35,407 bases of DNA from an uncultured bacterium. Its GTDB lineage: Bacteria > Patescibacteriota > Minisyncoccia > UBA6257 > UBA9933. Under the pieces are notes generated by a model. That model made no database searches and had not been told where the DNA came from. It was given only the letters and a program-made list of their open reading frames with translations. Shown piece after piece: positions 1 through 35,407 of this stretch. A program made the position numbers and the translations under genes. The stretch lies in contig CAJVXI010000010.1 in the NCBI GenBank assembly GCA_913009635.1, forward strand, positions 1-35,407, given 5' to 3'. Position 1 is the stretch's first letter; each line of letters begins with the position of its first letter.

Positions 1-100
1 AAAATAAAAAGGGGTTACCCCCTCACTAGGCATTTTTATAAAAAACAAACAAACCTATCTAACTAAATTATAAAACACTTCCAATCTCCGTCAACCAAAG

Positions 101-126
101 TTATCCACAATCTACTATTATCCATA
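101..126 (+). promoter_or_regulatory. DnaA-box-like pair
   Basis: TTATCCACA at 101-109 matches the bacterial DnaA box consensus exactly, and TTATCCATA at 118-126 differs at one base. They sit in A+T-rich DNA next to the palindrome at 131-162. Apart from these and the palindrome, the 1-237 stretch shows no gene, only a short GGGGTTACCCC dyad at 11-21. Two boxes are too few to call a replication origin. Confidence 0.3.
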
Positions 127-130
127 ACTT

Positions 131-162
131 ACTACAATGTTCACGATCGTAAAATTTGTAGT
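131..162. promoter_or_regulatory. Distal copy of ACGATCGT-centred operator
   Basis: A 32-bp imperfect palindrome with ACTACAA and TTGTAGT ends around the central dyad ACGATCGT (143-150). It has the same ends and centre as the palindrome at 875-910, in front of the PaaX-like gene, so both are probably bound by the same protein. It lies past the 3' end of that gene, so it may control a gene left of the window or help loop the DNA. Confidence 0.55.
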
Positions 163-237
163 AAACCATAATAATATTAACATCTATTTAAAATCTATTT
201 AAATTAGACCTAAAATCTAATATTTTTAACTGCTTCT

Positions 238-852
238 TTATTTAACTGCTTCTTTAATTGTGCCAGTTTTATTAATAGAAAAAATTTCTACGTAAGAAAG
301 TAAATTTAAATCTTTGAGGTCGGCTAAAAATTCTGTTGGCAATTTAATATTGCCTATCCAGACGCTTTTTTGAAGTTGTCGAAATTTTAGATTTTGGAGA
401 CGAAAGCGCAGCCAGTCTCTTTTTCGTCGTTCTTTCTCAGGAATATCAAAGATTACAATGTTAAAACTTTTATCTTTTTCAATTTTATAATTAGTTTTTG
501 GCAATAATGGCGCATCCTTATTGGTTCTCTGATTTAAATTTTTAAGTTTTTCTTTTCCTTTTTTGGTAATAACCCAATAAGAGTTTCTATTACTTTTATT
601 TTTATGCTTATCTACCAACCCTTGTTTTTGAAGATAAGAAATTAAATTATAAAAATTTTGACAACTGCGTTTTCTTTTTTCTGAATAATTTAAAGATTTT
701 TTTACTTGTATTCTATCCAAATAAAGCGGATCTAAAGCCGCTCTCCGCAAATTTCTATAAGTGCTACCTTGACCCAGTGAAAGAATTTCTAAAGTATAAG
801 CGCTTATTTTCCCTATCTTTGAAATTATTTGTAAAATGTCTTTTGTTTTCAT
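238..852 (-). CDS. PaaX-like transcriptional regulator with Cas2-like domain
   Basis: A 204-residue protein. The N-terminal half (about 1-110) looks like a winged-helix DNA-binding region ending in a typical wing (YWVITKKGKEKL). The C-terminal half (about 125-200) carries the ferredoxin-like Cas2-fold signature of PaaX-type regulators: FNIVIFDIPEKERRKRDWLR followed by LQKSVWIG. Such proteins are often annotated as Cas2 in CPR genomes, but no CRISPR array or cas gene is seen here, so a repressor role is more likely. It is shorter than classical PaaX (about 300 residues). A strong palindrome lies 23 bases before the start and overlaps the predicted transcription start, which suggests autorepression; a second copy lies past the stop. 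Family assignment is fairly secure, the ligand unknown. Confidence 0.78.
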   Translation of the reverse strand: MKTKDILQIISKIGKISAYTLEILSLGQGSTYRNLRRAALDPLYLDRIQVKKSLNYSEKRKRSCQNFYNLISYLQKQGLVDKHKNKSNRNSYWVITKKGKEKLKNLNQRTNKDAPLLPKTNYKIEKDKSFNIVIFDIPEKERRKRDWLRFRLQNLKFRQLQKSVWIGNIKLPTEFLADLKDLNLLSYVEIFSINKTGTIKEAVK

Positions 853-874
853 AATAAAACTAATTTATTTAAAT

Positions 875-917
875 TTACTACAAATTTTACGATCGTAAAT
901 ATTGTAGTAATATTATA
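875..917 (-). promoter_or_regulatory. Promoter and operator of the PaaX-like gene
   Basis: A 36-bp near-perfect palindrome at 875-910 has TTACTACAA ends and an ACGATCGT centre. On the minus strand a -10 box TATAAT (917 to 912) abuts it, so transcription would start inside the palindrome. A protein bound there would block initiation, as expected of an autoregulated repressor. No convincing -35 box is seen. Confidence 0.65.
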
Positions 918-942
918 ACAAAAATAATATTATAAAAAAATA

Positions 943-973
943 GGGCTTAGTCGCGTTAAACGCGGCTAAGCCC
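943..973 (-). terminator. Rho-independent terminator of the 966-1214 gene
   Basis: Arms 943-955 and 961-973 form a 13-bp stem with one G-U pair and a TTAAA loop. On the minus strand it is followed by TATTTTTTTATA. The TAG stop codon of the upstream gene (966-968) lies inside the stem. Confidence 0.85.
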
Positions 974-1214
974 GTTGTTTCTCTTCATTGATATTGTCCA
1001 TTACATCAAACAGCGCTTCGCATAAACAAAAATCAATTGTCATAGCACCAAATGGAAAGATTGTGCTTTTTCTAATAAAAAGTGGACACCTCATAGAAGC
1101 ACACGGAATAGCATTTTGTGTTTTTGATACTGCGCTGTTCATCTCGCATGGAAAAACTGTTTTGCTAAGAAAATCCGCGATGTCATTCTTGTTTCTGCCT
1201 TTCTGGTCTTTCAT
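966..1214 (-). CDS. Small cysteine-containing protein, unknown function
   Basis: An 82-residue protein I do not recognise. It has five cysteines (23, 38, 43, 63, 65) and no membrane segment. A same-length ORF exists on the opposite strand, but this strand has the gene signals: TTGACA and TAAACT promoter boxes 17 bases apart, a strong Shine-Dalgarno GGAGGT five bases before ATG, and a terminator overlapping the stop. It is therefore a complete single-gene transcription unit. The CxxxxC and CxC spacings could bind metal, but this is only a suggestion. It shares its strong ribosome-binding site with the small genes at 24421, 24584 and 29017, unlike most genes here. Confidence 0.62.
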   Translation of the reverse strand: MKDQKGRNKNDIADFLSKTVFPCEMNSAVSKTQNAIPCASMRCPLFIRKSTIFPFGAMTIDFCLCEALFDVMDNINEEKQRA

Positions 1215-1267
1215 GGTTTACCTCCATTCTTGCTAAAATTTATTTTTAAACTTCTATATTTACTATA

Positions 1268-1296
1268 AGTTTACACAATTTAGACACATTTGTCAA
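1268..1296 (-). promoter_or_regulatory. Promoter of the 966-1214 gene
   Basis: On the minus strand TTGACA (1296 to 1291) and TAAACT (1273 to 1268) are separated by 17 bases. This predicts a leader of roughly 45 bases before the Shine-Dalgarno and ATG at 1214. Confidence 0.6.
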
Positions 1297-1317
1297 GACC
1301 AACTAAAAATAAATATT

Positions 1318-2787
1318 TTATTTGGGAAATAAAATTTGTGATTTTTTGACAGAAATAATCTTTTTTCCCTGCCATTTAATATTTTTTAAAATTTTTTCAG
1401 AAGTTTCAGGAAGAAACGGCTTTAAAAGTTCTGCTACACCGTCTAAAATCGCAATTAAATTAATAATTGTTTTTTTGTTTTTGGCTTCTCTTTTTTTATC
1501 CCCTTTTTCCCATGGCTTATTTATATTTACGTATTTATCGCCAAAGCTTATTAAATTCCAAATTGCCGAAAGCGCCTCGCTGAATTTGAATTCAGGCAGA
1601 GTTTTGTCAATTTCTTTTTTGGTATCTTTAATTTTTTGAATAACATCTTTTTCAATTCCGCCTGAAGTTGTTTTAATTTTCGCTTTAGAAGCGAGTGTTA
1701 AAACACGGGCGGTAAAATTCCCCAAGCCATTTGCCAATTCTCCGTTATAGCGTTCTATAAATTTCTGTTCAGTAAAATCGCCGTCTTCATAAGCCGGAAT
1801 TTCTCGCAAAAGGAAATAACGCAATGGATCAACGCCATATTTTCCGATTATTTCAAATGGATCAATAACATTACCAAGTGTTTTTGACATTTTCTGCCCA
1901 CCAGAAGTAATAAATCCATGAACATATATTGTTTTCGGCAAAGACAAACCAGCCGACATAAGCATTGCTGGCCAATAAATAACATGAAATCTTAAATTAT
2001 CCTTACCTAAAACATGAACATCAGCCGGCCAATATTTTTTGAATTTCTTCAAATTATCACTTCCATAACCAAGAGCTGAAATATAATTTGTTAACGCATC
2101 ACACCAAACATACATTACATGTTTATCATCTCCGGGAACTGGAATCCCCCATGACAAAATTTCTTTGGGCCGAGAAAAACTTACATCCTTAAGCCCGCTT
2201 TTTATAATATTTAACGCTTCTTTTTTCCGCGAAGCCGGAATGATTTTAATTTCATCACTTTTAATTAATTTTAAAAGTTTGTCAGAATACTTGGATAATC
2301 TGAAAAAATAATTCTCTTCGTCTAAAAATTCCGGCGCTTTGTCATGATAAATACATTTTCCGTCAACTAAATCCTTTTCCGTTACATACGCTTCGCAGCC
2401 CCCGCAATAATAACCTTCATACTTATCTTTATATAAATCACCTTTTTCTTTTAATTTTTTCCAAATAAACTGCGCTCCAGGCCAATGTTTTTTCCTATCA
2501 GTTGTTCTAATAAAATCGTTATAAGAAATATTCAAAATCTTATCCAATTGCTTGAATTTGGCGACATTTTTATTAACTAATTTTTGTGGAGAAATTTTAT
2601 TTTGTTCAGCAGTTTTAAAAAGTTTTGAGCCATACTCGTCAGTTCCAGTTAAAAAAAACACATCTCTTCCTTCTAAACGATAATAACGCGCCAAAACATC
2701 TGTTCTGATAAATTGCAAAACATGCCCCATATGCGGTGGGGCATTAACATAAGCAATAGCAGTGGTAATATAAAACTTTTTTGGCAT
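1318..2787 (-). CDS. metG: Methionyl-tRNA synthetase
   Basis: A 489-residue class I synthetase that charges tRNA-Met with methionine in the cytoplasm. The HIGH motif appears as HMGH (19-22) after PP, and the KMSKS loop as KMSKT (299-303). A single zinc knuckle has the C-x2-C and C-x2-H arrangement (C128, C131, C145, H148), as in the Thermus-type one-knuckle enzyme. The alpha-helical anticodon domain follows to the end. The C-terminal EMAP/Arc1-like tRNA-binding domain found in many bacterial enzymes is absent, which explains the short length. It starts 6 bases after the end of the AI-2E-family gene, and the same-strand order suggests an operon. No Shine-Dalgarno is seen. Confidence 0.97.
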   Translation of the reverse strand: MPKKFYITTAIAYVNAPPHMGHVLQFIRTDVLARYYRLEGRDVFFLTGTDEYGSKLFKTAEQNKISPQKLVNKNVAKFKQLDKILNISYNDFIRTTDRKKHWPGAQFIWKKLKEKGDLYKDKYEGYYCGGCEAYVTEKDLVDGKCIYHDKAPEFLDEENYFFRLSKYSDKLLKLIKSDEIKIIPASRKKEALNIIKSGLKDVSFSRPKEILSWGIPVPGDDKHVMYVWCDALTNYISALGYGSDNLKKFKKYWPADVHVLGKDNLRFHVIYWPAMLMSAGLSLPKTIYVHGFITSGGQKMSKTLGNVIDPFEIIGKYGVDPLRYFLLREIPAYEDGDFTEQKFIERYNGELANGLGNFTARVLTLASKAKIKTTSGGIEKDVIQKIKDTKKEIDKTLPEFKFSEALSAIWNLISFGDKYVNINKPWEKGDKKREAKNKKTIINLIAILDGVAELLKPFLPETSEKILKNIKWQGKKIISVKKSQILFPK

Positions 2788-2793
2788 TTTACG

Positions 2794-3804
2794 CTAAACT
2801 AATCTATTGTGTTTGCGCTCTGACCAATCTTCAACAAATTCCTGCAAAATAACAGCTACTGGAACAGCTAAAATTATTCCTATAAAACCTGCTATCTGCG
2901 CTCCGGCCAATAAAGAAACAACAACGATTACCGGATGAATATCAACTGTTCTTTTCATTACAATCGGAACTAATATTTGGCTTTCCAATTGCTGAAGTAT
3001 TACAAAAAATATAATTACGTAAATTCCCAATTTCAAAGAAACTGTGCTTGCTATTATAAACGCCAAAAGTCCGGCAAAAATCGGCCCGACAAAAGGAACT
3101 ACTTCAAAAATGCCCGCTAAAACTCCTAATAATAAACTATATTTAACTCCTAAAATCAACAAACCAAGAGCTGTTGCCAATCCAAGTATTAAACTCAAAA
3201 TAAGCTGTCCCTGCATCCAAAGACCTAATTTTGTTCTGGCTTTGATATAAACGGCAACCACACGCTTTTCATGAGCGTCCGGTAAAACCGCTCTCAAGAA
3301 TTTTTCTACTCCGTCGCGGCTAACCACCAAGTAAAAAGATAAGATAAAAGTAGTAAGGACAAAAATGATTCCGCCAAAAACCGAAGAAATAACGCCAAAA
3401 AAAGAAGCAGTACCTGAAAGTAAAATACTGGAAAAATTACTGACTACGTTTTCAATTTGGTCTAATATCTGAGAAGTACTGAAATTGTCCAAGGCCGGTA
3501 TGCTTAATTTATCAAAACTGCCCAATAAATCTTTTAATTCAAGAAAAGCAATCGGGACAATGGTGTATAAAACCAAAGATAAAATTGATAAAACAATTGA
3601 AAAAATTATTAAAGCTCCTAAAATCCTTGGAATTTTTTTATGTTCTAAATAAGTAACAGGCGCATCAAGAGCAGAAGAAATAACCAATGCCAGAAAAAGA
3701 ATAAGTATTACATCTTTGGCTAATATAAAAACACCCACTAAAAGCAGCATAAAGAAAACTCGCCAAAGCGATGACCAGGAAATTTCAAATGAATTTCTTT
3801 CCAT
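2794..3804 (-). CDS. AI-2E family transporter (PerM/YhhT-like)
   Basis: A 336-residue polytopic membrane protein with about seven to eight hydrophobic segments. The C-terminal half contains the family's hallmark glycine-rich stretch GVLAGIFEVVPFVGPIFAGL and a later LAGAQIAGFIGIILAVPVA. Members export small molecules or act in Na+/H+ exchange; the substrate here cannot be read from sequence. A TATAGT box lies six bases before ATG (TATAGTATTTTTATG), compatible with a leaderless internal promoter, but the gene also closely follows the M16 protease gene and may be co-transcribed with it. Confidence 0.92.
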   Translation of the reverse strand: MERNSFEISWSSLWRVFFMLLLVGVFILAKDVILILFLALVISSALDAPVTYLEHKKIPRILGALIIFSIVLSILSLVLYTIVPIAFLELKDLLGSFDKLSIPALDNFSTSQILDQIENVVSNFSSILLSGTASFFGVISSVFGGIIFVLTTFILSFYLVVSRDGVEKFLRAVLPDAHEKRVVAVYIKARTKLGLWMQGQLILSLILGLATALGLLILGVKYSLLLGVLAGIFEVVPFVGPIFAGLLAFIIASTVSLKLGIYVIIFFVILQQLESQILVPIVMKRTVDIHPVIVVVSLLAGAQIAGFIGIILAVPVAVILQEFVEDWSERKHNRLV

Positions 3805-3816
3805 AAAAATACTATA

Positions 3817-5088
3817 CTATATTTTTAATATAGATTCAAATTTCCCCTTATCTTTTAATGGGCCTATAATCGCCAAGTTTAGCTTGTTATTTTGGAAAAT
3901 TCCTTTAGCCACAGCCATAATTTCTTCGGCTTTAACGGCTTGAACTTTTTTAATCAGCTCTTCCGGAGAAACTATTTTCTTTGTAATAATTTCCTGCCCG
4001 CCATAAAAAGAAGCTATGGCATCCGAGGTTTCTAAACCGAGGATTAAATTGCCTGTTAAATGATCTTTTGCCCGCTGTAATTCTTTGTCTTGTACGGACT
4101 TTTCAGTTAAAGATTTAAACTCTTTGAGTATTACTTTAATTACTTCATTAATTTTATTTTGGTCAATGCCAGCGGAGACAGCCAAATAACCGTGGTCAGT
4201 GTAAAGATCTGATTCAGCCCGAACATAATAAGCCGCACCCATTTCTCCTCTTATTTTTTGAAAAAGTCGCGAACTCATACCACCTCCTAAAATATCAGAT
4301 AAAAGCTGTAAAGCATATCTACGCTTATCAAAAATATCAAAAGTCCGTACGCCTAAAATTAAATGAGTTTGGTCAGTTTGTTTAAATTTTAATAAAACTT
4401 TTGGTTTGTTTTGAGATTCTTTGATTTTTACTTTGCCAAATTTCTTTTCAGAAATAATTCCTTTAAAAGCATTTTGAATTTGTTTAATAACTTTTTTTTC
4501 GTCAAAATTACCGCTCACAACAACAAGAGTGCCTTTAGCTACATAATGCTCTTTTCGATATTTTAAAAAATCCTCTCTAGTCAATTTCTGAATCACCTCT
4601 TTTCTTCCAGCAATATCCCAGCCAGCTGGCTGATCGCCGTAAAGTAAATTCATAAAATTTTTTTCAACGCGACGCATTGGCAAATCTTCATACATATTTA
4701 TTTCCTCAATAATCACACCTTTTTCTTTTTTAATCTCTGCTGGCTCAAAAATCGGGTTAAGATACATATCAGAAACAACGTCTAAAATCTCATTAAAATA
4801 TTTTGATTGAGCTTTAGCATAATAACCAGTATATTCCAAACTGGTAAAAGCATTGTATTCAGCGCCAATGCTTTCTAATTCCGAACTAATATTAATAGCT
4901 TTCGGCCTCTTCTTGGTTCCCTTAAAACACATGTGCTCCAAGAAATGCGAAAGGCCGCTAATTTTTTTAGTTTCATATTTTGAGCCGGCTTCAACTAAAA
5001 CCAGAACCGTAGTTGCCAAATTTTGTGGCTGCGGAGCCAGAATTATTCTTAAGCCGTTATCAAGAGTGATTTTACGAAAGTTTTTCAT
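3817..5088 (-). CDS. M16 family zinc metalloprotease
   Basis: A 423-residue pitrilysin/processing-peptidase type protease. The inverted zinc motif HFLEH (48-52: H48, E51, H52) is present, with the downstream glutamate in the VIIEEINMYED region about 76 residues later, so it should be the catalytic rather than the inactive partner. The second M16 domain follows (about 160-400) with the usual GGGMSSRLFQKIRGEMG segment. There is no signal peptide, so it probably degrades peptides in the cytoplasm. Its start overlaps the last 17 bases of the glycyl-tRNA synthetase gene, indicating translational coupling. Confidence 0.95.
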   Translation of the reverse strand: MKNFRKITLDNGLRIILAPQPQNLATTVLVLVEAGSKYETKKISGLSHFLEHMCFKGTKKRPKAINISSELESIGAEYNAFTSLEYTGYYAKAQSKYFNEILDVVSDMYLNPIFEPAEIKKEKGVIIEEINMYEDLPMRRVEKNFMNLLYGDQPAGWDIAGRKEVIQKLTREDFLKYRKEHYVAKGTLVVVSGNFDEKKVIKQIQNAFKGIISEKKFGKVKIKESQNKPKVLLKFKQTDQTHLILGVRTFDIFDKRRYALQLLSDILGGGMSSRLFQKIRGEMGAAYYVRAESDLYTDHGYLAVSAGIDQNKINEVIKVILKEFKSLTEKSVQDKELQRAKDHLTGNLILGLETSDAIASFYGGQEIITKKIVSPEELIKKVQAVKAEEIMAVAKGIFQNNKLNLAIIGPLKDKGKFESILKI

Positions 5089-6412
5089 TTAAAAATTTAT
5101 TTAATTCCGTTATTTTTATCCTTTCTTGTTTCATTGTGTCGCGGTCACGAACAGTAACATCGCCCTGCTCCAAACTGTCAAAATCAACAGTAATACAATA
5201 AGGTGTACCGATTTCATCCTGCGAGTAATAACGTTTTCCAATATTGCCGCGGTCATCCCAAGCAACTGCAAAATCTTTACGTAAATCGTCATAAATATTT
5301 CTTGCCAACTTAACTAATTCCGGCTTGTTGGCCAAAAGCGGGAATACAGCTGCTTTATATGGAGCGAGTTTTGGATTTAATTTCAAAACTATCCTGCTTG
5401 CCCCGTTTTTTGCGGGGTCTTCTTCTTCTGAATAAGCATCTATTAGGAAAAACAACGCTGCCCTATCAACCCCACCTGACGTTTCAATTACCCATGGAAT
5501 ATATTTTTCTTTGGTTTCTTCATCAAAATAAAACATATCCTGACCTGAAAATTTCTGATGCTGCGATAAATCCCAATCACCTCTATGATGTATGCCCTCG
5601 CATTCTTTCCAGCCAAACGGGGCATTATATTCAATATCCCAAGCAACTTTCGCGTAATGCGCTAATTCATCTTTCTTGTGTTCTCTAAATCTTAAATTAT
5701 CCGGATTGATACCCAATGACTTATACCAATCCATTCTAAAGTTCTTCCAAAATTCATAATGCTTCATTGATTCTTTTTCGTCCGGCTTAACGTAATACTG
5801 AAGCTCCATCTGTTCAAATTCAATTGACCTGTAAGTAAAATTGCCTGGTGTGATTTCATTGCGGAACGCTTTGCCAATCTGCGCTATACCAAAAGGAATT
5901 TTAAGGCGAGAACTATTTAAAACATTTTTAAAATTAACATGAACCCCTTGTGTTATTTCACCTCTTAAATATACTGTTTCTTTTTCTCCTTCAACCACGC
6001 CTAATTTTGCCTCAACCATCAGGTTAAATTGTTTTTCTTCGGTCCAATCTATTTTTTCTTTTCTTTCCTTGTGCCATCCCTCATGTTCCGCAATAACATC
6101 TTTTTGGTCGGCCTTAAATCTTTGATGACAAGTTTTACACTCTATTAATGGATCGCTAAATCCAGCAATATGGCCAGACGCCTCCCAAACTTTTGGATTC
6201 ATTAATATGGAAGCGCTCATTCCAACAACATCGTCCCTGTCTTTAACCATTGTTTTCCACCACTCTTGTTTAATATTAAATTTAAGCTCAGAGCCAAGTG
6301 GACCATAATCCCAAGTCCCCTTTAATCCGCCATAAATTTCCGAACCGGGATAAATAAAACCCCGGCGTTTAGCCAAACTAACGATTTTATCCATTAAATT
6401 ATTTATTGCCAT
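5072..6412 (-). CDS. glyQS: Glycyl-tRNA synthetase (dimeric alpha2 type)
   Basis: A 446-residue class II synthetase of the single-chain type found in Gram-positives, archaea and eukaryotes. It begins with FIYPGSEIYGGLKGTWDYGP. It has a CKTC metal-site half (C92, C95), motif 2 as FRNEITPGNFTYRSIEFEQ, motif 3 as GGVDRAALFFL, and a C-terminal anticodon-binding domain (YKAAVFPLLANKPELVKLAR). A CCCCG...CGGGG hairpin at 5401-5417 is read in frame as DPAKNGA in the loop between motif 3 and the anticodon domain. The gene overlaps the downstream M16 gene by 17 bases. Confidence 0.96.
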   Translation of the reverse strand: MAINNLMDKIVSLAKRRGFIYPGSEIYGGLKGTWDYGPLGSELKFNIKQEWWKTMVKDRDDVVGMSASILMNPKVWEASGHIAGFSDPLIECKTCHQRFKADQKDVIAEHEGWHKERKEKIDWTEEKQFNLMVEAKLGVVEGEKETVYLRGEITQGVHVNFKNVLNSSRLKIPFGIAQIGKAFRNEITPGNFTYRSIEFEQMELQYYVKPDEKESMKHYEFWKNFRMDWYKSLGINPDNLRFREHKKDELAHYAKVAWDIEYNAPFGWKECEGIHHRGDWDLSQHQKFSGQDMFYFDEETKEKYIPWVIETSGGVDRAALFFLIDAYSEEEDPAKNGASRIVLKLNPKLAPYKAAVFPLLANKPELVKLARNIYDDLRKDFAVAWDDRGNIGKRYYSQDEIGTPYCITVDFDSLEQGDVTVRDRDTMKQERIKITELNKFLNEKLS

Positions 6413-6428
6413 AATTAAAATTAAAAAT

Positions 6429-8342
6429 TTATTCTATCACTGATCCTTCTCCAGAATCAACGGTTTTGTCATCAGTTAATTGGGTAGATAAGATTTCATC
6501 AAAGCCTATTAATTCTGTATTTGTAAACTCATCAAATGCCTTAATGGATGTCTGACTCACTAACGGCATATAAGCTTCAATTTGAGTGATATCGGGTATT
6601 GCTTCAATTTGAAAAACTGCCTCTATTGGCTTGCCAATTACTCCTTTATTGGCCGAAATTTTATCGATTTTCCAAATTATTTCCTGAGTTCTTTCATTAT
6701 ATTCCGGTTGGCTTTCAATATTACTTTTTACTTCTCCTGTCCAGCTAACTCCAGATTGCAAAAATGCCTTAACTTCAACATCACGAACATCAACAGCATA
6801 ATTGGTAATTACCCAATGAATCGTAAAATTACTCGGCTTATTTACTTTTGGAGGCCAATATCCTTTATTTAAAATTCCCCAATTCAACTCCCTGAAAAAT
6901 GCTTGAGCGTCAACCACGGTAGCTCCAATTACTTGAGTTTCAAAATTTGCAATACCAACTATCTTTTCAGCGGCAACATAGTAAGGTACTGTTGGTGAAT
7001 TAACCTCTGCTTGAATTTTTAAAACAAAATTCTTATCAGACAATCTTTTTATAGGATACCCAAATTTTAATTTTATTTGAAATCCCAAAGAACCGCTGGC
7101 GCCTGCTTCCAAAAGCCGTAATTCCGAAGTATTAGCGGTATTCCAAGTAAGAGTGTTGTCTAATGAACTGAAAAACGCCTGTGTTTCTAAAGTTGAAAAA
7201 TCAAACATCTCACCGACTAATTGCGCTTTAACAATAATGTCACTTAATCCGACATCGGTATTATTGCGATAATTAATAAAATATCTCAAAGAATCGCCCG
7301 GCGCAGCCAAATAATTGGTTTGCTCATTAACTTTAATTGCCAACGAGAGGGGCGAAGAAGCAATGTTTAAACTGGCGGATTTTTCGCTGATTGAATATTC
7401 TTGTCCAAGAAAAGATATTTTCAAACCACTTTTGATTTCAAAAAATGACAATTCAGATCCAATAATGCTTCCTTTAACCGTAAAACTTCCTTTAAAATTT
7501 TTCACTAAATCGCCTAAATTCCAAATTCGATTGCCAAACATTGGCTGAATACTTGATTCCTTAAAAGTAAAATTTGGTGGGTATGTTAATTCTAATTCAA
7601 GATTGGAAAAATCTATTTCTGAAATATTGTCGTAATGAATTTCTATTTCAAATTCTTCATTATTTAATACTTTTTGTGGCGTTATTAAATCTAATTTAAT
7701 CCCAGGTTCCCGAACAACCACTTCAATTGCCTTATTTTTTTCAAAACGCGCTCCTAATGTTGATTTCAGAGAATAAGACAACGTTGCGTTAAAATGTTTT
7801 ACTGTCTGCTCCTCGCCTAAAATAATGATTGAAAATTCTTCTTGAATGCTTGTGCCAATGCCTAAATCTCCTAAATCCTTAACAATAATCCTCTTGCTAA
7901 AATCGTCGCCCGTTAAGGTTGAATCATCGGGCAAATTTATGGATAGCTTTGAATCAAAAAGGATATTGTTTGAGTTATTGTCAAAATTAATCAGTAAATC
8001 AAAAGGGACGCCGATTAATGTTTCTTGAGGCGCTTTTAACGAAAAATTTATATCCTTAGCAGAAAAATATTTATAAATATAAAATCCCGCTACCCCACTG
8101 ACTACTATAAAAACTGCCAATAAAATCCAAAACAAAAACCGCCAATACCGACTAAATTTAGAAATAATTACAGATTCTTTGTTGTTTTGTTCTTCCGGCT
8201 CTTCTTTAGACCATTCTTTTTTTACAACAATACCTGGTGATTTCTTGATTTGCTTTTCTTTTTTTTCTGAAACAATCTTCTTTTTAGATTTCTGTTCTGA
8301 TGTCTGCTGATAAAGTTCTTTTTCTAATTCTTCAAGTGCCAT
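6429..8342 (-). CDS. Membrane-anchored protein with DUF11-like Ig repeats
   Basis: A 637-residue protein. It has a charged, lysine/glutamate-rich N-terminus (1-65), one membrane segment (about 67-90), then a long extracytoplasmic region of beta-rich repeats. Segments such as INFDNNSNNIL, INYRNNTDVGLSDI and WVITNYAVDVRDVEV resemble successive DUF11/CARDB-type immunoglobulin-like domains, in which N-rich turns follow a beta strand. Topology would be cytoplasmic N-terminus, outside C-terminus. Such single-pass proteins are common in Parcubacteria genomes and are presumed to act at the cell surface. It sits between recO and the glycyl-tRNA synthetase gene; no enzymatic motif is visible. Confidence 0.75.
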   Translation of the reverse strand: MALEELEKELYQQTSEQKSKKKIVSEKKEKQIKKSPGIVVKKEWSKEEPEEQNNKESVIISKFSRYWRFLFWILLAVFIVVSGVAGFYIYKYFSAKDINFSLKAPQETLIGVPFDLLINFDNNSNNILFDSKLSINLPDDSTLTGDDFSKRIIVKDLGDLGIGTSIQEEFSIIILGEEQTVKHFNATLSYSLKSTLGARFEKNKAIEVVVREPGIKLDLITPQKVLNNEEFEIEIHYDNISEIDFSNLELELTYPPNFTFKESSIQPMFGNRIWNLGDLVKNFKGSFTVKGSIIGSELSFFEIKSGLKISFLGQEYSISEKSASLNIASSPLSLAIKVNEQTNYLAAPGDSLRYFINYRNNTDVGLSDIIVKAQLVGEMFDFSTLETQAFFSSLDNTLTWNTANTSELRLLEAGASGSLGFQIKLKFGYPIKRLSDKNFVLKIQAEVNSPTVPYYVAAEKIVGIANFETQVIGATVVDAQAFFRELNWGILNKGYWPPKVNKPSNFTIHWVITNYAVDVRDVEVKAFLQSGVSWTGEVKSNIESQPEYNERTQEIIWKIDKISANKGVIGKPIEAVFQIEAIPDITQIEAYMPLVSQTSIKAFDEFTNTELIGFDEILSTQLTDDKTVDSGEGSVIE

Positions 8343-8344
8343 AG

Positions 8345-8430
8345 GAGTATTCGCGAATTACAAATCTTTGCGAATATAGCGAATAATCTATTCGCGATTT
8401 GTATATTCGCAGGTATTCGCTAATTAGTGA
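8345..8430. repeat. GCGAAT-rich intergenic repeat
   Basis: The gap between the 637-residue protein gene and recO is packed with direct and inverted copies of ATTCGC/GCGAAT, including ATTCGCGAAT, and ends in TAATTAGTGATTACTC at the recO stop. A similar array ending in ATTAGTGATTACTC covers 33929-34010 at the end of the glycerate kinase gene. Confidence 0.6.
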
Positions 8431-8976
8431 TTACTCTATCAATATTACCTTATCTTTAGGAATTTTTGAAGCGCACTTTTGGCAAAAAAATATCTGTTCA
8501 CTTTTATAAAAATAATTCACTGTTTTGCCGCTACAATTATTACAACTCGCGAATTTAGGGTCAAAACCTAAAATTTTCAACAAATAACGATAAGTATACT
8601 TTTCCTCAAAATCAGAAATTAAAATTTTTCTAATCTCTTGCCAAAAATACAGATCTGGCTGAAATTCATAAACCATTTCATTGATAAATTGAAGCAAAAC
8701 TAATGATTTGGAAAAATTTTCAATTGATGCCTTAATTTTTTTTATTTGTTTTGGAGCCAAAACATCAACTATATGAAACCCCTTTTTCTCCACTAATCTT
8801 ACTCTTACAAAATTCAACGGCTCCAAATGACCAGCCAGCTTTGATGTAATTTTACGGCTACTTCTTGCCCTAGCAACCACTTTTCCCAAATCTTTAGTAT
8901 ATAAAAAAATCAAACTATCAAAATCTCCACTCTCCTTCTTATCAAGCACTATAGCTTCAGTAAAATATTCTTGCAT
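8431..8976 (-). CDS. recO: DNA repair protein RecO (short form)
   Basis: A 181-residue protein. It has an N-terminal OB fold (about 1-75, EAIVLDKKESGDFDSLIFLYT), a short helical region, and a C-terminal zinc finger with C145-x2-C148 and C165-x2-C168. RecO binds single-stranded DNA and helps load RecA through RecR during gap repair. It is shorter than the usual 230-250 residues because the helical bundle is reduced. The stop codon abuts a GCGAAT repeat, and the start is followed upstream by a 160-bp AAATTCC-type repeat. No ribosome-binding site is obvious. Confidence 0.9.
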   Translation of the reverse strand: MQEYFTEAIVLDKKESGDFDSLIFLYTKDLGKVVARARSSRKITSKLAGHLEPLNFVRVRLVEKKGFHIVDVLAPKQIKKIKASIENFSKSLVLLQFINEMVYEFQPDLYFWQEIRKILISDFEEKYTYRYLLKILGFDPKFASCNNCSGKTVNYFYKSEQIFFCQKCASKIPKDKVILIE

Positions 8977-8984
8977 AATAACGA

Positions 8985-9146
8985 AAATTCAAAATTGCAA
9001 ATCCCAAATTCCAAATCCTTCAACCCCGAGAATTTCAGGACCGAGGGGTAAATTCCAATGACCGAAATTCTAATGATCGAAACCCATGTTTGAAATTTTA
9101 AATTTGGTGCTTATTTGTTATTTGGTGCTTAAGATTTGGTGCTTTA
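8985..9146 (+). repeat. Modular AAATTCCAAATCCC / TTTGGTGCTT repeat
   Basis: Non-coding array made of three modules in order: CAAATCCCAAATTCC-type units (8985-9020), AATGACCGAAATTC-type units (9045-9080), then three TTTGGTGCTT units spaced by TATTTGT and AAGA (9102-9144). The same modules in the same order form the insertion in 23S rRNA at 21981-22114, on the opposite strand of the window but in the sense of the rRNA. Confidence 0.85.
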
Positions 9147-9159
9147 ATATAAATTATAC

Positions 9160-9201
9160 TTATCCACAGTTCATTGACAAGCTCAAAAAAAACCTTATAA
9201 T
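9160..9201 (+). promoter_or_regulatory. Promoter of the 3D-domain gene with a DnaA-box-like site
   Basis: TTGACA (9174-9179) and TATAAT (9196-9201) are 16 bases apart, a near-consensus sigma70-type promoter. A perfect TTATCCACA lies just upstream (9160-9168). The leader of about 38 bases contains a small CCCA/TGGG hairpin (9212-9224) before ATG at 9246. Confidence 0.75.
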
Positions 9202-9245
9202 GATATAGAATCCCATAAAATGGGTTTTTATATTGAAAAAAACAT

Positions 9246-9752
9246 ATGGAAATTATCAGTAGAATCCCCGGATATGGGAAATTAGCGGCTTTATTACTTG
9301 TTTTTTTAAGTATTGCCGGGCCACTGACCGTATCTAATGGGGAAGTTGAAACGAAAAAAATAAGCGCTGAAAGCGCTGGCGATACTACGCAAAGCGAAGA
9401 AATAAGCGGCATAACTATTATTTCCAATGATTCGCTTTTAGCTCAAAATAAAATTGAGCCACTGTCTCAAAACATTAAAATAGTAATCACCGCCTACTCC
9501 AGCAGTCCAGAAGAAACAGATGATACGCCATTTATTACGGCATCTGGAACTTTTGTAAGACAAGGAGTGGCAGCAGCCAATTTTTTGCCAATAGGCACAA
9601 AGATTAAACTGCCTGATGTTTTCGGAGACCAGGTTTTCATTATTGAAGACCGAATGCACCCTAGATTCAATGACCGAGTTGATATCTGGTTTGCTGAAAA
9701 AACAAGCGCAAAAATATTCGGTAAACAATTAAGTAGAATTGAAGTATTATAA
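9246..9752 (+). CDS. 3D (Asp-Asp-Asp) domain cell-wall protein
   Basis: A 168-residue exported protein. The N-terminal hydrophobic segment (about 12-28) is a signal peptide or anchor. A polar linker follows, then a 3D domain (about 78-168) of the double-psi beta-barrel type also found in MltA and Rpf/YabE-like wall hydrolases. Its conserved aspartates are visible in IIEDRMHPRFNDRVDIWF (D135, D143, D146). The family is associated with peptidoglycan cleavage, so a wall-remodelling role outside the membrane is likely; activity was not demonstrated for this form. It has its own strong promoter and terminator and is one of the few plus-strand genes. Confidence 0.88.
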   Translation: MEIISRIPGYGKLAALLLVFLSIAGPLTVSNGEVETKKISAESAGDTTQSEEISGITIISNDSLLAQNKIEPLSQNIKIVITAYSSSPEETDDTPFITASGTFVRQGVAAANFLPIGTKIKLPDVFGDQVFIIEDRMHPRFNDRVDIWFAEKTSAKIFGKQLSRIEVL

Positions 9753-9755
9753 AAA

Positions 9756-9782
9756 AATAGGGAATCGCGATGATTCCCTATT
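9756..9782. terminator. Bidirectional Rho-independent terminator
   Basis: An 11-bp perfect stem, AATAGGGAATC (9756-9766) and GATTCCCTATT (9772-9782), with a GCGAT loop. It is flanked by seven A residues on the left and a T run on the right. It ends the 3D-domain transcript and could also act leftward. Confidence 0.9.
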
Positions 9783-9796
9783 TTTTTATTTATAAG

Positions 9797-9834
9797 AACA
9801 ACTGGTACTTCCACGCGTGGAAGTACCAGTTGTT
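9797..9834. repeat. Palindromic element, copy 1 (38 bp perfect)
   Basis: A perfect 38-bp palindrome with core TACTTCCACGCGTGGAAGTA. The core recurs at 24970-25003 (intergenic) and, with one base change at the centre, inside the enolase gene at 29653-29677. The arms differ beyond the core, so it is a repeated element rather than a duplicated region. Confidence 0.9.
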
Positions 9835-10209
9835 TCGTTTAATAAAATTATTGTATGGCGAATAAACGGCTAACACGGCGTATTAGCCGTTTAAATACAC
9901 CAATTAAACCAAAAAAAATCAGAAAATTTTTTTAAAAAAACACGAATAAATATTTTTAAGCCAGTAAAAAAGAAAAGTATTTTCGCAGAGAGTATTGCCG
10001 AAGAGCGTCTTAAAATTCACGAACGAGTAGGAAATTTATCGGGTACCCGGAAGCGAAGCGACCAGGGTGGTAAATTTACGTTATGAGCGAGCTAAATTTT
10101 GACGCTCGGAGGCCTACGAACGAGAAAAAATTTCTCTTTTTTACGCGCTTTAGCTAGAAGGAAAAACTTTATAAGTAATAAAAAAATATGATTTTAAAAA
10201 AACACCTTT
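9835..10209. other. Structured non-coding stretch
   Basis: No gene is supported in these 375 bases. An 11-bp stem (9863-9873 with 9883-9893) comes first. A longer imperfect hairpin follows at 10003-10107, closed by GAGCGTC and GACGCTC, with inner AAATTTA/TAAATTT pairing and a tip around CGGAAGCGAAGCGACC. CGAACGAG occurs twice (10020 and 10117). It resembles in style the hairpin insertion in the 23S gene at 22649-22913. It could be an RNA, a decayed repeat or an extended 3' region of endonuclease Q. Confidence 0.4.
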
Positions 10210-11523
10210 TTAAGATTCCAGTTTTTCTCGTTCTTTTTCTCCAAAAATTTTTATTTTCCCGTATTCGCCGTCAAAGCCAGGATGAATTTTTACTTGTCCG
10301 TTTCTAACACGCTTAATACCTTCTGCTACTCGCGGATCAGCAAATAATTTTATTTCTTCTTCATTTACTTCTAAAAGAATTTTCAATTCGCTGCCAAGAG
10401 ATTTAATTAAATTATTATATTCTTCAACAACTTTCTTTGTTTTTGTTCCAACAAGGCCAAATGACTCAGCAATAATTTCATCTAGTGGAATTAAACTATA
10501 GTAAGGAACTCTTTTATCGTCTTTGTAATCAACGCCCCTGTCCGCCAACTCATCAACTCTATTCATCACTCCAATAGTAAGTTTTTTTCCGCACTTTGGA
10601 CAAATATTTTTATGCTTCTTTGTTTCTTCTGGCGCGAAAACAACATCACAATTACGATGACCGTCATAATGATATTTTCCTTCTTCCGGAAAAAATTCTA
10701 TTGTGGCTATAAACGCTGATTTATGCTGATTTTGAGCTGATTTATGCTGATTCGGAATGCCATTTCTAATCGCGTCGATTATACCACTATAAGAAAGTTC
10801 TGTATCAAAAATATTAGCTTCTCTGCCGATTTTCTGTAAACTATGACAGTCAGAATTGGAAATAAACGAGATATTATCAAGCTTAGAAAGCCGCCAGTTC
10901 ATTGCCGGATCGCTTGATAAACCGGTTTCAATCGCAAAAATATGTTTTGCTTGCTTGCCAAAACATTCTTCCAAAGAATCAAATCCAGACATTGAGCCGA
11001 ACACACTGAACCATGGCGTCCAAGCGTGCGCAGGAATAATAACAGCTTCCGGATTAACGTTAAAAACAATCCTTGCCAATTCTTCAGCATCTAAACCCAA
11101 AATTGGCCTGCCATCAGATTTTAAATTACCGATTAAAGAAAGTTGAGTAATTATACTTTCAATCGTTTCTATATCCGGAGCAAATACTAAATTATGTATT
11201 CTATGCACATTCTTTTCGCCTGTTTCTGCTGATACCTTAGAATAAATACTGGAAATTTCAGAAGTTAATAAAAAGCGAGTTTCTGACAAATTTCCTTTTA
11301 ATGTTTTTTTCTTATATTGCGATTTTAATTTAAAAAGACCCGCTTCGGCGGGTTCTAATTTTTCTTTTATTTCCTTAAACCAGACCGGGTGGGTAAAATC
11401 CCCTGTTCCCATAACTAAAATTCCTTTGTCATCCGCCCAACGGTCAATTTCTTCCAAAACCATCTCTTTACTTGTTGCTCTGGAATATTTTGAATGAATA
11501 TGAAGGTCAGCTATAAAACGCAT
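10210..11523 (-). CDS. Endonuclease Q (PHP-domain DNA repair nuclease)
   Basis: A 437-residue protein. The PHP metal site is shown by DLHIHSKYSR (6-15), GTGDFTHP (39-46), a SEIS loop, IPAHAWTPWF (163-172) and SNSDCH (222-227). A zinc-finger region follows (C292, C308, C311 with nearby histidines), ending in CPKCGKKLTIGVMNRVDELADR, the hallmark of endonuclease Q. This family nicks DNA 5' of deaminated bases (uracil, hypoxanthine) and abasic sites; it is best known in archaea, with some bacterial members. Two in-frame repeats are present: NQHKSA twice (258-270) and EPAEAGLF encoded by an ACCCGC/GCGGGT hairpin (11338-11353). The residual doubt is between endonuclease Q itself and an uncharacterised PHP relative. 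Confidence 0.82.
   Translation of the reverse strand: MRFIADLHIHSKYSRATSKEMVLEEIDRWADDKGILVMGTGDFTHPVWFKEIKEKLEPAEAGLFKLKSQYKKKTLKGNLSETRFLLTSEISSIYSKVSAETGEKNVHRIHNLVFAPDIETIESIITQLSLIGNLKSDGRPILGLDAEELARIVFNVNPEAVIIPAHAWTPWFSVFGSMSGFDSLEECFGKQAKHIFAIETGLSSDPAMNWRLSKLDNISFISNSDCHSLQKIGREANIFDTELSYSGIIDAIRNGIPNQHKSAQNQHKSAFIATIEFFPEEGKYHYDGHRNCDVVFAPEETKKHKNICPKCGKKLTIGVMNRVDELADRGVDYKDDKRVPYYSLIPLDEIIAESFGLVGTKTKKVVEEYNNLIKSLGSELKILLEVNEEEIKLFADPRVAEGIKRVRNGQVKIHPGFDGEYGKIKIFGEKEREKLES
10715..10752. repeat. 21-bp-period repeat read in frame in endonuclease Q
   Basis: Two identical GCTGATTTATGCTGATT units 21 bases apart encode NQHKSA twice. The unit matches the CxGAYTTATGYxGAYT pattern of the repeats at 24005-24044, 16981-16997 and 30165-30204. 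Confidence 0.75.
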
Positions 11524-11532
11524 ATAATGCAG

Positions 11533-11602
11533 TGCTAATATACTAATTCATGCTAATTATACTTATGTGAAATGCTAATATACGAATTCATGCTAATTAT
11601 AC
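11533..11602. repeat. 40-bp-period tandem repeat
   Basis: The 30-bp unit 11533-11562 recurs at 11573-11602 with one difference; each contains TGCTAATATAC and ATGCTAATTATAC. The rest of the gap to 11665 continues with related ACGAATTAGTA and ATTCGTAT words. It lies between endonuclease Q and hsp20. Confidence 0.75.
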
Positions 11603-11665
11603 TAATATATACGAATTAGTATTTATTCGTATCATTAGTACGTATTTGTATATTGGCATTACGCT

Positions 11666-12202
11666 TTAGTCGAATTTTACTTTTAATTTTTTGGATTTTT
11701 GACGATCAAGCTTAGGAAGAATGATTTTTAATATACCTCCCTTAACTGTCGCTTGAGCTTTATCAGGATCAATTTCCTGAGGCAAAATAATTGAGCGGGA
11801 GAATCTCCCCCAAAAACATTCCTGATAAAGATACTCTTCTTTTTTGATTTTTTCCTCTTTTCTTCTTTCTCCTCTAATAGTTATGGAATCCGGTGTAATT
11901 GCAATATCCAAATCATCCGGATCAACACCCGCGATTGTTGATTCCACTACTATATTATTTGACGTCTGATAAACATCAATTGTCAGCTGTCCCTCAAAAT
12001 CATCAAATTCATTAACTTCATTCTCTTCTGGCTCGTCTGAACTAAAAGAGATGGACTCTTTTTTGTCTGAATTTTTTTTCATCTTATTATTATTTTTAGA
12101 ATTTGAAATATCAGCCCTTACTAATTGCGGCTCAAATTCATCCTTATCATCAGAATTAAAATTGGTTAATTTTTCAAAAAAGTTTTTAGTAGAATCTTCC
12201 AT
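11666..12202 (-). CDS. Small heat-shock protein, Hsp20/alpha-crystallin family
   Basis: A 178-residue ATP-independent chaperone that binds unfolding proteins. The alpha-crystallin domain spans about 78-178: LTIDVYQTSNNIVVESTIAGVDPDDLDI, then ITIRGERRKEE, YLYQECFWGRFSRSIILPQEID and the closing GILKIILPK. The N-terminal 75 residues are unusually polar (N, K, E, D-rich) instead of hydrophobic. The C-terminal I-x-I tail is present only as ILPK. It starts 10 bases after the PrsW gene and is probably co-transcribed with it. Confidence 0.93.
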   Translation of the reverse strand: MEDSTKNFFEKLTNFNSDDKDEFEPQLVRADISNSKNNNKMKKNSDKKESISFSSDEPEENEVNEFDDFEGQLTIDVYQTSNNIVVESTIAGVDPDDLDIAITPDSITIRGERRKEEKIKKEEYLYQECFWGRFSRSIILPQEIDPDKAQATVKGGILKIILPKLDRQKSKKLKVKFD

Positions 12203-12211
12203 AATTATAAA

Positions 12212-12859
12212 TTAGCGTATTTTTTTTAATTTCTCAAAATCGTAAAATACGAAAAATGAAATTATTATTAAAAATACACTTGGATAAATTATTATCTCAC
12301 TAAATATTAGTATAAGACAATTAAAGATTGTATGCAAGATAGTGGCAATAACCAATCCTTTTAATACTTTCTTGTGAGCCCAATAAAAACCAACTATCCC
12401 AGCAGCCAAAGCATGAAGTAATGTGGCGCCAACAAAACGAAGAATCATAATATTAATAACTCCGAATCCGCCTCCACCAGAAACAACATTAAACATTACA
12501 GCTAAGTTTTCAATAGTAGCAAAACCCAAAGCCGCCACAATCATATAAATCATCGCGTCAACTGGTTCGTCAAAAAAACGGCTTTTCCTAACAACTAGAT
12601 AAGCGGCTAAAAATTTAAAAACTTCTTCAATTGCCGACAAACCAAAAAAAGAAAAAAAGTTTGTATCTTTAATATTTAAACTTCTGGTTAAATCCTGAAA
12701 AATTGCCTCAAAACCAAGAGCAATAAAAGTGAAAACAGCGCCAACAAAAAAAACTTTGGCAATCATTTTCTTCGGCTCAGGATGAATATCCTCCTTAAGG
12801 AAAAAAATTAACCATGCAAAACCAGGCAATAAACCTAAAACGATAATTAAAAATTCCAT
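12212..12859 (-). CDS. prsW: PrsW family intramembrane protease
   Basis: A 215-residue protein with about six to seven membrane segments. PrsW signatures are visible: EEVFKFLAAYL (E78, E79), GFATIENLAVMF (E117, N118) and LLHALAAGIVGFYW (H149). These are the conserved glutamate and histidine residues of the ABI/CPBP-like membrane protease superfamily. In Bacillus PrsW starts the cleavage of an anti-sigma factor; the substrate here is unknown, and no anti-sigma gene is seen. The gene starts one base after the valS stop codon, a tight arrangement implying coupling. Confidence 0.9.
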   Translation of the reverse strand: MEFLIIVLGLLPGFAWLIFFLKEDIHPEPKKMIAKVFFVGAVFTFIALGFEAIFQDLTRSLNIKDTNFFSFFGLSAIEEVFKFLAAYLVVRKSRFFDEPVDAMIYMIVAALGFATIENLAVMFNVVSGGGGFGVINIMILRFVGATLLHALAAGIVGFYWAHKKVLKGLVIATILHTIFNCLILIFSEIIIYPSVFLIIISFFVFYDFEKLKKIR

Positions 12860-12860
12860 A

Positions 12861-15152
12861 TCACCATTTTTCTACTATCAACATCTTTTTATTTTTAATT
12901 GCTAAATGCTGATAGATTTCTTCCGTAATAAACGGCATAAAAGGATGAAGAAGTTTTAGTGATTCTGAAAGAACATAAATAAGAATCTCAGCATTAAGTT
13001 CTTCTTTGCTTTTTTCTAAATAAACATCGCAAAATTGATGCCAGAAAAAATCATAAATTTCGTGAAGCGCCTGTCCAAACTGATAATTTCCCAAATCTTT
13101 ATCAACTGATTTTTTAATTTTAATAAGCTGAGATATTATTTTTTTATCAGCTGATGTTTTAGATTTTGGACTTTGTATTTGAAGTTTAGTATTTCCAATT
13201 TGCAACAATACAAATCTGCTAGCATTCCAAATTTTATTCGCAAATTTCTTACCCGCCATTATTCCATCTTCATTAAAATGAATATCTTGTCCACCCATCA
13301 TCTGATAAATTAATCCAAATCGAGTTGCGTCAGCTCCATATTTTTCAATCAGAACCATCGGGTCAATGCCAGTACCGAGCGACTTTGACATTCTTTTTCC
13401 GTCTTTTGTAAGAATAGTAGGATGAATAATTACATCATTAAAAGGTTTTTTGCCTAATAATTCAGCACTTGAAAAAATCATTCTTGTCACCCAAAGATTG
13501 ATAATATCCCGCGCAGTTGATAAAACTTGTGTTGGATAAAATTCTTTTAAATCATCTTTATTTAGTTTACCAGCCGTAGCCTTGGCGGAGTCTGGCCAGC
13601 CAAGCGTTGCAAAAGGCCACAAAGCAGAAGAAAACCATGTATCTAAAACATCCTCTGCTTGTTTCATATGGCACTGTTTGCAAAAAGGACAATGTTTTGG
13701 CGATTCTGTTGTTATTATAAAATGGCTATCGGACGAATTTTTAATTTTTAATTTTGAATTTTGAATTTGTTTAGAAATTAGAAATTGGGAATTAGAAATT
13801 GCTTCTTGTTTATTTTGACAAAAATAAACAGGAAGCTGATGTCCCCACCATATTTGCCTGGAAATACACCAATCCCTTATGTTATCAAGCCAATCAAAAT
13901 ATATTTTTTCCCAACGTTTTGGATGGAATTTTACATCCCCCTTTTTTACTGCTTGCTTTGCTATTTTTGCCAATTCTGACATTTTTAAAAACCATTGCTT
14001 GCTTATTTGCGGTTCAATTATACTATTGCATCTATAACATTTTGAAATTCTATGGTCATAATCTTCAATTTTTTCAATTAAATTTTCTTTTTCTAATTCT
14101 TCAACGACTTTTACTCTGGCGTCTTTTGTCGACAACCCTTCATAATCCTTCCCTGCTTCTTTTGACATCTTTCCAAATTGATTTATAACTTTATAAATCG
14201 ACAATTTATGTCTTTCTGAAATTTCAAAATCCAATATATCGTGCGCTGGCGTTATCTTTACTGCTCCGGTTCCAAACTCTATTTCTACTGCTGAATCAGA
14301 GACTACAGGAATTTCACGGTTCATAATAGGTAAAACTACTGTCTTGCCAACTAAATTTTTATATCTTTTATCTTTTGGATTTACAGCAACAGCAGAATCA
14401 CCAAGTATTGTTTCGGGACGCGTAGTAGCTACCGTAATATAGTTTTTAGTTTTTAGTTTTTCAGTAAAAGGCTGACCCGCCTTTGGCGGGAAGTTTTTAG
14501 TTTTAATCGGATAACGAATATACCATAACTTTCCTTTTTCATCTTCATATTCAAGCTCTAAATCAGAAAGAGACGTTTGACATCTTTTACACCAATTTAC
14601 GACTCTGTCGCCCTGATAAATCCACCCCTTTTTATAATAATAAAGAAATGCAGTTTCAACCGCCTTAGCGTAATCTTTATCCATTGTAAATCGAGTCCTT
14701 GACCAATCGCACGATGAACCGAGTTTTTTAAGCTGTTCTAAAATTATATTTCCATATTTTTCTTTCCATTCCCAAACTTTTTCAATAAATTTTTCTCTGC
14801 CTAAATCATGGCGAGTTAATCCCTGTTTTTTTAATTCTTTTTCAACAACATTCTGGGTAGCAATACCAGCATGGTCAGTGCCGGGAAGCCACAACGTCTT
14901 ATATCCTTGCATTCGCTTCTGACGAATTAGAATGTCTTGTATAACAGCGTTTAAAGCATGACCCATATGCAAACTGCCCGTAACGTTTGGCGGGGGAATA
15001 ACTATACAATAGCTTTTAGCTTTTAGTTTGTAGTTTTTAGATACGGGCAGTTTATCGGGGTCAAAAAAACCCGACTTTTCCCAAAGTTGATAAATTTTTT
15101 CTTCCACCTCTTTAGAATTGTAAGGTGTGTTAAATTTTTCCTTAACTTTCAT
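12861..15152 (-). CDS. valS: Valyl-tRNA synthetase with several in-frame repeats
   Basis: A 763-residue class I synthetase. HIGH is HMGH (62-65) after PPPNVTGSL, and KMSKS is RMSKS (587-591). The editing domain (about 210-340) keeps ATTRPETILGDSAVAVNP and FGTGAVKITPAHD. The anticodon domain ends at residue 763, so the C-terminal coiled-coil arm is missing (usual length about 880). At least five segments look like repeat DNA read in frame: KLKAKSY (42-48), PPKAGQPFTEKLKTKNY (222-238), the N/S/K/Q-rich 451-474, WPDSAKATAGKLN (519-531) and 652-670. They fall in loops between conserved motifs, so the enzyme is probably active. Confidence 0.96.
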   Translation of the reverse strand: MKVKEKFNTPYNSKEVEEKIYQLWEKSGFFDPDKLPVSKNYKLKAKSYCIVIPPPNVTGSLHMGHALNAVIQDILIRQKRMQGYKTLWLPGTDHAGIATQNVVEKELKKQGLTRHDLGREKFIEKVWEWKEKYGNIILEQLKKLGSSCDWSRTRFTMDKDYAKAVETAFLYYYKKGWIYQGDRVVNWCKRCQTSLSDLELEYEDEKGKLWYIRYPIKTKNFPPKAGQPFTEKLKTKNYITVATTRPETILGDSAVAVNPKDKRYKNLVGKTVVLPIMNREIPVVSDSAVEIEFGTGAVKITPAHDILDFEISERHKLSIYKVINQFGKMSKEAGKDYEGLSTKDARVKVVEELEKENLIEKIEDYDHRISKCYRCNSIIEPQISKQWFLKMSELAKIAKQAVKKGDVKFHPKRWEKIYFDWLDNIRDWCISRQIWWGHQLPVYFCQNKQEAISNSQFLISKQIQNSKLKIKNSSDSHFIITTESPKHCPFCKQCHMKQAEDVLDTWFSSALWPFATLGWPDSAKATAGKLNKDDLKEFYPTQVLSTARDIINLWVTRMIFSSAELLGKKPFNDVIIHPTILTKDGKRMSKSLGTGIDPMVLIEKYGADATRFGLIYQMMGGQDIHFNEDGIMAGKKFANKIWNASRFVLLQIGNTKLQIQSPKSKTSADKKIISQLIKIKKSVDKDLGNYQFGQALHEIYDFFWHQFCDVYLEKSKEELNAEILIYVLSESLKLLHPFMPFITEEIYQHLAIKNKKMLIVEKW
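13155..13203. repeat. In-frame low-complexity repeat in valS (a)
   Basis: An AAATTGG/TTTGGAC-type array encoding residues 652-670 (IGNTKLQIQSPKSKTSADK) in the linker before the anticodon domain. Its composition resembles the AAATTCC-type intergenic arrays. Confidence 0.55.
13735..13800. repeat. In-frame AATTCTAATTCC/AAAATTC repeat in valS (b)
   Basis: About 66 bases of AATTT/GAAATT words, encoding N/S/Q/K/I-rich residues 451-474 between WGHQLPVYFCQNK and a zinc-ribbon-like CPFCKQC. Same repeat style as 8985-9020, 22060-22114 and 35025-35081. Confidence 0.7.
14441..14502. repeat. CTAAAAACTAAAA units around a CCCGCC/GGCGGG hairpin in valS (c)
   Basis: AGTTTTTAGTTTTTAG arrays at 14441-14461 and 14491-14502 flank a perfect CCCGCC-TTT-GGCGGG hairpin (14476-14490). 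Together they encode PPKAGQPFTEKLKTKNY just before the editing domain's ATTRPET. Confidence 0.7.
15011..15040. repeat. CTAAAAACTAAAAGCTAAAA repeat in valS (d)
   Basis: A 30-base array encoding residues 38-48 (KNYKLKAKSY), immediately before the HIGH motif strand. Matches the array filling the ORF-less intron at 18752-18846. Confidence 0.7.
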
Positions 15153-15164
15153 ATAAAATTAGAA

Positions 15165-15205
15165 TAATATCAACGTAAACCAGCGTACTCATCCGCGTTA
15201 ATCAG
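15165..15205. repeat. CGCTGATTAACGCGGATGA-type intergenic repeat
   Basis: The gap between the 15202-16230 gene and valS is filled by AACGTAAACCAGCG, TCATCCGCG and TTAATCAGCG words. It resembles a diverged form of the 21-bp-period family and runs into the end of the upstream gene. Confidence 0.4.
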
Positions 15206-16230
15206 CGTTTGGGTTCAACATAAACTTTGGTTAAGCTTGGGTCAGCTTCGTTAATGTTAAATTTAGGCAAAGCAGCAGGCGTGGTTAAAGAATTAATATA
15301 ATTTCGGGTTTTTGGGCCGAAATAACCGGAAGTTGGTAATATACCTTCTTTTTTCTGATATTGAATTAAAGCATTTTTGGTTATTGAACCAAAATAATTC
15401 GTTAATTCACGATCAAAAAATCCTTGCTCTTTAAGAAATTGCTGTAATAACCTAACATCCTCACTTTTAAAACCAATAGTTAAATTACTGGTAAAATTAT
15501 AAATTGTTAACGCTGGCGCTTCTGTAATTAAAGAAATATAATCAGGGAAAATAATCCTAAAAAATCTCTCCTCAAATGCCTTAAGATTATTTAATTCAGT
15601 TTTAGAAACGCCGATTCGAATGCCATTTTCATTAAACAAAAAACTGATTATGCTGACTTTTGATAATTCGAAAGCATTATTATTAATCACTAAACCACTG
15701 ACATTTATTGGTTTTGTTGATTCAGTTTTAACTTCCCGCGTCTGAATTTCTGGTTTAGGAAATTCGTCTCGAGATTTCCAATTAATTTCAGAAAAAGAAA
15801 GTTCAATTTTTTTAATATCTTTCTGAATAATATTGGCTTCAAAAATATATTTTATTTCACCGGCGTAAATAAAAGAATTATCCGTCAAAGTATAAATTTT
15901 CTCGCCAATAGAATTATAAATATTAAAAGTGTAATAAAAATTATCAGCTCCGTAATTAGGGTTAGAGTTTTTTATTTCAGCCGTAATAACAGTTTTATTG
16001 CCAACAGAAAAATCTCGCACCGAAGATACTTCTAATGGATTTAAGGTTCTTGTTTCACAAGTAGCGCAAGGTCCTCCGCAATCCACTTCAATCTCGCCTT
16101 GATTTTTACGCCCGTCAAAACAAGTGGCTTCAGGTTTCAATAGAATAAAATAAACACCCGCGATAATTAAAAAAATAAACGCTAAATAACCGGCGCCATA
16201 TAATATCTGTTTTGCTAAGCGAGAATTCAT
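15202..16230 (-). CDS. Membrane-anchored peptidoglycan-binding-domain protein
   Basis: A 342-residue protein. A single N-terminal membrane segment (about 11-31) is followed by CFDGRKNQGEIEVDCGGPC-ATC (C37, C51, C55, C58), a motif that recurs in surface proteins of CPR bacteria. The middle is beta-rich. The C-terminal part (about 258-320, VRLLQQFLKEQGFF...LIQYQKKEGILPTSGYFGPKTRNYI) is a PG_binding_1 domain. It probably sits on the outer face of the membrane and contacts cell-wall glycan. TATAAT at 16243 to 16238, seven bases before ATG, suggests a leaderless mRNA. It is divergent from the P-loop gene at 16279. Confidence 0.82.
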   Translation of the reverse strand: MNSRLAKQILYGAGYLAFIFLIIAGVYFILLKPEATCFDGRKNQGEIEVDCGGPCATCETRTLNPLEVSSVRDFSVGNKTVITAEIKNSNPNYGADNFYYTFNIYNSIGEKIYTLTDNSFIYAGEIKYIFEANIIQKDIKKIELSFSEINWKSRDEFPKPEIQTREVKTESTKPINVSGLVINNNAFELSKVSIISFLFNENGIRIGVSKTELNNLKAFEERFFRIIFPDYISLITEAPALTIYNFTSNLTIGFKSEDVRLLQQFLKEQGFFDRELTNYFGSITKNALIQYQKKEGILPTSGYFGPKTRNYINSLTTPAALPKFNINEADPSLTKVYVEPKR

Positions 16231-16237
16231 TATTATA

Positions 16238-16266
16238 ATTATATAAATTTTAAATCAGAAACGCAA
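16238..16266 (-). promoter_or_regulatory. Leaderless promoter of the 15202-16230 gene
   Basis: On the minus strand TATAAT (16243 to 16238) is followed by exactly seven bases and ATG (16230). A weak -35 box TTGCGT lies 17 bases upstream. Transcription should start at or next to the A of ATG. Confidence 0.55.
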
Positions 16267-16278
16267 AATATCTAAAAA

Positions 16279-16662
16279 ATGCGCCATCTACTTTCTAAAT
16301 ATAAAAAATTAGTCCGGGAGTTTTTAAAAACTTTAAAGTTGCCAAAGAAAAAATCTCCGCATCCGATTGCTATCAGGCCTTTTGGACCGTGTTGGACCGG
16401 AAAAACAACTGCAATGAAATATCTTGCAAAACGACTGCCTCTTGTCCATATTAAAAAAGAAAAAAAGTTTGTACCAGTAGAAAAAGGAGAAGGAATGGCG
16501 CCGGACAGAAAAACAGCTGTTAATTGCTACCTTTATTCAGTCAAGCATTATAATTATGATGACCTTATGCCCCGAGCTATAACGGTAATTAATACATCAA
16601 AACCGATTGCGCCTCAAATAAAAAACACTATATCTTTTCTTAAAAAAGAAACGGGGCCGTGA
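16279..16662 (+). CDS. Short P-loop (AAA/kinase-like) protein, probably internally deleted
   Basis: A 127-residue protein. The Walker A motif GPCWTGKT (36-43) follows a beta strand (PIAIRPF) and is followed by the helix AMKYLAKRLPLVHI, as in small P-loop kinases. The C-terminus (VINTSKPIAPQIKNTISFLKKE) resembles the usual last strand and helix of this fold, where an aspartate rather than asparagine is common. The roughly 70-residue middle with Walker B and lid seems missing, so it may be a shortened or non-functional member; family length is generally near 190. The TGA stop lies inside the terminator stem. Substrate unknown. Confidence 0.6.
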   Translation: MRHLLSKYKKLVREFLKTLKLPKKKSPHPIAIRPFGPCWTGKTTAMKYLAKRLPLVHIKKEKKFVPVEKGEGMAPDRKTAVNCYLYSVKHYNYDDLMPRAITVINTSKPIAPQIKNTISFLKKETGP

Positions 16663-16674
16663 AATCACAGCCCC
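16653..16674. terminator. Bidirectional terminator between the P-loop gene and 5S rRNA
   Basis: A 10-bp stem (16653-16662 with 16665-16674, GGGGCCGTGA/TCACAGCCCC). The rightward read is followed by TTTATATACTTTT and the leftward read by GTTTCTTTTTT. It separates convergent transcripts and contains the TGA stop of the P-loop gene. Confidence 0.85.
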
Positions 16675-16768
16675 TTTATATACTTTTCTACATCAAAACC
16701 AAAATGATTTGCGAGATAGATTGCTTTAATAAAATCCCTTAAATCCTCTCCCCTTTACTAAATTACTA

Positions 16769-16886
16769 ACAGTGACATCCCAGCGAAACCTACTTTCCCC
16801 GGAAAACCGAGTATCATCAGTATTTGTCGCTTTTACTTTTGAGTTCGGAATGGGATCGAGTAGATCACGACAGACTAAATCACTGA
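16769..16886 (-). rRNA. rrf: 5S ribosomal RNA
   Basis: About 118 bases on the minus strand. The conserved loop region CCATTCCGAACTCAAAAGTAAA is recognisable around 16828-16854, with the later GGAAAGTAGG segment and a closing stem AGTGA/TCACT at the ends. It lies about 200 bases 3' of 23S in the same transcript. Ends are approximate. Confidence 0.88.
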
Positions 16887-16929
16887 GAAATCACTACTAA
16901 TAATTCTGTATAAAGTTTAGATAATATTG

Positions 16930-16957
16930 AAACAATTATTCGACTCCTCGAACCCTG
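16930..16957 (-). other. 23S rRNA processing stem, 3' half
   Basis: These 28 bases are complementary at 27 positions to 23709-23736 in the 5' leader, so the primary transcript can form a long helix closing the whole 23S rRNA, as at RNase III processing sites. The 23S termini add a TAGAGATAAA/TTTATCTCTA helix inside it. Confidence 0.8.
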
Positions 16958-16978
16958 ACTTTCTCGCCTTCGGCGAGA

Positions 16979-17066
16979 ACGCTGACTTATGCTGACTTTA
17001 CGCAGACAGACGCAGACAGATTAAATGTCCGCGTTAGTCCGTGTCCAGTCCGCGACTGTCCGCGAT
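16979..17066. repeat. Repeat array in the 23S-5S spacer
   Basis: GCTGACTTATGCTGACT (16981-16997) followed by CGCAGACAGA twice and CCGCGTTAGTCCGTGTCC-type words. Related to the arrays at 24005-24044 and in enolase. A TCTCGCCTTCGGCGAGA hairpin precedes it (16963-16979). The array lies inside the processing helix, so it should be removed during maturation. Confidence 0.65.
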
Positions 17067-17231
17067 CTTGTCAAAGACAAGATAGGGTAGAGATAAAAAA
17101 TATGATTTATTAGTATTTCTCGGCTAAACGCATTGCTACGCTTACACCTAAAACCTATCAACCTGGTAGTCTTCCAGGAATCTATAACGCCTAATCTTGG
17201 GAGGGGCTTCGCACTTAGATGCTTTCAGCGC

Positions 17232-17262
<31 letters not shown>

Positions 17263-17384
17263 TCACCTGGTGGCAAAGCCGGTAGACCAGAGGTTCGTTC
17301 AACCTGATCCTCTCGTACAAGGGTCAACTTCCCTCAAGCGTCAACGCCTACAGCAGATAGAGACCAACCTGTCTCACGCATGAT

Positions 17385-17420
17385 TTAGCCACTAGGGACT
17401 AGTAATTAGCCACTAGGGAA
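17385..17420. repeat. TTAGCCACTAGGGACTAG repeat at the intron 3' end
   Basis: Two TTAGCCACTAGGG units separated by ACTAGTAA. A related array, AGCCACTAGCCACTAGTGG plus TTAGCCACTA, lies at the 3' end of the 1931 intron (20471-20506). Shared tails suggest that a repeat inserted in, or spread with, these introns. Confidence 0.6.
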
Positions 17421-18514
17421 AAACTATCGACCATTACTGATCGCATGGACTATACCACTCTCCTAATTATCTAGGAGAATCAACGTATTAACTATCTTCA
17501 AAAAGATAATTCATTTGGTATCAACCAAATAGTCTCTACAGGTCTTATTAATAAATATATTTAATAAGTTCCCTCGGTATTACCCATTAACGAAGGTTGC
17601 ACGTTATTTGGGGTTCACCGATATGAGTTGATTTCTGCATCTCAATATTACTATTGAGAGCCGCCTTTGTGACGGTCTGACAATATTCTCTATTATTACT
17701 AATAGTATTAGACTATACCTTCTTTAATAATTTCACCTTACTAAAGCTGACGTGTTAGCCGCCTTTAATAAAGGCGACTCTGTCGTATTATACGACAAGT
17801 CGTTACGGGGATTATCAATCTTATAAATCATAGAAGGAATAATAAATGGCTTAATAATGTTTATGAATTTCTGATAACTACTTTTATTAATTCTGATTTT
17901 AAATTTATTTCTATCTTTTACTAAAGTAGCTGTAATCTTATAGTTGTTTTTTAAAAAATCAACTATATATAACTGCTCTTGCCTCAAAAAGCTGTGCGTA
18001 TTTAATGTAAAGCTTTCTTTGGTATTTGAACCGTCATCCATAAACCATATTGTCATCATTCTCGGAGTAAATAGATTAAATAAATTCTTTGGAAAAATCT
18101 TAATATTATTTTTATAAAAATATTTATAAATAACACCAAATTCTTCTAAACTTTTGGTATGGAAATACCAAGAAATCTCTTGAATATTTCTTTTTGGATT
18201 ATTCCATATACTTTTCTTAGGTTCTTTTATTACTAAGCTTTTAAGAATTTCGTATTTCCAAAAAACATAATCTCTTTGTTTTTCTCCGTGATGCACTCTA
18301 AATCGTGCGGTAATTGGATATCGTAATCCAATTGAACGACATTCAAGCCGTGCATCTCCTAATAATGATCCAATAATCACATCAAATTGATGTGGTGAAA
18401 ATAAAGATTGTAATCTTCCCACGGTATTATCCATTACTTAAATTTTAACATTTAAAGTATTCGGACTCCACCGTTATGAGTCAATTTTTACTGGGCTCAT
18501 TTTTGGATTAACTC
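17389..18514 (-). other. Group I intron at E. coli 23S position ~2584/2585
   Basis: The 5' exon ends CTGGGT, which pairs with GCCCAG 25 bases into the intron to make P1 with a U-G at the splice site. The 3' exon resumes before ATGCGTGAGACAGG. The P7 strands AGAGACTA (around 17531-17540) and TATAGTCC (17448-17457) are present. It hosts the LAGLIDADG gene 17733-18434, placed before P7. The 3' boundary is uncertain by a few bases because an ACTAGCCACTAGGG repeat lies there. The site is in the peptidyl transferase centre. Confidence 0.8.
17733..18434 (-). CDS. LAGLIDADG homing endonuclease of the ~2585 intron
   Basis: A 233-residue double-motif LAGLIDADG protein (LAGLIDADG_2 type). The two active-site helices are VIIGSLLGDARLE (19-31) and MMTIWFMDDGS (126-136), each ending in the metal-binding acidic residue (D27 and D134 regions). 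It should cut intronless 23S genes at the insertion site, so that the intron is copied by repair. Its first 20 coding bases (18415-18434, MDNTVGR) are identical to a vestige in the neighbouring 2500 intron. The ORF is intact, so the intron may still be mobile. The last ~25 residues run on into intron sequence. Confidence 0.88.
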   Translation of the reverse strand: MDNTVGRLQSLFSPHQFDVIIGSLLGDARLECRSIGLRYPITARFRVHHGEKQRDYVFWKYEILKSLVIKEPKKSIWNNPKRNIQEISWYFHTKSLEEFGVIYKYFYKNNIKIFPKNLFNLFTPRMMTIWFMDDGSNTKESFTLNTHSFLRQEQLYIVDFLKNNYKITATLVKDRNKFKIRINKSSYQKFINIIKPFIIPSMIYKIDNPRNDLSYNTTESPLLKAANTSALVR

Positions 18515-18751
18515 ACCCAGCTCGCGTACCCTTTTAATTGGCGAACAGCCAAACCCTTGGGACCTTCTTCAGCCCCAGGATAGGGTGAGCCGACATCGCA
18601 AAAATCTATTATTACTAATAGTGTGGACTATATCTTCACCCTATTAGATAGCGCTTCGCGCATCTAATGGGGGCTGACGTATTAATAAGAATAAAAATTC
18701 TTATTCTGTCCTTCAATAAATTCAGGACAAGTCTCTACGGGGTCATACAAA

Positions 18752-18846
18752 ATTTAAAAATACTTAAATACTAAAATACTTAAAAACTTAAAGCTTTATG
18801 TTTTTTAGCTTTTAGTTTTTTAGTTTTTAAGTTCTTTAGTTTTTTT
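18752..18846. repeat. CTAAAAACTAAAA / TTAAGTATTT array inside the 2500 intron
   Basis: About 95 bases of CTAAAAAACTAAAAGCTAAA and TACTTAAATACT units. It matches the valS arrays at 14441-14502 and 15011-15040, and sits where the related intron carries its endonuclease gene. Confidence 0.8.
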
Positions 18847-18871
18847 GCAGACTTCCCACGGTATTATCCAT
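18836..18871 (-). pseudogene. Start remnant of a lost homing endonuclease gene
   Basis: ATG followed by 10 codons (MDNTVGSLQKN) and TAA. The first 20 bases equal those of the 17733-18434 gene (MDNTVGRLQ). The two introns therefore share ancestry, and here the ORF was lost and replaced by a repeat array. Confidence 0.75.
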
Positions 18872-19001
18872 ATAATAATAATTTTATATGGAATTCACCG
18901 TTATAAGTCAGGTTTTTGGTATGACATTACTGCCATAGCACCCCATGTCGGTATGTTAAGGTGCCGAGCGAAGCCGTCGATGTGGACTCTCGGGCTTCAC
19001 C

Positions 19002-19035
<34 letters not shown>

Positions 19036-19197
19036 TCTCCGACCTTTCTATAAAGAATCGTCGGGTCACTAAGTTCTGCTTTCGCACCGGCGCGGCTTGT
19101 CGGCCTTGCCGTTAAGCCAGCTTATGCCTTTACACGTCCAGCCCGATTTCCATCCGGGCCAAGCTGACCTTAATAAACTCCTCCGTTACTTTTTAGG

Positions 19198-20129
19198 CAT
19201 AATGTTAACCTAATTTATATTTCATTGATGGTATTACGTACGACTCAATAAGATTTTTGAATTGTTTAGCGGAATCGCTATAAACATATAATCTCCATTT
19301 ATTATATTGTTTATGAATACCAACTATGATACCAAATTTTTGCTCTATTACTTCTTTAACTAAAACTAATTCTTTCTTCGTGTATCCAAGCGTATGAATT
19401 ATATAAGTACGATGCTTATTAGACTTCCATGATCCGTCATCCATAAACCAAATTGCTAATGATAAAGGATCTAATAATTTTTTAATTATTTTCGGCATTA
19501 TCTTTTTTTTATCAACATAAAATTGCTGAGCATAAAAACGGAATAAGCCGATGGAATACGTTGTAAAGCCATAACTTAAAAATTCTTTGCCTTTAAGATT
19601 CTTAATTCTTGCTTGTGGTTCTTGATGAGTAAAATCTTTAAATTGCTCATACAACCATTTAACATATTCTTTCTGTTTTATAGAATGTTCTACTTTTAAT
19701 CTATATGTACGACCATTATTTAGAGTTTCTAAATGGCCATCCCCTAAAAGCATTCCAATAATAATACTTCTCTGTTTTTGGTTAAGTTTTAGTTTCTTTT
19801 TGTGTTGTTCTATAATTTTTGATCTCATATTTAGGCAGATTACGTAATTAATAACGCAACCTTCTACGTATCGCTACATAGTTCGGACTATATTATCAAC
19901 TCTTTTTTATAAAGAGTTGTTATCGTGTAGTCTCTGAGGATCCTCAAATAATTTGAGTTTCCTGCTGATTGTCCGCATCACTTGTGAGATTTTTACTTGC
20001 CTTTAACAAAATTAAAGATAAGTACTCCAAGATACTGGCGGATATTCCAGCATATAGATAATTTTTCCATACCACATCACTGTGATAGGTCCCCCTCGTA
20101 ATTGCACGGAGTATACGACAATTACATTA
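19198..20129 (-). other. Group I intron at E. coli 23S position ~2262
   Basis: A 932-base intron between CGTATTCCT (U2262) and CCTAAAAAGTAACGG (C2263), ending in G. P7 strands CAGAGACTACACG (19925-19936) and AATATAGTCC (19885-19894) lie before the endonuclease gene, so the gene sits in a P9-side loop, unlike in the other introns. The P3/P4-like GACAATCAGCAGG is shared with the 1931 intron. Spacing to the flanking introns fits E. coli numbering within two bases. Confidence 0.85.
19205..19828 (-). CDS. LAGLIDADG homing endonuclease of the 2262 intron
   Basis: A 207-residue double-motif protein of the LAGLIDADG_2 type. Active helices are IIIGMLLGDGHLE (22-34) and LSLAIWFMDDGSW (122-134). Lysine- and arginine-rich beta strands between them form the DNA-binding saddle. 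The stop lies only a few bases before the intron end. Related to, but clearly different from, the protein of the ~2585 intron (shared FYVDKKKIMPK/YFYKNNIKIFPK and VIPSMKYK/IIPSMIYK segments). Apparently intact. Confidence 0.9.
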   Translation of the reverse strand: MRSKIIEQHKKKLKLNQKQRSIIIGMLLGDGHLETLNNGRTYRLKVEHSIKQKEYVKWLYEQFKDFTHQEPQARIKNLKGKEFLSYGFTTYSIGLFRFYAQQFYVDKKKIMPKIIKKLLDPLSLAIWFMDDGSWKSNKHRTYIIHTLGYTKKELVLVKEVIEQKFGIIVGIHKQYNKWRLYVYSDSAKQFKNLIESYVIPSMKYKLG

Positions 20130-20470
20130 AGGAATACGCCCCATATAAACTACCTACCAGACACTGTCCCCGAACGTTTTTGCCGTCCAGGTTAGTTCAT
20201 AGAATTTAAAAGATGGGTGTTTCATTGGCGGCTCCACTCTGCCCAAAAGCAAAGCTTCAAAGCCTCCCCACTACGCTACGCAATTAAACCCTAAAAACAA
20301 TATCAAGCTATAGTAAAGCTCCCGGGGTCTTTTCGTCTTGCTGCAGGTATCCCGCATCTTCACGGGAATTGCATTTTCACCGAGCTCCTCGTTGAGACAG
20401 TTCCCCAGTCGTTACGCCTTTCGTGCGCTCCGGAACTTACCCGGAAAGGAAATGCGCTCATTGTGTTACA

Positions 20471-20506
20471 AGCCACTAGCCACTAGTGGATTAGCCACTA
20501 ACGACC
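20471..20506. repeat. ACTAGCCACTAGTGG repeat at the 1931 intron 3' end
   Basis: AGCCACTAGCCACTAGTGGA followed by TTAGCCACTAACG. Related to the tail repeat of the ~2585 intron. Confidence 0.6.
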
Positions 20507-20622
20507 AATAACTGGATAGGACATTTCTACCTATCTCTGCATATCGCTATGCAGATCGGACTATATCTTCCAAGCACATAATGTTTTATGTGCTACGGTT
20601 CAGCGTATAGTCTCTGAGGATT

Positions 20623-21111
20623 TTAGGAACGCTTCTTTTTACGATTCATTTTACTTGCTAAATTTAAAATCTTATTCCATCCTTTTTGATTAAGATGTTC
20701 TTTGCGACGCATCATTCCTACCACTTTTTTGAATATTATAAAATCTTTTTGTTTATAACTTCTAAGTGAAAATTTCTCAAAAAATGGAATAATTTTTAAT
20801 TCTAAATCACCAAGCGAACGAACGCAATATCGATAAAGATGTTCATTGTGATTATCATATCGTCTGTTGATAAAAATATTGCCACATCCGAAAAACATCT
20901 TTATTTCTTTTAATACTGATAAGCTTTTTGCTCCTTGCGATACAACAAACTCCGGAAAAATTTGTTTTCCGAATCTAGTGGTATTATTTTTAATAACCGA
21001 GATTGAAAAACATCCTTCTCCATCTGTAAAACCGCTTATCCAGTAAGCCATTCCTAATCTTTCCTGCTGATTGTCTGCACCAGACACTTTTTTACTTGAT
21101 ATATAAACCAT
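20623..21111 (-). CDS. Single-motif LAGLIDADG endonuclease of the 1931 intron
   Basis: A 162-residue protein with one LAGLIDADG helix, YWISGFTDGEGCF (23-35), as in the homodimeric I-CreI type. The first 21 residues overlap the intron's conserved GACAATCAGCAGG core, so the true start is probably the next ATG (MAYWISGF, position 21048), giving 141 residues. The downstream strands (FVVSQGAKSLSVLKEIKMFFGCGNIF, then IIPFFEKFSLRSYKQKDF) are typical of LAGLIDADG_1. The protein would act as a dimer to cut the unoccupied site. Apparently intact. Confidence 0.88.
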   Translation of the reverse strand: MVYISSKKVSGADNQQERLGMAYWISGFTDGEGCFSISVIKNNTTRFGKQIFPEFVVSQGAKSLSVLKEIKMFFGCGNIFINRRYDNHNEHLYRYCVRSLGDLELKIIPFFEKFSLRSYKQKDFIIFKKVVGMMRRKEHLNQKGWNKILNLASKMNRKKKRS

Positions 21112-21963
21112 AAATTTATATGGTCGTATTATACCATAGTAGCGCTGGATACTCCAGATATTCCAGCATATAGCTGAATTTTACTAAGGCTAGCTTATTT
21201 CCACTGACCTTAGAACGATTATAGTTATCGCTGACATTGACGAGGGCTTCGGGCAGTCAGCACTCAATATTAAAAATATCAAGCACCGCCACCGTTAACC
21301 TTCTCGCATCGGTCAGGCGTCACCCCCTATACATCCTCTTACGAGTTCGCAGGGAGCTGTGTTTTTGGTAAACAGTCGCCAGGGATACTTTCGCTGCGGC
21401 CCTTGTTTCCTTGCGGAAATTCGGGCAGGCCTTATCGCTAACTTACGGCCGCTTTTTTGCCGAGTTCCTTAACGAGGACTCACTCGTTCCCCTTAGGCTC
21501 CTCGCCTCATCCACCTGTGTCGGTTTACAGTACGAAGCCGAATACAGGAAATCTTAGAAGTTTTTCTCGGAAGACTCTTCAATTGAATTCTTCGACGAAT
21601 CGAAGTTTTATCAATTTGCGAATTTCGTCATTAAAGACAGCTACCCGGATTTACCTTGATAGCAATTCTAATAATCAATAACACCAAACCATTTAGATGC
21701 TCAATCCTTTTTTCTCCGTCACTCCATCGAACTATATTCGGCGGGCTGGAATATTAACCAGCTGTCCATCGACTTCAGCTTTCGCCATTGCCTTAGGATC
21801 GCCTAACCCTCCGCCGATATCCGTTGCGGAGGAAACCTTGGATTTTCGGGGCCCCGCTTTCTCTGCGGGGTTGCGGTTACTCATGCCAACATTTTCTCTT
21901 CCATACGCTCCACCCCGCCTCACGGCTGAGACTTCATCGCATATGAAATGCTCTCCTACCACA

Positions 21964-22130
21964 CCAATGCTGCGCATTGGAAGCACCAAATCTCAAGCAC
22001 CAAATAACAAACAAGCACCAATGACCAAAATTCAAATGACCAAAACGTGTTTGGAATTTTGAAAATTGGAATTTGGAATTTATTTGTAATTTGGGATTTG
22101 GAATTTGGAATTTCCAGTGCGAAGCACTGG
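21964..22130. repeat. Modular repeat inserted in 23S rRNA (near helix 45)
   Basis: In the rRNA sense this holds AAATTCCAAATCCC units (to about 22060), GGTCATTTGAATTTTGGTCA units (22021-22050) and three TTTGGTGCTT units (21981-22021), flanked by hairpins CCAGTGCGAAGCACTGG (22114-22130) and CCAATGCTGCGCATTGG (21964-21980). Module order and sequence match 8985-9146. It interrupts the rRNA between ACCGAAGACACGAATA and GGTGTGGTAGGAGAG, corresponding to the variable loop near E. coli 1165-1175. It carries no intron core signals, so it is probably retained or excised by RNase. Confidence 0.85.
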
Positions 22131-22648
22131 TATTCGTGTCTTCGGTAATTTGCTTAGCCCCGCTAAATTTTCGGCGCAATCCACCATCGAATAGTGAGCT
22201 GTTACGCACTCTTTAAAGGATGGCTGCCTCTAAGCCAACCTTCTATCTGTCTGTGGTAAATCACTGCCTTGTTAACACTTAGCAAATATTTAGGGACCTT
22301 AGACGACGATCAGGGCTGTTTCCCTTTTGACCAATGGAGCTTAGCCCCCATGGTCTAACTGCCTAGACAAACCTTTACGTATTCGGAGTTTGACTGAAAA
22401 GCTGAGGTTTCCCCCATTACTTCTCAACCAGTAGCTCTACCCCATAAAGATTTTTTCTAAACGCTAGTCCTAAAACTATTTCGGAGAGAACCAGCTATTA
22501 CCAAGCTCGATTAGCTTTTCACTCCTTACCCCAGCTCATCCAAAGATTTTGAACGATCTACTGGTGCGGACCTCCTCTCGACTTTCGTCTAGATTCATCC
22601 TGGCCAGGGCAAGCTCGCTTGGCTTCGGGTCTTACACATACCGCTTAA

Positions 22649-22913
22649 GTCCTGTATTTCATAAATATCATCAAATTTGGAAGTAAAATAATGAGACGAT
22701 TTCGAGGCGCGACGACGAAGTCGTGCAAATGCACTACGAGGAGAAGCAATAAAGAAATCGGCCATTATTTCGCTTTCCCTTTAGGGACGGGCGAATTTTA
22801 GTAAAATTCTTTGTTGCTCGTCGCTCGAGTATATTCATACACTTCGCTCCTCACGCCACGAATTTTGTCAAAATTCGTTCCGCCAAATTGATGAGATTTA
22901 TGAAATACAGGAC
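22649..22913. repeat. 265-base hairpin insertion in 23S rRNA domain II
   Basis: Inverted arms 22649-22680 and 22883-22913 match except for one mismatch and one indel, closing an insertion between GTGTTAAAAGCGCG and CTTAAGCGGTATGTGTAAGACCCGAA. E. coli has only a few bases between the corresponding points (just 5' of GACCCGAAACCC). Internal hairpins include CGAATTTTGTCAAAATTCG and GACGACGAAGTCGTGC. No ORF and no group I motifs are seen. Probably an expanded rRNA helix, or a spacer removed by RNase III-like cleavage. Confidence 0.8.
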
Positions 22914-23102
22914 CACGCGCTTTTAACACTCGGTTTCCCTACGCTTTCATCCCGTAGGATTTAAACTAGCGATATACATAAACTCGTTGGCTCATTCTTC
23001 AATAGGCACGACGTCATCCACTACATAACAAGTTATGCAGTTAGGACTCCGTCTCCTTGTAAGCGTATGGTTTCAGGTTCTATTTCAACGGCCTCGCCGG
23101 CC

Positions 23103-23141
<39 letters not shown>

Positions 23142-23708
23142 ATCATCAAATGTATTTAGCCTTTCCGGATAGTGCCGGATGATTCCCTCGAAGTATTCTG
23201 TCATCGAGGTACTCAAGATAATCCACTAAAAGGATTATTCGTTTTCGCCTACAGGACTATCACCTTCTTTGATCCTGCTTTCCAGCAGATTCAGCTAACA
23301 AATAATTTTATAACCTTTCCTTTCTTCATAAATCACAGAATTCCTTAAAGGTGGAACTCTGCGATTAATAAAGTAGTGTGAAATTCTTACAACCCCGAGC
23401 ATATAAAAAATTATGTACTCGGTTTGGGCTCTTCCCGTTTCACTCGCCGCTACTCAGGGAATAAAAATTTTTCTCTTTTCTTCCGCTTACTGAGATGTTT
23501 CACTTCAGCGGATACGCCGCTCTATTTTTTAAAAATAGAGCCAATTACGGTTTACGTAATTAGGTTTCCCCATTCGGAAATCTCCGGATCAAAAGTTGCT
23601 AAGCACCTCCCCGAAGCTTATCGCAGCCACGCCACGTCCTTCATCGCCATTTGATGTCAAGGCATCCACCATACGCCCTTAAAAAAATTTATCTCTAAAC
23701 CCATATTA

Positions 23709-23736
23709 CAGGGTTCGAGGACTCGAATAATTGTTT
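23709..23736 (-). other. 23S rRNA processing stem, 5' half
   Basis: Pairs at 27 of 28 positions with 16930-16957 to close the 23S precursor. It lies 17 bases before the estimated 23S 5' end. Confidence 0.8.
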
Positions 23737-23868
23737 TTAACGCGTCTCTCAAATAAATCCTAATTAATCGAATTAATTTCAAATACTAATATTCAAAAAT
23801 TATTCTTTCTTATTTAAGAAAGATTCAAGTATCAACGTATTTATCAAAAAACTGTCGTTTCAGAAAAT

Positions 23869-23892
23869 GAAAAAACCGCGTTATCGCGGCTT
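23869..23892 (-). terminator. Terminator-like hairpin in the rRNA leader
   Basis: On the minus strand AAGCCGCG-ATAA-CGCGGTTT is followed by a T6 run. It lies between the rRNA promoter (23968-23995) and 23S (23692), so it should stop or attenuate rRNA transcription unless antitermination occurs. It might instead end a short leader RNA of about 90 bases. Confidence 0.6.
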
Positions 23893-23967
23893 CTAAATTA
23901 ACAAAATAAAATTTGCCGATTTTTAGCCGCTAAGTATTTTCATCAACATTTTCATATCTATATTATA

Positions 23968-23995
23968 AGTATAGGCATAGTAAAAATCCTGTCAA
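23968..23995 (-). promoter_or_regulatory. Promoter of the 23S-5S rRNA operon
   Basis: On the minus strand TTGACA (23995 to 23990) and TATACT (23973 to 23968) are 16 bases apart, about 275 bases before 23S. No 16S gene lies upstream, so 23S-5S is transcribed separately from 16S. Confidence 0.75.
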
Positions 23996-24004
23996 CCCCC
24001 TACA

Positions 24005-24044
24005 ACACGGACTTATGCGGACTAAACACGGACTAATGCGGACT
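24005..24044. repeat. 21-bp-period repeat ACACGGACTTATGCGGACT
   Basis: Two units, 24005-24023 and 24026-24044, differ at one base and have a 21-base period. The same unit and period occur in the enolase insertion (30165-30204), and related units at 10715-10752 and 16981-16997. It sits just upstream of the rRNA promoter. Confidence 0.85.
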
Positions 24045-24080
24045 ATTTCACGCTGATTCTAACTAGTTTGTATCTATTTC

Positions 24081-24347
24081 CTACAAAACCTGAAAATCTT
24101 TAAATTCCTGAAATGGTTTTTCAATTACTTCTACGTCTTTTACTTTTGCCAAATCAGGACCAATACGACACCAATTTATAAGCTCATTAATTTTATCCTT
24201 ATCACCACAAACAACAATTTCAACTGAACCGTCTTCTAAATTTTTCGCGTACCCAACCAAGCCAAGTTTCTCGGCTTTTTGTTTGACTGAATATCTAAGG
24301 AAAACTCCTTGAACCAGCCCTGATATTTTTATTTGATAGCAAGACAT
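24081..24347 (-). CDS. acyP: Acylphosphatase
   Basis: An 88-residue enzyme that hydrolyses acyl phosphates such as acetyl phosphate. The signature GLVQGVFLRYSV (10-21) gives the substrate-binding loop and the catalytic arginine, and GYAKNLEDGSVEIV (32-45) the catalytic asparagine. Full length for the family. TATAAT lies exactly seven bases before ATG, so the mRNA is probably leaderless. It is isolated between the rRNA promoter and the terminator of the small-gene pair upstream. Confidence 0.95.
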   Translation of the reverse strand: MSCYQIKISGLVQGVFLRYSVKQKAEKLGLVGYAKNLEDGSVEIVVCGDKDKINELINWCRIGPDLAKVKDVEVIEKPFQEFKDFQVL

Positions 24348-24354
24348 TATTAAT

Positions 24355-24360
24355 ATTATA
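24355..24360 (-). promoter_or_regulatory. -10 box of a leaderless acyP promoter
   Basis: TATAAT on the minus strand, then seven bases, then ATG (24347). The -35 region would overlap the upstream terminator hairpin and is weak. Confidence 0.5.
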
Positions 24361-24369
24361 ACAAAAAAA

Positions 24370-24395
24370 ATCGGCTCAGGTATGTTTGAGCCGAT
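24370..24395 (-). terminator. Terminator of the 24421-24874 gene pair
   Basis: A 9-bp perfect stem (ATCGGCTCA at 24370-24378, TGAGCCGAT at 24387-24395) followed on the minus strand by eight T residues. Confidence 0.92.
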
Positions 24396-24420
24396 ATGTT
24401 TGTGATTTTACTGAATAGAA

Positions 24421-24591
24421 TTATTGTTCTTTACTATTAATAGATTTTAGCTCTTTCTTGCGCTCTCTGCGTTTTAATAATTCTCCTACTAACCACTCTT
24501 CATAATTCTGTTTTCTTGCTTTAATCCCAAAAAATCCTAAATCCTTAGGATTCTCCCATATTGTCTTGCCGTTTAAAATCAATTTACACAT
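24421..24591 (-). CDS. 56-residue basic protein, unknown function
   Basis: Begins MCKLILNGKTIWENPKDLGF and ends in a charged helix (GELLKRRERKKELKSINSKEQ). ATG overlaps the last codons of the zinc-ribbon gene upstream (24584-24874) in another frame, and a GAGGTG Shine-Dalgarno lies six bases before it, inside that gene. This overlap plus the terminator just downstream supports a real, translationally coupled second gene. I do not recognise the family. The strongly basic C-terminal half could bind nucleic acid, but nothing proves it. Confidence 0.7.
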   Translation of the reverse strand: MCKLILNGKTIWENPKDLGFFGIKARKQNYEEWLVGELLKRRERKKELKSINSKEQ

Positions 24592-24874
24592 CTTTCACCT
24601 CAATAATTTTGACTTCGAGCGGTGGGAAAAGAACCTTCATCACTTCTTGGTATGGAACCGCATTACAGCTAATAAGCGCCTGAATAGATTTTTCAAGCCC
24701 ACTAGACAATTTAACAAAAAACTTATTATGGCAACTTCTGCAATCAACCAAACCCAAAACTCCTGGAGGCCAATATGGTCGCGACATGCCTGATTCAGGA
24801 CAAGATATTGAAAATTGTTCACTTCCGCAATTCGGACACTTATTGCCAACTACCATTATCGCTATTTCTTTCAT
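24584..24874 (-). CDS. Small zinc-ribbon protein, unknown function
   Basis: A 96-residue protein with two CxxC pairs, KCPNCGS (C13, C16) and DCRSCHN (C45, C48), about 30 residues apart, forming a zinc ribbon. The C-terminal half has no recognisable domain. A strong AGGAGG Shine-Dalgarno precedes ATG, and the next gene is coupled to its 3' end. Such stand-alone ribbons often bind DNA, RNA or ribosomes, but no specific role can be read. An alternative overlapping ORF (24640-24849) lacks these signals. Confidence 0.75.
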   Translation of the reverse strand: MKEIAIMVVGNKCPNCGSEQFSISCPESGMSRPYWPPGVLGLVDCRSCHNKFFVKLSSGLEKSIQALISCNAVPYQEVMKVLFPPLEVKIIEVKDV

Positions 24875-24917
24875 TTTTAAAATCCTCCTTTTTATTTTTT
24901 TTAATGTACCTAAATAA

Positions 24918-24947
24918 AAAATAGCAGAATTCTTGCTATTTTGTCAA
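24918..24947 (-). promoter_or_regulatory. -35 box and hairpin upstream of the zinc-ribbon gene
   Basis: On the minus strand TTGACA (24947 to 24942) runs directly into a 9-bp hairpin (24918-24942, AAAATAGCA/TGCTATTTT) followed by a T-rich tract. The position where a -10 box would lie (CTATTT) is inside the hairpin. It may combine a promoter with a terminator-like element; the arrangement is ambiguous. Confidence 0.4.
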
Positions 24948-24969
24948 ATCACGAATCTTATTTAACAAA

Positions 24970-25003
24970 AAACAGGTACTTCCACGCGTGGAAGTACCTG
25001 TTT
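24970..25003. repeat. Palindromic element, copy 2 (34 bp perfect)
   Basis: Perfect palindrome sharing the TACTTCCACGCGTGGAAGTA core and GG/CC flanks with 9797-9834. Leftward it is followed by a T run and could terminate transcription. Confidence 0.9.
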
Positions 25004-25118
25004 AATTGAATTTACTAATATCTCAGTAAAAAATCATGCTACCACAAGTGGTAGTAAAAAAATACGTATTAAAATACGTATTTAATTCAAGGATTAAAAC
25101 AGGGATTTAAACAGGGAT
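25004..25118. other. Short hairpins downstream of the PNPOx-like gene
   Basis: A non-coding gap with CTACCAC-AA-GTGGTAG (25039-25054), AAATACGTATT/AAAATACGTATTT around 25060-25083 and two AACAGGGATTTA copies (25098-25121). No gene is seen. The hairpins lie just past the stop of the 25119-25586 gene and could stabilise or end its mRNA. Confidence 0.45.
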
Positions 25119-25586
25119 TTAAAATTCAAACACCTCGTCTTCCTCGTCGCCGTAAAGTTCTTCGTTAAAAAATTTAATGCGGAATGGTTTTATTTTGTAT
25201 ACTCTGGACTCAATTATTTTGTTTTTGATTTTATCAAAACTAATTAAACTTTCAACACCAGGATTCATTTGATGCCACATTTTCAATACAGCGATTATTT
25301 TATCTTTACCTGTTATTTCGCTTGCTTCTCCTTGAATCTGCGCTCCGATTTTTTTGTCGCTTACTTTTTGATGCGAATCCGCTATACTGCATGCAATGTT
25401 TTTATTTTTAGCAATATTTATACAATGTTGAGTGTCTTGTGGGCTAATAAAATAAAAATTAAAATCATCGTCAACCGCGTAATAAACAACGCAAGCCGCA
25501 ATTTCATCGCCGTAAGTAGCTAGCGACATCAATTTTTGGGATTTTAAATAATTGAGAAGTTGTTGTTTATTTGTTTCGTTTTTCAT
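25119..25586 (-). CDS. PNPOx-like flavin-binding split-barrel protein
   Basis: A 155-residue protein of the pyridoxamine 5'-phosphate oxidase-like superfamily. The split-barrel starts with MSLATYGDEIAACVVYYAVDDDFNFYFISP (20-49), then ACSIADSHQKVSDKKIGAQIQGEASEI (65-91) as a dimer-interface strand pair. General members bind FMN, F420 or heme; a true PdxH role is unlikely because the substrate-binding C-terminal signature is absent, replaced by an acidic tail (YGDEEDEVFEF). It follows the TrpC-like gene by five bases, so both are probably one transcript with tRNA-His. Confidence 0.82.
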   Translation of the reverse strand: MKNETNKQQLLNYLKSQKLMSLATYGDEIAACVVYYAVDDDFNFYFISPQDTQHCINIAKNKNIACSIADSHQKVSDKKIGAQIQGEASEITGKDKIIAVLKMWHQMNPGVESLISFDKIKNKIIESRVYKIKPFRIKFFNEELYGDEEDEVFEF

Positions 25587-25591
25587 AACTA

Positions 25592-26149
25592 TTAAGTAAA
25601 TCTTGTAAGAGATTTAGCGAAATCTAATAAATGAGTTCCAACTAAAACGGCGTCTGCTCCAATCTCTATATCATTAATAGTTTTTATATTACTCGCCTGA
25701 CATAACCATCTTTTGTATAAAGTTCTTGCTTCAGCAAATGATTCTTTCTTTATTTCGCCAGTAAAAAGATCTCTACTATTCCACACAACTCGTAAATTAT
25801 TTGGGATAGATTTTAATTCTTGAAGTGTTAATGGCTCAATCATGCATTTATCAAGATGTATTTTCGGAATACGACCAACAACCAATACCCAATCCGCGCC
25901 CGCATTAATCGCTCGCTGAATCAATTCATCATTTTCATGAATGCCTTTTGCTAAAATCGGCTTTTGAGTAAGTTTTCGCGCTTTTTGTAATAATTCAAAA
26001 GAGCCATTCCATCTGCTATCAGTGTGAATTGAAATAATGTCGCCTATTTTATTGGCTACATTAAATAATTCATCCCAAGATTTATTGGAAAACCATCCAA
26101 ATGGAGAGTGTGTTTTTACTTCTGCGATTATTTCTACTTTTTTATTCAT
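25592..26149 (-). CDS. Shortened TrpC-like (indole-3-glycerol phosphate synthase-like) TIM-barrel protein
   Basis: A 185-residue protein against about 260 for TrpC. It retains IIAEVKTHSPFG (7-18, E10 and K12), ILAKGI (65-70, K68 where TrpC has its catalytic lysine), INAGADWVLVVGRI, NSRDLFTGEI (N124 at the NNRNL position) and QASNIKTINDIEIGADAVLVGTHLL, the phosphate-binding end with S153. The N-terminal extension helix and the strand with the glutamate of LVEVH are reduced or missing. No other trp gene is nearby, so it may have another substrate. It begins 17 bases after tRNA-His on the same strand. Confidence 0.72.
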   Translation of the reverse strand: MNKKVEIIAEVKTHSPFGWFSNKSWDELFNVANKIGDIISIHTDSRWNGSFELLQKARKLTQKPILAKGIHENDELIQRAINAGADWVLVVGRIPKIHLDKCMIEPLTLQELKSIPNNLRVVWNSRDLFTGEIKKESFAEARTLYKRWLCQASNIKTINDIEIGADAVLVGTHLLDFAKSLTRFT

Positions 26150-26166
26150 AGCAGAAATTGATTTGG

Positions 26167-26239
26167 GTGCTCGACCGGATTCGAACCGGCAACCGCTCGG
26201 ACCACAACCGAGAGCTCTGCCATTGAGCTACGAGCACCA
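26167..26239 (-). tRNA. tRNA-His (GTG)
   Basis: Complete cloverleaf on the minus strand: acceptor GTGCTCG/CGAGCAC, anticodon arm CTCGG-TTGTGGT-CCGAG (anticodon GTG), T arm GCCGG-TTCGAAT-CCGGT, and an encoded extra 5' G (-1), the tRNA-His identity element. CCA is not encoded in full. Confidence 0.97.
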
Positions 26240-26244
26240 TAATT

Positions 26245-26694
26245 TTAATTTAAATCAAGATTGAGACGCCGAGCATATCCCCAATCTATTTTTAGTTTCC
26301 TACCAATTTCTCTATAAGTCAATCCTTTATTTCTTAAATTCTTCGTCTCTTTTTTTCTATAAAAATAGAGTTTCTTCTTTAATTTTTGATTATTTACAAT
26401 ATTTTCTAATTCAGGGATTGTTTTATTTACTAAAGATTTTTTTACAATCACAAAGGGCTTAATTTTTTTAACAAAATCATAAACTTCTGTTTGTTTTGCT
26501 ATGTAATACAACCAACTATCACTCCAATGACTTTTTCTTTTTGCAATATAAATTATATTTCCATATCCAGTAAATTTTTTAATAGATAATAAAACTTCTT
26601 CATTTGTTTGAGGAATAGTAATTCTAAAACCTTTTCCATTATGGGTAACAGATCCTTCGCCATCAAAAAATCCGGCAATATATGACCAATTCAT
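26245..26694 (-). CDS. Free-standing LAGLIDADG endonuclease with C-terminal HTH
   Basis: A 149-residue protein with one LAGLIDADG helix, WSYIAGFFDGEGSV (3-16), then the usual strand-rich domain (FRITIPQTNEEVLLSIKKFTGYGNI). The last ~35 residues (NLRNKGLTYREIGRKLKIDWGYARRLNLD) look like a helix-turn-helix. It is not inside an intron: it lies between tRNA-Phe and tRNA-His, both of which are intact. The promoter TATAAT sits seven bases before ATG, implying its own leaderless transcript. It probably cuts a nearby site and moves with flanking DNA, or has a regulatory role. The ORF is intact. Confidence 0.82.
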   Translation of the reverse strand: MNWSYIAGFFDGEGSVTHNGKGFRITIPQTNEEVLLSIKKFTGYGNIIYIAKRKSHWSDSWLYYIAKQTEVYDFVKKIKPFVIVKKSLVNKTIPELENIVNNQKLKKKLYFYRKKETKNLRNKGLTYREIGRKLKIDWGYARRLNLDLN

Positions 26695-26701
26695 ATATTA
26701 A

Positions 26702-26740
26702 ATTATAATTCAATTCTGTGGACAATTCAACTGTGGACAA
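26702..26740 (-). promoter_or_regulatory. Leaderless promoter of the LAGLIDADG gene with two TTGTCCACA sites
   Basis: On the minus strand TATAAT (26707 to 26702) is seven bases before ATG, with TTGAAT 17 bases further up. Two TTGTCCACA sites (26717-26725 and 26732-26740, 15 bases apart) overlap the -35 region; each differs from the DnaA box at one base. They could be bound by DnaA or by the gene's own HTH. Confidence 0.5.
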
Positions 26741-26797
26741 AAATAAAACTGCCACAGATTGCAGTGCTACTATTACATCAATACTTTCATAAATTTG

Positions 26798-26869
26798 TGC
26801 CGCGGGGGTGAATCGAACACCCGACGCGAAGCTCTTCAAGCTTCCGCTCCACCACTGAGCTACCGCGGC
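26798..26869 (-). tRNA. tRNA-Phe (GAA)
   Basis: Complete cloverleaf on the minus strand: acceptor GCCGCGG/CCGCGGC, anticodon arm GAAGC-TTGAAGA-GCTTC (GAA), T arm GGGTG-TTCGATT-CACCC, discriminator A. CCA not encoded. Confidence 0.97.
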
Positions 26870-26888
26870 ATATTAATTTTCCAATCCT

Positions 26889-27284
26889 TTATCCTCTCAA
26901 AATCGTTTTCACTTTAATCTTTCCACAACTCCAATATTTTTTCAAATATTTAACTATCTCCTTGTCATTAAAATCCTTACAAGAATAAATATCCATTGCT
27001 ACATATCCTTCATTAGGCCAAGTATGTAAAGAAATGTGGCTTTCGTAAAGCATAACAAAACCCGATATACCCCAATCATAATATTTATCAGAAACCACTT
27101 TAGCCACTGCTGGCTGACGAAGCGTTCTCATCTTGAATTTCTTTGGCAAACCCCCGAGTAATTTTTTAATAGCTCGCTGGTTTTTCAATTTTTTTTCCTT
27201 AATCCCATAAGCATCTATAATTAGATGCTTGCCCCGTATTAAAACGAAGTTTTTAGTTCGGGGCTTACCCCATGTATTTTTCAT
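26889..27284 (-). CDS. speD: S-adenosylmethionine decarboxylase proenzyme
   Basis: A 131-residue prokaryotic-type AdoMet decarboxylase for the aminopropyl donor of spermidine synthesis. The self-processing site is LYESHISLHTWP (79-90): cleavage between E81 and S82 turns S82 into the pyruvoyl cofactor. H87 and C102 match the processing and catalytic residues. Length is normal for the class 1b enzyme. No speE or other polyamine gene is in the window. Its leader contains a 12-bp inverted repeat GCTGAAAATATT (27309-27320) / AATATTTTCAGC (27369-27380) of unknown role. Confidence 0.95.
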   Translation of the reverse strand: MKNTWGKPRTKNFVLIRGKHLIIDAYGIKEKKLKNQRAIKKLLGGLPKKFKMRTLRQPAVAKVVSDKYYDWGISGFVMLYESHISLHTWPNEGYVAMDIYSCKDFNDKEIVKYLKKYWSCGKIKVKTILRG

Positions 27285-27434
27285 CTCTTGTTTTATTTAT
27301 CTTCAGTTGCTGAAAATATTCTTAAAATTTACTTTCGCCTCTTTGATTAAAGCTAAAAATATTATAAAAATATTTTCAGCAATTTACAACACTCCGTCTC
27401 CTCGCGAGGAATTTAACCCCTTTAGATATTTTAG

Positions 27435-27506
27435 TCCCCTCGGCAGGAATCGAACCCGCATCAACGCCTTAGAAGAGCGTTGCTCTATCCGTTGAGCTAC
27501 AAGGGG
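27435..27506 (-). tRNA. tRNA-Arg (TCT)
   Basis: Complete cloverleaf: acceptor CCCCTTG/CGAGGGG, D arm GCTC...GAGC, anticodon arm ACGCT-CTTCTAA-GGCGT (anticodon TCT), T arm GCGGG-TTCGATT-CCTGC, discriminator A. Two partial tRNA 5' halves lie upstream on the same strand. Confidence 0.95.
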
Positions 27507-27529
27507 ATTTTTATATTTTTAAATATCTA

Positions 27530-27587
27530 ACAAAGCGGACCTCTATCTACCAACTAAGAGCTGCTTTATCCATTAAACTACGAGGGC
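27530..27587 (-). pseudogene. tRNA 5'-half fragment (left border of HNH element)
   Basis: Begins GCCCTCGTAGTTTAATGGATA, a tRNA acceptor strand and D arm, then loses all tRNA structure; no anticodon arm or T arm follows. Similar to the fragment at 27952-27976 and to the 5' half of tRNA-Arg. Together they bracket the HNH gene. Confidence 0.65.
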
Positions 27588-27889
27588 TTGCTTTTACCAT
27601 AACAATTAAATTGTAGATAAGTTTTACGCCTATGGCAATTTGCACACCTTACCTTGCATTTGTTTATCTCTATAAGAACTGATTGCCATGAATAATGCCC
27701 CGACAACATAGTAAACACGGACTTAAATTTAATAGTTGGGTTAACGTGGTCAAAATCAAAAACTCTTGGATCGCTTTCCCCGCAATCAATGCATTTCTTT
27801 TTTGATAGAAAATCCAATAGATTTTTTCGAATTTTAACTCGATGTCTCTTTTACGCCTTATATAAATCTTTCCTGTTTTTATATGACAT
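27578..27889 (-). pseudogene. HNH endonuclease gene with an in-frame ochre stop
   Basis: From ATG at 27889 the frame reads MSYKNRKDLYKA, TAA, KRHRVKIRKNLLDFLSKK, then CIDCGESDPRVFDFDHVNP and CKVRCANCHRRK. This is a complete small HNH nuclease: CxxC and CxxxCxxC zinc ligands around the DH active site. The only defect is TAA at codon 13, a position where a glutamine codon (CAA) would fit. Restart at TTG 27817 would give 79 residues with the full HNH domain, so residual activity is possible. The 3' end runs into a tRNA 5' fragment. Confidence 0.75.
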
Positions 27890-27951
27890 AACGAAAGGGT
27901 TACTTTTTACTATTCTAACCCTTCTAAAAGCTTTTATCAAAATTTGTATAA

Positions 27952-27976
27952 ATTCTATCCGTTGAACTACGAGGAC
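27952..27976 (-). pseudogene. tRNA 5'-half fragment (right border of HNH element)
   Basis: GTCCTCGTAGTTCAACGGAT resembles the tRNA-Arg 5' end (acceptor strand, U8-A9, D arm), then diverges. It matches the left-border fragment over CCTCGTAGTT-AA-GGATA in direct orientation about 390 bases away, like duplicated attachment or target sites. Confidence 0.65.
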
Positions 27977-28020
27977 AAGAGGTATTGCTAAAAAACTTAT
28001 AATAAAGATAATAAAGACAG

Positions 28021-28091
28021 CGGGACGTAGTATAGTGGTAGTATACATGCTTTGGGAGCATGGGGTCCGGGTTCGATTCCCGGCGTCCCGA
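28021..28091 (+). tRNA. tRNA-Pro (TGG)
   Basis: Complete cloverleaf on the plus strand: acceptor CGGGACG/CGTCCCG, anticodon arm CATGC-TTTGGGA-GCATG (TGG), T arm CCGGG-TTCGATT-CCCGG, discriminator A. TATAAT at 27998-28003 lies 17 bases upstream and is a likely -10 box. Confidence 0.97.
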
Positions 28092-28136
28092 CTTCGTTGA
28101 CCGAAATCCGCTTCGTCGGGCAAAGGCCCGACAAAA

Positions 28137-28748
28137 TTAAAATTCTCTATCAAACTCCTTCATTACCTCATTAAACTTCCTGTCTAATTCGTTTATCGCC
28201 TGAACTTCTTCGTTAATTTTACTTATCAATTCAGAAATTAATTCACTGGAATTTTTTGTTTTTCCAAGAAATTTTGAACGCAAAACCTCTAAAAGCTGGA
28301 AAAGATAATCATTGTAAGTAATCAAACGGCTAATTAAGGTGGTTTCCGAACTAATCGCCTGAATAGCTGATTGACTGGCTGAAATCGGAGAAATTTCCGA
28401 AACCGCTCTTGCCATTTTTTCCAATTGAGCCGAGAGCTCAATGGCTTTTTCCCGTGCTTGACGATTGCGTTCAAGTTCATTCGCCAGCAAATTCAGCGCT
28501 TCTTTATAATTACCTTCTCTGTCAAACTCATAAATCTCATTAATATTCCCAGCTGACTCATTAGAAAGATTAACGATATCCTTAGCAATTAAAGATGCTT
28601 CTTGACGAGCTCTTAAAAAATCGTTTGGAACAGTTTTGGGCTCAACAAAAAAAATTCTGGTGATCAAATAAGCAGCTAAAATTATTAGAATAAAAATAAT
28701 AAAAACTCTTAATCGCCGTGGAATTTTAAAATAAAAATTACTTATCAT
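28137..28748 (-). CDS. Membrane-anchored coiled-coil protein, unknown function
   Basis: A 203-residue protein. One N-terminal membrane segment (about 11-32, RLRVFIIFILIILAAYLITR) is followed by an almost entirely helical region rich in E, L, A, N and S with heptad-like spacing (about 45-200). It probably faces outward as a dimer or bundle. No domain is recognised. It lies alone on the minus strand between plus-strand tRNA-Pro and tRNA-Gly. Confidence 0.65.
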   Translation of the reverse strand: MISNFYFKIPRRLRVFIIFILIILAAYLITRIFFVEPKTVPNDFLRARQEASLIAKDIVNLSNESAGNINEIYEFDREGNYKEALNLLANELERNRQAREKAIELSAQLEKMARAVSEISPISASQSAIQAISSETTLISRLITYNDYLFQLLEVLRSKFLGKTKNSSELISELISKINEEVQAINELDRKFNEVMKEFDREF

Positions 28749-28819
28749 GGTATAAAAATAAATTAACTTATTTTGTTGAAAAAATCAAGAAAAGGCAGTA
28801 AAATGAAATTATTGTAAAT

Positions 28820-28891
28820 GCGGGTATCGTATAGTGGTTATTATGTTAGGTTTCCAACCTGAAGACACGGGTTCAATTCCCGTTACCCGCT
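28820..28891 (+). tRNA. tRNA-Gly (TCC)
   Basis: Complete cloverleaf on the plus strand: acceptor GCGGGTA/TACCCGC, anticodon arm TTAGG-TTTCCAA-CCTGA (TCC), T arm ACGGG-TTCAATT-CCCGT, discriminator T. Confidence 0.96.
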
Positions 28892-29016
28892 CATTTTTAA
28901 TATTAGATGAACAAAACTCGCCATGGACAGCCTACTCAATCAAATATTCGACTTTTCTCAAAAAATTACTTACAATATATTAAGCATAAATTAAAATTTA
29001 CATAAGGAGGAATGGA

Positions 29017-29301
29017 ATGAATTTAAATTTAAAAGAATCCAAAGAAAATAGAGAAGAAAAAAAAATTGAAAATATCGCGACAATCTTAAAATGCTTTAAT
29101 TTCGGCAAACTAAGCACGCAAGGAAAAGAAAAATTTATAAAAAGAATGTTCAGTGTGTATTTTGATGAAATTGAATTAAACAAAGACAGACACTGGATAG
29201 CCGAATTAATATCCATCAGGATGGAACAACAAAACGCTTGTCCTGAATGTCTTGGTTTTGGATGTGAAACTTGCCATGATACAGGCAAAAAAAGGATTTA
29301 A
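29017..29301 (+). CDS. Small protein with DnaJ-like CxxC-CxxC zinc motif
   Basis: A 94-residue protein. The N-terminal ~70 residues are charged and helical. The C-terminus has CPECLGFGCETCHDTG (C75, C78, C83, C86), close to one DnaJ-type CxxCxGxG zinc repeat. A strong AAGGAGG lies seven bases before ATG, and TTCGAC/TACAAT promoter-like boxes precede it, so it is a separate unit with a terminator 11 bases after the stop. Function unknown; a protein- or RNA-binding adaptor is conceivable. Confidence 0.72.
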   Translation: MNLNLKESKENREEKKIENIATILKCFNFGKLSTQGKEKFIKRMFSVYFDEIELNKDRHWIAELISIRMEQQNACPECLGFGCETCHDTGKKRI

Positions 29302-29311
29302 ATTTAAATTA

Positions 29312-29336
29312 AAAGACCCGCTTTAAACGGGTCTTT
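29312..29336. terminator. Bidirectional terminator shared by the 29017 gene and eno
   Basis: A 9-bp stem (AAAGACCCG at 29312-29320, CGGGTCTTT at 29328-29336) followed by T-rich DNA rightward and TTTAATTTAAATTT leftward. The enolase stop codon (29335-29337) overlaps the right arm. Confidence 0.85.
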
Positions 29337-30603
29337 ATCTTTTAACTATTTCCAAAATTCGTTCGTATTTTATTAATCTTTCCGGTTTAGCTGGCGCGCC
29401 GGCTTTGATTCCCCAAGCGCCTACGCCAACTGCCAAGTCAGCAATAAAATTATCCATTGTTTCGCCACTCCGATGAGAAACTATTGCCTGCCAATTATTC
29501 TCATAAGCCAGCTTAACAACTTTTAAGGTTTCGGTCAGTGTGCCAATTTGGTTTGGCTTTATCAAAATGGTATTGCCGGATTTTTTATTAATAGCTGTTT
29601 TTAAACGCTCTGAATTAGTGGTTGTTAAATCATCCGCAATAACCAAACATTCAGGTACTTCCACGCATGGAAGTACTCCTAAATCTCTGCTTAATTCTGA
29701 AAAATCATCAAATGACTCTTCATAGAATGGGTCCTCAATTGATAAAATATTGTATGTTTCAATTAATCTTAAATATAAATCTTTTAACTCTTCTGTGGAA
29801 TATTTTTTACCACCAACAACATACTCTGATTTTCTAAAAAACCCAGCTGGTTTATAGAATTGTGAAGCTGCTATATCCAATCCAATCCTTAAGGGATAGC
29901 CATACCGCTCTATTAGATCAGACAAAATTTCAATTGCTTCTTCATTGTTTTTGAATGGAGCTGAAAAACCGGCTTCATCGCCCAAAGAAATATTTTCCTT
30001 GCCAAATTTATTTTCCAATAATGTTTGAAGTTTGCGATAAAATTCCCTGCCAACACTTAAAGCAATACCGAAATCTTCTACGCTTGATATTACTTGAAAT
30101 TCCTGAAATTCAAGATTATTTTTCGCGTGCGCGCCGCCATTAATTACATTAAAAATCGGCTTTAACACAGACTTATGTGGACTAGACACAGACCTATACT
30201 GACTATTTCTGTATGAGTCAGTGTTTAGTCTGTGTAGGTCAGTTATATACTGAAACAATTCTTTCCCTTCGCTTTTTGCTTTTAACCGCGCCCAAGTCAA
30301 AGATAAAGCCAAAATCAAATTACAGCCAAGATTCTTTTTATTTGGCGTACCGTCCAAAGAAATCAAAAAATTATCAAAGTCCTCTTGAGTACTAAAATCT
30401 TGTTCTAAAACTTTATCTTTTATTTCTTCAAATTTTTTTATTGCTTTTTTCGGCTCCAAAACGAACGCTTCGTGCGCTCCGGTGCTTTTGCCGGCTGGCA
30501 CACTGGCGGATACAGAAATATCCGCGGTTTTTAATTCCGCTTCCAGTGTTTCTTTGCCCCGAGAATCTGAAATGATTTTTAAATTAGCGTCAGAAATTTT
30601 CAT
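29335..30603 (-). CDS. eno: Enolase with two repeat-derived in-frame insertions
   Basis: A 422-residue enolase (2-phosphoglycerate to phosphoenolpyruvate). Active-site residues are present: E168, E210 (SLGDEAG), metal ligands D243, E290 (SIEDPF) and D324 (IADDL), K349 (LIKPNQIG), H377 (SHRSGE) and K400 (GIKAG). Two stretches absent from ordinary enolases coincide with repeat DNA. Residues about 121-146 are encoded by a 21-bp-period repeat with its inverted copy (30165-30242, 78 bases, exactly 26 codons). Residues about 310-317 (VLPCVEVP) come from the palindrome at 29653-29677. Both fall in surface-loop positions near, but outside, the motifs, so activity is likely kept. Confidence 0.96.
   Translation of the reverse strand: MKISDANLKIISDSRGKETLEAELKTADISVSASVPAGKSTGAHEAFVLEPKKAIKKFEEIKDKVLEQDFSTQEDFDNFLISLDGTPNKKNLGCNLILALSLTWARLKAKSEGKELFQYITDLHRLNTDSYRNSQYRSVSSPHKSVLKPIFNVINGGAHAKNNLEFQEFQVISSVEDFGIALSVGREFYRKLQTLLENKFGKENISLGDEAGFSAPFKNNEEAIEILSDLIERYGYPLRIGLDIAASQFYKPAGFFRKSEYVVGGKKYSTEELKDLYLRLIETYNILSIEDPFYEESFDDFSELSRDLGVLPCVEVPECLVIADDLTTTNSERLKTAINKKSGNTILIKPNQIGTLTETLKVVKLAYENNWQAIVSHRSGETMDNFIADLAVGVGAWGIKAGAPAKPERLIKYERILEIVKR
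29653..29677. repeat. Palindromic element, copy 3, inside eno
   Basis: GTACTTCCACGCATGGAAGT within 29655-29676 equals the intergenic palindrome core with one central change (GCG to GCA). It is read in frame just before the IADDL metal-binding strand. Confidence 0.88.
30165..30242. repeat. 21-bp-period repeat plus inverted copy inside eno
   Basis: Units 30165-30183 (ACACAGACTTATGTGGACT) and 30186-30204 are 21 bases apart. Inverted copies follow at 30217-30242, so the whole folds back on itself. Matches 24005-24044 in unit sequence and period. Confidence 0.85.
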
Positions 30604-30618
30604 ATTCTTTCTTAATAT

Positions 30619-30658
30619 AAAAACATTCCAACATTCTCAAGAATGTTGGAATGTTTTT
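30619..30658. promoter_or_regulatory. ArsR-type palindrome between arsR-like gene and eno
   Basis: A 40-bp near-perfect palindrome made of ACATTCCAACATTCT and its complement. Leftward it is followed by TATATTAAG and then eno's ATG 16 bases away. It is related to the palindrome at 30928-30965 in the arsR-like promoter. It could be an operator controlling eno, or a terminator of the regulator's transcript (T5 run). The ancestral regulator reading frame ends inside it. Confidence 0.65.
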
Positions 30659-30912
30659 ATGAATCTTATAAATCTTCTTCCATAAGGTGAGAGTGAATGA
30701 GCTACTTGCTTGCCTTGATATTTTTTATTCAAAAGGCCCGCCTAAACAAGACGTCTGGCATGCTCGGACACTGTCTTAAAATTACAACTAATCTCTTTAG
30801 CTATTCCATTTACAGAGATACCCTCTGATTTATTTACTAAAAGCAAAATTCCAATTCTTCTATGATTAGCCACTCCCTTAAAATACCTTTCTAATTGTTT
30901 TGCTGTTTTCAT
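30637..30912 (-). pseudogene. ArsR-like winged-helix regulator with an in-frame amber stop
   Basis: From ATG at 30912 the frame encodes MKTAKQLERYFKGVANHRRI... with the helix-turn-helix GISVNGIAKEISCNFKTVSEHARRLV. It then meets TAG at codon 57 and continues in the same frame with AGLLNKKYQGKQVAHSLSP and YGRRFIRFIKTFQHS to a TGA. The second part is the expected wing and dimer helix, so one CAG-to-TAG change interrupts an otherwise complete 91-residue protein. The 56-residue product would have helices but no wing. A longer start (30948) would overlap the operator and -10 box and is unlikely. Confidence 0.78.
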
Positions 30913-30919
30913 ATTTTGT

Positions 30920-30965
30920 ATTATATCAAAACATTCCAACATTCTCAAGAATATGAGAATGTTTT
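30920..30965 (-). promoter_or_regulatory. Operator-covered leaderless promoter of the ArsR-like gene
   Basis: On the minus strand TTGAGA lies in the middle of a palindrome (30928-30965, ACATTC...GAATGT arms), 17 bases before TATAAT (30925 to 30920), which is seven bases before ATG (30912). A repressor bound to the palindrome would cover the -35 box. Confidence 0.7.
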
Positions 30966-30972
30966 ATCTCTT

Positions 30973-31140
30973 CTATCTCAAATTTGATTTTATTTCAGTA
31001 GTCAAAAAAATAGCCTCTTTGAGGTTTTCCTTAACTTCTTTAAGCGTTCTTCCTTGAGTATTAACCCCTGGAATTTCCTCTACCCAGCCAAGATACCACT
31101 TACCACTTTTTTTATAGACCGCCGTGAATTGATGTTTCAT
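30973..31140 (-). CDS. Orphan HicB-family antitoxin-like protein
   Basis: A 55-residue protein, MKHQFTAVYKKSGKWYLGWV, then EEIPGVNTQGRTLKEVKENLKEAI. This is the HicB partial RNase-H fold: a strand pair, the W-(V)-E-E-(I/L)-P-G-V turn, then T(L)xEAxxNLKEAI. In HicAB systems HicB neutralises the HicA mRNA interferase. No HicA-like gene is adjacent, and the DNA-binding extension of longer HicB proteins is absent. Orphan HicB proteins are common in CPR genomes. The promoter TTGACA-16-TATAAT-7-ATG indicates a leaderless mRNA. Confidence 0.82.
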   Translation of the reverse strand: MKHQFTAVYKKSGKWYLGWVEEIPGVNTQGRTLKEVKENLKEAIFLTTEIKSNLR

Positions 31141-31147
31141 ATTTTTA

Positions 31148-31175
31148 ATTATAAAGATTAATAATTAAGTGTCAA
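31148..31175 (-). promoter_or_regulatory. Leaderless consensus promoter of the HicB-like gene
   Basis: On the minus strand TTGACA (31175 to 31170), 16 bases, TATAAT (31153 to 31148), seven bases, ATG (31140). It is the clearest example of the TATAAT-N7-ATG arrangement in the window. Confidence 0.82.
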
Positions 31176-31179
31176 TTTA

Positions 31180-31485
31180 TTATTTTTTAATAAAATAATT
31201 AAATAATTTATTTATTATTGGAACTCCTATAAAAATATAAAATAGAAATACCAATAACCATAACCAGTTAAATATTATAAAAATTAATATTGAAACTCCT
31301 ATCAATAAAATAAAATTAATTACTAGAATAATGAAATTAATATGACCATGAATCAAATTAGGTAAAAATAAAGGTATTCGTATTCCTGTGGCTCGTGATA
31401 AATCTCGTGTTCTTCTTTGTAATCGATACAAAATCGTATAAATAATAATAGAAATAGCGACTAAAAATATAACTAAATTTTCCAT
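31180..31485 (-). CDS. Small membrane protein, unknown function
   Basis: A 101-residue protein with two to three hydrophobic segments (about 3-18, 49-72 and 72-92), a basic loop between them (RLQRRTRDLSRATGIRI) and a lysine tail. No conserved family recognised. It starts eight bases after the ppsA stop on the same strand, so it is probably its operon partner. Confidence 0.6.
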   Translation of the reverse strand: MENLVIFLVAISIIIYTILYRLQRRTRDLSRATGIRIPLFLPNLIHGHINFIILVINFILLIGVSILIFIIFNWLWLLVFLFYIFIGVPIINKLFNYFIKK

Positions 31486-31492
31486 TTTAAAA

Positions 31493-33922
31493 TTAAATTT
31501 TCTTTTTTAACTTTTTCTCTTTTTCGTAAATCTTTTGAGTTGCTTTAATTACTGTGTCGGGGTTTAAAGAAATACTTTCAATACCTTGTTCAACTAGAAA
31601 TTCAGCGAATTCCGGATAATCACTTGGCGCTTGGCCACAAATTCCGATATATTTTTTCTTCGCGCGACATTTTTTAATAACTTCTGCAATTAGTTTTTTA
31701 ACTGATTCGTCTTTCTCGTTAGTAATACCACGAATTTGTTCGTTACCGTCACGGTCAATTCCTACAGTTAATTGCGTTAAATCGTTTGACCCAATACTCA
31801 TACCGTCAAAAACTTTCAAAAACTCATCTGCCAAAATCACATTGGAAGGAATTTCGCACATGACAAAAACTTTCAAGTTTTTGTCATCCTGAGGGGATTT
31901 ATCCCCGAAGGATTTCATCTTTAATCCGTTTTTTGCCATTATCTCCAAAACTTTTTTACCTTCTTCCACTGTTCGGCAAAACGGAATCATCACTTCAACA
32001 TTATTAAGGCCCATTTCTTCGCGAACTTTTTTAATTGCTTTAACTTCCAAAACAAACGCGGACGCGAAATTTGGATGGTAATATCTGGAAGCGCCCCTCC
32101 ATCCGAGCATTGGATTTTCTTCTTTTGGCTCGTAAATATCACCTCCTATCAACGAACTGTACTCATTTGTTTTAAAATCTGAAAAACGTACGATTACCGG
32201 CTTTGGATAAAAAGCCGCTGCGATTTTCGCAATCCCAAAAGCAAGTTTATCAATATAAAATTGCTTTTTATCTTTCCATCCAATGGTTTTTTTATTTATT
32301 TGCGCTTTTAATTTTGTATTTTTAAGTTCTTTGTATTCAATAAGCGCCATCGGATGAATTCCAATATCACTGGCAATAATAAATTCTTCTCTAGCCAATC
32401 CTACGCCCTCATTAGGCAAAAAGGATTTTTCAAAAGCCGTGTCTGGCGTGGCAATATTCATCATTATTTTTGTTTTCGGTTTAAATATTTTTTTTATATT
32501 ATGCTCTGTTATTTTAAATTTCAAAGCGCCATTAAAAACAAATCCTTCACTACCGGTAGTATCAATTGTAATTGTCTGACCGGTTTTAATTTTCTTAGTA
32601 GCATTACCGGAACCAACAATAGCGGGAATTCCAAGTTCGCGACTTACTATTGCTGCATGAGATGTTCTTCCTCCTTTATCCGTAACAATAGCTGAAGCAA
32701 TTTTCATTATCGGCTCCCAATCTGGATCGGTCATATCAGTAATCAAAACTTCTCCAGTCTTAAATTCTTTAATTTTTTTAGCGTCTAAAATAATTCGCGC
32801 CTTACCAACAGCGATTTTACTTCCAACCGAAGCTCCTTGAACAATAATCTGCGATTTACGATTTGTGATTTGCTCTAATTTATATTCCCTTACTTTCGAA
32901 AAATCCCGCAAAGCATGAACTGTTTCGGGTCGCGCCTGAACAATAAATAATTCTTTGGTTTTTCCGTCTTTTGCCCATTCTAAATCCATCGGCATCCACT
33001 TGCCATGATTTTTCTTTGAATAATGCTCTTCAACCATCATCCCCCATTGAGCCAATTTCAAAATTTCATTATTAGATAAAGTAAACGATTCTCTTTCTTT
33101 TTTTGAAGTAGAAATAATTTTGGTTGGTTTATTTCCCTTGCCATAAATCATCTTCCTCCGCTTCATCCCTAATTTCTTATCAATAATCGCGTTTGTCTTC
33201 TTAAATATCAAAAATTCATCAGGAGTCACCTCTCCCTGAACAATCATCTCACCAAGCCCCCAAGAACCGTTTATTAAAACAATATCCTGAAAACCGGATT
33301 CTGTATCCAATGTAAACATAACGCCCGAGCAAGCAAGATCCGAACGCACCATCTTCTGAACACCGACTGAAAGAGCAACATTAAAATGGTCAAATCCCTT
33401 ATCTTCCCTGTAAGAAATTGCCCTATTAGTAAACAGTGAAGCCATTGCCGCTCGCACTGCCTCTAAAATATCTTCTTCTCCTTGAATATTTAAAAACGTT
33501 TCATGTTCGCCCGCAAAAGAAGCTCCCGGTAAATCTTCGGCAGTAGCGCTTGAACGAACAGCGAAGTCGGCATTTTTGCCATATTTTTTTTCAGCTCCGC
33601 GATGAGCAACAATAATCGCTTTTGTTAAATCCTCTGGAAATTCAGTTTGCTTAATTGCTTCTCTTACAAGCTTGCCGCATCTGGCCAAATCATGAAGATT
33701 TCTAGTATCTAATCCTTTAATTGTTTTCTTAATAAATTCGCTTAAACCGGTTTTTTGAAGAAAATATCTATAAGAGCTAGCTGTTATAACATAACCGCTT
33801 GGAATATTAATTCCTTTAGGAACTAAATTCTGAATCATTTCGCCAAGCGAAGCGTTTTTTCCGCCTGCCTCAGCAACGTCTTTAATCCCGATTTCTTCAA
33901 ATTTTTTAATAAAAGGTTTCAT
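31493..33922 (-). CDS. ppsA: Phosphoenolpyruvate synthase
   Basis: An 809-residue enzyme converting pyruvate, ATP and water to PEP, AMP and phosphate. The N-terminal ATP-grasp domain holds DFAVRSSATAEDLPGASFAG (119-138). The swivelling phosphohistidine domain has GGRTSHAAIVSRELGIPA with H422. The C-terminal TIM barrel has MIPFCRTVEEG, FVMCEIPSN, GSNDLTQLTVGIDRD (711-725) and the catalytic cysteine in GICGQAP (C762). SFGDKSPQDD (671-680) is an extra stretch encoded by a GAGGGGATTTATCCCC-type repeat. In this organism it could run gluconeogenically or help recycle PEP with enolase. No Shine-Dalgarno is seen. Confidence 0.97.
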   Translation of the reverse strand: MKPFIKKFEEIGIKDVAEAGGKNASLGEMIQNLVPKGINIPSGYVITASSYRYFLQKTGLSEFIKKTIKGLDTRNLHDLARCGKLVREAIKQTEFPEDLTKAIIVAHRGAEKKYGKNADFAVRSSATAEDLPGASFAGEHETFLNIQGEEDILEAVRAAMASLFTNRAISYREDKGFDHFNVALSVGVQKMVRSDLACSGVMFTLDTESGFQDIVLINGSWGLGEMIVQGEVTPDEFLIFKKTNAIIDKKLGMKRRKMIYGKGNKPTKIISTSKKERESFTLSNNEILKLAQWGMMVEEHYSKKNHGKWMPMDLEWAKDGKTKELFIVQARPETVHALRDFSKVREYKLEQITNRKSQIIVQGASVGSKIAVGKARIILDAKKIKEFKTGEVLITDMTDPDWEPIMKIASAIVTDKGGRTSHAAIVSRELGIPAIVGSGNATKKIKTGQTITIDTTGSEGFVFNGALKFKITEHNIKKIFKPKTKIMMNIATPDTAFEKSFLPNEGVGLAREEFIIASDIGIHPMALIEYKELKNTKLKAQINKKTIGWKDKKQFYIDKLAFGIAKIAAAFYPKPVIVRFSDFKTNEYSSLIGGDIYEPKEENPMLGWRGASRYYHPNFASAFVLEVKAIKKVREEMGLNNVEVMIPFCRTVEEGKKVLEIMAKNGLKMKSFGDKSPQDDKNLKVFVMCEIPSNVILADEFLKVFDGMSIGSNDLTQLTVGIDRDGNEQIRGITNEKDESVKKLIAEVIKKCRAKKKYIGICGQAPSDYPEFAEFLVEQGIESISLNPDTVIKATQKIYEKEKKLKKKI
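31864..31916. repeat. In-frame hairpin repeat in ppsA
   Basis: CAAAAACTT-TC-AAGTTTTTG (31864-31883) followed by TGTCATCCTGAGGGGATTTA-TCCCCGAAGGAT with a GGGGAT/ATCCCC stem (31893-31906). Encodes about residues 669-686 between two conserved barrel strands. Confidence 0.6.
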
Positions 33923-33928
33923 AAAGTT

Positions 33929-34010
33929 TTCGCGAATAATGCTAATTTTAAATAAATAATGCGAATTCGCATTATTTGAAAGTTATTCGCATTAATTATT
34001 AGTGATTACT
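33929..34010. repeat. GCGAAT-rich repeat at the gck/ppsA junction
   Basis: TTCGCGAATAATGC, AATGCGAATTCGCATT (a perfect palindrome) and TTATTCGCATTAATTATTAG fill the gap and end in TTAGTGATTACTC, which supplies the glycerate kinase stop codon and last residues. Same family as 8345-8430. Confidence 0.65.
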
Positions 34011-35390
34011 CTTTAATACTAACATCAAATCCGAAACATTAAAACTTTTCTGCTCAGTAAAAATTAAATCTCCTGTTTTTTCAAAAAAATCAAAGGATTT
34101 GTTGTTTTTTAAAAATTCTTCATGGTTTAAATTTAATTCTTTTACTTTTTCTATTGTTAAAGAATCAGCAATAGCGCCTGCTGCTTCGGTATTGTCTCTG
34201 CCGTCGCTGGCAAAAGACATTACCATTAAATTAGAATTTAGAATATAGGATTTAGAATATAGGGAATGGACTACTGCACCTAAAACTGCCTCCATATTCC
34301 TGCCGCCTTTCCCATAATTCTTAATTCCTAATTCATTATTCATTGTTACGGTTGTCTCGCCGCCAGCTAAAATTGCTTCGTTGAATTTTATTTCTTCAAT
34401 CATAGGCAATAAAGAATCTTTAGCTTCCCCGTGCAATTTAAGAGAAAAAATTCTAGGTGAAAACCCAAGCTTTTTTGCCTTGTCTACCATTGCGGAAATC
34501 GCACTTTGATTGCAAATAAAAAGAATATTTTTAACTTTTTCAAAATATTTTTTATCCTTCGGCGTTTCTCTAAATTCAATATTAAGGACATCGGATGTCC
34601 TTATATTAATATTCTGATATTTTTGCCAAATTTTTTCCGCGTCTTCTTTTATTGTTTTATCAAAAACCGTAGGGCCAGAAGCTATCATAGACAAGTCATT
34701 GCCGCAAACATCAGAAACAATAAGGGAAATTATTGTTGCCGGATAAGCAGTTTTTGCTAACCCGCCACCCTTCACTTCAGATAAATGCTTCCTGACGGTA
34801 TTTAATTCTTGAATATCGGCACCGGCTTCGGTTAATTTATTAAAAACATCCTGAGAATACTTTAATTCTTCTTCAGAACCGCAAAACAAGGCTGAACCGC
34901 CACCGCATATAAAAGTGATAAGTAAATCATTTTCATCTAAGTCATCTGCTAATTTAATAATTTTTTGAGTAGCTTCAACATTTTGTTTTGATGGCAACGG
35001 ATGCGTTCCGGTTAAAAATTCTATTTTGGAATTTGGTTTTTGGAATTTATTTGAAATTTGGAATTTGGAATTTGGAATTTTAACATCTATAACTATACCT
35101 CCTGAAAACCGCGAACCTAAAGACGTTAAAATCTCTGCTAATGTCATTACAGCAAGTGAAGACCCCTTGCCAATTCCAATAAGAAAAACTCTTTTAAAAT
35201 TATCAAGATTAATTCTTTCTTCTTTATTATTTGGTAATTTAATAATTAAATAATTTTTCTTGACACCTGACACCCGACACCTAACACCTACTACTTTTTC
35301 AATATCAATCGCGTCATAACCCGCTTCAGCAATCAAAAGCGCCTTTCCCCGCAATGAATTTCTTGATAAATTTTTAATATTAATAATCAT
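33999..35390 (-). CDS. Glycerate 2-kinase, MOFRL type, with in-frame repeats
   Basis: A 463-residue type-2 glycerate kinase (GckA/TtuD family: DUF4147 plus MOFRL). Visible motifs: GIGKGSSLAVMTLAE (72-86), FICGGGSALFCG (159-170), NTVRKHLSEVKGGGLA (196-211), SLIVSDVCGNDLSMIASGPT (221-240) and, in the MOFRL domain, AGGETTVT...GKGGRNMEAVLGA and SFASDGRDNTEAAGAIAD. It phosphorylates glycerate at C2, feeding 2-phosphoglycerate directly to enolase. Several segments are repeat DNA read in frame: GVRCRVSG (35-42), the N/S/K/F/Q-rich 105-125, IRTSDVLN (262-269, a palindrome), NNELGIKNYG (350-359) and YSKSYILNSNL (377-387). Confidence 0.93.
   Translation of the reverse strand: MIINIKNLSRNSLRGKALLIAEAGYDAIDIEKVVGVRCRVSGVKKNYLIIKLPNNKEERINLDNFKRVFLIGIGKGSSLAVMTLAEILTSLGSRFSGGIVIDVKIPNSKFQISNKFQKPNSKIEFLTGTHPLPSKQNVEATQKIIKLADDLDENDLLITFICGGGSALFCGSEEELKYSQDVFNKLTEAGADIQELNTVRKHLSEVKGGGLAKTAYPATIISLIVSDVCGNDLSMIASGPTVFDKTIKEDAEKIWQKYQNINIRTSDVLNIEFRETPKDKKYFEKVKNILFICNQSAISAMVDKAKKLGFSPRIFSLKLHGEAKDSLLPMIEEIKFNEAILAGGETTVTMNNELGIKNYGKGGRNMEAVLGAVVHSLYSKSYILNSNLMVMSFASDGRDNTEAAGAIADSLTIEKVKELNLNHEEFLKNNKSFDFFEKTGDLIFTEQKSFNVSDLMLVLKSNH
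34584..34602. repeat. In-frame palindrome in the glycerate kinase gene
   Basis: AAGGACATC-G-GATGTCCTT, a perfect 19-base dyad, encoding RTSDVL near residues 263-268. Confidence 0.6.
35025..35081. repeat. In-frame AAATTCC array in the glycerate kinase gene
   Basis: GGAATTTGGAATTTGGAATT and related words, 57 bases, encoding residues about 104-122 (IPNSKFQISNKFQKPNSK). Same units as the intergenic array 8985-9020 and the 23S insertion. Confidence 0.8.
35261..35292. repeat. In-frame GACACCTAACACC array in the glycerate kinase gene
   Basis: TGACACCTGACACCCGACAC followed by CTAACACCTACT: near-tandem 7- to 8-base units encoding GVRCRVSGV (35-43). Confidence 0.6.
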
Positions 35391-35407
35391 AAAATCAAAC
35401 TTCTAAT

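Follow-up and report, generated by a model that had tools for sequence, protein, structure and literature searches.

A palindromic segment in the enolase gene of an uncultured bacterium and its counterpart beside a TrpR-like gene

The enolase gene (eno) of an uncultured bacterium carries in frame a palindromic segment of 24 nucleotides, which is somewhat more probably than otherwise (roughly 0.55) a copy of the palindrome recognised by a TrpR/HisR-family DNA-binding protein, whose gene is on another contig of the genome (G000:C19:6403-6804). Palindromes bracket genes of this kind, gene and palindrome vary together in lineage dialects, and whole units have been gained and lost. Copies of the palindrome are found across the genome, and some of them lie in frame within coding sequences.

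The DNA analysed, here called the window, consists of positions 1 to 35,407 of the forward strand of contig CAJVXI010000010.1 (assembly GCA_913009635.1; 35,407 nucleotides). The study genome, G000, amounts to 713 kb in 26 contigs, and its size and gene content suggest a member of the CPR/Patescibacteria. It was compared with an order-wide set of 244 genomes, a phylum-wide draw of 380 genomes and an alignment of 30 sister enolases. Many of the compared genomes are fragmented and probably metagenome-assembled, and the study genome and G009 were covered in stretches.

The enolase segment and other palindrome copies

The features of the window are the following.

29335 to 30603, minus strand: enolase gene eno, full length (422 aa), with metal- and substrate-binding residues among the invariant columns
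29653 to 29676, minus strand: palindromic 24-nt segment in eno, 8 codons, identical to the copy at G000:C19:6361
30165 to 30245, minus strand: second in-frame repeat in eno, NTDSYRNSQYRSVSSPHKSV, at about residues 120-146, of the unrelated AGTCYGTGT family, predicted to be disordered at 127-143
9797 to 9834 (38 bp), no strand: intergenic perfect palindrome AACAACTGGTACTTCCACGCGTGGAAGTACCAGTTGTT, directly 3' of a terminator-like hairpin and ahead of a convergent PHP-domain gene
24970 to 25003 (34 bp), no strand: intergenic perfect palindrome AAACAGGTACTTCCACGCGTGGAAGTACCTGTTT, flanked by two minus-strand genes
25039 to 25054, no strand: palindrome of a different family, CTACCACAAGTGGTAG (also given as CTACCACNNGTGGTAG), adjoining the copy at 24970

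The segment is read as GTA CTT CCA TGC GTG GAA GTA CCT, encoding VLPCVEVP directly ahead of IADDL. In the alignment of the 30 sister enolases, the metal and catalytic residues do not vary. In the AlphaFold model of the protein (mean pLDDT 89.7) the segment lies in the loop that leads from helix 297-306 to strand 319-321, and in a TIM barrel such a connection faces away from the active site.

The core TACTTCCACGCGTGGAAGTA occurs exactly at 9806-9825 and 24977-24996 of the window, where none was expected from 100 shuffles, and with one change at 29656-29675, which reads ACGCATGG on the plus strand. The two intergenic perfect palindromes sharing this core, the single central change of the eno copy and its translation before IADDL had been described in an earlier note on this DNA and were all recovered. 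The search for the core in the rest of the genome, proposed there, brought the total to 14 copies at no more than three mismatches, and a reversed control pattern gave none. The 13 copies other than that in eno are intergenic, except for one overlapping an 82-aa ORF that is probably spurious. The palindrome measures 24 nt in eno and 22-40 bp elsewhere. Intergenic copies are extended by symmetric outer arms specific to each copy, with pairing of 0.88, 0.65, 0.81, 0.46, 0.62 and 0.58 at the first six outer positions, and some have A and T tracts, such as AAAAAACAGG..CCTGTTTTTT; coding copies mostly have no such arms. Paired copies flanking a gene remain palindromic for 3.4 bp beyond their first difference, as compared to about 0.4 bp expected.

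The statement in the earlier note that ordinary enolases are shorter at this point holds for distant enolases, but within the family the loop is a variable hot spot: among the 30 enolases, each sister genus has its own length and sequence ahead of I(A/T)DDL. The loop of the study genome exceeds that of the shortest sister enolase (G015, 'NVDLSGRLVIADDL') by eight residues, and the residues VLPCVEVP are not shared by the sisters. Neither outcome named as refuting in the earlier note, the same residues in the sister enolases or a lack of further genomic copies, was thus observed. The nearest enolases are 64-71% identical, and no strain-level empty site was found for the eno segment or for any solo copy. 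The same loop in G005 contains a perfect 20-bp palindrome, TACTATCACATGTGATAGTA, in the reading frame used in the study genome; this loop is only two residues longer, and the G005 genome holds eight copies of its own palindrome dialect. The eno loops of G007 and G004 contain other hairpins, and that of G007 has no further copies in its genome.

Other repeats were also observed. The pre-DDL loop of the G014 enolase holds a copy of the unrelated AGTCYGTGT family, which its congener G019 lacks at that place. Repeats of this family (TNACACGGACT-like) are in frame in eno, pgk (L010) and miaA (L007) of the study genome and in the enolases of G014 and G015 (L017, L020), where they give NTD..HKSVL-like peptides. 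The CTACCACNNGTGGTAG family has copies at L074:15200 and L076:17900 and clusters with the ACTTCC family; a partner TrpR-like gene for it was not found in the study genome. AT-rich TTTGGAATTTGGAATTT repeats lie at 34999-35080, 13711-13800, 9087-9144 and 22056-22113 of the window, being intergenic or in frame, the latter in glycerate kinase (IPNSKFQISNKFQKPNSK) and valS. Several large insertions interrupt the 23S rRNA gene (window 17103-23678), with ORFs of the LAGLIDADG type at 17733-18434, 19205-19828 and 20623-21111.

TrpR-like genes bracketed by palindromes

What the earlier note missed is a partner gene of the PF01371 family, which carries the same palindromes on a contig other than that of eno; the order contains dozens of units of this kind. 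The gene (G000:C19:6403-6804) encodes a protein of 134 aa and is bracketed by palindrome copies, with which it makes up a compact unit about 0.5 kb long. The palindrome upstream of this gene agrees with the eno segment, GTACTTCCATGCGTGGAAGTACCT, at 24 of 24 bases, including the asymmetric TGCG centre, as compared to at most 16 identical bases between the segment and the copies outside the unit. Of all the evidence, this identity points most strongly to a common source of the eno copy and the unit copy.

In four genomes, palindrome copies adjoin a small Trp-repressor-family gene, and these four genes match PF01371 above the gathering score. Among solved structures, those closest to them in sequence and fold are of the TrpR/YerC type (3kor, 3frw, 3g1c, 1tro). 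The model of the study-genome protein (mean pLDDT 66.7, with a poorly predicted tail) matches TrpR structures, and W18, E46 and R53 are shared by the TrpR-like proteins. A match to PDB entry 8vd6 ('CAP REPEAT') was discarded, as it comes from a protein-design paper and involves only an HTH-like repeat. No nuclease, transposase or Y1_Tnp match is visible in the bracketed TrpR-like proteins.

A profile search located TrpR-like genes in 84 of the 244 genomes of the order, with a patchy distribution, up to nine per genome and some of them broken. A matched palindrome is present on both sides of 49 of 71 PF01371-like genes order-wide, as compared to one of 921 control intervals, which is itself a PF01371-like gene. 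The centre of the 5' palindrome lies at a median of 40 bp from the ATG and that of the 3' palindrome 31 bp from the stop codon. Each gene is accompanied by a private palindrome (ACTATCACGCGTGATAGT, ACTTTCACGCGTGAAAGT, GCTACCGCATGCGGTAGC, GCTATCACTAGTGATAGC, CTGTGACATGTCACAG and others). At least one further unit of the study genome (on C9) has a palindrome pair by eye, which the filter missed because the two centres differ. Palindrome similarity follows protein similarity across genomes with r 0.38 (permutation mean 0.005, sd 0.048, maximum 0.19), a correlation that could also come from a co-inherited unit without binding.

Units adjoin a tRNA in 2 of 49 cases, against a background of 3.5%. 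Searches of phages, plasmids, viral contigs and PADLOC returned no such TrpR-like protein. Several TrpR-like genes stand at contig ends (G018:C15, G004:C9, G237:C12, G148:C1), as is expected if bracketing palindromes break assemblies. An incomplete literature search found no paper on palindrome-bracketed TrpR-like genes, and the arrangement, recurring across the order with a repeat of its own for each gene, seems to have been undescribed so far.

Copies in sister genera and turnover of units

The pattern TACTNNCANNNNTGNNAGTA is present in 11 of the 244 genomes of the order, concentrated in the family of the study bacterium and differing by lineage dialect, while the ACTATCAC dialect was found in none of the 380 phylum-wide genomes. 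Matches to the ACTTCC dialect in genome and viral contig collections are few, and the named ones lie outside CPR. Genomes of Clostridia/Bacillota (L051, L054, L055, L057) contain long hairpins of the form GGGGACAGGTC..GGTACTTCCA-NNNN-TGGAAGTACC..GACCTGTCCCC, whose 10-bp arms are those of the study-genome dialect; they were rejected as relatives, the GGTACTTCCA arms being part of longer GGGGACAGGTC hairpins and the likeness probably a coincidence.

Coding copies in the sister genera fall in the genes for PGK, IPP transferase (miaA), SpoU methylase, asparagine synthase (asnB), glycerate kinase, MPG glycosylase, SMC and a glycosyltransferase, nearly always in the frame that encodes TITRDS. Those in pgk (G005 and G013) occupy variable loops that have not become longer on balance, so that some coding copies may have evolved in place. 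Certain neighbourhoods, namely eno, pgk, miaA, holA and the gene before rplU, are re-used across genera, although not at the same base. The study genome has three neighbourhoods in common with G005 and three with G013, against 0.4 per pair by chance (Poisson p 0.008 each), a chance value that is a rough hand estimate. G013 and G019 (L093, L095) have a common intergenic copy 14-17 bp past one gene, the centres of which differ symmetrically (CACGCGTG versus CATATATG).

Units as a whole come and go. The unit of the study genome sits between a tRNA gene and pgk; in G005, G011 and G002 the junction of upstream gene, tRNA and pgk is kept and the unit is absent. The congeners G009 and G018 have different units, in both palindromes and proteins, at one orthologous intergenic spot (L230:17000-18000 versus L199:1040-1600), and at another locus they have one unit in common, one palindrome of which has a longer outer arm in G009.

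Where the cognate gene is present, three of about 27 copies are coding and the rest are intergenic, whereas in G005, G008 and G003, where it was not found, all 13 copies are coding (Fisher p about 5e-8, from few, non-independent genomes searched at unequal stringency, with absence calls that rest on incomplete genomes). In G019, a genome only 76% complete, there is one intergenic copy, and a cognate gene was not found. Read most simply, intergenic copies are kept alive or symmetric by the gene, whereas coding copies persist as fossils held by the protein.

Origin of the palindromes and comparison with known systems

The favoured reading, put forward at the probability given above, begins with a TrpR-like protein, two subunits of which would together bind the palindromes. 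Less certainly, the unit may have been the source from which solo palindromes spread as short repeats that are not autonomous, in much the way that REP sequences relate to RAYT. Copies landing in phase in tolerant surface loops would survive, that in eno being one of them; intergenic copies would stay symmetric, or be replenished, only as long as the cognate gene persists, and after its loss only copies under protein-level constraint would remain. As the TrpR-like protein has no visible nuclease, the likeliest copying agent would be host replication or repair, speculatively by template switching at a protein-bound palindrome. The earlier note spoke of a palindromic element entering an essential gene in frame. 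A dispersed repeat in frame has been found; it may have entered by physical insertion, for which the net gain of 24 nt identical to the upstream copy of the unit argues in the case of the study-genome eno. Random spread does not predict the recurrence of neighbourhoods across genera, which exceeds the rough chance value and counts against the favoured reading. The mechanism of spread is therefore put forward only as a proposal, given that the recurrence fits selected binding sites that turn over and that a net insertion is lacking in some coding copies.

The main rival is a functional network of binding sites, in which a TrpR-like autoregulator or chromosome organiser acts on palindromes, including that of eno, that are selected sites created or moved locally without selfish mobility. 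It is considered rather unlikely. Operators of the TrpR/HisR family are indeed known as 20-bp palindromes with a lineage-specific consensus, and the recurrence of the same neighbourhoods at different exact positions in different genera, the symmetric centre changes of the G013/G019 copy, the pgk copies without length gain and the three coding copies in genes of lower glycolysis (eno, pgk, glycerate kinase) would all suit such a network. However, a simple operator needs no second palindrome past the stop codon, and the network accounts poorly for up to nine paralogous genes per genome with differing dialects, patchy presence and decay, for copies deep within coding sequences and for the net gain in the study-genome eno of 24 nt identical to a unit copy. 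More doubtful still, and judged improbable, is that the copies are RNA or DNA hairpins, such as terminators or mRNA-stability hairpins, which have a common core by chance and include the eno copy incidentally. The symmetric outer arms with their A/T tracts and the extended symmetry of paired flanking copies point to hairpins, but the cores have no loop and are conserved in sequence across genera, copies lie before start codons and within genes, the dialect matches the partner gene, and the copy at 9797 comes after a separate terminator-like hairpin.

The least probable explanation is an ordinary mobile repeat that depends on a transposase of a known kind, for instance Y1/RAYT. The layout is RAYT/REP-like and two Y1_Tnp proteins are encoded in the study genome; nevertheless, the contigs with Y1 genes carry no copy of the palindrome, the palindrome-rich G013 and G005 have no Y1_Tnp match, and a GTAG or CGTC tag is missing. 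A parS function, raised by the CACGTG-like centre, was dropped as the sites are scattered over the genome, and a DNA uptake sequence was dropped in view of about 10 copies per genome.

No known system fits as a family, and in its logic the arrangement is closest to REP/RAYT, where a transposase gene is bracketed by palindromes and matching palindromes are dispersed as tagged hairpins (PMC2817692, PMC3733652). The bracketed gene, dispersed copies, co-variation of gene and palindrome, paired symmetric changes and presence of some copies in genes are common to both. In contrast to REP/RAYT, the partner here has the PF01371 TrpR fold without HUH/tyrosine nuclease or Y1_Tnp match, the palindromes are symmetric to their ends with no GTAG/CGTC tag in the aligned flanks, and each genome has about 10 copies instead of the more than 100 of REP. 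The Rickettsia palindromic elements (RPE) are in-frame palindromic repeats longer than the eno segment (PMC10969869). The present copies resemble them in lying in frame at loops of unrelated essential genes (eno, pgk, miaA, glycerate kinase, asnB, SpoU methylase, MPG, SMC) with one favoured peptide, TITRDS in the sister genera, and differ in sequence and in length, at 24 nt versus about 150 bp (RPE are roughly 100-150 bp). The view of the earlier note that this sequence differs from RPE is supported, and no described family was matched to it. We know of no bracketed partner gene of RPE.

Motifs of the HisR/TrpR family are 20-bp palindromes with a lineage-specific consensus, cacTTTAnnnnnnTAAAgtg, and close to half of the hisR genes are preceded by such a site (PMC9413887). 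The published cacTTTAnnnnnnTAAAgtg is in register with the G044 palindrome CACTTTCACGCGTGAAAGTG, and the PF01371 domain, the TrpR fold and a 20-bp palindromic site directly upstream of the gene are as in YerC. Unlike that family, the proteins here are longer (about 130-150 aa), palindromes stand on both sides, many paralogues have private dialects, and the sites are dispersed, some in coding sequence. The genes adjoining the sites are mixed, and many sites lie past stop codons or in coding sequence. PATEs are derivatives of IS605 (PMC3119063); near-terminal palindromes around a small gene and solo palindromes left behind recall them and IS200/IS605, but their IS605 transposase origin has no equivalent here. 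As regards MITEs, a transposase partner for the palindrome was not seen in the bracketed proteins, and no strain-level empty site was found in which target duplications would show.

A minimal class of mobile element is proposed tentatively, at somewhat less than even odds: a nuclease-free TrpR-fold gene with its own palindromes that would move as a unit and seed solo copies, including in-frame ones, via host replication or repair. To our knowledge, the movement of the protein-coding palindromes of Rickettsia is unexplained in its mechanism. The protein-coding palindrome described here comes with a candidate partner gene, the product of which can be purified and tested. If binding is true, the dozens of order-wide pairs of gene and palindrome would be a natural code that relates TrpR-type helices to 20-bp sites; if mobility is true, the protein dedicated to this repeat system would bind DNA without being a transposase. 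The repeats show, moreover, one way in which essential enzymes of reduced genomes gain new loops.
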